DNA from: Rhodocyclales bacterium
GTDB lineage: Bacteria > Pseudomonadota > Gammaproteobacteria > Burkholderiales > Rhodocyclaceae
Direction of reading: 5' to 3'
Assembly (NCBI GenBank): GCA_016214145.1
Contig: JACRPA010000002.1
Span: forward strand, 558,001 to 622,000
Length of the DNA: 64,000 nt
The notes beneath the pieces were generated by a model. That model was given only the letters and a program-made list of their open reading frames with translations, was not told where the DNA came from and did not search any database. The translations under genes and the position numbers were made by a program. Below, piece after piece: positions 1-64,000 of this stretch (position 1 is the stretch's first letter; every line of letters starts with the position of its first letter).

Positions 1-497
1 CGATGGGGGCGCGCGTCATCGCCGCCGCTTCGAGCGAGGATAAGCTGGAACTGTGCCGCCAGCTCGGCGCCGACGAGACGATCAACTACGCCACGGAAGA
101 CCTGCGCAAGCGCACCCTCGCGCTCACCGGCGAAAAGGGCGTCGATGTCGTCTACGACCCGGTCGGCGGCAGCTACACCGAGTCGGCCCTGCGCGCGACG
201 GCCTGGCACGGGCGGCTGCTCATCGTCGGCTTCGCCGCCGGCGAGATCCCGAAGATCCCGCTCAACCTCGCCCTGCTCAAGGAACGCTCGCTGGTGGGTG
301 TGTACTGGGGCGACTCGGTGCGCCAGGACCCGCGCGGCCACGTCAGGAACATGAAGCAACTGATGGCCTGGTTCGCCGAAAAGAAGATCAATCCCGTCGT
401 CAGCGAGCAGTTTCCGCTGGCGCGGGCGCCGGAGGCCATCCAGCGGCTGATGGATCGCCAGGTGAAAGGCAAGGTCGTGATCCTGCCGGAAGCCTGA
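1..497 (+). CDS. NADPH:quinone oxidoreductase-like MDR protein (5'-truncated)
   Basis: This is the C-terminal half of a zinc-independent medium-chain dehydrogenase/reductase of the quinone oxidoreductase (QOR) type; the start lies before the window. The visible part begins in the Rossmann domain (GARVIAAASSEDKLE, then LGADETINY), continues with GVDVVYDPVGG and GRLLIVGFAAGEIP, and ends with KGKVVILPEA. All are typical of QOR-like NAD(P)H-dependent reductases. No zinc-ligand cysteines are visible here. The IclR gene follows after 16 bases, so the two may be co-transcribed. The family assignment is firm; the substrate cannot be read from sequence. Confidence 0.85.
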   Translation, partial: MGARVIAAASSEDKLELCRQLGADETINYATEDLRKRTLALTGEKGVDVVYDPVGGSYTESALRATAWHGRLLIVGFAAGEIPKIPLNLALLKERSLVGVYWGDSVRQDPRGHVRNMKQLMAWFAEKKINPVVSEQFPLARAPEAIQRLMDRQVKGKVVILPEA

Positions 498-513
498 ACA
501 GGAGGTGAAAGCC

Positions 514-1338
514 ATGGCCAAGACTCCCGGCAAGATGCCAGACGAGAAGCCCCGCGCCGCCAAGCCTGCCAAGGACCGCCAGTTCGTCACGGCGCTGGCG
601 CGCGGCCTGGACATCCTGCGCGCCTTCACGCCGCGCCACCCGGTGCTGGGCAACAGCGAGATCGCCCAGCGCGCGCACCTGCCGAAGCCGACCGTCACGA
701 GACTGACCTACACGCTGACCCAGCTCGGCTACCTCAACTACTCGCCCGAGTCAGGCAAGTATTCCCTGTCGGTGGGCGTGCTGGCGCTCGGCTATTCCTT
801 CCTCGCCAGCCAGGACATCCGCGCCATCGCGCGGCCGATGATGCAGGAGTTCGCCGACTACGCCCGCGCAACGGTCTGCCTTGCGGCGCGCGACCAGCCG
901 CACATGGTCTTTCTCGAGGTCTGCCAGGGCAACCCGACCTTCCAGATGCGCCTGGAAGTTGGCGCGCGCGTACCCTACGGCATGACGGCGCTGGGGCGCG
1001 CCTACCACTGCGGCCTGCCCGAGGCGGCGCGCGCGGCAATGCTCGAGGAGCACCGCAAGACCGCGCGCAAGGAGGACTGGGAAGGCTTTCGCGCCAGCTT
1101 CGAGAAGGCGGCGCGCGACTATCAGAAGCACGGCTTCTGCGTCTCGCTCGGCGAGTGGAACAAGGACGTGTACTCCGTCGCCGTGCCGCTGGTCTCGCGC
1201 GACCACTCGAAGATCCTCGCCCTCACCTGCTCCGGCCCGCCTTTCGAGATGCCGCGCAGCCGCATCTTCGAGGAACTCGGCCCGCGCCTGATCCAGCTGC
1301 GCGACCGGCTCTTCGCGGCGACCGGCGGCAGTTTCTGA
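514..1338 (+). CDS. IclR family transcriptional regulator
   Basis: A 274-residue protein with an N-terminal winged helix-turn-helix (about residues 25-85, including IAQRAHLPKPTVTRL) and a C-terminal IclR effector-binding domain. IclR proteins bind DNA as dimers or tetramers and respond to small aromatic or organic acids. I chose ATG 514 because AGGAGG at 500-505 lies 8 bases upstream; a GTG at 507 would overlap that Shine-Dalgarno. The preceding oxidoreductase is a plausible co-transcribed target, but that is inference. A hairpin with a T-run follows the stop directly. Confidence 0.9.
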   Translation: MAKTPGKMPDEKPRAAKPAKDRQFVTALARGLDILRAFTPRHPVLGNSEIAQRAHLPKPTVTRLTYTLTQLGYLNYSPESGKYSLSVGVLALGYSFLASQDIRAIARPMMQEFADYARATVCLAARDQPHMVFLEVCQGNPTFQMRLEVGARVPYGMTALGRAYHCGLPEAARAAMLEEHRKTARKEDWEGFRASFEKAARDYQKHGFCVSLGEWNKDVYSVAVPLVSRDHSKILALTCSGPPFEMPRSRIFEELGPRLIQLRDRLFAATGGSF

Positions 1339-1371
1339 GTCAGTCCGCCGTACCGCGCAGACTGACTTTTT
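1338..1371 (+). terminator. Rho-independent terminator after the IclR gene
   Basis: The inverted arms AGTCAGTC (1338-1345) and GACTGACT (1360-1367) are followed by TTTTT. The left arm begins at the last base of the IclR stop codon. The right half matches the dispersed 24-bp word described under findings. It separates the IclR gene from the convergent CBS gene. Confidence 0.6.
1346..1371 (-). repeat. Dispersed 24-bp word, copy 1
   Basis: On the minus strand it reads AAAAAGTCAGTC, then TGCGCGGT, then ACGGCG. It is the right half of the inverted pair that forms the terminator between two convergent genes. Confidence 0.6.
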
Positions 1372-1374
1372 CCG

Positions 1375-2829
1375 TCACAGCCGGTAATCCAGCCTGAGCT
1401 TGTCCTGCAGCTTGCGCGCCTGCTTGAAGGCTTCCTTGAGGATGTGGCGGTCCAGTTCGTTCAGCGTGTCGGGGTTGACGCGATTGGCGCCGGCCTCGTC
1501 GCCCTGCAGGTCGTGCTGGTGGCGCAGGCGCAGCAACTGGATGAAATAGAAGCCGTCGATCATCGCCTCCACGTCGGCGCCGAGATTGGTGGCCTCGGCG
1601 GCGCCGCGCAGGCGCTGCGCCGTGCTGGTGACTGCCACGTTGTTGGCCAGGGAAAAGATGCGGGCGGCGTCGACGAAGGGCCGCGAGCCGTGCATCTTCA
1701 GATCGATGGTGTGCGGAAAATCCTTGTTGTTGTCGTAGACGAAATCGCGGATCATGCCCAGCGGCGGCTGGCACTGCAGCGCGTTCTCGGTCATCAGGCG
1801 CAGGAACAGCGTCGCCTTTTCGGCTGCGCCCAGCAGCCAGCCGCGCAGATTGTCGGACAGTTCTTCGTCCCCGTAGAGCGGCCGGAAGTCGAAGAAGATC
1901 GATGCGTTCAGAAGCGCCTTGGGCTCCGGCGCCTGGATCCATCTGGAGAATTTCGCACGCCATTCCTCCAGCGACAGGCACCACTCGGCATTGCCCGCCA
2001 TGATGCCGCCCTTGCACAAGGGGAAGCCGCAGGCGTCCAGCTTGCGGTTCACCGAGTCGGCGAAGGGCAGCAGGTTCCTGCGCACGTGTTCCGCATCCTG
2101 TCCATCCGCCTCGAAAATGATGCCGTTGTCCTGGTCGGTGGATAGCGTCTGCTCGTAGCGCCCTTCCGAGCCGAGGGCGACCCAGCACCACTTCACCTGC
2201 GGCAATTCGAACTCGTCGTGGGTCAGCTCGATGATGCGCAGGGTGAGCAGGTCGTTCATTGTCGAGATCAGATGGGTCAGCTGGTCGGCGGCAACGCCCT
2301 GCCCCAGCATGGTGTCTGCCATGCGCCGGATGTCCTTTGAACAGGCCTGCAGGGCAGCCAGGTCCTTCGCGTCGCGGATGTTGTTGGTAACGTCGTTGAG
2401 CCCGGTGCGCTGCAGGGCGAACAGGTCGTTCTGCGAGACGATGCCGATCAGGCCGCCGGCTTCATCGACGACCAGAAGGTGCCGCAGCCCGCGGCGGCCC
2501 ATGATGAGGGCGGCCTGGTAGGCCGTGGTCTGCGGCTTGACGGTAATCACGCCGCCGGTCATGACCGCGGCGATCGGCAGGTCGAGGGTGCAGCCGGGCA
2601 GCGCCACCCTGTGCAGCAGGTCGCGCAGGGTGAATATTCCCAGCGGCAGTTTGCCCTCGGCATCGGCGATGATGATCGAGCCGATGTGCTTCTCGTCCAT
2701 GATCTTGATGGCCTGACGCACCGTGGCATCCAGCCGCACCGTCACCGGCTGGCGCCGGATGAGGCTGCCCAGAGGGCTGTACATCGCCTGGAATTCGCCT
2801 TTGGGGGACGGGCGGGTGTGTTCTTCCAT
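1375..2829 (-). CDS. CBS-domain / DUF294 putative nucleotidyltransferase
   Basis: A 484-residue protein. Two CBS domains occupy about residues 18-145 (HIGSIIIADAEGKLPLGIF and GLRHLLVVDEAGGLIGIVSQ). They are followed by a DUF294 GlnD-like nucleotidyltransferase domain with the signature GSEGRYEQTLSTDQDN at about 235, then the DUF294 C-terminal substrate-binding region. CBS pairs usually bind adenine nucleotides. The nucleotidyl acceptor is unknown. It is the last gene of the minus-strand run containing the symporter-kinase, receiver and exonuclease, 17 bases after the exonuclease gene. The same partners recur near acs or acetate permease genes in other proteobacteria (general knowledge), suggesting a role in acetate control. 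Confidence 0.88.
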   Translation of the reverse strand: MEEHTRPSPKGEFQAMYSPLGSLIRRQPVTVRLDATVRQAIKIMDEKHIGSIIIADAEGKLPLGIFTLRDLLHRVALPGCTLDLPIAAVMTGGVITVKPQTTAYQAALIMGRRGLRHLLVVDEAGGLIGIVSQNDLFALQRTGLNDVTNNIRDAKDLAALQACSKDIRRMADTMLGQGVAADQLTHLISTMNDLLTLRIIELTHDEFELPQVKWCWVALGSEGRYEQTLSTDQDNGIIFEADGQDAEHVRRNLLPFADSVNRKLDACGFPLCKGGIMAGNAEWCLSLEEWRAKFSRWIQAPEPKALLNASIFFDFRPLYGDEELSDNLRGWLLGAAEKATLFLRLMTENALQCQPPLGMIRDFVYDNNKDFPHTIDLKMHGSRPFVDAARIFSLANNVAVTSTAQRLRGAAEATNLGADVEAMIDGFYFIQLLRLRHQHDLQGDEAGANRVNPDTLNELDRHILKEAFKQARKLQDKLRLDYRL

Positions 2830-2846
2830 TTTCTTTCTCGCAGGAA

Positions 2847-5018
2847 TCAGTATTTGATGCGGGCGTAATAGGTGCGTTCCGCCGCCTCGCGCGCCTCGCG
2901 CAAGGTGCGGATGCCCATTTCCGCCAGCAGGGGAACCATCTTGAGGAAAACCTCGCCGGTGACGATGGCGTCGCCCAGCGCGGTATGGCGGCCGATGACG
3001 TTGATGCCGAGGCGCTCGCAGATCGCCTCCAGCTTGTGCGATTCCTGGTTGGGATGGATCACGGCGGAGAGCAGCAGGGTGTCCAGCACCGGCTGGCGGA
3101 AGCAGATGCCGGTCGCTTCCTCCTTGATCTGCAGGAAACGCATGTCGAAGGCGGCGTTGTGCGCCACCAGCACGGTATCCTCGCTGAAGGCGTAAAACGT
3201 CGGCAGCACCTCCTCGATGGTCGGCTGTCCGGCCACCATTTCCTCCGTAATGCCGTGGATGGGGATCCCCTCAGGCCGCAGCGGACGGCGCGGGTCGATG
3301 ATCTGGTCGATGCGCTCGCTCCTGAGCAGGCGGCCATTGACGATGCGTGTCGCGCCGATCTGGATGATCTCGTCGCCGGCCGAGGGTTCCAGTCCGGTCG
3401 TCTCGGTATCGAAAACCGTGTAGGTCAGTTCCGTGAGCTGGCGGTCGTCAAGGGCGCGGCTTTCCTCGGTCTGGCGGAAAAGGTTGAAGTCGTAGTATTC
3501 GGGCCGGCTCTCCGAATGCATCAGCGCTGCGGACTCGACAGACTCCTGCGGCGTGGCGGAGGGAATGAGCATGCGGATGAAGGCGCGATGAGTAGCCTTC
3601 TCGCGCTCAAACCAGATTTCTCCGCCATGGCGTTCGATCACCTCGCGCAGGGTCAGGGGACTGTTCTCCCCGGCCACGTTCATCGGGTCGATCTCCCACG
3701 CCAGCAGGGTCTGGCTGCCGACCACCGCGCCGGACCAGACCAGGTCGAGATGCACCAGCCGTCCTGCGGGCGCCAGACGGAAGCGGATTTCCCGGATGTC
3801 GTATTCGTCCCGCAGGCGCGAAGCCAGGTAGGTCACGCCCTGCAGCAGCGAGAAACTGTCCACCTTGACCCACAATCCCTCGGCGACGTCATCTATCTTG
3901 GTGGGCAGGCTCAGCTTCTTTTCGATGCGCCGCTGCGCCGCGGCAATGAGGTCCTCGCCCAGCATGTCCTCGAGCGGCCAGCGCGCCTTGAGCGCATCGG
4001 AGAACTCCGTCGCCGTGCGGTCGAGCCGCTGGCCCATGGTCCCTACCTCGTCGCGGATGATGCCGACAAAACGGTCGCGTTGATCCGCTTCCATGTCCGG
4101 ATAGTCGAGCAGGTTCTCGACAGCGGCGCGAATGTTGCCGAGCGAGGCGCGGCTGCCCTCGGTGAGCGATTGCAGCAGGGAGTCGCGCCGGCTTTCCATC
4201 TCGAAATTGCGTGTGATGTTGTCCAGCATGAGGACGTAGCCGGCGATGGCGCGCTCGCCGGCGGCCGCCGCTCCCGCGTGCGCGGCGCCCAGCACCGGCG
4301 CCATCTGCACGCGGATCAGCTGTCCGGCCCTGCTGGTCGTGACGAAATTGGCGAGCGGCTGCTGGCTGCCGCGCGCCAGGCGCTGCTGGATGTTTTCCAG
4401 TGCGTGGGTGATGAGATTGCGCTCGAGCATGGCGAAGATCGATCGCCCCAGGCCGATCGGCGCGCTGCCGTCCATCAACGCCTTGAACTGCAGGCGGGCG
4501 CGGTTGTTGTACAGCAGGATGCGTCCGTCGAGGTTGCACACCACGACGCTCTGCGTCAGCTCCGACATGAGCGCCGCCAGCCGGTTCTTCTCCTCCTCGA
4601 TGGAGGACTTGGCCTCGCGAATCCTGTCCTCGACATCCCGCTGCAGGGATTCACGCTGCTCCGCCAGGGCGTTCACCACCTGGGCCAGCGTCCTGATTTC
4701 AGGCACGCCCGTTTCCGGCAGGCGCAGACCGGGGTTGGCATTGACCATGACCAGCGCCTGTTCTCGCAAGGTCAGCGGCGCCAGCACATAGGCGCGGTAG
4801 ACGGCATGCACGATGAGCCCGAGCACGAACCAGGTCATGAGGATGATCAGGATCGACAGCTCGACACGGGGCAGCAGGACGGCCAGGAAGACCTGCCGTT
4901 CGTCCTCCTTCATGTCCGCCCAGAGCACGGCGCCCAGCGCGCTGAACAGGAGCACCAGCAGGAAGTAGAGGCCGCCGAGGATGAGCGCCAGCTTGAGCTT
5001 GCCGGATTTTCCCGCCAT
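2847..5018 (-). CDS. Membrane PAS/pseudo-histidine kinase fused to a DEDDh 3'-5' exonuclease
   Basis: A 723-residue protein. Two N-terminal membrane helices (about 9-31 and 50-72) are followed by a HAMP-like linker and coiled coil, a PAS-like domain (QSVVVCNLDGRILLYNN), a HisKA-like helical pair and a degraded ATPase lobe ending ERHGGEIWFE. The C-terminal 180 residues are a DnaQ-type exonuclease with ExoI FDTETTGL, ExoII AHNAAFDMRFL and ExoIII RHTALGDA, so all DEDDh residues are present. The kinase part lacks the phospho-acceptor His (LTEGSRASLGNIRA where H-E-L-R-x-P is expected) and lacks clear N and G boxes. The start ATG 5018 overlaps the receiver stop as TGATG, so the long upstream extension of this frame is not coding. 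Confidence 0.88.
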   Translation of the reverse strand: MAGKSGKLKLALILGGLYFLLVLLFSALGAVLWADMKEDERQVFLAVLLPRVELSILIILMTWFVLGLIVHAVYRAYVLAPLTLREQALVMVNANPGLRLPETGVPEIRTLAQVVNALAEQRESLQRDVEDRIREAKSSIEEEKNRLAALMSELTQSVVVCNLDGRILLYNNRARLQFKALMDGSAPIGLGRSIFAMLERNLITHALENIQQRLARGSQQPLANFVTTSRAGQLIRVQMAPVLGAAHAGAAAAGERAIAGYVLMLDNITRNFEMESRRDSLLQSLTEGSRASLGNIRAAVENLLDYPDMEADQRDRFVGIIRDEVGTMGQRLDRTATEFSDALKARWPLEDMLGEDLIAAAQRRIEKKLSLPTKIDDVAEGLWVKVDSFSLLQGVTYLASRLRDEYDIREIRFRLAPAGRLVHLDLVWSGAVVGSQTLLAWEIDPMNVAGENSPLTLREVIERHGGEIWFEREKATHRAFIRMLIPSATPQESVESAALMHSESRPEYYDFNLFRQTEESRALDDRQLTELTYTVFDTETTGLEPSAGDEIIQIGATRIVNGRLLRSERIDQIIDPRRPLRPEGIPIHGITEEMVAGQPTIEEVLPTFYAFSEDTVLVAHNAAFDMRFLQIKEEATGICFRQPVLDTLLLSAVIHPNQESHKLEAICERLGINVIGRHTALGDAIVTGEVFLKMVPLLAEMGIRTLREAREAAERTYYARIKY

Positions 5019-5389
5019 CAGTCCATGTCCAGCATCTGCCTCACCTGGGCGATCAGGTCCTTGGTTGAAAACGGCTTCGTCATGTAGGCGTCCGCGCCCA
5101 GGGCCGTGCCCTTGGCGACCTCGGTGTCGCGTCCCTTGGCCGTGAGCATCACCACCTTGATCGATTGCCACTCGGGATTGGCGCGGATCAACTGGCATAC
5201 CTCGAAGCCGTTCTTCTTCGGCAGCATGATGTCGAGCAGAACCAGGTCGGGCCTCTTCTCCTCGACCGATTTCAAGGCGGCCTCTCCATCTGCGGCGACG
5301 GCCACCTCGAACCCCTCGCGCTTCATGAGAAACTCGAGGGAAACCACGATATTCGGCTCGTCGTCGACGATCAGTATCCGTTTGGTCAT
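5018..5389 (-). CDS. Receiver-only response regulator
   Basis: A 123-residue CheY-like receiver with no output domain. Acidic pocket D9/D10, phospho-acceptor D53 (LVLLDIMLP), the Thr in VVMLTAKG and the Lys in YMTKPF are all present, so it should be phosphorylatable. It lies 5 bases after the symporter-kinase and overlaps the exonuclease gene by one base, so translation is probably coupled. The adjacent hybrid kinase is the obvious phosphodonor. Where the signal goes is not visible; the pseudokinase-exonuclease or the nucleotidyltransferase are candidate partners (inference). Confidence 0.92.
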   Translation of the reverse strand: MTKRILIVDDEPNIVVSLEFLMKREGFEVAVAADGEAALKSVEEKRPDLVLLDIMLPKKNGFEVCQLIRANPEWQSIKVVMLTAKGRDTEVAKGTALGADAYMTKPFSTKDLIAQVRQMLDMD

Positions 5390-5394
5390 TTTTG

Positions 5395-8154
5395 CTATCT
5401 CTCCTCCTTGCGTGCGTCGTACTCTCCATCCTTAGGCAGGGTGAACGAGAAGGTCGCGCCCTCGCCCGGGCTGCTCTCCACCCACAGCCGTCCGCCGAAA
5501 TGCTCGACGATCTGGCGGCTGATCGGCAGACCCAGACCGGTGCCTTGCGGCTTGGCGGTCATGGTATCGCCGACCTGGCGGAATTTCTCGAAAATGGTGT
5601 TCTGGTCCGCCTCGCCGATGCCCGGCCCGTTATCCTCGACATCGACGCGAACCGCGTCGGCGCCGACGGACAGCCGCACCGTCACTTGCCCGCGATCCTC
5701 ATCGCAGAATTTGACCGCATTCGACAGCAGGTTCAGCATGACCTGGATCAAGCGATCGCGATCCGCCTTGACTTTGGGAACATCCCCGGCCAGGTTCATA
5801 GACAAGCCGATGCGCTTGTCGCTGAACAGCGATGAGGTCGCGGCGATGGATTCCTCCAGAACCTCGTGAAGATCGACTTCTGCCGTGTGCCATTCCGCAT
5901 TGCCCGATTCGATCTTGGCCATGTCGAGCACCTGGTTGATCAGTCGCGTCAGGCGTTCGGTCTCCTTGACGATGATGGCGAGAAATTTCTTGCGGTTTTC
6001 CAGGTTGGTCTTCGGATCGTCCAGCAGGATCTCCGAGAAGGAGCGAATCGAGGTCAGCGGGGTGCGCAGCTCGTGCGTCACCGTGGACATGAAATCGTCC
6101 TTCATGCGGTCGAGCTCCTTCAGCCGTTCGTTGGCGGCGCGCAGTTCGCCGGTGGCCGCTTCAAGTTCGCGCGATTTCTGCTCGATCTGGCGCGAATAGG
6201 CGCGCACCTGCGAGGCTTCGTCCAGGATGTTCATCACCTCGTCGATGCCGAGCGGTTCCTCCTTGACAACCGACGCCACCATCACCCGGGCGGAGGCGCC
6301 GCCAATGGCGCCCGCCAGCAGGGTTTCGGCGTAATGCACCAGGTCGGCATTGGCCTGCAGCTGGTCTATCGAAGCCAGTCCGCGCCGGCGCGCGTAGGCG
6401 AGGAAGGCTTCTTGCGCGCGCTCCGGGCCGAGAAAGCGGCCGATCAGCGGCAGCAGGTCCTGCACCTGGGCGCTGCCGCGCCAGAAGCGCGAGCTTTCTG
6501 CGCCTTCGGTATGCCTGAAGACATCGACGAACAGCGTGCCCTGGCCGGTTTCCACCACATCCGGCCGTTTGCGCAACGACACGGCGACATAGCAGCCGAT
6601 ATTGGCCAGCATGCTCCAGAAAAGGCTGTGGGAGATTTCATCCAGGCCCGTCAAGCCGAAAAGTTGCTGCGGTTTGAGCAGGGTCATGCCGAACAGGCCT
6701 TCGCGGATGAAGTCCAGCGACAGCCAGCCCGACTTGGCGAAAGACGGCAGCAGCAGCGTGTAGATCCACACGGCAAAACCGGCGGTCAGCCCGGCGATGG
6801 CGCCCTGCCGCGTGCCGCCCTTCCAGTAGATGCCGCCGAAGATCGCCGGCGCGAACTGCGCCACGGCGGCAAAGGAAATCAGGCCGATGCCGACCAGCGC
6901 ATAGGCCTCGCCGGCAGCGCGGAAGTAGATGTAGCCCAGCAGCAGGATCCCGGCGATCGCCCAGCGGCGGATGGACAGCAGCAACCCCGAGAGGTCGCGC
7001 TCCTCGTGCAGGCGCAGCGCCTTCCAGCGCAGCAGCACGGGCATCACCAGGTCGTTGCAGACCATGGTCGACAGGGCGATGGTCTCGACGATGACCATGC
7101 CGGTCGCGGCGGACAGGCCGCCGATGAAGACGAAGAGCGCCAGCGCCTCCTGCCGCTCGGCCATCGGCAGCGTCAGCACGAAGGTGTCGGCATCCACGCC
7201 GCCATCCGGGAAATGCAGCATGCCGCCGACGGCGATGGGCAGCACGAAGATATTGATGATGAGCAGGTAAAGCGGGAACAGCCAGATCGCCCGCGCCAGG
7301 TGGCGCTCGTTCACATTCTCCACCACGGCGATCTGGAACTGCCGCGGCAGGAACATGATGGAAAGCATGGAGAGAAAGGTCAGCGACCACCAGCTGCCGT
7401 AGCTGGCGCCCGAGTCGGCCACCGTCATCAGGGCCTTCAGCTTCGGCACGACTTCGGCCCGGTCGAAAATGTCGCCGAAGCCGTTGTAGATGCCGAAGGT
7501 GACGAATGCGCCGACGGCGACGAAGGCCAGCAGCTTGACCAGCGACTCGAAGGCGATGGCTGCCACCATGCCCTCATGGCGCTCCGTGGCGTCGAGATGA
7601 CGGGTGCCGAAGAGGATGGTGAAGGCTGCCAGGATCATGGCGATGTAGAGCGCGCTGTCCTGCAGGAGCGGCTGCGCCCCGGTCCTCGCCGGCATGACGA
7701 TCTCGGGATAGTGCAGCAGGATGGTGAAGCTGTTGGATACCGCCTTCAGCTGCAGAGAGATGTAGGGCACGATGCCGACCACCGCAATCACCGTCACCAG
7801 TCCGCCGAGCAACTGGCTCTTGCCGTAGCGCGAGGAAACGAAGTCGGCGATGGAGGTGATGCGGTTGGCCTTGCTGATGCGGATGATCTTCAGCATGACG
7901 AACCACCACAGCCCGGCCATCAGCGTCGGCCCGAGGTAGATGGGCAGGAAGCCGATGCCCGTCGAGGCGGCGCGGCCGACGCTGCCGTAGAAGGTCCATG
8001 TCGTGCAGTACACCGCCAGCGACAGCGCATAGATGGTCGGGTTGGCGATCACCGAGCGTCCTGCATCGGCGCGCTTGTCGCCGAAATAGGCAATGGCGAA
8101 CAGCACGCCGAGATAGGCGAAGGAAACGCTCGCGATCACCCAGCCCTGAAGCAT
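5395..8154 (-). CDS. Sodium/solute symporter-histidine kinase (CbrA/CrbS-like)
   Basis: A 919-residue protein. The first about 500 residues form an SSS-family transporter domain with about 13 membrane helices (opening LQGWVIASVSFAYLGVLFA). A linker and coiled coil lead to a complete kinase core: H-box VTHELRTPLTSIRSF, N-box NLLSNAVKFC, and G boxes VEDNGPGIG and GTGLGLPISRQ. This is the architecture of CbrA and CrbS. CrbS controls acs and acetate use in Vibrio and Pseudomonas (established for those). The acs gene lies about 340 bases upstream here, which fits an acetate-sensing role. The cognate receiver gene follows after 5 bases. Confidence 0.92.
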   Translation of the reverse strand: MLQGWVIASVSFAYLGVLFAIAYFGDKRADAGRSVIANPTIYALSLAVYCTTWTFYGSVGRAASTGIGFLPIYLGPTLMAGLWWFVMLKIIRISKANRITSIADFVSSRYGKSQLLGGLVTVIAVVGIVPYISLQLKAVSNSFTILLHYPEIVMPARTGAQPLLQDSALYIAMILAAFTILFGTRHLDATERHEGMVAAIAFESLVKLLAFVAVGAFVTFGIYNGFGDIFDRAEVVPKLKALMTVADSGASYGSWWSLTFLSMLSIMFLPRQFQIAVVENVNERHLARAIWLFPLYLLIINIFVLPIAVGGMLHFPDGGVDADTFVLTLPMAERQEALALFVFIGGLSAATGMVIVETIALSTMVCNDLVMPVLLRWKALRLHEERDLSGLLLSIRRWAIAGILLLGYIYFRAAGEAYALVGIGLISFAAVAQFAPAIFGGIYWKGGTRQGAIAGLTAGFAVWIYTLLLPSFAKSGWLSLDFIREGLFGMTLLKPQQLFGLTGLDEISHSLFWSMLANIGCYVAVSLRKRPDVVETGQGTLFVDVFRHTEGAESSRFWRGSAQVQDLLPLIGRFLGPERAQEAFLAYARRRGLASIDQLQANADLVHYAETLLAGAIGGASARVMVASVVKEEPLGIDEVMNILDEASQVRAYSRQIEQKSRELEAATGELRAANERLKELDRMKDDFMSTVTHELRTPLTSIRSFSEILLDDPKTNLENRKKFLAIIVKETERLTRLINQVLDMAKIESGNAEWHTAEVDLHEVLEESIAATSSLFSDKRIGLSMNLAGDVPKVKADRDRLIQVMLNLLSNAVKFCDEDRGQVTVRLSVGADAVRVDVEDNGPGIGEADQNTIFEKFRQVGDTMTAKPQGTGLGLPISRQIVEHFGGRLWVESSPGEGATFSFTLPKDGEYDARKEER

Positions 8155-8164
8155 TGCCGGCGCC

Positions 8165-8365
8165 TTAGTCCTTCCGCCGTTCGATGGCCAGGGCCATCAG
8201 TCCGATAAGGATTGCCCAGGCTCCGAACAGGAAGAAATAGAGCAGCGGGATGTCGAACAGCTCGCCCGGCTTGTTGAAGAGGGCAATCAGCGGATAGTTG
8301 AACAGCACGCAGCCCAGCAGGAAAACCGCCGCCAGGCGCTGGCCCGTGATGATGGAGCGATTCAT
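8165..8365 (-). CDS. Small two-helix membrane protein upstream of the symporter-kinase
   Basis: A 66-residue protein with two hydrophobic helices (about 11-30 and 41-61) and a basic tail ending IERRKD. On the minus strand AGGGGAG lies just before the ATG. The gap to the symporter-kinase is only 10 bases. Small membrane partners often precede SSS transporters (YjcH before ActP is one example), but I do not recognise this one as YjcH or DUF4212. A stabilising or regulatory subunit is an inference from position. Confidence 0.75.
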   Translation of the reverse strand: MNRSIITGQRLAAVFLLGCVLFNYPLIALFNKPGELFDIPLLYFFLFGAWAILIGLMALAIERRKD

Positions 8366-8444
8366 GGTTCTCCCCTTTGGCGTTTCCGAGCGCCAATGCC
8401 GCCTTGATTATAACGTGCGCCTCTGTATCCCATTCGACGCAGCG

Positions 8445-8471
8445 AAAAAAAGGGCGCCGCAGCGCCCTTTT
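8445..8471 (-). terminator. Terminator downstream of acs
   Basis: The arms GGGCGC (8452-8457) and GCGCCC (8462-8467) enclose CGCA. On the minus strand the hairpin is followed by seven T residues. It lies 22 bases past the acs stop and should separate acs from the symporter-kinase operon. Confidence 0.8.
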
Positions 8472-8492
8472 CCGCATGCCCTGAAGTCACGC

Positions 8493-10463
<1,971 letters not shown>

Positions 10464-10709
10464 CTGAATCTCTCCTCTAGCTAGTACTGGAATGTGGCGG
10501 TGAAACCGCCTGCAATGCACCTTCGGCAGCAGAATTCGCCCAGGCCTGTTTAACGGGGTTTTCCCTTGAATCGGGCCATTCTAGCGAAAGATGCACTTTA
10601 TAGACAAAAGCTTACGTCCATCTTACACGACGCGCACCAAGCCCTTCCCCTGCCGCATTGCAGCATGAGTGCTAGAATTTTGTTTCTGCGCACGACTTCC
10701 CCCAATACC

Positions 10710-11249
10710 ATGCAAAAAGCCACTGCACGCACCGTCAAGGCCCTGGAAGGCTTCATTTTCTGGAGCCGCTGGCTGCAAGCTCCCCTCTACCTTGGCTTGA
10801 TCGTCGCCCAGGGGGTGTACGTCTACCAGTTCATGCACGAACTGGCTGTCCTCGTCACCAAGGCCGGCAGCCTGAGCGAAGCCGAAGTCATGCTCATCGT
10901 GCTGGGCCTGATCGATGTGGTCATGATCGCCAATCTGCTCATCATGGTCATCATCGGCGGCTACGAGACCTTCGTCTCCAAGCTCGACCTGGAGGGCAAT
11001 CCGGACCAGCCGGAATGGCTCTCGCACGTCAACGCCGGGGTGCTCAAGGTCAAGCTGGCCGTGGCGCTGATCAGCATTTCCTCGATCCATCTGCTGCGCA
11101 CTTTCATCAATGCCTCGCAGGTGGAAGATCGCGTCATCGTCACGCAGATCGCCATCCACGCTTCCTTCCTGGTTTCCGCCCTCGCCATCGCCTGGACGGA
11201 CAAGGTCATGATGCAGACGCTGGCCATCAGCAGCCATAGCAAACACTGA
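10710..11249 (+). CDS. UPF0114 (YqhA-like) membrane protein
   Basis: A 179-residue membrane protein of the UPF0114/TIGR00645 family, with about four hydrophobic helices and the family opening LEGFIFWSRWLQAPLYLGL. The function of the family is unknown. I chose ATG 10710 (MQKATARTV) because it places the conserved helix at the usual N-terminal position; upstream ATGs at 10566 and 10665 would add non-conserved residues, and no start here has a clear Shine-Dalgarno. Fumarase follows after 12 bases, so the two are likely co-transcribed. The gene is divergent from acs. Confidence 0.87.
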   Translation: MQKATARTVKALEGFIFWSRWLQAPLYLGLIVAQGVYVYQFMHELAVLVTKAGSLSEAEVMLIVLGLIDVVMIANLLIMVIIGGYETFVSKLDLEGNPDQPEWLSHVNAGVLKVKLAVALISISSIHLLRTFINASQVEDRVIVTQIAIHASFLVSALAIAWTDKVMMQTLAISSHSKH

Positions 11250-11261
11250 AACGGAACGCCC

Positions 11262-12779
11262 ATGAGCCAGCCCATCCGCCAGGAAGACTTCATCCAGAGC
11301 ATCGCCGACGCCTTCCAGTACATCAGTTACTACCATCCGACCGACTACATCAAGGCCCTCGCCGCCGCCTATGAACGTGAGCAGAGCCCGGCCGCCAAGG
11401 ACGCCATCGCCCAGATCCTCATCAACTCGCGCATGTGCGCCGAGGGCCATCGCCCGATCTGCCAGGACACAGGCATCGCCGTGGTCTTCCTCAAGGTCGG
11501 CATGAACGCCCGGTGGGATGCCGCGATGAGCGTGCAGGAGATGGTCGACGAAGGGGTGCGCCGCGCCTACAACAACCCGGACAACAAGCTGCGCGCCTCC
11601 GTGCTGCTCGATCCGGCCGGCGCGCGCAGGAATTCGAAGGACAATACGCCGGCCGTGGTGCACACCGAGATCGTGCCGGGAGACCATGTCGAGGTGATCT
11701 GCGCGGCCAAGGGCGGCGGCTCGGAGAACAAGGCCAAGTTCGCCATGCTGAATCCCTCCGATTCCATCGTCGACTGGATCATCAAGACCGTCCCGACCAT
11801 GGGCGCCGGCTGGTGCCCGCCCGGCATCCTCGGCATCGGCATCGGCGGCACGCCGGAGAAGGCCATGCTGCTGGCCAAGGAATCATTGATGGCGCCGGTG
11901 GATATCCACGAACTGATCGCGCGTGGCCCGAAGAATCGCGCCGAGGAACTGCGCCTGGAGCTCCACGAGAAGGTCAATGCCCTGGGCATCGGCGCCCAGG
12001 GCCTGGGCGGCCTCACCACCGTGCTCGATGTCAAGGTGCTGGATTACCCGACCCACGCCGCCTCGCTGCCGGTGGCGATGATCCCCAACTGCGCCGCCAC
12101 CCGCCATGCCCATTTCCATCTCGACGGTTCCGGCCCGGCGAAGCTGGATCCGCCCAGCCTCGATGACTGGCCGAAGCTCGCCTACGACGCCAGCAAGGGC
12201 AAGCGTGTCAATCTCGACACGGTCACGCGCGAGGATGTGGCGAGCTGGCAGCCGGGCGATGTCCTGCTCCTGAACGGCATGCTGCTCACCGGCCGCGACG
12301 CCGCCCACAAGCGCATGATCGACATGCTGAACAAGGGCGAGAAGCTGCCGGTGGACTTCACCAACCGCTTCATCTACTACGTCGGCCCGGTCGACCCGGT
12401 GCGCGACGAGGTGGTGGGCCCCGCCGGCCCCACCACCGCCACCCGCATGGACAAGTTCACCCGACAGATGCTGGAACAGACGGGACTGCTCGGCATGGTC
12501 GGCAAGGCCGAGCGCGGCCCGGCCGCCATCGAGGCGATCCGCGACAACAAGGCGGTGTACCTGATGGCCGTCGGCGGCGCCGCCTACCTGGTGTCGAAGG
12601 CCATCCGCGCCGCACGCGTGGCGGCCTTCGCCGATCTCGGCATGGAAGCAATCTACGAGTTCGAGGTGAAGGACATGCCGGTCACCGTGGCGGTGGACTC
12701 CAAAGGCACGTCTGTGCACCAGACCGGCCCGCGGGAGTGGCAGGCCCGGATCGGCAAGATCCCGGTGGCGAAGGGCTGA
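11262..12779 (+). CDS. fumA: Class I (iron-sulfur) fumarate hydratase
   Basis: A 505-residue protein that fuses the alpha and beta regions of class I fumarases, which interconvert fumarate and malate with an oxygen-labile [4Fe-4S] cluster. Visible motifs: HRPICQDTGIAVVF (cluster cysteine), AKGGGSENK, GWCPPGILGIGIGGTPEKA, IPNCAATRHAHFHL (second cysteine region) and YYVGPVDPVRDEVVGPAGP. The FumA-type name is by family; a tartrate dehydratase-like role cannot be excluded but the length and fusion favour fumarase. The start ATG 11262 is preceded by AACGGAACGCCC. Confidence 0.93.
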   Translation: MSQPIRQEDFIQSIADAFQYISYYHPTDYIKALAAAYEREQSPAAKDAIAQILINSRMCAEGHRPICQDTGIAVVFLKVGMNARWDAAMSVQEMVDEGVRRAYNNPDNKLRASVLLDPAGARRNSKDNTPAVVHTEIVPGDHVEVICAAKGGGSENKAKFAMLNPSDSIVDWIIKTVPTMGAGWCPPGILGIGIGGTPEKAMLLAKESLMAPVDIHELIARGPKNRAEELRLELHEKVNALGIGAQGLGGLTTVLDVKVLDYPTHAASLPVAMIPNCAATRHAHFHLDGSGPAKLDPPSLDDWPKLAYDASKGKRVNLDTVTREDVASWQPGDVLLLNGMLLTGRDAAHKRMIDMLNKGEKLPVDFTNRFIYYVGPVDPVRDEVVGPAGPTTATRMDKFTRQMLEQTGLLGMVGKAERGPAAIEAIRDNKAVYLMAVGGAAYLVSKAIRAARVAAFADLGMEAIYEFEVKDMPVTVAVDSKGTSVHQTGPREWQARIGKIPVAKG

Positions 12780-12782
12780 GGG

Positions 12783-13919
12783 CTAGGGCTGAAAGTCCTC
12801 AGCTAGCTTCTTCAGCCTGGCTTCGGCACTGTCCACGCTCATGCCGAGCCTGAGCTCCGCATCGATGAGCTTGAGCAGGGGCATCAGCTGCGCCGCGATG
12901 ACCGCCAGATGCGGCTTGACGCCATTGACATCGCCCGTATGCAGCAAGGCCATGGCGTCCTCGACACCCAGCCCGGGCAACGGCGCCTCGGCGGTCGCTG
13001 CCGGCCCGATCGGCTCGGCGGACATCTCCTCCTCCTGCACCGCCCGGCCTTCGGCCAGTTGCAGCAGATGGGTCATGGTCTGCCATTCGTCGTCCCGGCT
13101 GTTGGCCAGGCCGAATTTCAGGCCGACCTCGACCCGCTCGCCGCGATAGCTGATCGTGGCGTTGCGGATGATCTGGTCCAGGCGGTTGGCGAAGGCGCGC
13201 GCATCCTCCAGGCCGATGCCGGGGCAGACCACGGTGAACTGCGCCGGGCCGGTCTGCGAAACGGTGTCTTCCAGCCGCACCCGCTTGGACAGCACAGTGC
13301 GAAACTGCTGGATGAGCTGATCGCCGATGGGACGGCCCAGCTTGCCGACCAGGGCGTCGAAGCGATCGATTTCCACCACGATGACGCTGATTTCGCTGCC
13401 GTGCCGCTGCGCCAGCGCCAGCGCCTGCCGGCCCTGCTGCTTGAGGTATTCCTCGGTGGAGAGCCCCGACTCCGGGTCGACCATGACCTGCTTGGCCATC
13501 GCATCGAGTTCGCTGCGCGTCTGCGCCAGCCTGACCAGCGCGTCGAGACGGGCGAGCAGTTCGGCCGTGCCGATGCCCTTGGTGATGAAATCCGTCGCGC
13601 CGCATTCCTTGGCGCGATTGCGCGCCGACTCGTCCTCGTCGCCGGAAATCATGATGACCGGCATCTCGCGGATTCGGGCGATTTGCGATTCACGTACGCG
13701 TTTGAGGAGACCGTAACCGTCCAGCTTGGGCATGGTGAGGTCGGAGATCAGCACCTGGACGCTCGGATCGAGCATCAGCGTCTGCCAGCCAGCCTCTCCG
13801 TCACCCTCCTCCCGCACGTCGAACCGCCCCTTGATGAGCTTGATGATGGTCGCGCGCACCATGCGCGAATCATCGACGATTAAAACGCGCGGCAGAATGG
13901 GAACAGCGGCTTCGCTCAT
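12783..13919 (-). CDS. Response regulator with degenerate GGDEF-like domain
   Basis: A 378-residue protein. The receiver (about 10-130) has the acidic pair in RVLIVDDSRMV, a phospho-acceptor in VLISDLTMPKLDG and the Lys in FITKG. The second domain (about 150-310) has the GGDEF-family fold pattern, but the catalytic loop reads SQTGPAQFTVV instead of RxGGDEF, so it should not make c-di-GMP. A C-terminal helical tail (330-378) is unassigned. It may be a c-di-GMP or GTP sensor, or a scaffold. ATG 13919 is used because the upstream extension overlaps acuI. The gene is convergent with fumarase, 3 bases apart. Confidence 0.85.
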   Translation of the reverse strand: MSEAAVPILPRVLIVDDSRMVRATIIKLIKGRFDVREEGDGEAGWQTLMLDPSVQVLISDLTMPKLDGYGLLKRVRESQIARIREMPVIMISGDEDESARNRAKECGATDFITKGIGTAELLARLDALVRLAQTRSELDAMAKQVMVDPESGLSTEEYLKQQGRQALALAQRHGSEISVIVVEIDRFDALVGKLGRPIGDQLIQQFRTVLSKRVRLEDTVSQTGPAQFTVVCPGIGLEDARAFANRLDQIIRNATISYRGERVEVGLKFGLANSRDDEWQTMTHLLQLAEGRAVQEEEMSAEPIGPAATAEAPLPGLGVEDAMALLHTGDVNGVKPHLAVIAAQLMPLLKLIDAELRLGMSVDSAEARLKKLAEDFQP

Positions 13920-13929
13920 AACATTTCGT

Positions 13930-14922
13930 TCAGCCGGAGCAGGTAACCACGACGCGGCCGTGCGCCTGGCCCTTGATGAATTCGTCGAATACCGGCGGCA
14001 GGTCGGCAAGCTTGACGGTGCGGGTCATGCCGGCCAGGTGTGCCGGCCGCATGTCGCCGGCGAGGCGCTCCCACACCTTGCGGCGCAGGGGCATGGCGGT
14101 GTAGCCGGAATCGATGCCGAGCAGGCTGGCGCCGCGCAGGATGAAGGGCGCCACCGTGGTGTTGAGGCTCATGCTCGCCGCCAATCCGATGCTGGCGATG
14201 ACGCCATTCTGCTGCATGTTGCTGGCCATCCAGGCCAGCACGTCGCCGCCGAGGTTGTCCACGGCGCCGGCCCACAGCGTCTTGTCGAGCGGCTTGATCT
14301 TGGTGAGGTCGAGACTGGAGCGCAACATCACTTCCCTGGCGCCCAGTCCCTTCAGGTAATCCGCCTGGCTTTCCTTGCCGGTGAGCGCCACGACCTCGTA
14401 GCCCAGCCGCGACAGGATATCGATGGCGATGCTGCCGACGCCGCCGGTGGCGCCGCTGACGATGACCCGGCCGTTGGCCGGCTTCAGGCCGTTTTCCTCC
14501 ATGCGCACCACACCCAGCGCCGCGGTATAGCCGGCGGTGCCCAGCGCCATCGATTCGAACAGGGACATGCCCTTGGGCAGCGGCACTACCCAGTCGGCCG
14601 GCACGCGGCCGTACTCGGCATAGCCGCCATGATGCGCCACGCCGATGTCGTAGCTGGTGGCGATGACCTCGTCGCCCTCCTTGAAGCGGGCATCGGTGCT
14701 CTTCGCTACGGTGCCGGCCATGTCGATGCCGCCCACGCAGGGATAGCGTCGGATGATACGGCCGGCGCCGGTGGCGGCCAGGGCATCCTTGTAGTTGACG
14801 CTTGAATAGGCGATCTTGATCGTCACCTCGCCCTTGTCAAACTGGTCTTCGTTGAGTTGGGTGAAACCGGCGACGGTCTTGCCGTCCTTCTGCTCGATCA
14901 GATAGGCCTTGAAGGGGTTCAT
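13930..14922 (-). CDS. acuI: Acrylyl-CoA reductase-like MDR oxidoreductase (AcuI/YhdH)
   Basis: A 330-residue medium-chain reductase of the YhdH/AcuI group, which reduces acrylyl-CoA to propionyl-CoA with NADPH. Motifs: AYSSVNYKDALAATG, YPCVGGIDMAGTV, the nucleotide-binding loop VSGATGGVGSIAIDIL and the C-terminal GRVVVTC. Start ATG 14922 has AGGAG close upstream on the minus strand. It is followed after 10 bases by the response regulator gene. The true substrate may be another enoyl compound, as the family is broad. Confidence 0.9.
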   Translation of the reverse strand: MNPFKAYLIEQKDGKTVAGFTQLNEDQFDKGEVTIKIAYSSVNYKDALAATGAGRIIRRYPCVGGIDMAGTVAKSTDARFKEGDEVIATSYDIGVAHHGGYAEYGRVPADWVVPLPKGMSLFESMALGTAGYTAALGVVRMEENGLKPANGRVIVSGATGGVGSIAIDILSRLGYEVVALTGKESQADYLKGLGAREVMLRSSLDLTKIKPLDKTLWAGAVDNLGGDVLAWMASNMQQNGVIASIGLAASMSLNTTVAPFILRGASLLGIDSGYTAMPLRRKVWERLAGDMRPAHLAGMTRTVKLADLPPVFDEFIKGQAHGRVVVTCSG

Positions 14923-15093
14923 GGGGGGCTCCTGTTGTGTTACACGCCAGCACAAAACTCGATGATGGTTGAATCGATTATACCCAATTGTGTCATGACT
15001 TTCCGTTATCCTTCAGAAGCCTGCCATTCCTTCTTCAAGTCGAAACGCATATTCGACTTTACAAGCGCAATCCTCCCGTCTATAGTCAAGCCC

Positions 15094-15609
15094 ATGAATT
15101 TTCGACACATTGCCTTTGGCCTGTGTTTCCTGGCTGCGACTTCCGTTTGCAACGCCGCCGAGGATTACCCCGCCGAGAAGGAACAATCCCTCTTCGGCCG
15201 CTATGCATCGAATGCCCAGGAACTGGTGGTGCGCGCCCTGACCTTCGTCGGAGTGAATTATCGGCGCGGGGGCGAATCTCCTGAAACCGGATTTGACTGC
15301 AGCGGTCTGGTTCGCCATGTCTTCCGGGAAAGTCTGGGCTTGATACTGCCGCGCACCTCGCGCGACATCAGCCGGGTTGGGGAAACCGTACAGCGCGACG
15401 AACTGCAACCGGGCGATCTCGTATTCTTCAACACCTTGCGGCGCGGCTTCTCGCATGTCGGCATCTATCTGGGCGAGCACCGCTTCGTGCATGCTCCCGC
15501 CTCGGGAGGCGAGGTGCGGGTGGAAGACATGCGGCAGAGCTACTGGACCAAGCGCTTCAACGGCGCCCGCCGCATCGCCGCGGCAGAGCCCGAGAGCGCC
15601 GCCAATTAA
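15094..15609 (+). CDS. NlpC/P60 family secreted peptidase
   Basis: A 171-residue protein with a signal peptide (about residues 1-20, FGLCFLAATSVCNA) and an NlpC/P60 domain. The catalytic Cys is in FDCSGLVRHVF and the His in GFSHVGIYLG, with HRFVHAP downstream. Such enzymes cleave peptidoglycan stem peptides, probably in the periplasm. ATG 15094 is chosen because it gives a clean signal peptide; the frame extends upstream without support. Its stop overlaps the stop of the convergent patatin gene. Confidence 0.92.
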   Translation: MNFRHIAFGLCFLAATSVCNAAEDYPAEKEQSLFGRYASNAQELVVRALTFVGVNYRRGGESPETGFDCSGLVRHVFRESLGLILPRTSRDISRVGETVQRDELQPGDLVFFNTLRRGFSHVGIYLGEHRFVHAPASGGEVRVEDMRQSYWTKRFNGARRIAAAEPESAAN

Positions 15610-16466
15610 CGTTCCCTGATTCGCGCCAGTTTGGCGCGCAAGTCCGGCAACACCGCCGCCACTGCCTTCTCTCCTTCCAGCACCGCCAGGTGCCTTGCCT
15701 GGAAATCCGTCGCCTTTATCTCTGGCGTATTTGGCCGGATGACGATATCCGCTTCCGCCAGTTCGTACCTGCTGATCGACTGGCCCATGATGGTGAAAGT
15801 CTGCAGCAGGACGTCTATTGCGCTTTGGGTCTTTCCGTATTGCGGCCTGGCCGAAATATCCACGGCAATGACGAAATCCGCCCCCAGGCTCTTCGCAGCC
15901 CGCACCGGCACAGGGGACACCAGTCCCCCATCTACGTATTCCCGTCCATTGATCGCCACCGGCTGAAACACGCCCGGCACGCTGCTGGAAGCACGCACCG
16001 CCATGCCGGCATTGCCCGTGCGAAACACGATGGATTCCCCGCTGGCCAGATCCGTCGCCACCACCCCGAACGGCTTGGCAAGCTTCTCCAGCGGCTTGTT
16101 GCCAAGGCTCTTGTTGATGAAGCCCTGCAGCGCTTCGCCCTTGATGACGCCGCGATCGGGCAGCGTCCAGTCGGAAACCTGATTCTCTTCCATCTGCAGC
16201 GCGACCTTCTGCAATGCGAAACCGCTGTAGCCACCGGCATACAGGGCACCGACCACCGAGCCGGCGCTGGTGCCGACCACGATCTCCGGCTCGATGCCCT
16301 GTGCTTCCAGGGCCTTGATCACGCCGATATGGGCAAAGCCGCGGGCTGCGCCGCCGCCCAGCGCCAGGGCGATCTTCGGCGCCGGCTTGGCCTGGGCAAC
16401 CGGCTTGGGTTGCAGGGCGCATGCCGACAGCAGCAAGGCCGGAATAAGCAGCAGGATGCGAGACAT
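15606..16466 (-). CDS. Patatin-like phospholipase lipoprotein (RssA-like)
   Basis: A 286-residue patatin-family hydrolase. The N-terminus is a lipoprotein signal with lipobox LLSAC (Cys at about 16). The oxyanion loop GGGAARG, nucleophile elbow GTSAG and catalytic Asp in DGGLVSPVPV form the Ser-Asp dyad of patatins. It likely acts on lipids from the inner face of an envelope membrane; the substrate is unknown. The family includes E. coli RssA, but RssA is not a lipoprotein, so I leave the symbol blank. It is divergent from the iron-binding protein gene. Confidence 0.9.
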   Translation of the reverse strand: MSRILLLIPALLLSACALQPKPVAQAKPAPKIALALGGGAARGFAHIGVIKALEAQGIEPEIVVGTSAGSVVGALYAGGYSGFALQKVALQMEENQVSDWTLPDRGVIKGEALQGFINKSLGNKPLEKLAKPFGVVATDLASGESIVFRTGNAGMAVRASSSVPGVFQPVAINGREYVDGGLVSPVPVRAAKSLGADFVIAVDISARPQYGKTQSAIDVLLQTFTIMGQSISRYELAEADIVIRPNTPEIKATDFQARHLAVLEGEKAVAAVLPDLRAKLARIRER

Positions 16467-16528
16467 GGATACCTTCCCCGGAAAGAGTCGGGCGGATTCT
16501 AGCCGAAGTTGCTTGCTATCCCATTGCT

Positions 16529-16547
16529 AATGCGAATGATTTGCATT
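16529..16547 (+). promoter_or_regulatory. Fur-box-like palindrome upstream of fbpA
   Basis: AATGCGAAT-G-ATTTGCATT is a 9-1-9 palindrome with one mismatch, typical of Fur sites. It overlaps the -35 region of the promoter below, so iron-loaded Fur would block transcription. Inferred from pattern and from the iron-transport gene downstream. Confidence 0.65.
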
Positions 16548-16569
16548 TGATAAGTATTCTTGCTAGGAT
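16541..16569 (+). promoter_or_regulatory. Sigma70-type promoter of fbpA
   Basis: TTGCAT (16541-16546), a 17-base spacer, then TAGGAT (16564-16569). The -35 lies within the Fur-like palindrome. Translation starts at 16601. Confidence 0.6.
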
Positions 16570-16600
16570 TCCTTCATTACAACCGTACAACGGAGCCACC

Positions 16601-17617
16601 ATGCAGTCGATTCACCCATACCTGCTCCTCATTGCAACTGCCTGCGCGATGCCCGCGCTCGCCCAGGAGAAAGTGCTCAACCTGTATTCGGCGCGCCACT
16701 ATCAAACGGACGAGGCGCTGTACACGAACTTCACCCGGCAGACAGGGATCAAGATCAACCGCATCGAGGGCAAGGAAGACGAACTGCTCGAACGCATCAG
16801 GAACGAGGGTGCCAACAGCCCGGCGGACATCTTCATCACGGTGGATGCCGCCCGCCTGGCGCAGGCCGATGCGCTCGGCCTGTTCGCACCGGTGAAATCG
16901 AGAACGCTGGAAGAGCGCATCCCCGGAAATCTGCGCTCGACAGACTGGTTCGCCTTCTCCACCCGCGCCCGTGTCATCATTTACAACAAGGCCGCAGTCA
17001 ATGCCGCGGACGTGCAGAACTACGAGGATCTGGCCGACCCGAAGCTGAAGGGCAAGGTCTGCGTTCGCTCAGGCGCCCACCCCTACAACCTCTCGCTCGG
17101 TTCCGCCCTGATCCATCATCTGGGCGAGCAGAAGACCGAGGAATGGGCAAAAGGCCTGGTCGCCAATTTCGCCCGCGCGCCGAAAGGCGGCGACACCGAC
17201 CAGATCAAGGCGGTCTCCGCCGGCGAATGCGGCGTATCGATCTCCAACACCTATTACATCGCCCGCCTGCTGCGCTCGGAAAAGCCGGAGGACAAAAAAG
17301 CGATGGAGAAGATCGGCGTCGTCTGGCCCAACCAGAAGAGCTTCGGCACGCACATCAACATTTCCGGCGGCGGCATGCTGAAGACCGCCCCGCACAAGGA
17401 AGCCGCCGTGAAATTCCTCGAATACCTGGCGAGCGACGAGGCGCAGGCCTACTTCGCCAACGGCAACAACGAATGGCCGGTCGTGAAAACCGTCAACGCC
17501 CGCAATCCCGCGCTGGAATCCCTCGGCCAGTTCAAGCCGGACAGCCTCAACGTCGGCATCCTGTCGGCAAACACCGCGCTGGCGCAGAAGGTTTTCGATC
17601 GCGCCGGCTGGCGGTAG
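16601..17617 (+). CDS. fbpA: Iron(III) ABC transporter periplasmic binding protein
   Basis: A 338-residue periplasmic ferric-binding protein of the FbpA/AfuA/FutA class. A signal peptide (about 1-21, ending PALA) precedes EKVLNLYSARHYQTDEALY. The paired tyrosines in SNTYYIARLL match the Fe(III)-ligand tyrosines of FbpA. GTG/ATG choice: ATG 16601 with CGGAG upstream. It has its own Fur-like promoter and a strong terminator, so it is transcribed separately from fbpB and fbpC, which lie further downstream and are divergent from each other. Confidence 0.93.
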   Translation: MQSIHPYLLLIATACAMPALAQEKVLNLYSARHYQTDEALYTNFTRQTGIKINRIEGKEDELLERIRNEGANSPADIFITVDAARLAQADALGLFAPVKSRTLEERIPGNLRSTDWFAFSTRARVIIYNKAAVNAADVQNYEDLADPKLKGKVCVRSGAHPYNLSLGSALIHHLGEQKTEEWAKGLVANFARAPKGGDTDQIKAVSAGECGVSISNTYYIARLLRSEKPEDKKAMEKIGVVWPNQKSFGTHINISGGGMLKTAPHKEAAVKFLEYLASDEAQAYFANGNNEWPVVKTVNARNPALESLGQFKPDSLNVGILSANTALAQKVFDRAGWR

Positions 17618-17629
17618 GAAGTCGTCCTA

Positions 17630-17670
17630 CAAGAAAACCGGGTGTTTGAACCGCCCGGTTTTCTTGTCTT
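17630..17670 (+). terminator. Terminator after fbpA
   Basis: A perfect 13-bp stem: CAAGAAAACCGGG (17630-17642) pairs with CCCGGTTTTCTTG (17654-17666), followed by TCTTTG. The A/T-rich arms would also work on the opposite strand. Confidence 0.8.
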
Positions 17671-17837
17671 TGTCGAAACGACTTGAAGCAAGTAAAGCAA
17701 CTTGCTGATTACACGGCAGTGTAAATGCAACTGCTTGAGCCGATTGAAAAATTTTAGAAGGAAAAGCCTAGAACCGACTCATGCCGGTAACAATCTCAGC
17801 CGTTAATGCATTCACAAGGACAACATGGAGATTGGCC

Positions 17838-18032
17838 ATGACTGCGACGGCTCACGGCAAGGTCATGAAGGTGACGGCACCGACTTTCCACGACGAAGCC
17901 TTGTGGCGTAAACGGGGTTCGAAGTGGACTTGCATCAGCGCCGGACCGGTGCTGCACTGGATGATCGGCAAGCCTTACCATGAAGTTTCCCGCTACATCG
18001 AGCGCAAGGGCTGGCGGGTAATCTGGGGCTAG
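17838..18032 (+). CDS. Small conserved-looking hypothetical protein
   Basis: A 64-residue protein with no recognised family. It is rich in Trp and His (WRKRGSKWTCISAG, LHWMIGKPYHEVSRYI, GWRVIWG) and has no signal peptide or membrane helix. ATG 17838 is preceded by TGGAG at a good distance; an ATG at 17781 would add 19 residues without a Shine-Dalgarno. It sits between fbpA and fbpB in an iron-regulated neighbourhood. The stop overlaps the end of convergent fbpB by 4 bases. It could be missing from automated annotation because of its size. Confidence 0.6.
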   Translation: MTATAHGKVMKVTAPTFHDEALWRKRGSKWTCISAGPVLHWMIGKPYHEVSRYIERKGWRVIWG

Positions 18033-19714
18033 CACCCCGAAGTTTGCGTAGATCCCCCGGCAATCTGCCGCGACACCGCAATCAGCGGCAGGATGCCGAC
18101 GGCGACGATCGCCAGCGCGGCTGTCGAAGCTTCCGCCAGCCGCTCATCCGATGCCAGCGTGTAGGCCTGAGTCGCCAGCGTATCGAAGTTGAAGGGACGC
18201 ATTACCAGCGTCGCCGGCAATTCCTTCATCACATCCACGAATACCAGCAATCCCGCCGTCAACAGGCTGCCGCGCAGCAGCGGCAGGTGCACGCAAAGGA
18301 GCGTCGCGCCCTGCCCCAGCCCGAGCGAACGGGCCGCGTCATCCATGCTCGGCGTGATCTTGCCCAGGCTCGCCTCCACCGCCTGCAGGGCGATGGCGAG
18401 AAAGCGCACGAGATAGGCATACACCAGCGCGGCGATGCCCCCGGTGATCAACAGCCCGGGATTGGCGCCCGCCCAGGAAGCGATCCAGCCGGCCAGCCAG
18501 TTGTCCAGACGCGTCACCGGGATCAGTACGCCGACGGCAATCACCGACCCCGGCACGGCATAGCCCAGGCCAACGACGCGGTTCATCAGATGCGGCCAGC
18601 GCGAACGGGACATCCGTGCGGCGTAGGCGAGCAGGACGGCGAATCCAACCGCCAGCAGCGCGGTCAGCGCCGCCAGCGTGAAGCTGTTGCCGGCCAGTTG
18701 CGCGAAGCGCGCGCCGAACTGGGCGTCACCCTCGCTCAATGCCATTTTCAGCAGGATGCCGGCCGGCACGAGAAATCCGAGCAGCAGCGGGACGGCGCAG
18801 GAGAGCATCGCTCCAGCCGCCCTGAAGCCGGACAGCCGGCGTCCCGGATGCGGCCGGTTGCGCCCGGTGGTGTTGTGGAAGCGCGCGCGGCCGCGGCTCA
18901 TGCGCTCCAGCATCAGCACCAGCACGACGAAACCGAGCAGCGCCGCGGAAAGCTGGGCGGCCGCGGCGCGGTCGCCCAGAGAGAACCATGCATGGTAGAT
19001 GCCAGTGGTGAAGGTCTGCACCGCGAAGTAGGCCACGGTGCCGTAATCGGCCAGCGTCTCCATCAAGGCCAGTGCGGCGCCGGCCGCCACGGCCGGCCGC
19101 GCCAGCGGCAGCGAGATGCGGAAGAAGCTGCCCCAGGCGCCCAGGCCGAGGGAACGGCCGGCTTCCAGCATGCCGCTCGCCCGCTCCAGAAAGGCGGTGC
19201 GCGCCAGCAGATAAACGTAGGGGTACAGGACAAAGATGAACATGGCGACGGCGCCGCCTAGCGTGCGCACGTCGGGAAACCAGTAATCCCCCTTCTGCCA
19301 ACCGAAGCTCTCGCGCAGCCCGCTCTGCACCGGGCCGACGAACTGCAGCAGGTCGGTATAGGTATAAGCCATGACATAAGCCGGCACGGCCAGCGGCAGC
19401 ACCAGCGCCCACTCGAAGGCCCGCCGGCCGGGAAAATCGTGCATGGTGACCAGCCATGCGGTGGAAACGCCGACGACGATCACGCCGCAGCCCACGCCGA
19501 GGCACAGCCACAGGGTGTTGGCGACATAGTCGGGCAATACGGTGGCCGCCAGATGCGACCAGGTGCCGCCGGTGCCGCCGGCGAACAGGTTGGCCCAGAC
19601 GCTGGCGATGGGCGCCGCCGTCAGGACGGCAATGACAAGCGCCGCCAGGGCGAGCGCGCTCAGGCTGCGGAAAACCGGACGGGATGGCAATGAAGTTATC
19701 GTGGTGGTCTGCAT
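18029..19714 (-). CDS. fbpB: Iron(III) ABC transporter permease
   Basis: A fused double permease of about 561 residues with some 12 membrane helices. Both halves carry the EAA-type loop that docks the ATPase: EAGRSLGLGAWGSFF and DAARSLGLGQGATLL. This is the FbpB/SfuB layout for Fe(III) import. I prefer ATG 19714 (MQTTTITS) because ATG 19747 lies inside the Fur-like box; neither start has a clear Shine-Dalgarno. The gene is divergent from fbpC instead of preceding it, unlike classical fbpABC operons. Confidence 0.9.
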   Translation of the reverse strand: MQTTTITSLPSRPVFRSLSALALAALVIAVLTAAPIASVWANLFAGGTGGTWSHLAATVLPDYVANTLWLCLGVGCGVIVVGVSTAWLVTMHDFPGRRAFEWALVLPLAVPAYVMAYTYTDLLQFVGPVQSGLRESFGWQKGDYWFPDVRTLGGAVAMFIFVLYPYVYLLARTAFLERASGMLEAGRSLGLGAWGSFFRISLPLARPAVAAGAALALMETLADYGTVAYFAVQTFTTGIYHAWFSLGDRAAAAQLSAALLGFVVLVLMLERMSRGRARFHNTTGRNRPHPGRRLSGFRAAGAMLSCAVPLLLGFLVPAGILLKMALSEGDAQFGARFAQLAGNSFTLAALTALLAVGFAVLLAYAARMSRSRWPHLMNRVVGLGYAVPGSVIAVGVLIPVTRLDNWLAGWIASWAGANPGLLITGGIAALVYAYLVRFLAIALQAVEASLGKITPSMDDAARSLGLGQGATLLCVHLPLLRGSLLTAGLLVFVDVMKELPATLVMRPFNFDTLATQAYTLASDERLAEASTAALAIVAVGILPLIAVSRQIAGGSTQTSGC

Positions 19715-19744
19715 TGGGGTCGTGCGTCGGGCCGCTGCCTGAAG

Positions 19745-19763
19745 CATAATGAGAATTGTAATT
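19745..19763. promoter_or_regulatory. Fur-box-like site between fbpB and fbpC
   Basis: The 19-base stretch starting CATAATGAGAATT matches the Fur consensus at about 13 of 19 positions. It lies in the short divergent region between the two start codons, so one site could control both genes. Confidence 0.6.
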
Positions 19764-19787
19764 GATTGTGATTGTCAGGCTACAACC

Positions 19788-20864
19788 ATGCCCTTGCTCG
19801 AACTCAAGAACATTTCCCATGCCTATGGCGACCATGCCGTGGTGAGCGACCTTTCCTGCGCCCTGGAGCAGGGCGCGATCGGCTGCCTGCTCGGCCCTTC
19901 GGGCTGCGGCAAGACGACGGTGCTGCGCGCCATTGCCGGCTTCGAACAGGTCAGCCGCGGGGAAATCCATCTCAACGGCAGGGTGGTCAGCAGTCCCGGC
20001 TTGCACGTTCCGCCGGAACAGCGCCGCATCGGCATGGTGTTCCAGGACTTCGCCCTGTTCCCCCACTTGAGCGTCGCCGACAACATCGCCTTCGGCCTGC
20101 GCCATGACGGCGATGCCGGGCGGCGCGCACGCGTCGAGGAGTTGCTCGTCACGGTGGGGCTCTCCGGGGCCGGCGGCAAGTATCCGCACGAACTTTCCGG
20201 CGGCCAGCAGCAGCGCGTCGCACTGGCCCGCGCCCTGGCGCCGAAACCGCATCTGCTGCTGCTCGACGAGCCCTTCTCGAATCTCGACGTCGACCTGCGC
20301 GAGCGCCTCTCGCTCGAAGTGCGCGACATCCTCAAGCAGTCCGGCATCACCGCCATCCTGGTCACGCACGACCAGCACGAGGCCTTCGCCGTGGCCGACG
20401 AGATCGGCATCATGCACGAAGGCCGCATCCAGCAATGGGACACGCCGTACAACCTCTACCATCGCCCGATCAATCGCTTCGTCGCGGATTTCGTCGGCCA
20501 GGGTGTATTCCTGCAGGGCGACGTGCTCAGTGCGCGCGAAGTGCAGATCGAGCTGGGCACGCTCGCCGGCAGCATCCCGACCGAGTGCGGCGTCGGCTGC
20601 GCCGCCTGCGGCAAGGGCTGCCGCGTTTCGGTCCTCCTGCGTCCCGACGACGTGGTGCGCGACGACGCGGCCGCCACCCAGGCGGAAGTCGTGGCGAAGG
20701 CCTTTCGCGGCGCCGAGTTCCTCTACACCCTGAAGCTGCCCAGCGGCGTGCGCGTGCTCTCGCTGGTGCCCAGCCACCACAATCACGCCATCGGCGAGAA
20801 GATCGGCATCCGCCTCGACGTGGATCACGTGGTGGTGTTCCGAAACCAAACCGAAAACGCGTGA
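19788..20864 (+). CDS. fbpC: Iron(III) ABC transporter ATPase with C-terminal cysteine cluster
   Basis: A 358-residue ATPase. Walker [10 protein letters not shown], signature LSGGQQQR, Walker [13 protein letters not shown] and switch His in [10 protein letters not shown] are all present. The C-terminal TOBE-like region contains C267, C271, C274 and C278 ([12 protein letters not shown]), which could bind a metal or cluster; Neisseria FbpC lacks this as far as I recall. I chose ATG 19788 because the upstream ATG 19749 is inside the Fur-like site. The stop overlaps the aat start as GTGA, so fbpC, aat and bpt appear to form one operon. Confidence 0.92.
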
Positions 20865-21577
20865 TCCCCTGGCTGGAGCGGAATACCCCCTTCCCGCCTG
20901 TGGGCAAGGCGCTCACCCGCCCCAACGGCCTGCTGTGCGCCGGCGGCGACCTGTCGCCGGAGCGCCTGCTGGAGGCCTATCGCCATGGCATCTTCCCCTG
21001 GTTTTCCGAAGGCGAACCCATCCTCTGGTGGAGCCCGGACCCGCGCATGGTGCTGTTTCCGGAGGAACTGAAAATCTCGCGCTCGCTCGCCAAATCGCTG
21101 CGGCGCGGCCACTATGTAGTGCGCCTCGACACGGCTTTTCCTGCGGTGATCCGCGAATGCAGCCTGCCGCGGCCGGGCCAGGACGGCACCTGGATCACTC
21201 CGCAGATGCAGCAGGCCTATGGCCGCCTGCATGAACTCGGCTACGCCCATTCCGTCGAGACCTGGATCGATGGACAACTCGCCGGCGGTCTGTACGGCAT
21301 GGCGATCGGACGCGCCTTCTATGGCGAGTCGATGTTCTCGCGCGTCACCGACGCCTCGAAAATCGCGCTGGCCCATCTGGCGCGCTATCTTGAACGCCGG
21401 GGATTCGCCGTGATAGATTGCCAGATGAAGACGGCGCACCTGGCCTCGCTCGGCGCGAGGGAAATCCGGCGGCGCGAACTGGCGCGCGGCCTGGAAACCT
21501 GGACGACGGAAGGCCAGGGGCCCGGCAAGTGGCCGCAGTACGGTGCGAAGGATTTGTTTGGCGCGGACAACACATGA
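20861..21577 (+). CDS. aat: Leucyl/phenylalanyl-tRNA-protein transferase
   Basis: A 238-residue transferase that adds Leu or Phe from aminoacyl-tRNA to proteins with N-terminal Arg or Lys, marking them for ClpAP (N-degron pathway). Family motifs: [40 protein letters not shown] and FAVIDCQM. The start is GTG 20861, overlapping the fbpC stop; the frame upstream is a shadow of fbpC. The next gene, bpt, overlaps as ATGA. The aat-bpt pairing is common in proteobacteria; coupling to an iron ATPase is less expected. Confidence 0.95.
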
Positions 21578-22317
21578 GCCTGCTCAAGGACCTGCCCTTT
21601 CCCCTGCTGCAGTTCTACGCCACCGCGCCCTACGCCTGCTCGTACCTGCCGGGCCGCATTGCGCGCTCGCAGGTGGCCACGCCCAGCCACCTGATCGACG
21701 CCCGCATCTACAGCGAACTGGTGCATTCCGGCTTTCGCCGCAGCGGCATCTTCACCTACCGCCCCTATTGCGACGCCTGCCGCGCCTGCGTTCCGGTGCG
21801 CCTGCCGGTCGATCGCTTCACGCCGAACCGCGCCCAGCGCCGCTCGGCGGCGCGCCACGACGGCCTGGCCGCCCGCGAACTGCCGCTGGCCTTCCGCGAG
21901 GAGCATTACGACCTCTACCAGCGCTACCAGGCCTCGCGCCACTCCGGCGGAGGCATGGACCAGGACAGCCGCGAGCAATACGCCCACTTCCTGCTGCAAA
22001 GCCATGTCGACAGCCGCCTGGTGGAATTCCGCGAGAACGACGTGCTGCGCATGGTGAGCATCGTGGACGTGCTCACCGACGGGCTCTCCTCGGTCTACAC
22101 TTTCTTCGACCCCGACGTGCCCGGCGCCAGCTACGGCACCTGGTGCATCCTCTGGCAGGTGGCCCAATGCCGGAAGCTGGGACTGCCCTGCCTCTACCTG
22201 GGATACTGGATCGGCGAAAGCCGCAAGATGGCCTACAAGGCGAACTTCCGCCCCATCGAGGGGCGCGTCGGCGGCATCTGGCGCGAGCTCGACGACGAAG
22301 ATCTGCTCCGACGCTGA
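21574..22317 (+). CDS. bpt: Aspartate/glutamate leucyltransferase (Bpt)
   Basis: A 247-residue ATE-like transferase of the Bpt group. Bpt adds Leu from Leu-tRNA to N-terminal Asp or Glu, feeding the N-degron pathway. The N-terminal domain has the paired cysteines [14 protein letters not shown], and the C-terminal domain has [17 protein letters not shown] and [21 protein letters not shown]. Start ATG 21574 overlaps the aat stop (ATGA). It completes a two-enzyme N-degron module with aat. Confidence 0.94.
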
Positions 22318-22341
22318 CGGGCCTTCGGCTAAAATCGCCGG

Positions 22342-23361
22342 ATGCTCTACGAACTCGCCCGCCCCTTTCTCTTCGCGCTCGACGCCGAAACCGCCCACGA
22401 CCTGACCCTCGCCAGCCTGCGCACCGCGCATGCGCTGCACCTGCCCGTCGCCTGCTCTGCGCCCGCAGCCAAGCCGGTGCGCGTGATGGGGCTGGAGTTT
22501 CCCAACCGCATCGGGCTGGCCGCCGGCCTCGACAAGAACGGCGAGTGCATCGAGGGCCTCGCCGCGCTGGGCTTCGGCCACATCGAGATCGGCACGGTGA
22601 CGCCGCGGCCGCAGGTCGGCAACCCGAAGCCGCGTCTGTTCCGCCTGCCGGAGCGGCAGGCCATCATCAACCGCATGGGCTTCAACAACCACGGCGTCGA
22701 CGCCCTCGTCGCCCATGTGCGGCGCTCGTCGTACAAGGGCATTCTCGGCATCAACATCGGCAAGAACTTCGACACGCCCATCGAGCGCGCCGTCGACGAC
22801 TACCTCGCCTGCCTGCGCAAGGTGTACGAGCACGCCAGCTACGTGACGGTGAACATCTCCTCGCCCAACACCATGAACCTGCGCCAGCTGCAGGGGGAAT
22901 CCGAGCTGGACGGCCTGCTCGGCCCGCTCAAGCGCGCGCAGGAGGCCCTCGCCCAGCAGCATGGCCGCCACGTCCCGCTGGCGCTGAAGATCGCGCCGGA
23001 CCTCGACGAGGCGCAGATCCTCGTCATCGCCGACGCCCTCAGGCGCCACCGCATCGAAGCGGCGATCGCCACCAACACCACGATCTCGCGCGAGGGCGTC
23101 GAGCACCTCGCCCACGCCGACGAGGCGGGCGGCCTCTCCGGCGCGCCAGTCTTCGGGAAATCCACCACCGTGCTCGGCGCGCTGTCCCGCGCGCTCGGCA
23201 ACGAAATTCCCCTGATCGGCGTCGGCGGCGTGATGGACGGGCAATCGGCGCGCGCCAAGCTGGCGGCGGGTGCGCAACTGGTGCAGATTTACACGGGGCT
23301 CATCTATCGCGGCCCCGCGCTGGTGAAGGAAGCGGTCGCGGCCACAAACGATTTCTCGTAG
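22342..23361 (+). CDS. pyrD: Dihydroorotate dehydrogenase (quinone), class 2
   Basis: A 339-residue class 2 PyrD, a membrane-associated flavoenzyme that oxidises dihydroorotate to orotate with quinone in pyrimidine synthesis. Motifs: [62 protein letters not shown] (active-site Ser), ATNTT and [11 protein letters not shown]. The N-terminal helical extension typical of class 2 is present. ATG 22342 lies 24 bases after bpt. A repeat of family R1 starts at the stop codon. Confidence 0.97.
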
Positions 23362-23431
23362 GTCGGGCTTCAGCCCGGCGACCGAAGGAAATCCCTGTGG
23401 GACGCAACTGTCGGCCTGAAGGCCGACCTAC
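23358..23431. repeat. Palindromic repeat family R1, copy a
   Basis: GTAGGTCGGGCTTCAGCCCG at the left pairs with GGCCTGAAGGCCGACCTAC-like sequence at the right. The centre contains GACCGAAGGAAATCCCTGT, which is also in copy b. It overlaps the pyrD stop codon and fills the gap before ald. Confidence 0.8.
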
Positions 23432-23445
23432 ATGGAGGCAGCACA

Positions 23446-24567
23446 ATGCTGGTCGGCGTACCGAAGGAAATCAAGAACCACGAATACCGCGTCGGCCTCA
23501 CGCCCGCCGGGGTACACGCGCTGACTTTGGCCGGCCATGACGTCCTCGTCGAGACGAACGCCGGCGCCCGCGTCGGTTTCCCCGATGCCGACTATGTCGC
23601 CGCCGGCGCGCGCATCGCGGCGAACGCGGCCGGGGTGTATGGGCGGGCGGACATGGTCGTCAAGGTGAAGGAACTGCAGGCTGCGGAATTTCCGCTGACG
23701 CGGCCCGGCCAGATCCTCTACGCCTACCAGCACTTCGCGCCCGATCCCGATCTTCTGCAGCATGTGCTCGATTGCGGCCTCTCCTGCGTCGCCTACGAGA
23801 CCGTGGCGGATGCACAGGGCCGCCTGCCCCTGCTGGCGCCCATGTCGCGGGTGGCCGGCCGGCTGGCGCCGCAGGTGGGCGCCTGGGCGCTGCAGATGGC
23901 CAACGGCGGCTCGGGCGTGCTGCTCGGCGGCGTCGCCGGCGTCCCGCCGGGCAAGGTGGTCATCGTCGGTGCCGGCAACGTCGGCACGAACGCCCTGCAG
24001 ATCGCCGTCGGCATGGGCGCCCGGGTCACCCTCTTCGACCGCGGCGTCGCCAAGCTCGCCGCCATCGAGCAGATCTACCGGGGCCGCATCGCCACCTGCG
24101 TCGCCGATCCGCTCACCCTCGAGCGCAACGTCGCCGATGCCGATCTCGTCATCGGCGCCGTGCTGATTCCAGGCAAGCTGTCGCCGAAGTTCATCCCGCG
24201 CGCACTGCTGCGCAAGATGCGGTCCGGCTCGGTCATCGTCGACGTCGGCATCGACCAAGGCGGCATCGCCGAGACCTCGCGGCCGACTTCGCACTCGAAT
24301 CCGATCTTCGTCGAGGAAGGCATCGTGCATTACTGCGTGCCCAACATGCCCTCCGCGGTGGCGCGCACCGCGACGCTGGCGCTGACGCAGGCCACCCTGC
24401 CCTACGCCCTCAAGCTGGCCAATCTCGGCCTGCGCCGGGCGCTCGATGAGGATGCCGGACTCATGCAGGGATTGCAGGTACACGCCGGCAAGGTCACGCA
24501 CGCCGGACTCGCCGAGGACACCGGGCGACCCCTCACGCCGCCCGCCGAAGCCCTCTCCGCAAGCTAA
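23446..24567 (+). CDS. ald: Alanine dehydrogenase
   Basis: A 373-residue NAD-dependent alanine dehydrogenase (alanine to pyruvate plus ammonia). Motifs: [20 protein letters not shown] (substrate Arg and Lys), [10 protein letters not shown], the His in [21 protein letters not shown], Rossmann loop [13 protein letters not shown] and [13 protein letters not shown] lies 9 bases before ATG 23446. Preceded by an R1 repeat. The C-terminal end overlaps no other gene; rnfA begins 91 bases later. Confidence 0.96.
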
Positions 24568-24658
24568 AATTCATAAAAGTCATAAGGCTATAACCCCCGC
24601 AGGGTTGTATGCTGCGACGCGAAAAGCGATAATTTCCGGTCACAAAACCGCAACCAAC

Positions 24659-25243
24659 ATGACCGGCTACTTGTTCATCGTCATCGGCGCCGTTCTCGTC
24701 AACAACGTCGTCTTCGGCCGCATCCTCGGCCTGTGCCCCTTCATGGGCGTCTCCAAGAAGCTGGAGACGGCCGTCGGCATGGGCGCGGCGACCACCTTCG
24801 TGCTGACCGTCGCCTCCGGCGCCGCCTACCTGATCGACCATTACCTGCTGCTGCCGAACGGCCTCGAATACCTGCGCACCCTGGCCTTCATCATCGTCAT
24901 CGCCGGCCTCGTGCAACTGACCGAAATGGTCATCCAGAAGACCAGCCCGGTGCTGCACCAGGTGCTCGGCATCTACCTGCCCCTCATCACCACCAACTGC
25001 GCCGTCCTCGGCGTGCCGCTGCTCAACGTCGCCTTCAAATACAACCTGCTCGAATCGCTGCTGTTCGGCTTCGGCAGCGCCGTCGGCTTCTCGCTGGCCC
25101 TGGTGCTCTTCGGCAGCCTGCGCGAAAGGCTCGAGGGTGCGGATATTCCCGTCCCCTTCCGCGGCACGGCCATCGCCATGATCACCGCCGGCCTGATGAG
25201 CATCGCCTTCATGGGCTTCGCCGGCCTCGACAAGTACCACTGA
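24659..25243 (+). CDS. rnfA: Electron transport complex subunit RnfA
   Basis: A 194-residue integral membrane protein, almost the same length as E. coli RsxA. Six hydrophobic helices, with [16 protein letters not shown] and [10 protein letters not shown] conserved; the cysteines in these loops hold the intramembrane Fe-S cluster in Rnf/Nqr. Rnf couples ferredoxin/NAD electron transfer to ion movement. ATG 24659 starts the conserved region. The stop overlaps rnfB as TGATG. Confidence 0.96.
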
Positions 25244-25797
25244 TGTTAACGGCCCTTCTCGTCATGGCCGGCATCGCCGTGGTGCTCGGCGCGATGCTCG
25301 GCTTCGCCTCGATCCAGTTCAAGGTGAAGGGCGATCCGCTGGTGGACAAGATCGACGCCATCCTGCCGCAGACGCAATGCGGCCAATGCGGCTTCCCCGG
25401 CTGCAAGCCCTACGCGCAGGCCATCGCCAAGGGCGAGGCCGAGATCAACCAGTGCCCGCCGGGCGGCGAGGAAGGCATCCGCAAGCTGGCCGATCTCCTC
25501 GGCAAGGAGTTCAAGCCGCTTTCCGCAGAACACGGCGTGGAAAAGCCGAAGCAGGTGGCCGTCATCGACGAGAACCTGTGCATCGGCTGCACCTTGTGCA
25601 CCCAGGCCTGCCCGGTCGACGCCATCGTCGGCGCGGCCAAGCAGATGCACACCATCGTTGCGCCGCTGTGCACCGGCTGCGAGCTCTGCGTGCCGCCCTG
25701 TCCGGTCGACTGCATCGCCATGGCGCCGGTGGCTGAGACGGTGGAAACCTGGAAGTGGCGCTACCCTGTCATTCCGATCCGGGAGAAGGCAGCATGA
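25243..25797 (+). CDS. rnfB: Electron transport complex subunit RnfB
   Basis: A 184-residue ferredoxin-like subunit. An N-terminal membrane helix (about 3-25) precedes the four-Cys motif [18 protein letters not shown]...CPPGG, and then two 4Fe-4S ferredoxin motifs, [16 protein letters not shown] and [16 protein letters not shown]. It feeds electrons into the Rnf complex. The stop codon is the first triplet overlapped by the R5 repeat, which separates it from rnfC. Confidence 0.96.
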
Positions 25798-25906
25798 GCG
25801 CCGCCCGCAGGACCGTCCCAAGGGCGGCGCAGACAACAACCCGGAGCCGCGTAGCGGCGAACCACCGTCACCCCCTTCCTCGGGAAGGGGGCGGGGGAAT
25901 GGCCCG
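25794..25906 (+). repeat. Intercistronic structured repeat R5, copy a (rnfB-rnfC)
   Basis: About 113 bp starting at ATGAGCGCC over the rnfB stop and ending just before the rnfC GTG. It contains three hairpins: GCGCCGCCC with GGGCGGCGC; GCCGC-GTA-GCGGC; and CCCCCTTC with a GAAGGGGG-type arm. The layout aligns end to end with copy b at 30606, and stem differences between copies are compensatory. Short reading frames through it are not conserved. Confidence 0.85.
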
Positions 25907-27595
25907 GTGATCGCCGCCCTCTTCAAGTTCCGCGGCGGCGTCAAGCCGGCCTCGCACAAGGACGAATCGACGCAGGCGCCGATCGCCCGCGCGCCGCTGC
26001 CGCCCCGGCTGATCGTGCCGCTGCGCCAGAGCGCGGGCGGCACGCCGCAGCCGCTGGTGACGGCCGGGCAGAAGGTGCTCAAGGGCGAGCGCATCGGCGC
26101 CCCCGAGAGCGATTTCTCCGCCGCCATCCATGCGCCCACTTCCGGCAAGGTGCTGGCAGTCGAGCCGCGCTTGCTGCCGCATCCCTCGGGCCTCGCCGCG
26201 CCCTGCGTCGTAATCGAACCGGACGGCGAGGAGCGCTGGATCGATCGAACCTCCGTCAGTTACGCCTCGGAAACGCCGGACGTTCTGCGCGGCCTGCTGC
26301 GCGACGCCGGCATCGTCGGCCTCGGCGGGGCGACCTTTCCCAGCCACCTCAAGCTGAAGCCGGGGACTTCCGGCCGCATCGGGACGCTGATCATCAACGG
26401 CGCCGAGTGCGAGCCGTGGATCACCTGCGACGACCTGCTGATGCGCGAGCGGGCCGATGAAATCGTCAGCGGCATCGCCATCCTCCGCCATATCGCTTCG
26501 GCGGACCGCGTTCTGGTCGGCATCGAGGACAACAAGCCGCAGGCCATCGCCGTCCTGCGCGCCGCCACCGCGCAATCGGCCGGCATCGAAGTCATGCCGG
26601 TGCCGACGCGCTATCCGGCCGGCGGCGAGAAACAACTGATCCGCGTCCTCACCGGCATCGAGATCCCCTACGGCCGCTTCGGCACCGAGTTCGGCGTGCA
26701 GTGCTTCAACGTTGGCACGGCCTGCAGCGTGCACCGCGCCGTCGAACTGGGCGAGCCGCTGGTCTCGCGCATCGTGACGCTCAGCGGCAACGTCGAGCAT
26801 CCCGGCAATTTCGAGGTGCTGGTCGGCACGCCGATCGACGAACTGCTGAAGCTGGTCAAGCCTAAGGCCGACACTGACCGCTTTATCATGGGCGGCCCGA
26901 TGATGGGCTTCACCCTGCCGCGCACCGACCTGCCGGTGACCAAGGCGGCCAACTGCATCCTCGCCGCCAGTCCGGCGCTGTTTCCGCCGCAGGGCCCGGA
27001 GATGCCCTGCATCCGCTGCGGCGCCTGCACGCGCGCCTGTCCCGCCGAGCTGCAGCCGCACGAGCTGTACTGGTTCTCCCGCGCAAAGAACTTCGGCAAG
27101 GCCCAGGAGTACGGCATCTTCGACTGCATCGAGTGCGGCTGCTGCGCCTACGTCTGCCCCTCCAACATTCGCCTCGTGGATTACTACCGCTTCGCCAAGT
27201 CCTCCATGCGCACGCTGGAGCGCGACAAGGCCGCCTCGGATGCGGCGCGCATGCGCTTCGAGTTGCGCAACCAGCGCGAAGAGCGCGACAAGGCCGAGAA
27301 GGCGGCGCGCCTGGCCGCCAAGACCGCGGCCGGACGGCAGGCCGTCGTTGCGCCGGCTGCGCCGGCTTCGACGCCGGCCACGCCCGAAACGACCGTCTCC
27401 CTGCCGCCGCTCGATGAAGCCAAGAAGGCATTGATCGCCGCCGCCATCGCCCGGGCGCAAGCGCAGAAGGAAGGCGTGCAGCCGAAGAACATCGACAACC
27501 TGACGCCGGAAAAACAGGCCGAGATTCGCGAGATCGAGTCGCGCCGCGCCAGGGTGCGCGAACTGGCGAAGACGCCGCCCGAGGAACCTGTATAA
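25907..27595 (+). CDS. rnfC: Electron transport complex subunit RnfC
   Basis: A 562-residue peripheral subunit with the NADH/FMN-binding RnfC domain (GGATFPSHLKL, LIINGAECEPWITCDD) and two 4Fe-4S motifs, CIRCGACTRACPAEL and CIECGCCAYVCPSNI, followed by an Ala/Lys-rich tail that is much shorter than in E. coli RsxC. GTG 25907 (MIAALFKFRGG) is chosen because FKFRGG is where RnfC proteins begin; everything upstream in the frame is R5 repeat and rnfB shadow. Confidence 0.93.
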   Translation: MIAALFKFRGGVKPASHKDESTQAPIARAPLPPRLIVPLRQSAGGTPQPLVTAGQKVLKGERIGAPESDFSAAIHAPTSGKVLAVEPRLLPHPSGLAAPCVVIEPDGEERWIDRTSVSYASETPDVLRGLLRDAGIVGLGGATFPSHLKLKPGTSGRIGTLIINGAECEPWITCDDLLMRERADEIVSGIAILRHIASADRVLVGIEDNKPQAIAVLRAATAQSAGIEVMPVPTRYPAGGEKQLIRVLTGIEIPYGRFGTEFGVQCFNVGTACSVHRAVELGEPLVSRIVTLSGNVEHPGNFEVLVGTPIDELLKLVKPKADTDRFIMGGPMMGFTLPRTDLPVTKAANCILAASPALFPPQGPEMPCIRCGACTRACPAELQPHELYWFSRAKNFGKAQEYGIFDCIECGCCAYVCPSNIRLVDYYRFAKSSMRTLERDKAASDAARMRFELRNQREERDKAEKAARLAAKTAAGRQAVVAPAAPASTPATPETTVSLPPLDEAKKALIAAAIARAQAQKEGVQPKNIDNLTPEKQAEIREIESRRARVRELAKTPPEEPV

Positions 27596-27597
27596 AT

Positions 27598-28623
27598 ATG
27601 AACGGCTCTCCACACCTCCATCTGCCGATCAGCGTCCGCCTCGTCATGCTCAAGGTGCTGGCCGCCCTGCTGCCGGGCATTGCGGTCTACGTCTGGTTCT
27701 TCGGCGCGGCGATCCTCGTGCAGATCGCCCTGGCCTCCGCCGCGGCGCTGGCCGGCGAAGCGGCCATGCTCAGGCTGCGCGGCAAGCCGGTGGGACTGTT
27801 CCTCGCCGACGGCAGCGCCCTGGTGACGGCCTGGCTGATCGCCCTGACCTTCCCGCCCATCGTGCCCTGGTGGCTGACCGTGTCGGCGACCCTGTTCGCC
27901 ATCGTCGTGGCCAAGCATCTCTACGGCGGACTCGGCCAGAATCCCTTCAACCCGGCCATGGTCGCCTTCTGCATTTCCATCATCGCCTTTCCGGCCCTCA
28001 TGTCGCAGTGGCCGGCGGTCGGCTTCACCGATTTCGCCGCCCAGATGGGCGTCGTCTTCCAAAGTCAGTCCCCGCAGGACGCCGTCACCATGGCCACGCC
28101 GCTCGACGCCCTGCGCACCTCGCTGCACACGCCGGAGGCGCGCGCCACCGTGGCCGGCATCCTCGGCTCGCACGCCACCTTCGGCAACATCGGCGGCAAG
28201 GGCTGGGAGTGGATCGCCCTGGCCTACCTCGCCGGCGGCCTCTGGCTGCTGCAGCAGCGCATCATCACCTGGCACGTGCCGGTCGCCTTCCTCGGCGTGC
28301 TGGCGCTCATCGCCACCGGTTTCAGCCTCGGCAACCCGGAGCGCTACGCCGGCCCGACCTTCCATGTCATCACCGGCGGCGCCATGCTGGGCGCCTTCTT
28401 CATCGCCACCGACCCGGTCTCCGGCGCCACCACGCCGCGCGGCAAGCTGATCTTCGCCGCCGGCATCGCCCTGCTCACCTGGATCATCCGCACCTTCGGC
28501 GCCTACCCGGACGGCATGGCCTTCGGCGTGCTGCTGATGAACCTGTGCGTGCCGCTCATCGACATGGGCACCCAGCCGCCGGTGTTCGGGCACAAGGACG
28601 GGAAGCGGGACGGCGCGCCATGA
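27598..28623 (+). CDS. rnfD: Electron transport complex subunit RnfD
   Basis: A 341-residue integral membrane protein with about nine helices. The FMN-attachment region reads QDAVTMATPLD, whose Thr is the usual phosphoester-linked FMN site, and the conserved GGLGQNPFNPAM and FIATDPVSGATTPRGK are present. It lies 2 bases after rnfC and overlaps rnfG as ATGA. A copy of the dispersed 24-bp word is embedded at 28061, just before the FMN motif. Confidence 0.95.
   Translation: MNGSPHLHLPISVRLVMLKVLAALLPGIAVYVWFFGAAILVQIALASAAALAGEAAMLRLRGKPVGLFLADGSALVTAWLIALTFPPIVPWWLTVSATLFAIVVAKHLYGGLGQNPFNPAMVAFCISIIAFPALMSQWPAVGFTDFAAQMGVVFQSQSPQDAVTMATPLDALRTSLHTPEARATVAGILGSHATFGNIGGKGWEWIALAYLAGGLWLLQQRIITWHVPVAFLGVLALIATGFSLGNPERYAGPTFHVITGGAMLGAFFIATDPVSGATTPRGKLIFAAGIALLTWIIRTFGAYPDGMAFGVLLMNLCVPLIDMGTQPPVFGHKDGKRDGAP
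28061..28084 (+). repeat. Dispersed 24-bp word, copy 2 (in rnfD)
   Basis: AAAGTCAGTC, then CCCGCAGG, then ACGCCG. In frame it encodes QSQSPQDA, in the loop just before the FMN-binding motif. Confidence 0.6.
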
Positions 28624-29303
28624 CGGAACAGAACGCCGCCCGCGTTTCCCTGCGCACCGCCGCCATCCTGACGCTGTTCACCGTGCTATTCACCACCCTC
28701 ATGGCGGCGACCTACCAGGCCACCAAACCGGCCATCGAAGCCAGCGCCGAAGCGGAAAAGCTGAAGCTGGTCGGCGAAGTCCTGCCTGCCCCTCTCTACG
28801 ACAATGCCCTGCTGGCCGATTACGTCGACGTGGCGCCGCGCGCCGAACTCGGCCTCGCCGCCCAGGACGATACGGTGCGCGTGTTGCGCGCCCGCCGGGC
28901 CGGTGCCCCGGCGGCCCTGGTGTTCGAGGCCGTGGCGCCGGACGGCTACGGCGGCAAGATCCGTCTCATCATCGCTGTCGGCGCGGACAACCGCCTGATC
29001 GGCGTGCGCGTGGTCAGTCACAAGGAGACGCCCGGCCTGGGCGACTACATCGACCCGAAGAAGGACCGCAACAAGTCGGCCCCCTGGATCAGGCAGTTCG
29101 ACGCGACCGGTTTCGGGGAAGTGCCGATCGCCGGCTGGAAGGTGAAGAAGGACGGCGGCCGCTTCGACGCCCGCGCCGGCGCCACCATCAGCGCCCGCGC
29201 CGTGACGAACGCCGTTGGGCGCGCCCTGCAATTCGCCGCGGACCACCGCGACAAACTCTACGCACTTCCGGCACAATCTGTTATGGAGAAGGAAGGCCAA
29301 TGA
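28620..29303 (+). CDS. rnfG: Electron transport complex subunit RnfG
   Basis: A 227-residue subunit with one N-terminal membrane helix (about 13-33) and a periplasmic FMN-binding domain. The conserved VVSHKETPGLGDYI and the FMN-attachment region AGATISARAVTNAV are present. Start ATG 28620 overlaps rnfD, and the stop overlaps rnfE, both as ATGA, so the genes are translationally coupled. Confidence 0.95.
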   Translation: MTEQNAARVSLRTAAILTLFTVLFTTLMAATYQATKPAIEASAEAEKLKLVGEVLPAPLYDNALLADYVDVAPRAELGLAAQDDTVRVLRARRAGAPAALVFEAVAPDGYGGKIRLIIAVGADNRLIGVRVVSHKETPGLGDYIDPKKDRNKSAPWIRQFDATGFGEVPIAGWKVKKDGGRFDARAGATISARAVTNAVGRALQFAADHRDKLYALPAQSVMEKEGQ

Positions 29304-29965
29304 ACTACCGCGAAATCGCCCACAACGGGGTCTGGAAGCAGAACACCAGCCTGGTGCAACTGCTCGGCCTCTGCCCGCTGCTCGCCGTCAGCACGACCTT
29401 CGTGAACGGCGTCAGCCTCGCCATCGCCACCATCTTCGTCATGGCCCTGGCCAGCGGCGTGGTGGCCAGCGTGCGCAGCTTCATTCCCCGCGAGATCCGC
29501 ATCCCGGTGTTCATCCTCATCATCGCCGCGCTGGTGACGATGGTGGATCTCGCCATGAACGCCTGGCTGCACGAGCTGTACCTGGTGCTCGGCATCTTCA
29601 TCCCGCTCATCGTGGTGAACTGCATCGTGCTGGCGCGCGTCGAGGCCTTCGCCGCCAAGAACACGCCGCTGGTCGCCGCCTGGGACGGCGCCATGATGGG
29701 CGTCGGCATGGTGGCGGCCATCGCCGTGCTGGGCGGCCTGCGCGAGCTGATCGGCACCGGCCTGCTGTTCTCCGGCATCGAGATGGTGATCCCCGGCACG
29801 CGCGCCCTGCAGGTGCTGCCGGCGGACTACCCGGGCTTCCTCGTCGCCATCCTGCCGCCCGGCGCCTTCCTCGTGCTCGGCTTCCTGATCGCCGGGCGCA
29901 ACTGGCTGGATGCCCGCGCCGCCCAGCGCGCCCGCCTGGCCGTACCCGCGCAAGCCCCCGCCTGA
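29300..29965 (+). CDS. rnfE: Electron transport complex subunit RnfE
   Basis: A 221-residue integral membrane protein related to RnfA/NqrD, with six helices. It starts NYREIAHNGVWKQNTSLVQL and carries LLGLCPLLAVSTTFVNG and VNCIVLARVEAFA, with the cysteines that hold the shared Fe-S cluster with RnfA. ATGA overlap with rnfG. The C-terminal Ala/Arg tail is slightly extended. Confidence 0.95.
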   Translation: MNYREIAHNGVWKQNTSLVQLLGLCPLLAVSTTFVNGVSLAIATIFVMALASGVVASVRSFIPREIRIPVFILIIAALVTMVDLAMNAWLHELYLVLGIFIPLIVVNCIVLARVEAFAAKNTPLVAAWDGAMMGVGMVAAIAVLGGLRELIGTGLLFSGIEMVIPGTRALQVLPADYPGFLVAILPPGAFLVLGFLIAGRNWLDARAAQRARLAVPAQAPA

Positions 29966-29973
29966 GCGCCGCG

Positions 29974-30609
29974 ATGACGCCGAAGAAAGTCCGCACGATC
30001 TTCGAGCGCTTCGCGCAGGCCAATCCCGCCCCGACCACCGAACTTGAATACAAGACGCCCTACCAGTTGCTGGTGGCGGTGATCCTCTCCGCCCAGGCCA
30101 CCGACAAGAGCGTGAATCTGGCCACGCGCGACCTCTTCAAGGCGGCCGGCACGCCGCAGAAGATGGCGCGCCTCGGCGAGGCCGGACTGACCCCCTACAT
30201 CAGCCGCATCGGCCTCTACAAGTCGAAGGCGAAGAACGTCGCCGCCATGTCGGCCATCCTGCTGGAACGGCACGGCGGCGAAGTGCCGAACGATCGCGCG
30301 GCGCTGGAGTCCCTGCCCGGCGTCGGCCGCAAGACCGCCAACGTCGTGCTGAACACAGTCTTCGGCGAACCGACGATCGCCGTCGATACCCACGTCTTCC
30401 GCCTGGCCAACCGTTCGCGCCTCGCCCCCGGCAAGGACGTGCGCGAGGTGGAGGACAAGCTGCTCAAGGCCATTCCCGGGGAATTCCTCGCGAATGCCCA
30501 CCACTGGCTGATCCTGCACGGCCGCCATGTCTGCAAGGCCCTGAAGCCGGATTGCCCGCGCTGCCTCATCCACGACCTGTGCGAATGGCCGGAGAAAACC
30601 GCGGGATGA
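29974..30609 (+). CDS. nth: Endonuclease III
   Basis: A 211-residue DNA glycosylase/AP lyase for oxidised pyrimidines. The helix-hairpin-helix LPGVGRKTANVVL contains the catalytic Lys, VDTHVFRLANR has the catalytic Asp, and the C-terminus has the Cx6Cx2Cx5C [4Fe-4S] motif CKALKPDCPRCLIHDLC. It follows rnfE by 8 bases, the same gene order as in E. coli rsxABCDGE-nth. The R5 repeat copy b starts at its stop codon. Confidence 0.97.
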   Translation: MTPKKVRTIFERFAQANPAPTTELEYKTPYQLLVAVILSAQATDKSVNLATRDLFKAAGTPQKMARLGEAGLTPYISRIGLYKSKAKNVAAMSAILLERHGGEVPNDRAALESLPGVGRKTANVVLNTVFGEPTIAVDTHVFRLANRSRLAPGKDVREVEDKLLKAIPGEFLANAHHWLILHGRHVCKALKPDCPRCLIHDLCEWPEKTAG

Positions 30610-30718
30610 GCGCCATCCGCCGGGCCGTCCCAAGGATGGCGCAGCCAACGACATGGAGCCGCATGGCGGCGAACAACCGTCACCCCCGCCCGCGGGGCGG
30701 GGGCCGGGGGGTGGGTAC
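30606..30718 (+). repeat. Intercistronic structured repeat R5, copy b (nth-FIST)
   Basis: It aligns end to end with copy a at 25794. It begins with ATGAGCGCC over the nth stop and ends next to the FIST start. Hairpins: GCGCCATCC with GGATGGCGC; GCCGC-ATG-GCGGC; CCCCCGCCC with GGGCGGGGG. The stem bases that differ from copy a change on both sides of each stem. Confidence 0.85.
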
Positions 30719-31831
30719 ATGACTCTGATCGCTACCGCCCTGGCCAGCGCCGACAAGGTCGAGCCCGAACTGGCCGCCGATGTCGTGCGTGCGGCGCTCG
30801 AGCGCGCCGGCATCGGCATCGCCCATAGCGTACTGCTGTTCCTCAGTGCGGATTTCGCGCACCAGGCCCACGCCGCCGTGCTGGCCGCCTCGCGCGCAGC
30901 GCACTGCCTGCAGGTGACCGGCTGCACCGCGCCGGGCGTGTTCACCGAGGAGGACTGGGTGCTCGACCGCCCCGCCGCCTGCGCCATGGTCTTCGGCGGC
31001 GACTGCGGACTGGCGGCCCATCCCGAGGCGGACGCCCCGCTGCTCACCCTGGCCGCGCCGAACGCCGCCACCCGCGGCTGGCTGGAGAGCGGCGGACAGC
31101 GCTACGGCCTGCTGTCGACCGACAACAGCGCCCACGGCGCGGGCCGCATCTGGTGTCACGGCAAGATGGCCGCCGAAGGGCGCTGCGAAACGGCGATCGC
31201 CGGCGCGCGCGCGGCGATCGGCGTCTCCCGCGGCATGCGCATCCTGTGCGAACCGCGCCAGGCGACCGTCAACGGCCGCGACGTGCTGAAGACGGGAAAG
31301 CATCCTGCGCTCAATGCGCTGCTGCGCGAATTGCCGCTGGAAATGCGCGAACTGGAGAAGCTGCCCTTCCACCTGCTGGCGGCCGGCATCGTCAAGGGCC
31401 GGCCGGAACGCGCCATCGAGGAAGGCCGCTATGCCCTGGCGCCGATCATCGCCGCCAGCCACGATGAACGCTCGGTCACGCTGTCCGTGCCGCTGGAAGC
31501 CGATGCGCAGGTATTCTGGGCGATGCGGCAGGGCCTGGCGGCGGAAAACGACATGCGCCGGCTCGCCGGCGAACTGGCGGACCGGCTCGGTGCGACGCCG
31601 GACTTCGGCCTGATCTTCTCCTGTCTCGGCCGCGGCCCCTATTTTTTCGGCGGCGAGGACCGCGACCTGGCCGTGGTCAAGGAACGCTTCCCGGGGATGC
31701 CGCTGATCGGCGCCTATGGCGGCGGCCAGATCGCCCCTCTCTTCGACGGCAATGGCCAGGTGCACAACGCCGCCGTCCTCGCGTTATTCGACGCCCGTAC
31801 CCTGGAATCAAAAGCGGGCACCCGTGTTTAA
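30719..31831 (+). CDS. FIST domain protein
   Basis: A 370-residue protein with FIST_N (about 30-210) and FIST_C (about 215-360) regions, ending with the typical FGLIFSCLGRGPYFF and PLIGAYGGGQIAP. FIST domains are proposed small-ligand sensors of signalling proteins; here the protein is stand-alone and soluble. I chose ATG 30719 because the frame upstream is R5 repeat. Its stop region overlaps the DUF1841 start by 8 bases. Confidence 0.88.
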   Translation: MTLIATALASADKVEPELAADVVRAALERAGIGIAHSVLLFLSADFAHQAHAAVLAASRAAHCLQVTGCTAPGVFTEEDWVLDRPAACAMVFGGDCGLAAHPEADAPLLTLAAPNAATRGWLESGGQRYGLLSTDNSAHGAGRIWCHGKMAAEGRCETAIAGARAAIGVSRGMRILCEPRQATVNGRDVLKTGKHPALNALLRELPLEMRELEKLPFHLLAAGIVKGRPERAIEEGRYALAPIIAASHDERSVTLSVPLEADAQVFWAMRQGLAAENDMRRLAGELADRLGATPDFGLIFSCLGRGPYFFGGEDRDLAVVKERFPGMPLIGAYGGGQIAPLFDGNGQVHNAAVLALFDARTLESKAGTRV

Positions 31832-32246
31832 CCCCACGCGCGACCAGGCCCGCCAGTTCTTCATCGAGGCCTGGCGCAAGCACCGGGCGAAGGAAGTCGT
31901 CTCCCCGCTGGAGGATGCGGCGATTCGCCTTGCCGGAATTCACCCCGAGTACCACCGTCTGCTGGAAGACGGCGAAGCGGCGCTTGCCCGCGAGTGGACG
32001 CCGGAATCCGGCGAGGCCAATCCCTTCCTGCATCTTTCCCTGCACCTGGCCGTGGAGGAGCAGCTCTCCATCGACCAGCCGCCCGGCCTGCGAACCGCAT
32101 TCGAGAAACTGTTGGCCCGGCACGGCGACCGCCACGCCGCGCTGCACGACGTGCTGGAATGCCTGGGCGAAACGATCTGGCGGTCGCAGAAAAGTCAGTC
32201 CCCGCCGGACGGCGAGGCCTACCTGGAGTGCGTCAGGCGGAAATAG
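31824..32246 (+). CDS. DUF1841 family protein
   Basis: A 140-residue protein of the DUF1841 family, seen mainly in beta- and gammaproteobacteria; function unknown. Family pattern: MFNPTRDQARQFFIEAWRKH, HPEYHRLL, NPFLHLSLHLAVEEQLSIDQ and HDVLECLGETIW. The start is GTG 31824 inside the end of the FIST gene. The C-terminal KSQSPPDGEA segment is encoded by a copy of the dispersed 24-bp word. Confidence 0.9.
   Translation: MFNPTRDQARQFFIEAWRKHRAKEVVSPLEDAAIRLAGIHPEYHRLLEDGEAALAREWTPESGEANPFLHLSLHLAVEEQLSIDQPPGLRTAFEKLLARHGDRHAALHDVLECLGETIWRSQKSQSPPDGEAYLECVRRK
32191..32214 (+). repeat. Dispersed 24-bp word, copy 3 (in DUF1841 gene)
   Basis: AAAGTCAGTC, then CCCGCCGG, then ACGGCG, preceded by a further A. 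It matches the consensus fully, within the C-terminal coding part. Confidence 0.65.
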
Positions 32247-32257
32247 GCAGCGGGTTT

Positions 32258-32320
32258 GCGGGAGCGGCGTCCACGCCGCGATATTTGCGGCTGCCATCGC
32301 GGCGCAGACGCCGCTCCCAC
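32258..32320. repeat. Palindromic repeat family R2, copy a
   Basis: GCGGGAGCGGCGTCCACGCC at the left pairs imperfectly with GGCGCAGACGCCGCTCCCAC at the right. It fills the gap between two convergent genes and could act as a terminator. A second copy is at 58322. Confidence 0.8.
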
Positions 32321-32324
32321 GGGA

Positions 32325-32346
32325 TAGTCAGCCTGCGCGATACGCC
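32325..32346 (+). repeat. Dispersed 24-bp word, copy 4 (degenerate)
   Basis: ATAGTCAGCC, then TGCGCGAT, then ACGCCT. Two or three differences from consensus. It covers the stop codon of the HDOD gene. This copy is weaker than the rest. Confidence 0.4.
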
Positions 32347-33215
32347 TGGATCTCGCGCAGGTCCACCGCCAGGCCGCGCGCCAGGTCGTCGATGTCGTCC
32401 TCGAACCAGCCCAGGTGGCCCAGCGCCGCTTCCTTGGTGTGCTCCCACTCGGCATCGTCGGGATAGTTGAGGAAGCGCGCGACGATGTGCTCGGAAATCA
32501 GGCGAATCGCCACCAGCAGGCAGACGTCGGGCGTCGCATGCTTGCGCGTCTCCGCGAAGATGGCCGGTTCGTGGTGGAAGCGGATGGCCCAGATCACCTG
32601 ATCGGGCAGGTACCAGTTGCGGGCCAGCAGCGCGCCGACGAGGACATGGTTGGTGTGGTGGTGCTCGTCCTCGATCGCCGTCACCGCCAGAGGCGCGGCA
32701 TTGGCCTGAATCAGCGTCTGCCTGTAGTCGGGAAACTTCTGCATCAGGATGGAGATGCCGGCATCGTGGAAGAGGCCGAACGTATAGGCGTCGTCGGATG
32801 AAATGCCCGGCAGGCGGCCGGCCAGGTAGGCCGACACCACGGCGTTGTAATGGGAGCGGTCCCAGAAGCGCGCCAGCGTGGGCGCCCCCGCCCCGCCCAG
32901 GCTCTGCCTGAGCACGACGCCGTAGACGATCTTCAGCAGGTTGCGCAGCCCCAGCACCGCCACCGCCTGCTGCACGGACTGCACCTTGCGCCGCAGGGCG
33001 AAAAAAGGCGAGTTGGCCGACTTGAGCACGGCGGCGGCAAGCGCCACATCGCCGGTAATGAGCCGCGAAATGCGGATGAAATCGATATCGTCGCGCTGGG
33101 CCTCTCCGAGCAGCGCGACAATGATCTCCGGGCAAGGCGGGACGGAAATGTTTTTCAGCGTCTCGACCGCCACTTCGTCGGACAGGTCGGCATCGAAAAA
33201 TTCCGTTGCATCCAT
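32328..33215 (-). CDS. HDOD domain protein
   Basis: A 295-residue protein consisting almost entirely of an HDOD domain (about 15-235): VPPCPEIIVALLGEAQRDD, ITGDVALAAAVLKSANSPFF, GLFHDAGISILMQKFP and AIRFHHEPAIF. HDOD proteins are HD-related but usually non-catalytic signalling modules. ATG 33215 has GGAGCG just upstream on the minus strand; longer frames have no such signal. The gene is divergent from moxR and convergent with DUF1841. Confidence 0.88.
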   Translation of the reverse strand: MDATEFFDADLSDEVAVETLKNISVPPCPEIIVALLGEAQRDDIDFIRISRLITGDVALAAAVLKSANSPFFALRRKVQSVQQAVAVLGLRNLLKIVYGVVLRQSLGGAGAPTLARFWDRSHYNAVVSAYLAGRLPGISSDDAYTFGLFHDAGISILMQKFPDYRQTLIQANAAPLAVTAIEDEHHHTNHVLVGALLARNWYLPDQVIWAIRFHHEPAIFAETRKHATPDVCLLVAIRLISEHIVARFLNYPDDAEWEHTKEAALGHLGWFEDDIDDLARGLAVDLREIQAYRAG

Positions 33216-33393
33216 CGTCGCTCCCGATGTGGGACAGCACCGTCGACCCCGCCGTATCGCTACCCGGACGCAAGTCGGCACCGCATTGTATCGAAAATGC
33301 CGCCGGCACATCGCCGGAATTGTCCCGGGCCGTGTGGATTAATCCGCCGATCAACAACTATAATTGCCCTTCGCCCCTGAATGGATTTTCGCC

Positions 33394-34245
33394 ATGCGCT
33401 TCGAAGGTTCCACCGATTACGTCGCCACGCCCGACCTCATGCTGGCGGTCAACGCCTCCATCACCCTGCAGCGCCCGCTTCTCGTCAAGGGCGAGCCCGG
33501 CACCGGCAAGACCATGCTGGCCGAGACCGTTTCCGCGGCCCTCGGCCTGCCGCTGCTGCAGTGGCACATCAAGTCCACCACCAAGGCGCAGCAGGGCCTC
33601 TACGAGTACGACGCGGTTTCGCGCCTGCGCGACTCCCAGCTCGGCGGCGAGCACGGCAGCCGCGTCCACGACATCTCCAACTACATCGTCAAGGGCGTGC
33701 TGTGGCAGGCCTTCAGCGCCGAGACGCCGACGGTGATCCTCATCGACGAGGTCGACAAGGCCGACATCGAATTCCCCAACGACCTGCTGCGCGAGCTCGA
33801 CCGCATGGAGTTCTACGTCTATGAGACGCGCGAACTGATCAAGGCCCGGCATCGCCCCATCGTCTTCATCACCAGCAACAACGAAAAGGAGCTGCCCGAC
33901 GCCTTCCTGCGCCGCTGCTTCTTCCATTACATCAAGTTTCCCGACAAGGAGACGATGCAGAACATCATCGACGTGCACTTCCCCGGCCTGAAGAAGACCC
34001 TGATCCGCGAGGCGCTGGAAGTGTTCTTCGAGCTGAGGGAAATTCCAGGCCTGAAGAAGAAACCCTCCACCTCGGAACTGCTCGACTGGCTGAAACTGCT
34101 CGTCGCCGAGGACATCCCGCCCGAGGCGCTGCGCGCCAAGGACCAGAAGGCCGCCATCCCGCCGCTGCACGGCGCGCTGCTGAAGAACGAACAGGACGTG
34201 CATCTGTTCGAACGCCTCGTTTTCATGGCGCGCCAGAATCGCTGA
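33394..34245 (+). CDS. MoxR family AAA+ ATPase
   Basis: A 283-residue AAA+ ATPase. Walker A GEPGTGKTMLAE, Walker B VILIDEVDKAD, sensor 1 IVFITSNNEKELPDAF and the arginine-finger region FLRRCFFHYI are present. MoxR ATPases act with VWA-domain partners to mature or remodel protein complexes. The expected VWA partner is at 36662, separated by a 2.4-kb cyclase gene. ATG 33394 starts at the conserved RFEGSTDYV. Confidence 0.92.
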   Translation: MRFEGSTDYVATPDLMLAVNASITLQRPLLVKGEPGTGKTMLAETVSAALGLPLLQWHIKSTTKAQQGLYEYDAVSRLRDSQLGGEHGSRVHDISNYIVKGVLWQAFSAETPTVILIDEVDKADIEFPNDLLRELDRMEFYVYETRELIKARHRPIVFITSNNEKELPDAFLRRCFFHYIKFPDKETMQNIIDVHFPGLKKTLIREALEVFFELREIPGLKKKPSTSELLDWLKLLVAEDIPPEALRAKDQKAAIPPLHGALLKNEQDVHLFERLVFMARQNR

Positions 34246-34255
34246 TCCGGTGCCG

Positions 34256-36655
34256 ATGCGCCTCTTCCTCCTGCTGCTGGCCGCCCTGCTGCCGCTGCCC
34301 GCCAGCGCGCTGGAGAAGGTCACCCTGCAGTTGAAATGGAAGCACCAGTTCCAGTTCGCCGGCTACTACGCGGCGCAGGAAAAGGGCTACTTCCGGGAGG
34401 CCGGGCTGGACGTCGGCATCGTCGAAGCCGGCCCCGAAACCGATCCGGTGCGCGAGGTGCTCGACGGGCGCGCGCAATTCGGCGTCTCCAATTCGGCGCT
34501 TCTCCTGGCGCGCGCGCAGGGCAAGCCGGTGGTGGCCCTGGCGGTGATCTTCCAGCATTCGCCCTTCATCCTCGTCGCGCGGCGCGACGGCGGCATCCGC
34601 ACCGTGCACGATCTCGTCGGCAAGCGCCTCATGGTCGAGCCGCATGCCGACGAAGTCTTCGCCTACCTGCGCAAGGAGGGCGTCAGCGAAAAGCTTCTGA
34701 AGATACAGCCGCACAGCTTCGACCACCAGGACCTGATCGACGGCCGCGCCGACGTGCTGACCGCCTACAGCACCGACGAGCCCTATTTTTTCGAAAAAAA
34801 GAAATTCGCCTACCTGGAGTTTTCGCCGCGCGCCGCCGGCATCGACTTCTACGGCGACAACCTGTTCACCTCGGCCGACCTGACCGCACGCCGGCCGGAA
34901 CTGGTGAAGGTCTTCCGCGACGCCTGCCTCAAGGGCTGGACCTACGCCATGCAGCATCAGGACGAGATGGCCGACCTGATCGTTGCCCGCTACGGCAACC
35001 GCAAGAGCCCCGATCATCTGCGCTACGAGGCGCGCGAAATGCAAACCCTGCTGCGGCCGGATCTCATCGAAATCGGCCACATGAATCCCGGCCGCTGGAG
35101 GCACATCGCGGACACCTATGCCGACATGGGCATGATGGCGCGCGACTTTCCGCTGCAAGGATTTTTATTCGATCCGACGCCGCGCGCCGATCGTCGCATG
35201 ACGGCGGCGACCGCCGCCAGCCTGGGGCTGGTCCTGTTTCTCGGCGCCGTGATTGTCGGCTTCATCGGCTTGACGCGAAAACTCAGACAGGAAATCGCCG
35301 GCCGAAAGCATACCGAAGCCGAATTGCGCGAAAGCGACAGGAAATTCCGCACCATCGCCGACACCACGCCCGTCGCCCTGCTGATCACCCGCCCCGAGGA
35401 CGGCAAGGTCATCTATGCCAACGGCGCGGCGGCGGAGCTCGGCGGGCTGCCGCTGGAGGATCTGATCGGCAGCGACGTCACCCGTTTCTACCCCGACCCT
35501 GCCGCCCGCCGGCGCTTTCTCGAGGAACTTCGCGCCACCGGGTCCGTCCGCAACCAGGTGATCGAGTTCCTCCGCAGCGACGGGGCGCCGGTGCTGACGC
35601 AGCGATCCGCCACGCTGGGAACGCTGGACGACCAGCCGGCCCTGTTCGTCGCCATCGCGGATCTGCGGGAGCGCAAACGCCTGGAGGCCGCGCTGCTGGC
35701 GCGCGGCGCCGCCATCGAGGCCGCCGCCGAAGGCATCGCCATCACCGACCCGAACGGAACCATCGAATACGTCAACCCCGCCCTGACCGTGATCGCCGGC
35801 TATTCCGCCGAGGAACTGGTCGGCCAGCACACCCGTATTTTCAGCAGCGGCAAGCACGACAAGCCCTTCTACGATGACCTGTGGCGCACCATCGGCGCCG
35901 GACGGATCTGGCGCGGCGAGATCGTGAACCGCCGCAGGGACGGCACCCATTACACCGAATTGATGGCCATTGCGCCGGTGTGCAACGAACAGGGCGAAAC
36001 GGTCCACTTCGTCGCCGTCAAGCATGACATATCCGAGAGAAAACGGATGGAGAACGACCTCAAGGAAACCAACGCCATGCTGCAGCACCAGCTGGACGAG
36101 ATCCACCGGCTGCAGGAGGAACTGCGCGAGCAGGCGGTGCGCGACGGCCTGACCAACCTGTTCAACCGCCGCTACCTCGACGAGACCCTGGAGCGCGAAC
36201 TGGCGCGCGCCAAGCGCGAAGGCTACCCGCTGTCCCTCGTCATGATCGACATCGACCACTTCAAGAAGCTGAACGACACCTACGGCCACCAGGCCGGCGA
36301 CAAGGTGCTGCGCGAACTGGCCGGCTTGCTCTGGGGAAACATCCGGACGGAGGACGTCCCCTGCCGCTACGGGGGGGAGGAATTCCTCGTCCTCCTGCCG
36401 CGCATGCCGCTGGATGTCGCGCTCGAGCGTGCCGAAGACTGGCGCAAGACCCTGCAGGCCACCCGCGTGCCGTTCGGGGATTTCCAGCTCGAGGCGACCA
36501 TCTCCTGCGGGCTGTCCGCCTATCCGGACCATGCCCGCACGCCGGACGACCTGATACGCTGCTGCGACGACGCGCTGTACAAGGCCAAGCACCATGGCCG
36601 CAACCGCTGCGAGATTTTCCATCCCGGCCATCAGGCCCATCGCTCACACCCGTAG
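34256..36655 (+). CDS. NMT1/THI5-type sensor diguanylate cyclase with two PAS domains
   Basis: A 799-residue protein. Signal peptide (1-19, ending ASA) is followed by an NMT1/THI5-like periplasmic binding domain (about 20-290, TLQLKWKHQFQFAGYYAA), a membrane helix (about 315-337), two PAS domains (about 355-470 and 480-605), a short coiled coil and a GGDEF domain (about 630-790). The active loop reads GGEEF and is preceded by RTED at the correct distance for the inhibitory I-site, so it probably makes c-di-GMP and is product-inhibited. The binding domain suggests a pyrimidine-like or riboflavin-like periplasmic ligand, which is inference. It lies between moxR and its VWA partner. Confidence 0.92.
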   Translation: MRLFLLLLAALLPLPASALEKVTLQLKWKHQFQFAGYYAAQEKGYFREAGLDVGIVEAGPETDPVREVLDGRAQFGVSNSALLLARAQGKPVVALAVIFQHSPFILVARRDGGIRTVHDLVGKRLMVEPHADEVFAYLRKEGVSEKLLKIQPHSFDHQDLIDGRADVLTAYSTDEPYFFEKKKFAYLEFSPRAAGIDFYGDNLFTSADLTARRPELVKVFRDACLKGWTYAMQHQDEMADLIVARYGNRKSPDHLRYEAREMQTLLRPDLIEIGHMNPGRWRHIADTYADMGMMARDFPLQGFLFDPTPRADRRMTAATAASLGLVLFLGAVIVGFIGLTRKLRQEIAGRKHTEAELRESDRKFRTIADTTPVALLITRPEDGKVIYANGAAAELGGLPLEDLIGSDVTRFYPDPAARRRFLEELRATGSVRNQVIEFLRSDGAPVLTQRSATLGTLDDQPALFVAIADLRERKRLEAALLARGAAIEAAAEGIAITDPNGTIEYVNPALTVIAGYSAEELVGQHTRIFSSGKHDKPFYDDLWRTIGAGRIWRGEIVNRRRDGTHYTELMAIAPVCNEQGETVHFVAVKHDISERKRMENDLKETNAMLQHQLDEIHRLQEELREQAVRDGLTNLFNRRYLDETLERELARAKREGYPLSLVMIDIDHFKKLNDTYGHQAGDKVLRELAGLLWGNIRTEDVPCRYGGEEFLVLLPRMPLDVALERAEDWRKTLQATRVPFGDFQLEATISCGLSAYPDHARTPDDLIRCCDDALYKAKHHGRNRCEIFHPGHQAHRSHP

Positions 36656-36661
36656 CCAATC

Positions 36662-37834
36662 ATGCTGATAGATTTCTTCCACCACCTGAAGGCCAGCAAG
36701 CTGCCCGTCTCGACAAGGGAGTTCCTCACGCTGCTGGAGGCGCTGCAGAAGCATGTCGCCGGCCACAGCATCGACGACTTCTATTTCCTCTCGCGCACCT
36801 GCCTGGTCAAGGACGAGACGAACTACGACAAGTTCGACAAGGCCTTCGGCGAGTATTTCAAGGGCGTCGAGCGCATCCCCGGACTCGAAGCGGAAATCCC
36901 CGAGGACTGGCTGCGCCTGATGGCGAAGAAGCACCTGACGCCGGAAGAGAAGGCCAAGCTGCAGGCGCTCGGCTGGGACAAGCTGATGGAGGAATTCAGG
37001 AAGCGCCTGCAGGAACAGAAGAAGCGCCATGCCGGCGGCAGCAAATGGATCGGCACCGGCGGCTCCAGCCCCTTCGGCGCCCACGGCTACCATCCGGAGG
37101 GCATCCGCATCGGCGGCGAATCCGCCGGCAACCGCACGGCGGTCAAGGTGTGGGAAAACCGCGAATACCGCAACCTCGACGACAAGGTGGAGCTGGGCAC
37201 GCGCAACATCAAGGTGGCGCTGCGGCGGCTGCGCCGCTTCGCCCGCGAAGGCGCCGAAGAGGAACTCGACCTCGACGGCACCATCTCCGCCACGGCCCGC
37301 AACGCCGGCTGGCTCGACCTGCTCATGCGGCCGGAACGGCACAACAAGGTGAAGGTGCTGCTGTTCCTCGACATCGGCGGCTCGATGGACGACCACATCC
37401 GCGTCTGCGAGGAGATGTTCTCGGCGGCCAAGACCGAATTCAAGCACCTCGAGCATTTCTATTTCCACAACTGCGTCTACGACCACGTCTGGCGCGACAA
37501 CCGGCGCCGCCACTCCGAGCGCTTTGCATTGTGGGACGTCATGCACAAGTACGGCCCCGACTACAAGCTGATCCTGGTCGGCGACGCCACCATGAGCCCC
37601 TACGAGATCATGCAGCCGGGCGGCTCGGTGGAGTACATGAACGAGGAGTCCGGCGCCGCCTGGATGCGGCGCCTGCTCGACACCTATCCCCATGCCGTCT
37701 GGCTCAACCCGGAGCCGGAGCACCTGTGGCCCTACCGCCACTCCATCACCCTGCTGCACAACCTGATGGGCGGCAGGATGTTCCCGCTGACGCTGGAAGG
37801 CCTGGAACGGGCCATGCGCCTGCTCAGCAAATAG
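36662..37834 (+). CDS. VWA domain protein, MoxR partner
   Basis: A 390-residue protein with a C-terminal von Willebrand A domain. The metal-ion site reads FLDIGGSMDDHI (DxGxS, a variant of DxSxS), followed by FYFHNCVYDHVW and LILVGDATMSPYEI. The N-terminal half is helical and charged (CoxE-like). It is the expected partner of the MoxR ATPase, for metal-dependent complex assembly. Start ATG 36662 lies 6 bases after the cyclase stop, so the three genes probably form an operon. Confidence 0.9.
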   Translation: MLIDFFHHLKASKLPVSTREFLTLLEALQKHVAGHSIDDFYFLSRTCLVKDETNYDKFDKAFGEYFKGVERIPGLEAEIPEDWLRLMAKKHLTPEEKAKLQALGWDKLMEEFRKRLQEQKKRHAGGSKWIGTGGSSPFGAHGYHPEGIRIGGESAGNRTAVKVWENREYRNLDDKVELGTRNIKVALRRLRRFAREGAEEELDLDGTISATARNAGWLDLLMRPERHNKVKVLLFLDIGGSMDDHIRVCEEMFSAAKTEFKHLEHFYFHNCVYDHVWRDNRRRHSERFALWDVMHKYGPDYKLILVGDATMSPYEIMQPGGSVEYMNEESGAAWMRRLLDTYPHAVWLNPEPEHLWPYRHSITLLHNLMGGRMFPLTLEGLERAMRLLSK

Positions 37835-37866
37835 CGGACAATAGCTGCCTTCAAACGGAGGAAATT

Positions 37867-37998
37867 ATGTACCCCCACGCTCACATTCGTTCGCTGCCCC
37901 CCGAGGGGGCGTTTGCCTCCCTTGGGGCACCCCAAGAGTACTTCTTCGGGCTGGCTTCGCCGGCCCTTCAGGGCGCGGCCCAGCAGGAGGCAACATGA
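37867..37998 (+). CDS. 43-residue leader ORF formed by repeat R6
   Basis: GGAGG at 37857-37861 is followed 5 bases later by ATG 37867. The frame (MYPHAHIRSLPPEGAF...) runs through the R6 repeat and ends with a TGA that overlaps the next ATG. The peptide has no family resemblance and its composition follows the palindromes, so a functional product is doubtful. It may couple translation to the FecR-like gene. Confidence 0.35.
   Translation: MYPHAHIRSLPPEGAFASLGAPQEYFFGLASPALQGAAQQEAT
37868..37994. repeat. Palindromic repeat family R6
   Basis: It contains GCCCCC-CGA-GGGGGC, then CTTGGGG-CA-CCCCAAG, then GAGTACTTCTTCGGG. Part of it (CACCCCAAGGGTACTTC-like) also occurs inside R2 copy b at 58358. 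It sits between a good Shine-Dalgarno and the next gene. Confidence 0.7.
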
Positions 37999-38687
37999 AC
38001 GAACTGGAAATCGAACGCCTCGCCCGCCGCGAGGCCCTGCTCAAGCTGGCCGCCGCCGGCGCCCTCGGCGCGGGCGGCCTCCTCGGCCTGGTGCGCGAAG
38101 CACTCTCGGCCGGCTCGCTGCCGGCCACGCCCGGCTTCCGCCACATCAAGGGTCCGGTCGGCGTCGACAACACCCGCGCCTCGATCGGCATGAACATCAA
38201 GCCGGGCCAGACGGTGATGACCGGCGAGGGTGCGGAGGCCATCTACATCATCGGCCCCGACGCCTTCCTGCAGCGCGAAAAGACCAAGATCACCTTCGAG
38301 GACAGCGCGGGGGCCCAGGTGATGCGCATCATCACGGGTAGGGTCCTCAGTGTATTCGGCAAGGGCCGGGAGAGGACGCGCAACCTGCAACTCACCACGC
38401 CGACCGCCACCATCGGCATCCGCGGCACCGGCTGCTATATCGAGGCCGAGGAAGCGCGCACCTATTTCTGCCTGTGCTACGGCGAGGCCGAGGCGGTGCC
38501 GAATGGCGATCCGAAGCAGAAGGAAACCATCCGCACCACCCACCACGAGCATCCGATCTACATCAACGCCACGGGCGACAGGATGATGGCGCCGGCCACG
38601 GTTATCAACCACACCGACGCCGAACTGACCATGCTGGAGAATACCGTCGGCCGCTGGCCGCCGTTCCAGCAGGGCTCTCGATACTGA
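37995..38687 (+). CDS. FecR-like domain protein with Tat-type signal
   Basis: A 230-residue protein. The N-terminus (LARREALLKLAAAGALGAGG) resembles a twin-arginine signal. The body has the FecR-type core TPTATIGIRGTGCYIE. A CxC motif (YFCLCYG) lies 13 residues after RGT, exactly as in the FecR-like protein at 47797. AGGAGG lies just upstream of ATG 37995. It is not next to a sigma factor gene, so it is not a classical FecR regulator. Function unknown. Confidence 0.8.
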   Translation: MNELEIERLARREALLKLAAAGALGAGGLLGLVREALSAGSLPATPGFRHIKGPVGVDNTRASIGMNIKPGQTVMTGEGAEAIYIIGPDAFLQREKTKITFEDSAGAQVMRIITGRVLSVFGKGRERTRNLQLTTPTATIGIRGTGCYIEAEEARTYFCLCYGEAEAVPNGDPKQKETIRTTHHEHPIYINATGDRMMAPATVINHTDAELTMLENTVGRWPPFQQGSRY

Positions 38688-38702
38688 TCTTGATCTGATC
38701 CG

Positions 38703-38794
38703 CAGGTCGGGCTTCAGCCCGATGACCGAAGGAAATCCCTGTCGGACTGCTGCGGCTGATCGACCGCCCAAGTCGGGCTGAAGCCCGACCTACA
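38703..38794. repeat. Palindromic repeat family R1, copy b
   Basis: CAGGTCGGGCTTCAGCCCGA left arm and GTCGGGCTGAAGCCCGACC right arm. The centre GACCGAAGGAAATCCCTGT is shared with copy a. It lies between the convergent FecR-like and PilB-like genes. Confidence 0.85.
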
Positions 38795-38795
38795 T

Positions 38796-40592
38796 CTACT
38801 CGCTCTGCGCCGGCGGAGCGACCTGGAGGACTTCCTCCAGGGTGGTGAAGCCGGCGGCGACCTTCATCGCGCCGGCGATGCGCAGGGGCTTCATGCCCTC
38901 GCGGTAGGCCTGCTCCCGCACCTTGGCCAGATCGGTGGTGGGCGTGACCAGCTTGCGCAGCTCGGGCGACATGAGCATGATCTCGTAGAGTCCGATGCGG
39001 CCCATGTAGCCCGTCATGCGGCAGTCGAGGCAGCCGACCGGGTGATAGATCTGCGGGGGCCGGGCGGCCTTCCACGGCGCGACCATCGCCTGCCAGATGT
39101 CCTCCTCCTCCGGCGTCATGGGCGACGCCTTCTTGCAATGCGGGCAGAGCGTGCGCACCAGGCGCTGCGCCATCACGCCCAGCAGCGTGGCGTTGAGCAG
39201 GTAGGCCGGCGTGCCCAGGTCGAGCAGGCGGGTGACCGCCGTCGGCGCGTCGTTGGTGTGCAGGGTGGACAGCACCAGGTGGCCGGTCAGCGCCGCCTGC
39301 ACCGCCATGTCCGCCGTCTCGATGTCGCGGATCTCGCCCACCATGACGATGTCGGGATCCTGCCGCATCAGCGCGCGCACGCCGGCGGCGAACGTCATGT
39401 CGATGTTCTGCTGCACCTGCACCTGGTTGAAGGAGGCCTCGATCATCTCGATCGGATCCTCGATGGTGCACACGTTGACTTCCGGCGTGGCGAGCTGCTT
39501 CAGCGTCGAATACAGCGTCGTCGTCTTGCCCGAACCGGTCGGTCCCGTCACCAGGATGATGCCGTTCGGCTTGTCGGTCATCTGCGTCCAGCGCGCCTTG
39601 TCGTCTTCGCCGAAACCCAGTTCCGAGAAGTCGCGCACCAGCACTTCCGGATCGAAGATGCGCATGACCAGCTTCTCGCCGAAGGCGGTCGGCAGCGTCG
39701 ACAGGCGCAGCTCGATTTCCTGGCCGTCTGACGTGCGCGTCTTGATGCGACCGTCCTGCGGGCGGCGCTTCTCCACCACGTCCATGCGGCCGAGAATCTT
39801 GATGCGGCTGGTCATGGCGGTCAGCACCGACATCGGTATCTGGTAAACCTGGTGCAGCACGCCGTCGATGCGAAAGCGCACGATGCCCAGTTCCCGCCGC
39901 GGCTCGATGTGGATGTCGCTGGCGCGCTGTTCGAAGGCGTATTGCCACAGCCAGTCGACGATGCTGACGATGTGCTGGTCGTTGGCGTCGAACTGGCGAT
40001 TGGTCTTGCCCAGTTCGACCAGCTGCTCGAAATTGGACACGCCGCTGCGCACCTCGCCCTGCTGCTCGGCCTTTTTCACCGAGCGCGCCAGGTTGTAGAA
40101 CTCGACCAGGTAGCGGTCGATGTCCTGCGGGTTGGCGACGACGCGGCGGATGTCCTTGCGCAGGATGGGCTTGAGCTCGGCTTCCCACTCGCGCAGGTAG
40201 GGCTCGGCGGTGGCGATCACCACCTCGCGCGTGTTCACCTCGACGGGCAGGATCCTGAAGCGCGTCGCGTAGGCGTTGGACACCACCTCCGTGACGGCCT
40301 GGAACTTGATCTTGAGCGGATCGATGTGCAGATAGTCGAGCCCGGTGCGGCGCGCCAGCCATTCCGCAAGATGCTCCAGCGTCAGCGCCTTGTGCGGCTC
40401 GGCGAGCGCCTTCCATTTCTGGTCGGCGATGACGATGAGCGGATGGATGTCCCCCTTGAAATAGCGCCGCTCCTTCTTGAACGCCTCGCCGACGCCCTTG
40501 GGGATGAGGCCGTCTGCAACCAGGCCGTCCACCACCTCGGGCAGGGTAAGGCGATGCTCATGCACCACGTTTTCTTCGCCGGTTTTCTGCAT
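38796..40592 (-). CDS. GspE/PilB-type secretion or pilus ATPase
   Basis: A 598-residue type II/IV secretion ATPase. It has an N-terminal MshEN-like region (about 20-170), Walker A GPTGSGKTTTLYSTL, the Asp and His boxes (CTIEDPIEM, LSTLHTNDAPTAVTRLLD), Walker B VMVGEIRDIETAD and the zinc motif CPHC...CLDC. No other pilus or secretion genes lie in the window, so it is an orphan here; MshEN suggests c-di-GMP binding (family knowledge). Start ATG 40592 is chosen on homology with no strong Shine-Dalgarno. Confidence 0.9.
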   Translation of the reverse strand: MQKTGEENVVHEHRLTLPEVVDGLVADGLIPKGVGEAFKKERRYFKGDIHPLIVIADQKWKALAEPHKALTLEHLAEWLARRTGLDYLHIDPLKIKFQAVTEVVSNAYATRFRILPVEVNTREVVIATAEPYLREWEAELKPILRKDIRRVVANPQDIDRYLVEFYNLARSVKKAEQQGEVRSGVSNFEQLVELGKTNRQFDANDQHIVSIVDWLWQYAFEQRASDIHIEPRRELGIVRFRIDGVLHQVYQIPMSVLTAMTSRIKILGRMDVVEKRRPQDGRIKTRTSDGQEIELRLSTLPTAFGEKLVMRIFDPEVLVRDFSELGFGEDDKARWTQMTDKPNGIILVTGPTGSGKTTTLYSTLKQLATPEVNVCTIEDPIEMIEASFNQVQVQQNIDMTFAAGVRALMRQDPDIVMVGEIRDIETADMAVQAALTGHLVLSTLHTNDAPTAVTRLLDLGTPAYLLNATLLGVMAQRLVRTLCPHCKKASPMTPEEEDIWQAMVAPWKAARPPQIYHPVGCLDCRMTGYMGRIGLYEIMLMSPELRKLVTPTTDLAKVREQAYREGMKPLRIAGAMKVAAGFTTLEEVLQVAPPAQSE

Positions 40593-40741
40593 GCTTTGGC
40601 CAGATGGGGATGTCGATGGTCTGGCTGCACTATAGCCGACAAGCCTGCCCCGCTCAATGGCCGTCAACCTCGCCCGCCGGCTTTCGTTTAGCATGGCGGG
40701 ACGGCATTCGCCGCCCCGTTCGCAACCCCAAGGAGACGCCA

Positions 40742-41152
40742 ATGAAATCGATTTCCCTCTTTCTTGCCGGCCTGGCCGCCGGACTCTTCGCCTTCAGCGT
40801 CCATGCCCAGCCCGGCCCGGGCGGCGGCATGGGTGGCGGCATGGGCGGGATGGGGCCGGGCATGAGCGGCGGCCCGCGCCAGGCGGCGCCGGCCGATTGC
40901 AGCAAGACGAAGAACCCCGCCCAGTGCGAAGCGCGGCAGAAGGCGCGCGAAGCCTGCAAGGACAGGAAAGGCCTGGATTACCGCGCCTGCATGGATGACA
41001 ACAAGCCCGCTCCCGATTGCAGCAAGGCGCGCAGTCCCGAGCGTTGCGCCGCCCAGCAAAGCGCGCGCGAAGCCTGCAAGGGCAAATACGGGCCGGAGCG
41101 CCGCCAGTGCATGCGCGACCAGCGCAAGCCTCCCGCCCAGAAGAAGTCCTGA
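40742..41152 (+). CDS. Secreted cysteine-repeat protein
   Basis: A 136-residue protein with a signal peptide (1-22, ending VHA), a Gly/Met-rich stretch (GGGMGGGMGGMGPGM) and two tandem repeats of about 38 residues. Each repeat has four cysteines: DCSKxxxPxxC, then AREACKxxxG, then CM, i.e. spacing about C6C8-9C10C. The cysteines could form disulfides or bind metal in the periplasm. AAGGAG lies 6 bases before ATG 40742. I do not recognise a named family. Confidence 0.8.
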   Translation: MKSISLFLAGLAAGLFAFSVHAQPGPGGGMGGGMGGMGPGMSGGPRQAAPADCSKTKNPAQCEARQKAREACKDRKGLDYRACMDDNKPAPDCSKARSPERCAAQQSAREACKGKYGPERRQCMRDQRKPPAQKKS

Positions 41153-41168
41153 AGCAATCCGCCGGCAC

Positions 41169-41197
41169 AAACCGGGGCGCTGGGCGCCCCGGTTTTT

Positions 41198-41199
<2 letters not shown>
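41169..41199 (+). terminator. Terminator after the cysteine-repeat gene
   Basis: ACCGGGGCGC pairs with GCGCCCCGGT, followed by a run of seven T residues. It reaches the htpG stop codon on the other strand. Confidence 0.9.
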
Positions 41200-43096
<1,897 letters not shown>

Positions 43097-43357
43097 TTGT
43101 GGGTCTCCTGATAATCGGAGTAAATTTTGGGCGCCGGATGCCGTTTTCAAGTCATGAACGACGGCCGTACCGAATGGCGCATCGCCCGGCGAACGCACCG
43201 AGTACATCTAATATATAAGAAACAACAAGTTGAACGTATACGCCTCACCGCCCCGGACTTCGGCGCCACTCTTTCCGAAGCGGCGCTGAGCGAGCCATGC
43301 TGCCCTGGGGGGTAGAATCCATTCGTTTCGCATTCCCGGAAGCCGAATCGAAATGAC

Positions 43358-45490
43358 ATGAACACCGCCGTCCCGGAAGGGAGCACACCGAGTAGCGGAA
43401 AGAAGCCCATCGGCCCGCATGCGCCGGGCGGCTGGACTCTGCCGCGCATCCGGCTCCTCCTGATCGCCGCCTACCTCCTGCTCCTGGCAGTCCTCGCCGC
43501 GGCCATCGTCAAGCTCAACGACGACGAGCAGAACCAGGCTCTCGAGCAAAGCCAGCGCCAGGCCATGGCCACCGCGCGCGTCTTGATGGAGCACATGGTG
43601 CGCACCTTCGGCGAGGTGGATCAGGTGCTGCTCGATCTGGCCGAGGACATCACCCAGACGGGCGGGCTGCAACGCGTCGATCCGGCCGCAAGCCATGCCC
43701 TGCTGGTGCGCCGCAAGTCCATGCTGCCCCAGGCCGTGGCCGTCGGCACCGTATTTCCGGACGGCGCCTTCCATGCAGTCAGCCTTGCCCACCCGCCGCC
43801 ACCCACCCGCTTCGAGAAAACCGAACCGTTCATCCATCTTCAACAGGACGCTTCAAACCGGCTGGCCTTCGGCAAGACGCAACGCGGCCCGGCCTCCGGA
43901 CAGTGGATATTCCCCGTCGCGCGGCGCATCACGCTGGAGGGCGGGCGCTTCGGCGGCATCGTCGGCGCCACGCTCTCCACCCGCTACTTCGAACAGTTCT
44001 ACCGGGAGCTGGGACTGGCCGAGGCCCAGTCGATTGCCGTCGTCCATGCCGACGGCCGCATCCTGTTCCGCTACCCCTTCGAGGAAAAGATCGCCCTCGG
44101 CAACCTGGCCGACAGTCCGGCGCTGGCGCCGGAAAGCGCCGGCCTGAGTTCGGGTTTCTACATCCGCCCGTCGCCCTTCGACGGCGGGGTCCGCATCGTC
44201 GGCTACCAGTGGCTGCCCGACCGCTCCTTCGCCGTGCTGTCGACCATCCGGATGGATGCGGCGCTGGCGAAGGCCATCGCATCCGGCCAGCGAAACTGGA
44301 TCGCAGGCGCGCTGATCGCCCTGCTCTTCGGCGTCATCAACCTGCTGATCTACCGCTCCCTCCGCCTGCGCGAGGAGTCCGACATGCGGCTCGCGCGCAC
44401 GCAATACACCGTCGACCATGCCCAGGACATGGTGTTCTGGCTCGGCCCGGACGGCGGCATCCGCTATGCCAATGCCGCCGCCTGCCGGCGCCACGGCTAT
44501 ACCCAGACGGAAATGCTTGCGCTGCGGATCTTCGACTTGGACCGAGGCTGCGCACCGCAGCGATTCGTCAAGATGTGGCAGGCGCTGAAAAAGACCGGGA
44601 CGCTCACCTATGAGCGCTCGCACCACACCAAGGCCGGCGAAACGCTGCCGGTCGAGGTTGTTGCAAACCATTTCGTTTTTCACGACGAGGAGATGAATTG
44701 CCTGTTCGTGCGCGACATCGGCGAACGCAAGGCTGCCGAGGAAGAAATGCGCCGGCTCAACGAATCCCTCGAGGTGCGCGTCACGGAGCGCACCGCCGCA
44801 CTCGAGGCCGCCATGCGGGAAATGGAAGGATTCTCCTATTCCATCTCGCACGACCTGCGCGCCCCGCTGCGCGCCATCAACGGATTTGCCCGGCTGCTGC
44901 TGGAAAACGAAAGGGAGAAAATGGAACGGGAAAGCGCCGGCATGCTTGACCGCGTGATCCACAACAGCAACCGCATGGGCGATCTGATCGACGACATCCT
45001 GGACTACTCGCGCGCCGGGCGCGTCGAACTGTCGATGCAATCCGTCGACCTGGGCGGAATTGCGCGCGAAGCCCTCGCCGGCCTGCGCGACATCTACCCC
45101 GCCGCCGACATACGCCTGTCCGACCTGCCCAGGGTGCGCGGCGACCCCGCGGCGCTGCGGCAGGTCATGCACAACCTGCTCGACAATTCCCTGAAATACT
45201 CCAGCCAGGTGGTCGATCCGACCGTCGAGGTCGAGGCGGCCATGGAGGACGGGGCCGTCACCGTCACGATCAGGGACAACGGCGCCGGCTTCGACATGCA
45301 GTACGCCGGCAAGCTGTTCGGCATGTTCCAGCGCATGCACAACGACAAGGAGTTCCCGGGCACCGGCGTCGGCCTCGCCATCTGCAAGCGCATCGTGGAA
45401 AGGCATGGCGGGAAGATCTGGGCCGAGTCAGCGCCGGGCCAGGGCAGCCGCTTCTCCTTCACCCTGCCGGCCTGCAAGGATCAGCCGTAG
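43358..45490 (+). CDS. PAS-containing membrane sensor histidine kinase
   Basis: A 710-residue kinase. Two membrane helices (about 33-53 and 310-330) enclose a periplasmic dCache/CHASE-like sensor domain. Then comes a PAS domain (about 345-465), a coiled coil ([19 protein letters not shown]) and a kinase core with H-box [17 protein letters not shown]-box [13 protein letters not shown] and G boxes IRDNGAGFD and [18 protein letters not shown]. This is the bacteriophytochrome-type HisKA class. No receiver gene is adjacent. Its 3' end overlaps convergent greB by 10 bases. Confidence 0.92.
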
Positions 45491-46032
45491 CGTATTTCGA
45501 CGATGTCGAGTTCGCGCGGCCCGGCCGGGCTGTGGAAGCGCACCGTGTCGCCCTCGCGCGCCTTGAGCAGGGCCCTGGCCAGCGGCGAGATCCAGCTGAT
45601 CATTCCCTGGCCGGCGTCGGCCTCGTCGATGCCGACGATCTGGTAGCTGCACTCGCGCCCCTCGCTGTCGCAGACCGTCACGGTGGCGCCGAAGAACACC
45701 TGTTCCGTGTTCTCCTGCTTCGCAGGGTCGACCAGCACCGAGGTTTCCAGCCGCTTCATGAGGAAGCGGATGCGCCGGTCTATCTCGCGCAGGCGCTTCT
45801 TGCCGTAGATGTAGTCGCCGTTCTCGGAGCGATCGCCGTTCTTCGCCGCCCAGGAGACGACCTGCACCAGCGCCGGACGCTCGGTCCTGACCAGTTGCTC
45901 CAGCTCGGCCTTGAGCAGTGCATAGCCGCGGCGCGTCATGTAGTTCTTCGCGCCCTGCGGCAGCGCCGGGGCGGAGGGATGGCCCTCTTCCTCCTCCTCG
46001 GAACCGTCCTCCTTGACGAATGCCTTGTTCAT
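45481..46032 (-). CDS. greB: Transcription elongation factor GreB
   Basis: A 183-residue Gre factor that rescues backtracked RNA polymerase by stimulating transcript cleavage. It has the N-terminal coiled coil ([43 protein letters not shown], with the catalytic acidic tip) and the C-terminal FKBP-like domain ([27 protein letters not shown]). The GreB-type [12 protein letters not shown] distinguishes it from GreA. An acidic N-terminal extension ([11 protein letters not shown]) is unusual. Start ATG 46032. Confidence 0.94.
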
Positions 46033-46091
46033 CTGCGCAAACCGGGAATTGAAGCGATAATTATAGCGTTCGTACAACAACCACAAGCCTC

Positions 46092-46793
46092 GTGTCCTCT
46101 CTCGACAGACGGCAGGCCTTCCTTGCCGGCGTGCGTGCCTGCATTCCCCTCGCCCCGGGCGTCCTGCTTTTCGGCATGGTGTGCGGCGCCGCCGCGGCCG
46201 GCGTCGGCCTCACGCCGGGCCAGTCCTTCGCCCTCTCCTGGATGGTCTTCGCCGGCTCCTCGCAGATCGTCGCCACCCAGCTCTTCGCTTCCGGCGCGCC
46301 GGGCTGGGTCATCGTCCTCACCGGCTGGATCGTCAACCTGCGCTTCATGATGTACAGCGCCAGCCTGGCGCAGCATTTCCGCGGCGAATCGCGCGGCGCG
46401 CGCTGGCTGGCCGGCTACCTGCTCACCGACCAGGCCTTCGCCGTGACCCTGGCGCGGGCGCTCGATGGACGCAAGGGCGTCGCCGGCTTCTTCCTCGGCA
46501 TCGCCTTCACCCTGTGGCTGCTCTGGCAGGTCGCCAGCCTGGCCGGCATCTTCCTCGGCGCGCTGGTGCCGGCCAGCTGGTCGATGGATTTCGTCGTCGC
46601 CCTGACCTTCATCGGCGTGCTGGCGCCGCTGCTGCGCGACCGCGCCATGGCAGGCGCCGCCGTAGCGGGGGGACTGACTTCCGTGTTCCTCGTCCTGCCC
46701 CTGAAGCTGAACCTGATGGCCGCCGCCCTGATCGGCGCCGCTGTCGGCATCGCACTGGAAAAACTGTGGCCGAAATCGCGACCTGGGGCGTGA
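46092..46793 (+). CDS. azlC: AzlC family branched-chain amino acid exporter subunit
   Basis: A 233-residue membrane protein with about seven helices and the AzlC signatures FGMVCGAAAAGVGL, MVFAGSSQIVATQL and NLRFMMYSASLAQHF. AzlC and AzlD together export branched-chain amino acids. The start is GTG 46092. A copy of the dispersed word is at 46658. The end overlaps azlD by 28 bases. Confidence 0.92.
   Translation: MSSLDRRQAFLAGVRACIPLAPGVLLFGMVCGAAAAGVGLTPGQSFALSWMVFAGSSQIVATQLFASGAPGWVIVLTGWIVNLRFMMYSASLAQHFRGESRGARWLAGYLLTDQAFAVTLARALDGRKGVAGFFLGIAFTLWLLWQVASLAGIFLGALVPASWSMDFVVALTFIGVLAPLLRDRAMAGAAVAGGLTSVFLVLPLKLNLMAAALIGAAVGIALEKLWPKSRPGA
46658..46682 (-). repeat. Dispersed 24-bp word, copy 6 (in azlC)
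   Basis: On the minus strand it reads GAAGTCAGTC, then CCCCCGCT, then ACGGCG. It matches in core and spacing, and is antisense to azlC. Confidence 0.6.
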
Positions 46794-47086
46794 TCGCCGC
46801 GCTCGGGCTGGCGACCTTCGCCACCCGGCTGTCCTTCCTGGCGCTGCTGGGAGAGGGGGAACTGCCGCTCTGGCTGCGGCGCATCCTGCATTACGTGCCG
46901 CCGGCCATCCTGGCCGCCATCATCGCGCCGCAGGTGCTGGCCGGCGCGCCGGGACTGGCCGCCACGCTGGACGGGCCGCGCACCGTGGCCGCCCTCGCCG
47001 GCTTCGCCGTCGCCTATGCCACGCGCAGCACCTTCGCCAGCATCGCGGTCGGCATGGCCGTGCTGTGGGGGCTGACTTTGCTGTAG
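46766..47086 (+). CDS. azlD: AzlD family branched-chain amino acid exporter subunit
   Basis: A 106-residue membrane protein with about four helices and the AzlD patterns FATRLSFLAL, RRILHYVPPAILAAIIAPQVL and AYATRSTFASIAVGM. GTG 46766 overlaps azlC by 28 bases; GTG 46790 is an alternative. It pairs with AzlC. The last codons lie in a copy of the dispersed word. Confidence 0.9.
   Translation: MAEIATWGVIAALGLATFATRLSFLALLGEGELPLWLRRILHYVPPAILAAIIAPQVLAGAPGLAATLDGPRTVAALAGFAVAYATRSTFASIAVGMAVLWGLTLL
47056..47079 (-). repeat. Dispersed 24-bp word, copy 7 (end of azlD)
   Basis: On the minus strand it reads AAAGTCAGCC, then CCCACAGC, then ACGGCC. One base in the core and one at the end differ from consensus. 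Confidence 0.55.
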
Positions 47087-47094
47087 ATCGGCCC

Positions 47095-47152
47095 GTAGGT
47101 CGGGCTTCAGCCCGACTTTGGCCGCTGCAGTCGGGCTGAAACCCGACCCACG
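47095..47152. repeat. Palindromic repeat family R1, copy c
   Basis: GTAGGTCGGGCTTCAGCCCG pairs with GTCGGGCTGAAACCCGACCC. The spacer differs from copies a and b. It lies between convergent azlD and the DUF3567 gene. Confidence 0.85.
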
Positions 47153-47154
47153 AT

Positions 47155-47388
47155 TCAGTGGTAGACGGCAGGCTGGGTGATCAGCGTGCCGTATTCCTCC
47201 AGCAGGTCGTCAAAGGCCTCGATGTCCGGGTCGCCCGAGACGAGCGCCTTCAGTTCGGCGCGGAAGCGCTCCGCCGCCCCGTCCCGCATCAGGACGCCCT
47301 TGTTCACGCGCTTGTCGATCACCTCCACGGCATCCTGCGCCGGGTAGTCGACCACATGCATCACCGGATTGTCGAAGACGATCATCAT
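47155..47388 (-). CDS. DUF3567 family protein
   Basis: A 77-residue protein of the DUF3567 family, known mainly from betaproteobacteria, function unknown. Pattern: VMHVVDYPA, EVIDKRVNKGVLMRDGAAERFRAEL and LITQPAVYH. I chose ATG 47388 because GGAGG lies 8 bases upstream on the minus strand; a start at 47403 would place that Shine-Dalgarno inside the coding region. Confidence 0.85.
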   Translation of the reverse strand: MMIVFDNPVMHVVDYPAQDAVEVIDKRVNKGVLMRDGAAERFRAELKALVSGDPDIEAFDDLLEEYGTLITQPAVYH

Positions 47389-47486
47389 GTCGGGATCCTC
47401 CATGATTCCAATTTCGGTCCGCCCGGCCGGATTTCAACCCTCCGCCGCATGTTGTTTTTAGCCCTGCCGCCGCATACCATACCGAA

Positions 47487-47696
47487 ATGAAAGAGTCCGA
47501 AGACATCTCCGCCCTGCGCCTGAAGCTCCACGAAATCCAGGTGGAGCACCGCGACCTCGACGAAATCATCGAGCGCCTGCTGCAAACCCCGCCGCATGAC
47601 GACCTGATGCTGCGCCGGCTGAAGAAGCGCAAGCTGCTGCTGAAAGACCGCATCGCCATCCTCGAACGCATGATCGAGCCGGACATCCCCGCCTGA
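47487..47696 (+). CDS. YdcH-like (DUF465) small protein
   Basis: A 69-residue helical protein of the DUF465/YdcH family, with the core VEHRDLDEIIERL and LRRLKKRKLLLKDRI. It is predicted as a helical hairpin or coiled coil. Function unknown. ATG 47487. It runs in the same direction as the FecR/cyclase pair 100 bases downstream. Confidence 0.88.
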   Translation: MKESEDISALRLKLHEIQVEHRDLDEIIERLLQTPPHDDLMLRRLKKRKLLLKDRIAILERMIEPDIPA

Positions 47697-47705
47697 GCCG
47701 CGCCT

Positions 47706-47730
47706 CGCCGTCCTGCGCAGGCTGACTTTT
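47706..47730 (-). repeat. Dispersed 24-bp word, copy 8 (intergenic)
   Basis: On the minus strand it reads AAAAGTCAGCC, then TGCGCAGG, then ACGGCG. It is one of two clearly intergenic copies and starts 10 bases after a stop codon. Confidence 0.65.
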
Positions 47731-47796
47731 CGCGCCCTGGACATTGGCATACCCGGTGCTAGACTGAACAACACCACGACCGAGGGGGGAATTGCC

Positions 47797-48456
47797 ATGA
47801 ACAGGAAACCATCGTTCGCCGGCTGGCTGCTGTCCGTCGCCCTGCTGCTCGCCTGCGCCACGGCGGCGGCGAAGGAGGAAAGCGGCACCGTCGTGTCGCT
47901 GCGCGGCGGCACCCTGGAGCGGATGGAAAAAGACGCCTGGCGCGGGATCGGCCAGGGCAAAAAGGTTGCCATCGGCGAGCGCCTGCGCACCGGCAAGGCC
48001 GCCGTCGCCGTGATCGACTTCCCCGCCGTCGGCCGCTTCGTCATGGGGCCCGGCTCGGAGATCGAGATGGGCCGCGAACCGAAGGACTTCACCACCAAGA
48101 TGAACCGCGGCGCGCTGTGGATGCAGACCGCGCTGCCGGCCGGCGGCCGCGCCGCCATCAGCACGCCGATCGCCATCGCCGGCGTGCGCGGCACAGCCTT
48201 TTCGATGGTGTTCGGCGAGGGCGAGAAGGCCGTCTGCGCCTGTACCTGCGCCGGCAACATCGAAGTCACCACGCCCGACGGCAAGAAGCTGAACGTGCCC
48301 AGAGGCGAGTATGTCGCCATCGACGCCGGCCAGTCCGTGCCGGCCAGGGCGCAGGCGTCCGCCCCCGTGCTGGAGCAGACCGGCACCGTCTTCGACTTCT
48401 GCCAGGCCTGCCATGTCGTCGGCGGCAAGGGCAAGCTGAAACCCGATTGGAAGTGA
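47797..48456 (+). CDS. FecR-domain protein with C-terminal CxxCH motif
   Basis: A 219-residue exported protein. Signal peptide (about 1-25, ending TAAA), FecR-like core (AISTPIAIAGVRGTAFSMVF) and a CxC(T)C motif (VCACTCAG) 13 residues after RGT. The C-terminus carries CQACH at residues 202-206, a c-type haem attachment pattern. It overlaps the cyclase gene as GTGA. FecR-like proteins encoded next to CHASE2 cyclases may interact with the periplasmic sensor; a haem would make that redox-linked (inference). Confidence 0.85.
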   Translation: MNRKPSFAGWLLSVALLLACATAAAKEESGTVVSLRGGTLERMEKDAWRGIGQGKKVAIGERLRTGKAAVAVIDFPAVGRFVMGPGSEIEMGREPKDFTTKMNRGALWMQTALPAGGRAAISTPIAIAGVRGTAFSMVFGEGEKAVCACTCAGNIEVTTPDGKKLNVPRGEYVAIDAGQSVPARAQASAPVLEQTGTVFDFCQACHVVGGKGKLKPDWK

Positions 48457-50711
48457 AGCTGCCGCTGGCGGCGGCGCTGCTGGCGACGGCTGCCGTCAGC
48501 CTCGACCCTGGCGGTCAGTTGGAGAACTTCGAGCGGCGCACCCTCGACGCCCGCGCCCGCCACCATGCCGCGCCGACGTCCTTCACCGAACGCATCGTCA
48601 TCCTCGACATCACCGAGGAAAGCATCGAGCGCCTGCGTCCGCTCTACGGCCGCTGGCCCTGGCCGCGCTCCCTGCACGGCGAAGTGGCCGAGTACCTGGC
48701 GGCCGACGGCGCCGCGGCGATCGGCTTCGATCTGCTCTTCGCCGAGCCGGTCATGCGGCGCGAGGTGGACGCCGCCGACTGGGAGGCCCTTGCCGCCCTG
48801 GCCGGCAGCGCCGACCTGGCCGAGGTGCGCGGCGAACTGAGGCGGCGCATCGACGCCCTGCAGCCGGGCCTGGGCGATCGCGAGTTCGTCGCCTCGGTGG
48901 CAAAGGGCGGCAACGTCTTCCAGGCCGCCGTCTTCGCCCCCGGCGAAGGCGCCGCGGATCGGGCCGCCGCCGCAATCCGTCCCGCCGTGCCCGTCGCCGC
49001 CCTGTCCGGCACGGCCGTGCGCGGCCAGGCCATCCTGCCCTTCGCGGAACTGGCGCAGGCCTCGCGCGGCATCGGCCACATCAACGCCCTGCCGGATGCG
49101 GACGGCACCTACCGCCGCTTCGCGCCCCTGCTCTGGTGGAATGAACGGCAGGCGGCCCACCCGGCCCTCGGCCTCGCCATCGCCGCCCACGTCAAGGGCG
49201 TGCCGCTGGCCGCGATCCGGCGCCAGGCGGCCGGCCTTGCCGTGGGCGATGCCGTGCTGCCGCTCGCCGCCGACGACAGCGCCTGGATCCGCTATCAGGG
49301 CGGCACACTGCTGCGCCAGGCCGACGGCAGCGAGACCTACCAGTCCTTCTACCGCCACATTCCCTACGAGCAGGTGCTCGCCTCGAAAGACCTGCTCGCC
49401 GCCGGGCAGGCGGCGCCGCTCGCGCGCGGCGCCTTCCGCGACAGGATCGTCCTCGTCTCGGCCCAGGCGGCGGGGCTCTCCGACCTGCGCGCCACGCCCT
49501 TCTCGCCGGTGACGCCGGGCATCGAGCTCCACGCCAACATCATCGACAGCCTGCTCGCCGGCCGCTTCCTGCGCGCGCCCGGCGCGGCGGCATCCTTCCT
49601 CCTGACCCTCGCCGGCTGCCTCGCCGTCGCCCTGCTCGCGCTGAAGCTGCGCCTCAGGCTGGGCGTGCCGCTCGCCCTGGCGACGAGCGGCGGCTTCGCC
49701 GGCGGCGTCTGGTCCCTCTACGGCCAGGGCTGGACGCTGCCGCTGGTGAAACCGCTCGCCGCCATGGCGCTCACCTTCGGCGGCGTGCTGCTGGCGCGCG
49801 CCGTCACGGCCGAAAGGGAAAAGCGCTGGCTGCGCACCGCCTTCGGCCACTATCTGGCGCCAAGCGTGCTGGAGGAAGTGCTGCGCGCGCCGGACAAGCT
49901 GCGCCTGGGCGGCGAGCGGCGCCGCATGACGGTGCTGTTCTCCGACGTCGCCGGCTTCACCACGTTCTCGGAGAAGCTGCCGCCGGAGGAAGTCAGCGCG
50001 CTGCTCAACAGCTACCTCGACCAAATGACGGCCTGCGTCGCGCAGAGCGGCGGCACGCTCGACAAGTTCGTCGGCGACGCCGTCATGGCGGAATGGAACG
50101 CGCCGCTGGCGCAGCCCGACCACGCCGCGCGCGCCTGCGAGACGGCGCTGCTCATGCTGGAAAAAGTCAGTCTCCACAGGACGGCGTGGCAGGCCGCCGG
50201 CGGCGAGCTCGACATCCGCATCGGCATCAACACCGGCGAGATGGTGGTCGGCAACATGGGCTCGCACCAGGTCTTCGACTACACCGTGATCGGCAACGAG
50301 GTGAACACCGCCTCGCGCCTGGAGCCGCTCAACAAGGCCTTCGGCACGCGCATCATCGTCGCCGGCGCCACGCGCGGCGAGGCGGAGGCGCAACGGCCCG
50401 GCCATTTCGCCTTTCGCACGCTCGGCCGCGTCAGCCCCAAGGGCCGTGCCGAGCCGCTCGCCATCTTCGAACTGGCCGGCTGGCGAGAAAAGCTGGACGA
50501 AGCGACGCGCGCGCGCCTGGCCGCCTTCGAGGATGCGATGCAACGCTATCTCGCGCGCCGCTTCGCGGAAGCGCTGCCCCTGTTCCGGCGCATCCTGGAA
50601 CAGCAGCCGCAGGACGGCCCCGCCGCCGTCTTCGCCGCGCTCTGCGAAGACCACCTCGCCCACCCGCCGCCAGCCGACTGGAACGGCGTGTTCGTGCAGA
50701 CGGAGAAATAG
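48453..50711 (+). CDS. CHASE2-domain class III adenylate cyclase
   Basis: A 752-residue membrane cyclase. A periplasmic CHASE2 domain (about 20-365) is followed by three C-terminal membrane helices (about 370-450) and a class III cyclase domain (about 490-660). The metal Asp residues are in LFSDVAGFT and VGDAVMA, the adenine-selecting Lys in LDKFVGDA, and the transition-state Asn/Arg in DYTVIGNEVNTASRLE, so it should make cAMP. The C-terminus has a short TPR-like helical tail. The start is GTG 48453 overlapping the FecR stop. The dispersed word lies at 50163. Confidence 0.9.
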   Translation: MKLPLAAALLATAAVSLDPGGQLENFERRTLDARARHHAAPTSFTERIVILDITEESIERLRPLYGRWPWPRSLHGEVAEYLAADGAAAIGFDLLFAEPVMRREVDAADWEALAALAGSADLAEVRGELRRRIDALQPGLGDREFVASVAKGGNVFQAAVFAPGEGAADRAAAAIRPAVPVAALSGTAVRGQAILPFAELAQASRGIGHINALPDADGTYRRFAPLLWWNERQAAHPALGLAIAAHVKGVPLAAIRRQAAGLAVGDAVLPLAADDSAWIRYQGGTLLRQADGSETYQSFYRHIPYEQVLASKDLLAAGQAAPLARGAFRDRIVLVSAQAAGLSDLRATPFSPVTPGIELHANIIDSLLAGRFLRAPGAAASFLLTLAGCLAVALLALKLRLRLGVPLALATSGGFAGGVWSLYGQGWTLPLVKPLAAMALTFGGVLLARAVTAEREKRWLRTAFGHYLAPSVLEEVLRAPDKLRLGGERRRMTVLFSDVAGFTTFSEKLPPEEVSALLNSYLDQMTACVAQSGGTLDKFVGDAVMAEWNAPLAQPDHAARACETALLMLEKVSLHRTAWQAAGGELDIRIGINTGEMVVGNMGSHQVFDYTVIGNEVNTASRLEPLNKAFGTRIIVAGATRGEAEAQRPGHFAFRTLGRVSPKGRAEPLAIFELAGWREKLDEATRARLAAFEDAMQRYLARRFAEALPLFRRILEQQPQDGPAAVFAALCEDHLAHPPPADWNGVFVQTEK
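50163..50186 (+). repeat. Dispersed 24-bp word, copy 9 (in cyclase gene)
   Basis: AAAGTCAGTC, then TCCACAGG, then ACGGCG, preceded by AA. Here the reading frame differs from other coding copies (KVSLHRTA), so amino-acid selection cannot explain the match. Confidence 0.65.
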
Positions 50712-50778
50712 CACTGCGCGGTTGTCTTTCGCAGCACCGCCGCATACCATAGCCGGGCTTTCACGCAGGGAAACGACC

Positions 50779-52077
50779 ATGAGCAAGACCGCCGCCTACA
50801 ATTTCGACACGCTGAGCCTGCACGCCGGCCAGGCCCCCGACACCCAGTACGGTGCCCGCGCCGCGCCGATCTACCTCACCACCAGCTTCGTCTTCAAGGA
50901 CGCCGACCAGGCCGCCGCGCTCTTCAACATGGAGCGCGCCGGCCACGTCTATTCGCGCATCTCGAATCCGACCAATGCCGTGCTGGAGGAGCGCATCGCC
51001 GCGCTGGAAGGCGGCGTCGGCGCCATAGCAGCCGCCTCCGGCCAGGCCGCCCTGCACCTCGCCATCGCCACGCTGATGGGCGCGGGCGGCCACATCGTCG
51101 CCTCGCGCTCGCTCTACGGCGGCTCGCACAACCTGCTCGAATACACCCTGCCGCGCTTCGGCATCGAGACCACTTTCGTCGACCCGCGCGACCTCGGCGC
51201 CTGGCAAGCCGCGATCAAGCCGAACACGCGCCTGCTCTTCGGCGAGACGCTGGGCAACCCGGGGCTCGACGTGCTCGACGTGCCGCGCGTGGCGGAGATC
51301 GCCCACTCGGCCGCGCTGCCGCTGATGGTGGATGCCACCTTCACCACGCCCTACCTGATGCGCCCCTTCGAACTCGGCGCCGACCTGCTCTTCCACTCGG
51401 CGACCAAGTTCCTCGGCGGCCACGGCGTCGCCATCGGCGGCCTGCTGGTCGACAGCGGAAAATTCGATTGGGAGAAATCCGGCAAATTCCCCACGCTGAC
51501 CGAGCCGTATGAAGGCTTTCACGGCATGGACTTCGCCGAGGAATCCACCGTCGCCGCCTTCCTGCTGCGCGCGCGGCGCGAGGGCCTGCGCGACTTCGGC
51601 GCCTGCATGAGTCCGATGACCGCCTTCCAGCTGCTGCAGGGCATGGAGACCCTGCCGCTGCGCATGCAGCGCCATGTCGACAACACGCGCAAGGTCGTCG
51701 CCCACCTCGCCGCGCACGCGGCGGTGGAATCGGTGTCCTACCCCGAGCTGGAGAGCCATCCCGACCACGCCCTGGCGAAGCAGTTGCTGCCGAAGGGCTG
51801 CGGCTCGGTGTTCAGCTTCGTGCTCAAGGGCGGAAGGGCCGCCGGCAGGAAATTCATCGAGACGCTGCGCGTCTTCTCGCACCTCGCCAACGTCGGCGAC
51901 GCCAAGTCACTGGTCATCCACCCGGCCAGCACCACCCACTTCCGCATGTCGGACGAGGCCTTGCGCGCTTCCGGCATCCATGAAGGCACGGTGCGCCTGT
52001 CGGTCGGCCTGGAGGATGCGGACGACCTCATCGCGGATCTCGAAAACGGCCTGAGGGCGGTAAGCGGCAAGCGGTGA
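50779..52077 (+). CDS. metY: O-acetylhomoserine/O-succinylhomoserine sulfhydrylase
   Basis: A 432-residue PLP enzyme of the Cys/Met metabolism family. Motifs: TLSLHAGQAPDTQYGARAAPIY, YSRISNPTNAVLEERIAALEGG, and the PLP lysine in FHSATKFLGGHG. Its length and the large-loop type suit MetY-type enzymes, which make homocysteine from O-acetylhomoserine and sulfide; an O-succinylhomoserine substrate (MetZ) is possible. ATG 50779 has GCAGGG upstream. The stop lies inside repeat R7. Confidence 0.9.
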   Translation: MSKTAAYNFDTLSLHAGQAPDTQYGARAAPIYLTTSFVFKDADQAAALFNMERAGHVYSRISNPTNAVLEERIAALEGGVGAIAAASGQAALHLAIATLMGAGGHIVASRSLYGGSHNLLEYTLPRFGIETTFVDPRDLGAWQAAIKPNTRLLFGETLGNPGLDVLDVPRVAEIAHSAALPLMVDATFTTPYLMRPFELGADLLFHSATKFLGGHGVAIGGLLVDSGKFDWEKSGKFPTLTEPYEGFHGMDFAEESTVAAFLLRARREGLRDFGACMSPMTAFQLLQGMETLPLRMQRHVDNTRKVVAHLAAHAAVESVSYPELESHPDHALAKQLLPKGCGSVFSFVLKGGRAAGRKFIETLRVFSHLANVGDAKSLVIHPASTTHFRMSDEALRASGIHEGTVRLSVGLEDADDLIADLENGLRAVSGKR

Positions 52078-52146
52078 GCAGTGTGCGGAAAATTCCCCAC
52101 CCCTTCCCTCCGCTCACTACTCACTACTCACTACTCACCGCTCACC
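52071..52146. repeat. Inverted and tandem repeat R7 at the metY stop
   Basis: GCGGTGAGCAGTG (52071-52083) pairs with CACTACTCACCGC (52129-52141) at 12 of 13 positions. The right side contains three tandem CTCACTA units. It covers the metY stop and ends next to the hydrolase start. Confidence 0.75.
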
Positions 52147-52150
52147 AATC

Positions 52151-52945
52151 ATGGAACTCACCGTCAATAACGCCAAAACCTACGCCTACACCGGCGGCAA
52201 GCCCTTCAACCCGGCCCTGCCCACGGTCGTCTTCATCCACGGCGCGGAGAACGACCACAGCGTGTGGGCCCTGCAGAGCCGCTGGTTCGCCCATCACGGC
52301 TGCTCGGTGCTGGCCGTCGACCTGCCCGGCCACGGCCGTTCCGAAGGGCCGCTGCTCGCCTCCGTCGAGGCGCAGGCCGACTGGATCGTTGCCCTGCTCG
52401 ATGCCGCCGGCGTGCAGTCCGCCGCCCTGGTCGGCCACAGCATGGGTTCGCTGATCAGCCTCGAAACGGCATCGCGGTTCCCGGAGCGGGTGTCGAAGAT
52501 CGCCCTCGTCGGCAGCGCCGTGCCGATGCCCGTCTCGGACGCCCTGCTCGCCGCCGCGCGCGAGGCGCGGCCGAAGGCCGAGGGCATGGTGAACATCTGG
52601 TCGCACGGCGCACGCGGCGCCATCGGCGGCAACACCGTGCCCGGCATGTGGATGATGGGTTCCAGCATGCGCCTGATGGAGCGCGCCGCGCCCGGCGTGC
52701 TGTTCAACGACCTCAACGCCTGCAACGCCTATCAGCGTGGCATGGAGGCGGCAGCCGCCGCGCAGTGCCCGGCGCTGCTCGTCGTCGGCAGCCGCGACAT
52801 GATGACCTCGCCGCGCGGCGCGCCGAAGCTCGCCGCCGCCATGAAGGACGCCCGCATCGCTTCAATCGAAGGCAGCGGCCATGCCCTCATGGCGGAATAT
52901 CCCGACGCCGTGCTCGACGCCCTGCGCGGCTTCATCCAGGGATGA
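52151..52945 (+). CDS. Alpha/beta-fold hydrolase
   Basis: A 264-residue alpha/beta hydrolase. Oxyanion region VVFIHGAENDHSVW, nucleophile elbow GHSMGS, and catalytic Asp and His in VVGSRDMMTS and GSGHALMAEYP. The substrate is unknown. ATG 52151. It follows metY with only the R7 repeat between them. Confidence 0.9.
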   Translation: MELTVNNAKTYAYTGGKPFNPALPTVVFIHGAENDHSVWALQSRWFAHHGCSVLAVDLPGHGRSEGPLLASVEAQADWIVALLDAAGVQSAALVGHSMGSLISLETASRFPERVSKIALVGSAVPMPVSDALLAAAREARPKAEGMVNIWSHGARGAIGGNTVPGMWMMGSSMRLMERAAPGVLFNDLNACNAYQRGMEAAAAAQCPALLVVGSRDMMTSPRGAPKLAAAMKDARIASIEGSGHALMAEYPDAVLDALRGFIQG

Positions 52946-53014
52946 AACCGGCTGGATGAATATTTCCGACAACACCCATCCGATTGTTCGCCTCATGGTG
53001 CGAACCGAAAAGTC

Positions 53015-53602
53015 ATGCTGATCGTTTACGCCCTGCTTGCCTTCCTCGCCGTCGCCTTGATCGCCATTGTCGCCGTGGCCAGGTCGCGCTCGCGTGGCGC
53101 GCGGCAGGACAGGCAGCCGGCGGCGGAAGATGCCGGAACGCCCGCCCAGGCCGCGCCGGCAGATGCGCGCAAAGCCATGCCCGGGCCCACGGCGTTGGCG
53201 GACGACTCGGATGCAACACTCATCCATAGGCGGACGTCTTCTGCTTCCGCCGACATCGCCCGGCAGAAGCGCGAGGGAGCCGCACCGGCCACTGCTGCCG
53301 CTCGCCTGGTCTGTCTGAGCGGAAGTCAGAAAGACGCCAGTTTTCCCGTCGAAGCGGCCGGCATCACGATAGGTCGCAGCCCATCCTGCGATGTCGTGCT
53401 GACCGATCACCGCGTCTCGTCGCGCCATGCCTGGATCGGTATCGCCAACGGCAAGTTCGTGCTGCGCGACCTGAAGTCGACCAACGGCACCTTCATCAAC
53501 ACGCAGACCCGGTCGTCCGTCGGCGAAATCGAACTCCGCTCCGGCGACACGGTCTTTTTCGGCAGCCACCAGGGCGACCAGTTCCGTTTTCTGACGGATT
53601 GA
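53015..53602 (+). CDS. Membrane-anchored FHA domain protein
   Basis: A 195-residue protein. One N-terminal membrane helix (about 4-23) and a low-complexity Ala-rich linker lead to an FHA domain (about 95-190) with the core motifs ITIGRSPSCDVVL, VSSRHAWI and DLKSTNGTFIN. FHA domains bind phosphothreonine. No Ser/Thr kinase is encoded nearby. ATG 53015. It is followed by the efflux operon after 53 bases. Confidence 0.88.
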   Translation: MLIVYALLAFLAVALIAIVAVARSRSRGARQDRQPAAEDAGTPAQAAPADARKAMPGPTALADDSDATLIHRRTSSASADIARQKREGAAPATAAARLVCLSGSQKDASFPVEAAGITIGRSPSCDVVLTDHRVSSRHAWIGIANGKFVLRDLKSTNGTFINTQTRSSVGEIELRSGDTVFFGSHQGDQFRFLTD

Positions 53603-53655
53603 GCGCTGACGCGGTCCCAATCCCCCGCTCCCGGCAAGCGATGGGATGACCGCAG

Positions 53656-54855
53656 ATGAAACGCGGCATAATGCCGGCTATGGACAAGACCTCCTCCCCT
53701 CTCCTGCGCCGCGGGCTGATCGCCCTCGCCGTCGTCGCCGTGCTGGCCGGACTGACTTTCGTCCTGACGCGGCCGAAGCCGATTGCCGTCGTCGTCGTCG
53801 CCGCCGAAACCGGCAAGGTGGAGACCACCGTCGCCAACACCCGCGCCGGCTCCGTCACCGCCTGCCGCCGCGCCAGGCTGGCGCCGCCGCTGGGCGGGCG
53901 CATCGACAGGCTGCTGGTGCGCGAGGGCGACCGCGTCAAGACCGGCCAGGTGCTGGTCGAGCTGTGGAACGACGACCTCTCCGCGCGCGAGCGCATCTCC
54001 GTCGAGCAGCGCAGCACGGCGCAGGCGCATGTGCGCGAGGCCTGCCTGCTGGCCGACACCGCGCGGCGCAACGCGGATCGCACGCGGGCGCTGCGCGACA
54101 AGGGCTTCGTCTCCGAGGAGCGCGTCGACCAGGCCGAGAGCGAGGCCAAGGCGAAGCAGGCCGGCTGCGAATCGGCCCGCGCCCAGGTGCAGGAGGCCAG
54201 CGCGCGCATCTCCGCCTCGCGCGCCGACACTTCGCGCACCGTCGTCAAGGCGCCCTTCGACGGCATCGTCGCCGAGGTGAACGGCGAGGTGGGCGAATAC
54301 CTGACGCCCTCGCCGCCCGGCATCCCGACGCTGCCGGCCGTCGACCTCATCGACGACTCCTGCCTCTATGTCTCCGCCCCCATCGACGAGGTGGACGCCG
54401 CCCAGTTGAAGGTCGGCATGGGCGGCCGCATCAGCCTGGACGCCTACCGCGGCAAGCATTTCAACGGCAAGCTGCGACGCATCGCGCCCTATGTCCTGGC
54501 GCTGGAGAAGCAGGCGCGCACCGTCGAGGTGGAAGTCGAGTTCGACAGCCCGGCCGACATCCGCCACCTGCTGGTCGGCTACAGCGCCGACATCGAGGTG
54601 GTGGTGGACGCCCGCGACAATGTGCTGCGCATCCCGACCTCGGCCCTCATGCCCGGCAGCCGCGTGCTGGCGCTCAACGCCGAAGGCGTGCTGGAAGAAC
54701 GTAAAATCGAGGCCGGCCTGACCAACTGGGAGTTCACCGAGGTGAGGAACGGCGTCAGTCGCGGCGACCGCGTCGTCACCTCGCTGGAACGCGCCGGCGT
54801 CAAGGCCGGCGCCCATGCGGTGGCCGAGGAAAAGCCGGCCGCCAAGAAGCCATGA
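53656..54855 (+). CDS. Efflux periplasmic adaptor (MacA/HlyD-like)
   Basis: A 399-residue membrane-fusion protein. N-terminal membrane helix (about 17-37), split lipoyl domain (APPLGGRIDRLLVREGDRV and APFDGIVAEVNGEVGEY), a coiled-coil hairpin and a beta-barrel region. It would bridge the inner-membrane ABC exporter and an outer-membrane channel not encoded in the window. ATG 53680 is an alternative start. A copy of the dispersed word lies in the membrane-helix region. An R3 palindrome follows the stop. Confidence 0.9.
   Translation: MKRGIMPAMDKTSSPLLRRGLIALAVVAVLAGLTFVLTRPKPIAVVVVAAETGKVETTVANTRAGSVTACRRARLAPPLGGRIDRLLVREGDRVKTGQVLVELWNDDLSARERISVEQRSTAQAHVREACLLADTARRNADRTRALRDKGFVSEERVDQAESEAKAKQAGCESARAQVQEASARISASRADTSRTVVKAPFDGIVAEVNGEVGEYLTPSPPGIPTLPAVDLIDDSCLYVSAPIDEVDAAQLKVGMGGRISLDAYRGKHFNGKLRRIAPYVLALEKQARTVEVEVEFDSPADIRHLLVGYSADIEVVVDARDNVLRIPTSALMPGSRVLALNAEGVLEERKIEAGLTNWEFTEVRNGVSRGDRVVTSLERAGVKAGAHAVAEEKPAAKKP
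53736..53759 (-). repeat. Dispersed 24-bp word, copy 10 (in adaptor gene)
   Basis: On the minus strand it reads AAAGTCAGTC, then CGGCCAGC, then ACGGCG. A full core match, antisense to the adaptor gene, in the membrane-helix codons. Confidence 0.6.
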
Positions 54856-54871
54856 GCGGCGCAGGCCCCCG

Positions 54872-54945
54872 CCGTCATTCCCGCGAAAGCGGGAATCCAG
54901 CTTCCCGCATCGACGCCTGGATTCCCGCTTTCGCGGGAATGACGG
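54872..54945. repeat. Palindromic repeat family R3, copy a
   Basis: A perfect 29-bp inverted repeat (54872-54900 with 54917-54945). Each arm holds the inner palindrome ATTCCCGCGAAAGCGGGAAT. It fills the gap between the adaptor stop and the ATPase start. Confidence 0.9.
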
Positions 54946-54955
54946 TCCTCTACAA

Positions 54956-55639
54956 ATGATCCGCCTCACCGGCATCGAGCGCGTCTTCCGCGTCGGCGAC
55001 GAGGAAGTGCATGCCCTGCGCGGCGTCAGCCTCGACATCGCCCAGGGCGAGTACCTCTCCATCATGGGGCCGTCCGGCTCAGGCAAGTCCACCCTGCTCA
55101 ACATCCTCGGCCTGCTCGACCGCCCCAATGCCGGCCGCTACGAACTCAACGGCCACGACGTCACCGGCCTGGCCGACGACGAGCTGGCGCGGGTGCGCCG
55201 CGAGGCCATCGGCTTCGTCTTCCAGTTCTTCCACCTCGTGCCGCGCCTCACCGCCGGACAGAACATCGAGCTGCCGATGGTGCTGGCCGGCATCGATCCG
55301 GCCGAGCGGCGCAGGCGCCTCGACAAGCTGCTCGCCGACTACGGCCTGGTGCCGCGCGCCGGCCACCGCCCCGACCAGCTCTCCGGCGGCCAGTGCCAGC
55401 GCGTCGCCATCGCCCGCGCCATGTCGATGGGGCCGACGCTGATCCTCGCCGACGAGCCGACCGGCAACCTCGACCGCCACACTGGGCAGGAGGTGATGGC
55501 GGTGCTCGAGCGCGTGCACCACGAGGGCGGCACCGTCGCCGTCGTCACGCACGACCCGGAGATCGGCAAGCGCGCCCACCGCCGCATTCGCCTGGTCGAC
55601 GGCGAGATCGCCAGCGACGAAAGAAGCGGCGATGACTAA
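54956..55639 (+). CDS. ABC exporter ATPase (MacB/LolD-type)
   Basis: A 227-residue ABC ATPase. Walker A GPSGSGKST, Q-loop VFQFFHLVPRL, signature LSGGQCQRVAIARA (a Cys replaces the second Gln of the usual QQQ), Walker B LILADEPTGNLD and switch His in VVTHDPE. It energises the two FtsX/MacB-type permeases downstream. ATG 54956 follows the R3 repeat. Confidence 0.93.
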   Translation: MIRLTGIERVFRVGDEEVHALRGVSLDIAQGEYLSIMGPSGSGKSTLLNILGLLDRPNAGRYELNGHDVTGLADDELARVRREAIGFVFQFFHLVPRLTAGQNIELPMVLAGIDPAERRRRLDKLLADYGLVPRAGHRPDQLSGGQCQRVAIARAMSMGPTLILADEPTGNLDRHTGQEVMAVLERVHHEGGTVAVVTHDPEIGKRAHRRIRLVDGEIASDERSGDD

Positions 55640-55653
55640 AACCAACCTCCTTC

Positions 55654-55740
55654 CACACAGAGGGCACAGAGGCACAGAGTTCACAGAGATTTGCATTTTG
55701 TTCCTTTGCGTTCTCTGTTCCTCTGTGTTCTCTGTGTTGA
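55654..55740. repeat. Palindromic repeat family R4
   Basis: Purine-rich ACACAGAGGGCACAGAGGCA-type left arm pairs with TCTCTGTTCCTCTGTG-type right arm. A/T-rich compared with the surroundings. It lies between the ATPase and the first permease gene. Confidence 0.75.
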
Positions 55741-55758
55741 AAGCGGTTTCGTTGCGCC

Positions 55759-56967
55759 ATGAGATTCCCTGACCTCCTCGCCTTCGCCTGGCAGGTGCTC
55801 GGCGGCTACCGCAGCCGCACCGCGCTGATCCTTCTCGCCATGGGCATCGGCGTGGCCGCCGTGGTGGCGGTGAGTTCCATCGGCGAGGGCGCGCGCCTCT
55901 ATGTCGTCAACCAGTTCGGCTCGCTCGGCACCAACCTCATCATCGTGCTGCCCGGCCGCTCCGAGACCGCCGGCGGGATGCCCGGCGTGCTGGTCGGCAA
56001 GACGCCGCGCGATCTGACCATCGACGACGCCCTGGCGCTCAAGCGCAGCCCGGCCATCCTGCGCTTCGCCCCGCTCATCGTCGGCGCCGGCGACGTGCGC
56101 GTCGGCAGCCGCACGCGCGAGACGCCGGTGCTCGGCACCACCGCCGAGTTCATCCGGGTGCGGCAGATGGACATGGCGCAGGGCCTCTTCCTGCCCGCCG
56201 GCGATCCGCGCCACAGCCAGCCGGTGTGCGTCATCGGCACCACCGTGGCCGCCGAACTGTTCGGCGCGCGCCCGGCCCTCGGCGAGTGGCTGCGCATCGG
56301 CGACCGGCGCTTCCGCATCATCGGCGTGCTCGCCAAACAGGGACAGTCTCTCGGCTTCAACACCGACGAGATCGTCATCGTGCCGCTCGCCTCGGCGCAG
56401 GCGCTGTTCAACACCGAGGCGCTGTTCCGCGTCCTCGTCGAGGCGAAGAGCCGCGAGCAGATCGCCTACGCCAAGGCCGACGTCGAGGAGATCCTGCGCC
56501 TGCGCCACGAGGGCGAGCGCGACATCACGGTGATCACCCAGGACGCCGTGCTGGCCACCTTCGACCGGATACTGCGCGCCCTGACGCTCGCCGTCGGCGG
56601 CATCGCCGCCATTTCGCTGGCGGTGGCCGGCATCCTCGTCATGAATGTCATGCTCATCGCGGTGACGCAGCGGCGCAAGGAGATCGGCCTGTTGAAGGCG
56701 ATCGGGGCCACAGGGCAGCAGATCCGCGCCGCCTTCTTCACCGAGGCGGTGATGCTGGCGCTGGGCGGCGCCGCCCTCGGCCTGGCGGCGGGCAAGCTGG
56801 GGCAGATCGCCATCGGCCAGGCCTTCCCCGACATCCCGTTCACCGCCCCCTGGTGGGCCGTGCTCGCCGCCCCGCTCACCGCCATCGTCACCTCGGTGCT
56901 GTTCACCGTGCTGCCGGCGAAGCGCGCCGCGGCGCTCGATCCGGTCATGGCGTTGTCGAAGCGATGA
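55759..56967 (+). CDS. MacB/FtsX-type ABC permease 1
   Basis: A 402-residue permease with one N-terminal helix, a MacB-type periplasmic domain (about 45-250) and three C-terminal helices. The C-terminal region QRRKEIGLLKAIGATGQQIR is the FtsX family loop, and it ends LDPVMALSKR. It lacks a fused ATPase and pairs with the separate ATPase gene. It is related to the second permease, so the exporter is probably a heterodimer. Confidence 0.9.
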   Translation: MRFPDLLAFAWQVLGGYRSRTALILLAMGIGVAAVVAVSSIGEGARLYVVNQFGSLGTNLIIVLPGRSETAGGMPGVLVGKTPRDLTIDDALALKRSPAILRFAPLIVGAGDVRVGSRTRETPVLGTTAEFIRVRQMDMAQGLFLPAGDPRHSQPVCVIGTTVAAELFGARPALGEWLRIGDRRFRIIGVLAKQGQSLGFNTDEIVIVPLASAQALFNTEALFRVLVEAKSREQIAYAKADVEEILRLRHEGERDITVITQDAVLATFDRILRALTLAVGGIAAISLAVAGILVMNVMLIAVTQRRKEIGLLKAIGATGQQIRAAFFTEAVMLALGGAALGLAAGKLGQIAIGQAFPDIPFTAPWWAVLAAPLTAIVTSVLFTVLPAKRAAALDPVMALSKR

Positions 56968-56990
56968 GCAGCGAAGAAATCGGGAAGTCT

Positions 56991-57062
56991 CGTCATTCCC
57001 GCGAAAGCGGGAATCCATGGACTCGCGCAAGACGCTGGATTCCCGCATCCGCGGGAATGACG
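56991..57062. repeat. Palindromic repeat family R3, copy b
   Basis: CGTCATTCCCGCGAAAGCGG left arm and CCGCGGGAATGACG-type right arm, with an inner hairpin on each side. It sits between the two permease genes. Confidence 0.85.
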
Positions 57063-57097
57063 GGTGTTTTGCCGTTCGTCGTGCTGAATCCGACCTC

Positions 57098-58297
57098 ATG
57101 ATCACCCGCGACTTCATCGCCTTCACCCTCGCCTCGCTCAAGGCGCACCGGCTGCGCACGGCGCTGACGGCGCTGGGCATCGCCGTCGGCATCGCCTCGG
57201 TGATCCTGCTGACGTCCATCGGCGAGGGGCTGCACCGCTTCGTCATCGCCGAGTTCACCCAGTTCGGCACCAACATTATCGGCGTCGCGCCGGGCCGCAT
57301 CCAGACCCACGGCGCCTCGCTCGGCGCGGTGAACACCGTGCGTCCGCTCAGCATCGACGACGCCATCGCCCTGCGCAAGGCCCCTTACGTGCAGGTGGCC
57401 GATCCGCTGGTGCAGGGCAACGCCGAGGTGGTGCACGCCGGCAAGAGCCGCCGCGTCACGCTCTACGGCACCGGGCCGGATTTCTCGAAAGCGCTTTCGA
57501 TGCGCGTGGCCAGCGGCGACTACCTGCCGCCGGACGACCCGCACGCGGCGCGCGCCTTCGTCGTGCTCGGTTCGAAGGTGGCGTTCGAGCTGTTCGGCAC
57601 GGACAACCCGCTCGGCAGCCGCATCCGCGTCGGCAGCGAGCGCTACCGCGTCGTCGGCGTCATGGAATCCAAGGGCCAGATCCTCGGCTTCGACCTCGAC
57701 GACACGGTGTTCATCCCGGTGGCGCGCGCCCTCGACATGTTCAACCGCGAGAGCCTGATGGAGATCCACGTCACCTACGAGCCGACCGCGCCGCTGGCCG
57801 AGGTGGAGGAAGGCCTCCGCCGCATCCTCGTCGCCCGCCACGGCGCCGAGGACTTCACCCTCACGCCGCAGCAGAAGATGCTGGAAGTCTTCGGCACCGT
57901 GCTCGACGCCATCACCTTCGCCGTCGCCGCCATCGGCGGCATCTCGCTGGTGGTGGGCGGCGTCGGCATCCTCACCATCCTCACCATCGGCGTCGCCGAG
58001 CGCACATCCGAGATCGGCCTGCTGCGCGCCATCGGCGCGACGCAGCGGAGCATCATGCTGCTCTTCCTCGGCGAGGCGGCGCTGCTCTCGGCCATCGGCG
58101 GCGCGGCCGGGCTGCTGCTCGGCTGGAGCATCGCCGTGCTGCTGGAACTGACTTTTCCGGCGCTGCCGGTGCATACCCCCTGGATGTATGCGGTGCTGGC
58201 CGAGCTGGTCGCCGTCGGCGTCGGCCTCGCCGCCGGCGTCATGCCCGCCCGCCACGCCGCCGGCCTCGACCCGCTCGAGGCGCTGCGCAGCGAATGA
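57098..58297 (+). CDS. MacB/FtsX-type ABC permease 2
   Basis: A 399-residue permease with the same layout as permease 1: N-terminal helix, periplasmic domain, three C-terminal helices, and the loop ERTSEIGLLRAIGATQRSI ending LDPLEALRSE. ATG 57098 (MITRDFIAFTLASL) is chosen because the frame upstream is R3 repeat. A dispersed-word copy is at 58132. Confidence 0.9.
   Translation: MITRDFIAFTLASLKAHRLRTALTALGIAVGIASVILLTSIGEGLHRFVIAEFTQFGTNIIGVAPGRIQTHGASLGAVNTVRPLSIDDAIALRKAPYVQVADPLVQGNAEVVHAGKSRRVTLYGTGPDFSKALSMRVASGDYLPPDDPHAARAFVVLGSKVAFELFGTDNPLGSRIRVGSERYRVVGVMESKGQILGFDLDDTVFIPVARALDMFNRESLMEIHVTYEPTAPLAEVEEGLRRILVARHGAEDFTLTPQQKMLEVFGTVLDAITFAVAAIGGISLVVGGVGILTILTIGVAERTSEIGLLRAIGATQRSIMLLFLGEAALLSAIGGAAGLLLGWSIAVLLELTFPALPVHTPWMYAVLAELVAVGVGLAAGVMPARHAAGLDPLEALRSE
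58132..58156 (-). repeat. Dispersed 24-bp word, copy 11 (in permease 2)
   Basis: On the minus strand it reads AAAAGTCAGTT, then CCAGCAGC, then ACGGCG. One core difference. Antisense to the permease gene. Confidence 0.55.
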
Positions 58298-58321
58298 AGC
58301 CGAGCGCCGCCCATCGCCCTT

Positions 58322-58411
58322 GTGGGAGCGGCGTCCACGCCGCGATATCGGCGGCTGCACCCCAAGGGTACTTCCTGCGGGGCGCTTTCGCGGCGTGGAC
58401 GCCGCTCCCAC
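58322..58411. repeat. Palindromic repeat family R2, copy b
   Basis: A perfect 24-bp inverted repeat, GTGGGAGCGGCGTCCACGCC... with its complement at 58388-58411. The loop contains CACCCCAAGGGTACTTC, shared with R6. It lies between permease 2 and the MFS gene. Confidence 0.9.
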
Positions 58412-58424
58412 GGCCGGTATTGCC

Positions 58425-59648
58425 GTGACCGCCATCCAGCCCCTCGACCCAGCGCGCGAGCGCCTCCTGCTGCTGACGCTGGCCGGCATCCAGTTCGCGC
58501 ACATCCTCGACTTCATGGTGATGATGCCGCTCGGACCGATCCTGATCCGCGAGCTCGGCATCGGCACGCACGAGTTCGGCCTGCTCGTCTCGGCCTACAC
58601 CTTCAGCGCCGCGATTTCCGGCGTGCTGGCGGCCACCTTCGTCGACCGCTTCGAGCGCAAGCGGCTGCTGCTCGGCATGTTCGCCCTGTTCGCCCTCGCC
58701 ACGCTGGCCTGCGGCCTGGCGCCGGGCTTCTGGCTGCTGGTGGCGGCGCGCTGCGCCGCCGGCGCCTTCGGCGGCGTGCTCGGCTCGATGGTGCAGACCA
58801 TGGTCGGCGACCTGATTCCCTTCGAGCGGCGCGGCCGCGCCAGCGGCACCATCATGTCGGCCTTCGCGCTGTCGACCGTCGCCGGCGTGCCGCTGTCGCT
58901 GTTCCTCGCCAATCATTACGGCTGGCGCTTCCCCTTCGTCTTCATCGCCGCGCTCGCCGCCGGCCTGCTGCTCCTCGGCTGGAAGATGCTGCCCGCGCTG
59001 CGCGGCCACCTGCCCTCGGCCATCCTCGGCGAAACCGAACGCGCCCACCCCCTCTCCGCCATGCTGGCCGTGCTGCGCGACGCCAACCACCTGCGCGCGC
59101 TGGCCTTCATGGCGCTGATCATGTTCTCCGGCTTCACGGTGATCCCCTACATCACCATCTATTCGGTGGCGAACGTCGGCATCCGCCAGGAGGACCTCTA
59201 CCTGATCTACCTCGCCGGCGGCACCGCCACCTTCTTCACCTCGCGCCTGATCGGGCGGCTGGCCGACCGCCACGGCAAGGTGCGCATCTACCGGCTGGTG
59301 GCGCTCTGCTCGATGGCGCCGCTGCTGATCCAGACGCACCTCGTGCCGATTCCGCTGTGGCTGATGATCGTCGTGTCGACGATCTTCTTCATTTTCGTGC
59401 CGGGGCGCATGGTGCCGGCCATGGCCATCGTCACCTCGGCGGTGCGGCCAGAGCTGCGCGGCACCTTCCTCTCGATGAGCGGCGCCACGCAACAGCTCGC
59501 CGCCGGCGTGGCCTCCTATATCGGCGGCCTCATCATCGCGCAGGACGCGGCGGGCCACATCCTGCGCTACGACTGGGTGGGCTATCTGGCCGTCGCCGCC
59601 ACGCTGCTGGCGATGGCCCTCTCCGGGCGCATCCGCATGCACTCCTGA
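58425..59648 (+). CDS. MFS transporter
   Basis: A 407-residue major facilitator protein with 12 predicted helices. The MFS loop 2-3 motif appears as DRFERKRLLL, and helix 4-5 as RCAAGAFGGVLGSMV. The sugar- or drug-type substrate cannot be told. The start is GTG 58425, just beyond the R2 repeat; the upstream frame is repeat and permease shadow. Confidence 0.88.
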   Translation: MTAIQPLDPARERLLLLTLAGIQFAHILDFMVMMPLGPILIRELGIGTHEFGLLVSAYTFSAAISGVLAATFVDRFERKRLLLGMFALFALATLACGLAPGFWLLVAARCAAGAFGGVLGSMVQTMVGDLIPFERRGRASGTIMSAFALSTVAGVPLSLFLANHYGWRFPFVFIAALAAGLLLLGWKMLPALRGHLPSAILGETERAHPLSAMLAVLRDANHLRALAFMALIMFSGFTVIPYITIYSVANVGIRQEDLYLIYLAGGTATFFTSRLIGRLADRHGKVRIYRLVALCSMAPLLIQTHLVPIPLWLMIVVSTIFFIFVPGRMVPAMAIVTSAVRPELRGTFLSMSGATQQLAAGVASYIGGLIIAQDAAGHILRYDWVGYLAVAATLLAMALSGRIRMHS

Positions 59649-59741
59649 ATCGTCCTTGCCTTGCGCCGCCCCCCTCGCTAGAATCGCTTTATATATAAAG
59701 CATCCGGCAAAGACCGGGGGCGATAGAGAGGAGACAAGACG

Positions 59742-60512
59742 ATGGCCCAGCAGGAGACCCCGGTCGGAGTACATCCGGCTTTTCCGAAGATCCGCGACGT
59801 GCCCATGGAGCGGCCGCTGCAGTGGCTGAAGCGCGGCTGGGACGACCTGCTGTCCTGCCCCACCGCCAGCCTGTTCTACGGCCTGTGCTTCATCGCCGGC
59901 GGCGCGCTGATGGTGCTGGCCCTCGGCGGCGCCCCCGAATACATCGCCGCCGTCACTTCCGGCTTCCTCATCGGCGGCCCCTTCTTCGCCATCGGGCTCT
60001 ACGAGATCAGCCGCCGGCGCGAAAAGCAGCAGCCGTGCAGCCTGGGGCCCACCCTGATGGCGTGGAAGGGCAACGCCGGCAACCTCGGCGTGTTCACCGC
60101 CATCCTGCTGGTCATCTTCATGGTCTGGGCGCGCGCCTCGATGGTCGCCTTCGCCCTCTTCTACTCGGGCGAGATGCCGACCATGGGCGGCTTCCTGCGC
60201 CATGTGATTTCCACCGACCACCTCGGCTTCCTGCTCGCCTATTTCGCCATCGGCGGCTTTTTCGCCCTGATCGCCTTCGCCATCAGCCTGATCACCATTC
60301 CGCTCATGCTGGACCGCAATCTCGACGCGATCACCGCCGCCATCACCAGCGTGCGCGCCCTCTTCGCCAATCCGGCCGCGATGTTCGTCTGGGCCGGCCT
60401 CATCGCGCTCCTCGGCGGCCTCGGCCTCGTCACCTTCCTCGCCGGCATCCTCATCGCCGGCCCGATCCTCGGCCACGCCACCTGGCACGCCTACCGCGAC
60501 CTAGTAGAATGA
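59742..60512 (+). CDS. DUF2189 family membrane protein
   Basis: A 256-residue protein with about six membrane helices, matching the DUF2189 pattern: FPKIRDVPMERPLQWLKRGW, SLFYGLCFIAGGAL, GGPFFAIGLYEISRRRE and WHAYRDLV. Function unknown. GAGAGGAG lies before ATG 59742. The next MFS gene starts 4 bases after its stop. Confidence 0.88.
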   Translation: MAQQETPVGVHPAFPKIRDVPMERPLQWLKRGWDDLLSCPTASLFYGLCFIAGGALMVLALGGAPEYIAAVTSGFLIGGPFFAIGLYEISRRREKQQPCSLGPTLMAWKGNAGNLGVFTAILLVIFMVWARASMVAFALFYSGEMPTMGGFLRHVISTDHLGFLLAYFAIGGFFALIAFAISLITIPLMLDRNLDAITAAITSVRALFANPAAMFVWAGLIALLGGLGLVTFLAGILIAGPILGHATWHAYRDLVE

Positions 60513-60516
60513 CGGG

Positions 60517-61695
60517 GTGAATCCAGCTCATCGCGCCGTCTCGCTCCTCGCCGCCTGCCAGGCCCTGCTCCTCACCAACGGCGTCACCCTCGTCGCCATC
60601 AACGCGCTGGCCGGCTTCGCGCTGGCGCCGGACAAGCGGCTGGCCACCCTGCCCGTCGTCGGCTACGTGCTCGGCTCGGCGGTGTCCACCCTGCCCGCCT
60701 CGCACTTCATGCGGCTGCATGGCCGGCGCTCGGGCTTCATCCTCGGCGCCTTCAGCGGCATGCTCGGCGGCGCCATCGGCGCGCTGGCCATTTACCTGCA
60801 GAGCTTCTGGCTGCTCTGCGCCGCCACCTTCTGCTCCGGCATCTACCAAGCCTTCGGCCAGTACTTCCGCTTCGCCGCGGCGGAAGTCGCGCCGCCCGAC
60901 TGGAAGAGCCGCGCCATCTCGCTGACGCTGGCCGGCGGCATCGTCGGCGGCTTCATCGGCCCGGCCGTCGGCCAGGTGACGCGCGACCTCGTCGCGCCGC
61001 AGTACCTCGCCTCGTACGCCTCGCTGATCGGCTTCGCCCTCGTCTCGATGGCCATCGCCGCCAGCCTGCGCTTCCCGCCGCAAAGTCAGTCCGAGCAGCA
61101 CGGCGGCGGCCGGCCGCTCCGCGAGATCGCCCGCCAGCCCGTCTTCATCGTCGCCGCGCTGTCGGCGGCCGTCGGCTACGGCGTCATGAACCTGCTCATG
61201 AACGCCACGCCGCTGGCCATGGATTTCTGCGGCCTCGGCTTCGGCGACACCGCCTTCGTCCTGCAGTGGCACGTCATCGGCATGTTCGCGCCGAGCTTCT
61301 TCACCGGCAGCCTGATCGCCCGCTTCGGCGTGATCAACATCCTCCTCGCCGGCGCCGCCCTGATGGCCGCCTGCATCGGCATCGCCGTCTCCGGCATCAC
61401 GCTGATGCACTTCTGGTGGGCGCTCTTGCTGCTCGGCGTCGGCTGGAACTTCCTCTACATCGGCGGCACCACGCTCCTCACCGAGGCCTACGCCCCGGCG
61501 GAAAAGGCCAAGACGCAGGGCCTCAACGACTTCCTCATGTTCTTCGTCATGGCCGGCTCCTCCTTCGGCTCCGGCCTCCTCGTCACCAGCGCCGGCTGGA
61601 GCGTGCTCAACCAGATCGCCATCCCCTTCGTCGCCCTCAGCGCCCTGGCCAGCGCCGCGCTGTGGCTGAAGCGCCGCCGTCCCGCCCCGGCTTGA
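60517..61695 (+). CDS. MFS transporter
   Basis: A 392-residue major facilitator protein with 12 helices. The central loop (PPQSQSEQHGGGRPLRE) is partly encoded by a copy of the dispersed word. GTG 60517 lies 4 bases after the DUF2189 gene with GGGG upstream. The substrate is unknown. Confidence 0.87.
   Translation: MNPAHRAVSLLAACQALLLTNGVTLVAINALAGFALAPDKRLATLPVVGYVLGSAVSTLPASHFMRLHGRRSGFILGAFSGMLGGAIGALAIYLQSFWLLCAATFCSGIYQAFGQYFRFAAAEVAPPDWKSRAISLTLAGGIVGGFIGPAVGQVTRDLVAPQYLASYASLIGFALVSMAIAASLRFPPQSQSEQHGGGRPLREIARQPVFIVAALSAAVGYGVMNLLMNATPLAMDFCGLGFGDTAFVLQWHVIGMFAPSFFTGSLIARFGVINILLAGAALMAACIGIAVSGITLMHFWWALLLLGVGWNFLYIGGTTLLTEAYAPAEKAKTQGLNDFLMFFVMAGSSFGSGLLVTSAGWSVLNQIAIPFVALSALASAALWLKRRRPAPA
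61082..61105 (+). repeat. Dispersed 24-bp word, copy 12 (in MFS gene)
   Basis: AAAGTCAGTC, then CGAGCAGC, then ACGGCG. It encodes the cytoplasmic loop between the two six-helix halves of the transporter, where insertion would be tolerated. Confidence 0.65.
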
Positions 61696-61761
61696 CGCAG
61701 GTCAGGGCCGTCACTTGGCGGGCCCGCTATAGTGGCGCATCGTCGTGACAGCCCTCGACCG

Positions 61762-62118
61762 ATGAAACGCCTGCTCCTGCCCCTGATCCTCTCCGTCGCA
61801 TGCCTCGGGCCCGCCAGGGCCGACGAGGCCGCCGACCTCGACGCGCTGTGCGCCGCTTCAGGCGGCCAGATCAAGCGCACCGACATCTCCAACGTCCGCC
61901 GCACCGACTGCGCCGGTCCGCAGGTCACCTGGTTCCACATCCGCTCCACCGGCGCCCAGGGCCGCACCATGGTCAACTACACCGCCACCCGCCCGGGCGG
62001 CTGGCGCGGCGCCCTCGACGCCGCGGCCGCCGACCTCGCCAGGCTCTGCGGCGACCTGCCGCCGAGCATCCAGCTCCAGGAAGGCAAGCTCAGCGCCAGC
62101 TGCGGCTCGGGGAAATAG
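61762..62118 (+). CDS. Small secreted hypothetical protein
   Basis: A 118-residue protein with a signal peptide (about 1-20, ending GPARA) and four cysteines in the mature part (LDALCAASG, RTDCAGP, LARLCGDL, SASCGSG), which could form two disulfides. No family is recognised. ATG 61762 gives a clean signal peptide; an upstream ATG at 61732 would disrupt it. Confidence 0.7.
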   Translation: MKRLLLPLILSVACLGPARADEAADLDALCAASGGQIKRTDISNVRRTDCAGPQVTWFHIRSTGAQGRTMVNYTATRPGGWRGALDAAAADLARLCGDLPPSIQLQEGKLSASCGSGK

Positions 62119-62244
62119 GCCGATTCGTTTCGACCTGTTCTTTTGACGGCTGAAGATAAATTCTTCGCGGCCGCCAGTCTCGCCAAGCGCAAACCCGCCC
62201 TATTCAAGTGGTATATTTACACTCGTCATAAATCCAAAGGGGCA

Positions 62245-64000
62245 ATGATGATCTATCGGACACTCTGGTTCGTTTCCCTGCTCTCCTGCTGCCTTCAGGC
62301 CTCGGCGAATGCCGGCGAGCAGCGCGATTTGCCGTCCCGCAACAGCAGATATCACACCACCTACGTGATCAACGGGGACGGCACTGCCACCGAAACGCGC
62401 GACTATGCGATCACCATCCTCAAGGAGTCCGCCATCGGCTGGGCCAAGCGCGCCCATGTCAGCCACAGCACCAGCGCGCAGAAAGCCGAAGTGCTCCACG
62501 CCTATACGCAAAAACCGGATGGCCGGCGCATCGAGGTCTCCAAGGACAACTACCAGATCGAGGTGAACAGCGGACGGGAAAAGGGCGCGCCCGTCTATTC
62601 CGACCGGACCTCCGTCTCGGTCGTCTTCCCGGATGTGGCAGTCGGCGACACGGTGGTCTTTGCCTATCGCCTGACCCAGACCGAACCGCTGTTCCCCGGG
62701 CACTTCTCAGTCGCCGACACGTTCTCGAAGCAGGCCGCCTTCGACGACGTGCAGGTGCGCATCGACTACCCTGCCTCGCTCTGGGTGCAGTATGAAGCGC
62801 GCGACATGGCGCAGAAGGAGCATCCGGAGAGCAACGGCCGCAAGGTCGTCGAATGGAGCTTCAGGAACCCGCAGCCGCTGAAGAGCGACCGCCGGGACTA
62901 CTCCGTCTACGATCCGGAGAAGGAACCGGGCTATGCCTTCTCGACATTCAGGACCTATGCCGAGATCGCCGCCGCCTATGGCGTGCGCGCCCTGCCCAGG
63001 GCGGCCGTCACCGAGCGCATCAGGGCCCTGGCCGGCGAGATCGTCAAGGACAAGTCCGGCGAGCGTGCGCAGGCCCGCGCCCTCTACGACTGGGTGGCGA
63101 CCAACATCACCTACGCGGGGAACTGCATCGGCATCGGCGCCGTCGTGCCGCGCGACCTGAATTTCGTCCTCGACAACAAGATGGGCGACTGCAAGGACCA
63201 GGCGACCCTGCTCCAGGCCCTGCTCGCCGCCCGGGGCATCCAGGCCACGCAGGCGCTGGTGAACTCGGGCTCCGTCTACCGCCTGCCGCGGATTCCCGTC
63301 GTCTCGATGGTCAACCACGTCATCAACCACATTCCGGCGCTCGACCTCTACGCCGACGCCACGTCGAAGACCATTCCCTTCGGCATGCTGCCCTACCAGG
63401 ACTCGGACAAGCCGGTCCTGCTGGTCGAGGGTTACCGGGATGGCACCAGGACACCGCCGTCCCCGATGGGCGCCAACCAGCAGAAAATGGTCTCCAGGCT
63501 CAAGCTGCTCGCCAACGGCAGCATTGCCGGCACGATCGAAGTCTCCCAGAAGGGCTATAACGCCGCAGACTCGCGCGCCATGGCGCGGATGATGACGAAG
63601 GACGCCGAAGAGGAATTCATCAAGAACATGTTCCGCTCGATGGGCATGATCGGCTTCGGCAAGCTCGAGAAGGACGATCCGACCGAACTGGCCGACACCT
63701 ACCGCTACAAGGCCAGCATCAACATGGAGCGGTTCGCCAACCTTTCCGGTGCCGGCGCCTTCTTCATCTATCCCCTGCTCAGCAGTTCGTCTCCCATCCA
63801 CAGCTTCATCGAATCCGCGATGGAGCCGGAGCAGGAGGCAGACGTCGCCTGCACGAGCGGCACGTCGACGGAGGAATACGCCATCGAACTGCCGAAGAAC
63901 ATGAAGGTCCTCTCCGTGCCCGACAACCTGAAGGTCGCCAACGACTTCCTGAGCTACACGGCCACTTACAAGCTGAAAGGCAACGTCCTGACCGCCAAGC
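62245..64000 (+). CDS. DUF3857/transglutaminase-like protein (3'-truncated)
   Basis: The frame is open from ATG 62245 to the window end (585 codons). AAAGGGG lies 2 bases before the start. A signal peptide (about 1-26) is followed by a DUF3857 domain (SRYHTTYVINGDGTATETRD) and a transglutaminase-like core with the catalytic triad: Cys in KMGDCKDQATLL, His in VNHVINHIPALD and Asp in LDLYADATSK. This two-domain architecture is common in exported proteins of unknown role; a peptidase or cross-linking activity is inferred from the triad. Confidence 0.9.
   Translation, partial: MMIYRTLWFVSLLSCCLQASANAGEQRDLPSRNSRYHTTYVINGDGTATETRDYAITILKESAIGWAKRAHVSHSTSAQKAEVLHAYTQKPDGRRIEVSKDNYQIEVNSGREKGAPVYSDRTSVSVVFPDVAVGDTVVFAYRLTQTEPLFPGHFSVADTFSKQAAFDDVQVRIDYPASLWVQYEARDMAQKEHPESNGRKVVEWSFRNPQPLKSDRRDYSVYDPEKEPGYAFSTFRTYAEIAAAYGVRALPRAAVTERIRALAGEIVKDKSGERAQARALYDWVATNITYAGNCIGIGAVVPRDLNFVLDNKMGDCKDQATLLQALLAARGIQATQALVNSGSVYRLPRIPVVSMVNHVINHIPALDLYADATSKTIPFGMLPYQDSDKPVLLVEGYRDGTRTPPSPMGANQQKMVSRLKLLANGSIAGTIEVSQKGYNAADSRAMARMMTKDAEEEFIKNMFRSMGMIGFGKLEKDDPTELADTYRYKASINMERFANLSGAGAFFIYPLLSSSSPIHSFIESAMEPEQEADVACTSGTSTEEYAIELPKNMKVLSVPDNLKVANDFLSYTATYKLKGNVLTAK

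Follow-up and report, generated by a model that had tools for sequence, protein, structure and literature searches.

Two copies of a three-hairpin element in the rnf-nth region

The window, by which we mean the whole 64,000-nucleotide stretch of DNA analysed here, carries two 113-bp copies of a structured element, both on the plus strand, as are the four genes that border them. Copy 1 (25794..25906) lies between rnfB (25246..25797, 183 aa, Pfam FeS and Fer4_21) and rnfC (25907..27595, 562 aa, Pfam RnfC_N and Complex1_51K), and copy 2 (30606..30718) lies between nth (29971..30609, 212 aa, Pfam HhH-GPD) and a gene encoding a FIST-domain protein (30719..31831, Pfam FIST_C). Each copy opens with ATGA, in which the TGA terminates RnfB or Nth, and the next start codon follows directly after its last base, these being GTG at 25907 for RnfC, its likeliest start, and ATG at 30719 for the FIST-domain protein. 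In copy 1 the left ATGA occupies 25794..25797, with GTGA at the right border. Copy 2 contains an ATG at 30653 that is in frame with the FIST-domain gene and opens the reading frame 30653..31831. The two copies align without gaps, 88 of their 113 positions being identical, and the exact extents from upstream stop to next start that an earlier note on this DNA had given for them were borne out.

Three hairpins fold in both copies, with z-scores of -3.9 and -2.1 relative to shuffled sequences. For copy 1 the fold gives hairpin 1 at 25798..25830, with a 9-bp stem and a 15-nt loop (GCAGGACCGTCCCAA), and hairpin 2 at 25846..25858, with a 5-bp stem (GCCGC/GCGGC), and the fold together with conserved alignment columns places hairpin 3 at 25871..25891, with a 9-bp stem (CCCCCTTCC/GGAAGGGGG) directly preceded by CGTCA. 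The hairpins folded from copy 2 are found at 30610..30642 (stem GCGCCATCC/GGATGGCGC, loop GCCGGGCCGTCCCAA), 30658..30670 and 30683..30703 (stem CCCCCGCCC/GGGCGGGGG, again with CGTCA directly before it). The right end of copy 1 (25892..25906) is G-rich, and its last bases ahead of the start codon vary. No terminal inverted repeats were found at the ends of either window copy, those of copy 2 reading GCGCCATCCG on the left and GGGTGGGTAC on the right. The claims that all three hairpins are kept and that the stems differ on both sides agree with these folds and with our verification of the double changes between the two copies.

Family size, range and stem pairing

The repeat family to which the two copies belong is far larger than expected by chance. 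In this genome the covariance-model search proposed in the earlier note recovered at least 44 strong copies, these being the hits above 57 bits out of 150 candidates scored, and blastn returned at least 40 matches, every one with E ≤ 6.4e-7. Elsewhere in the genus, 15 further genomes hold between 1 and 75 matches apiece, none was found in 16 genomes outside the taxonomic family, and of 300 genomes from the order, 19 contain a short form that shares hairpin 1. Tandem copies of the element also exist.

Stem pairing is retained across these copies: in 91 copies from other records, drawn from 80 of 108 loci, 95.5% of stem cells are paired, compared to 75.0% in shuffles. The stem-breaking changes and random sites that had been named as evidence against selection on structure are largely absent, placement being far from random (see below), although some broken pairs occur and helix 1 is paired at 83.0% in a 33-row set and 92.3% in the 91-row set. 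There is no sign of RNA-specific tolerance in the 91-row set because G.U cells (32) are not above A.C cells (38), whereas the own-genome set leans the opposite way (25 G.U, 11 A.C). The four bases GTCA directly before hairpin 3 are conserved in at least 90% of the 33 rows and the preceding C in fewer, at least 70%, by the alignment marks, and the two outermost of the nine pairs of this hairpin are C-G in 32 and 33 of the 33 rows.

No Rfam family reaches its curated threshold in the window, and a known RNA family was rejected as the identity of the element; weak matches, with E of 0.2 and above, fall around copy 1 and one short-form copy. A plasmid or phage vehicle was likewise rejected, copy 2 having no match in plasmid and phage collections. 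We recognised no description of this element in a literature search whose scope excluded most subscription papers, and we do not claim its absence from print.

Placement, orientation and borders

Placement was assessed in 129 copies with readable flanks, after exclusion of 5 of 134 for short flanks. Co-directional genes border 117 of the 129, with 62 copies in sense and 55 in antisense orientation. An exact position between stop and start codons, judged strictly on both sides, holds for 57 of the 129, so that the placement anticipated from the two window copies is common in the family without being uniform; 12 of the remaining 72 do not lie between co-directional genes. Model positions 7-10 hold the end of the upstream stop in 38 of the 62 copies in sense orientation. 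Some copies occupy non-overlapping junctions, others lie between convergent genes, and one (L009) sits in frame within a coding gene, intragenic copies being rare (one clear case read).

Among the strictly placed copies, 16 of 33 in sense orientation have ATGA at both borders and 9 of 24 in antisense orientation have TCAT at both. The flanking tetranucleotides agree at their first base in 19 of 33 sense copies, where 17.1 are expected and 252 of 1000 shuffles reach this count, and in 13 of 24 antisense copies, where shuffles give 13.8. The two flanks of individual copies thus agree no more often than shuffled ones, which leaves true duplication of the target unproven. Beyond the 4-bp border, sense copies agree more than expected (a level reached in 2 of 1000 shuffles), whereas antisense copies do not (516 of 1000).

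The two orientations differ in sequence. Stem arms containing CTCC are found in 28 of 55 copies in antisense orientation versus 6 of 62 in sense orientation (P 1.3e-6), and in antisense copies a stem tends to hold a ribosome-binding site for the opposite strand. Among strictly placed copies, a ribosome-binding site is matched over at least five bases in 20 of the 24 in antisense orientation and 13 of the 33 in sense orientation, compared to 115 of 2000 random stretches (5.8%), which bears out the earlier proposal that the element provides the context for the next start.

Empty sites in relatives

The rnfB-rnfC junction lacks the element in all 11 sister genomes in which it is readable, the empty site reading ATGAT in three of them (G004, G011 and G012) and TGATG in the other eight. 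The nth-FIST junction lacks it in 10 of 12 sister genomes, is filled in G011 and could not be resolved in G012. In two other species (G002 and G010) copies occur in the same operon at other junctions, namely rnfG-rnfE and rnfE-nth, as opposed to rnfB-rnfC and nth-FIST here.

Across the family, 28 distinct copies with a candidate empty relative, less 3 tandem copies and 2 between genes that are not co-directional, left 23 for comparison. For 11 of the 23, the closest empty relative shows, within 30 nt, an overlap of the NTGA type with both frames open; this count includes L095 and L124, neither of which is counted as firm. A strict reading gives 9 firm cases, with copy 1 mixed, and the overlap is absent for 12 of the 23. 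The background among co-directional neighbours is 41 of 450 (9%, from 1.0 Mb of G001 with a crude gene caller), against which the enrichment has P 1.7e-6 for 11 and 1.1e-4 for 9. Because the sister junctions are empty and 4-base gene overlaps are enriched at the empty sites of the family, these data argue for an inserted mobile repeat and against a fixed operon signal.

A probable mobile repeat at stop/start overlaps and the alternatives to it

We consider it probable that the element is a mobile repeat without genes, non-autonomous, some 105-115 bp long and built of three hairpins, which inserts preferentially at NTGA stop/start overlaps in either orientation. An enzyme encoded elsewhere, presumably one that recognises a hairpin, would insert it, and insertion would leave NTGA on its left and right, so that the upstream stop and the downstream start are both retained. 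Sense and antisense copies mostly represent different subfamilies, with the former putting a G-rich purine run (GGGGGGAAGG) ahead of the next start. In the latter the left stem arm often contains CTCC, and this appears on the gene strand as GGAG(G) directly before the start. Insertions may be tolerated and accumulate because stop and start are kept and a ribosome site is supplied, and a likely side effect would be the separation of two translationally coupled genes. Genomes from eight families within a single order share a hairpin with a variable stem and a constant loop, which points to an enzyme yet to be named. We found no mobilising enzyme for the element, the presence of RAYT (PF01797) genes not tracking copy number, and noticed in passing no autonomous relative or parent transposon that shares its ends. 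If this reading is right, a small mobile DNA exploits the 4-bp gene overlap as one of the few harmless insertion places in a dense genome, translational coupling could be altered across many operons simultaneously, and the repeat subfamilies, suited to the strand that they occupy, would offer a measurable case. A broader form of the idea, which strikes us as decidedly speculative, is that an order-wide superfamily of hairpin elements inserts at stop/start overlaps because it recognises the junction as such. The variable stem of hairpin 1, closed by its constant loop, would then be an interchangeable guide for both target and orientation, and subfamilies with different stems would select either ATGA or TCAT and bring along a ribosome-binding site to suit.

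The same observations bear on whether the preference for overlaps is real or arises when randomly inserted copies that break genes are purged by selection. Random insertion is possible, if unlikely: it accommodates the copies at non-overlapping junctions, between convergent genes and in frame in a gene, as well as the relatives without an NTGA overlap, yet it leaves unexplained why 9 to 11 of the 23 copies exceed the 9% background, crude as the gene caller behind that figure is, and why copies with CTCC arms lie largely in one orientation although such arms ought to be tolerable in the sense orientation as well. The reading suggested by the earlier note is that of a conserved cis-acting RNA that would govern how the rnf and nth transcripts are processed, stabilised or translated. 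The strong structure-preserving variation and the stop/start placement on which it relied extend to the whole family, and these, together with the intercistronic position and the G.U excess in the own-genome set, speak in favour of such an RNA. Conserved control of the operon finds no support, however, in view of the empty sister junctions, the copies at other junctions of the operon in two other species, the occurrence of both orientations, the missing G.U excess in the 91-row set and the lack of an Rfam family at threshold in the window, and we regard the RNA reading as highly improbable; that the rnf operon has a fixed RNA regulator here was rejected in particular, on account of the empty junctions.

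Two further alternatives concern how the element moves and how its stems stay paired. RAYT-type insertion takes place 3' of one fixed tetranucleotide, to which the occurrence of both orientations relative to ATGA is ill-suited. Mobilisation as a REP or BIME by a RAYT, a Y1 transposase (PF01797), would fit a hairpin-built element without inverted-repeat ends and the three Y1 matches in the genome, and the CGTC tag at hairpin 3 recalls CGTC REPs as the part of PMC3733652 drawn on here describes them. By contrast, the Y1 gene at L042, the one of the three whose surroundings were read, adjoins a different repeat, and four genomes (G004, G008, G011 and G021; 85-98% complete) hold 56-75 copies with zero Y1 matches. 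We therefore judge this origin very unlikely, and RAYT as sole mobiliser was rejected in view of the repeat beside L042 and of Y1 presence that does not follow copy number. Template switching between the arms, known as quasi-palindrome correction, could keep the stems complementary in place of selection, and G.U is barely in excess overall (57 G.U versus 49 A.C in two sets); in one orthologous pair (L102 and L129, flanks 97% identical), hairpin 1 has changed on both sides of one pair and lost the pairing of another. This case depends on a single closely read orthologous pair, and the stems look inherited because similar stems recur in other copies, which makes template switching rather unlikely and led us to set aside the notion that a copy takes its stem from the site where it lands. 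Hints of target-copied stems were seen at L088, where the seven bases TCAGTCG stand on both sides, and at L306, where the stem contains the first codons of a gene; the agreement past the 4-bp border bears on this notion as well, speaking for it in sense copies and not in antisense copies.

Comparison with known small repeats

The preferred reading, a mobile repeat at stop/start overlaps, invites comparison with other short structured repeats. In the part of PMC3733652 used here, CGTC REPs are described as having an 8-9 bp stem with A/T pairs at the first and second positions, a 4-5 nt loop and a CCA tail. The element resembles them as a short hairpin repeat with an unpaired CGTC ahead of a 9-bp stem, without a known dedicated transposase, that adjoins genes and at times lies inside them, and differs in that it has three hairpins in about 110 bp, sits at stop/start overlaps, pairs C-G and not A-T in the outermost stem, and has a 3-nt loop and a G-rich tail in place of CCA (PMC3733652, same part). 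As far as the portion of PMC2229807 used here extends, ERIC, Correia, RUP and YPAL are likewise non-autonomous, under 200 bp, structured, mostly intergenic and occasionally fused to reading frames, and both filled and empty YPAL sites are known. Most of them have inverted-repeat ends, TA and A+T-rich sequence, in contrast to the GC-rich element, which has no inverted-repeat ends and NTGA on both sides; YPAL is nearest in being without TA, with duplications of 3-26 bp (PMC2229807, same portion). The absence of terminal inverted repeats in both window copies also distinguishes the element from a MITE such as Chunjie from Geobacter, which is given in the section of PMC10969869 considered here as 178-235 bp long with conserved terminal inverted repeats. 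Rickettsia palindromic elements, which PMC3733652 also mentions, insert in frame inside genes. The L009 copy is comparable to these, although intragenic copies of the element are rare.

Two window copies of a covarying repeat family

Both copies of the three-hairpin element in the window are 113 bp long, and each exactly fills the interval from stop to start codon, as the earlier note had claimed: copy 1 (25794-25906, + strand) lies between rnfB and rnfC and copy 2 (30606-30718, + strand) between nth and a FIST gene, with Pfam matches backing all four neighbouring genes. Each opens with ATGA, in which TGA is the stop codon of rnfB or nth, and its last base directly precedes the next start codon (rnfC GTG at 25907, FIST gene ATG at 30719). 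The copies are identical at 88 of 113 positions, the same three hairpins are predicted in copies 1 and 2 by folding (z -3.9 and -2.1), and the stem differences between them are paired, with both sides altered, confirming that they are compensatory. Rfam returned nothing at threshold within the 64-kb window, and copy 2 had no match among plasmid or phage collections.

The genome from which the window derives contains at least 40 blastn matches to the element, and the covariance model search that had been proposed, using a model built from 33 copies, scored 150 candidates and placed 44 copies above 57 bits, with a further 9 weak matches of 31-37 bits. Hairpin 1 combines a highly variable stem with an almost constant loop, GCCGGGCCGCCCCAA; hairpin 2 varies too, and hairpin 3, preceded by CGTC, is steadier than the other two. 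Of the 24 pairs in the 33-row alignment, 15 vary on both sides; covariation scores 0.345 here, versus 0.123 in shuffles. For 91 copies from other records (drawn from 80 of 108 loci) the score is 0.453 versus 0.120, and at most 0.056 when the alignment is slid by 1-3 columns, although the pairing counts of this set are biased towards structure because its rows were aligned to the model. Stem-preserving change, previously noted between two copies, holds across the family at levels above shuffles, but not in every copy: two orthologous copies with 97% identical flanks (L102 and L129) differ by one compensated and one broken pair in hairpin 1. Pairing held in RNA predicts more G.U than A.C cells on the read strand; we counted 25 versus 11 in the own-genome set and 32 versus 38 in the 91-row set, and the combined 57 versus 49 gives no clear RNA signal.

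Empty and filled sites

Sequence comparison indicates that the element moves. At rnfB-rnfC, all 11 sister genomes with a readable junction lack the element (ATGA in 3, TGATG in 8). At nth-FIST, 10 of 12 sisters lack it, 9 of these 10 having an NTGA overlap, a 4-base overlap of upstream stop with downstream start; the junction is filled in G011, where the hairpin 1 loop carries extra sequence, and the twelfth sister, G012, was counted as neither. Within the same operon, G002 and G010 have a copy at rnfG-rnfE and, at rnfE-nth (L196, L198), a form lacking hairpin 1 that begins TGAGC or TGAGTC.

Matches number 1 to 75 per genome across 15 other genomes of the genus, 59, 5, 0, 2, 2, 57, 1 and 1 in eight genomes from other genera of the family, and zero in 16 genomes outside it. 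Among the matches listed, most named records bearing the element carry the label Rhodocyclales, Rhodocyclaceae, Sulfuritalea or Sterolibacterium. A 300-genome sample of the order, presumably Burkholderiales by GTDB, in which no more than 12 candidates were scored in each genome, yielded one genome outside the family, G106, with type I copies, some in tandem. Tandem copies also occur outside G106. Head-to-tail tandems were seen at L105, L106, L113 and G106:C1:601493-601826, the units at L105 and L106 having one TCAT or ATGA in common.

Probable insertion at stop/start overlaps

Using flanking frames assigned by a codon model trained in this analysis, we placed 129 copies with usable flanks (43 from the own genome, 86 from others). 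Co-directional genes flank 117 of these, 62 in sense and 55 in antisense orientation; the other 12 are flanked by convergent (9) or divergent (3) genes. Among the 62 sense copies, 38 have the end of the upstream stop at model position 7-10 (29 of them exactly at 8), and among the 55 antisense copies 24 have an other-strand start codon beginning at position 6-8. The exact stop/start placement emphasised in the earlier note extends, under a strict two-sided rule, to 57 of 129 copies (33 sense, 24 antisense) but not to the remaining 72.

An empty relative (the same junction without the element) was available for 23 co-directional copies; an NTGA overlap with both frames open and no more than 30 nt from the site was present in the closest such relative of 11 and in any relative of 13. 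Nine are firm on a strict reading (L013_6010, L018, L021_2212, L069, L097_2604, L132, L139, L158 and copy 2); copy 1 is mixed. Against a background of 41 in 450 co-directional neighbours (crude ORF caller, 1.0 Mb of G001), this is an enrichment with P = 1.7e-6 for 11/23 and 1.1e-4 for 9/23. In the strictly placed sets, 16/33 sense copies carry ATGA on both sides and 9/24 antisense ones TCAT; copy by copy, the first bases of the flanks agree no more than in shuffles in these same two sets. The repeated tetranucleotide may be a target duplication or may arrive with the element.

The proposal that the element provides the context of the next start was borne out. A left-arm CTCC, which on the gene strand of antisense copies reads GGAG(G) immediately upstream of the start, occurs in 28 of 55 antisense versus 6 of 62 sense copies (P = 1.3e-6). 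Among strictly placed copies, ribosome-site consensus matches of at least 5 bases are found in 20/24 antisense and 13/33 sense, versus 115 of 2000 random stretches; with at least 4 bases the figures are 25/33 sense and 433/2000 random. At L011, L013 and L128, an ATG internal to the element was the sole start seen close to the border in the frame of the downstream gene.

The best-supported reading is that of a non-autonomous mobile repeat with a preference for stop/start overlaps. It would insert preferentially at such overlaps, and the insertion would be tolerated because both flanking genes retain their signals. A Y1 transposase (PF01797) was not found in G004, G008, G011 or G021, each with 56-75 copies, and the Y1 transposase gene at L042:1380-1940 lies between CGGCCGGTAGGCCGCTCC repeats of its own, which differ from the element. 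The element resembles REPs and MITE-like repeats in its working, yet misses features of each: it lacks the inverted-repeat ends of MITEs and, judged against PMC3733652, the A/T first pairs and CCA tail of CGTC REPs, from which its loop size also differs. No publication was recognised as describing it in a literature search that had most subscription journals outside its scope.

A second form and variants

The weak covariance-model matches represent a second form, with hairpin 1 as in the element and a short end, for example GCCCCCTCGGGGGGCAGCGAACGAAGTGAGCGTGGGGG. Pairing in its stems averages 5.2 bp over 29 copies, versus 1.4 with shuffled partners. A strict pattern for it matched 19 of 300 genomes from the order, the hits spanning eight families and 14 of 135 genera, versus 0 of 300 for the reversed control pattern. 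Second-form loci with a short 3' part are L233-L241 (in G000) and L297-L356. At L009:6835-6945 (- strand), a copy lies in frame within a coding gene, by our own reading alpha/beta-hydrolase-like, adding about 35 residues. Extra modules are nested in the loops of hairpin 1 or 2 at L019, L020, L025, L030, L037, L242 and L193, several having a GAAGTACTC-like motif in common, and L014, L103, L137, L157 and L160 carry a GGGTTTCGCGGAGCACTGCTCCGCGC-like hairpin sequence in place of the right end.
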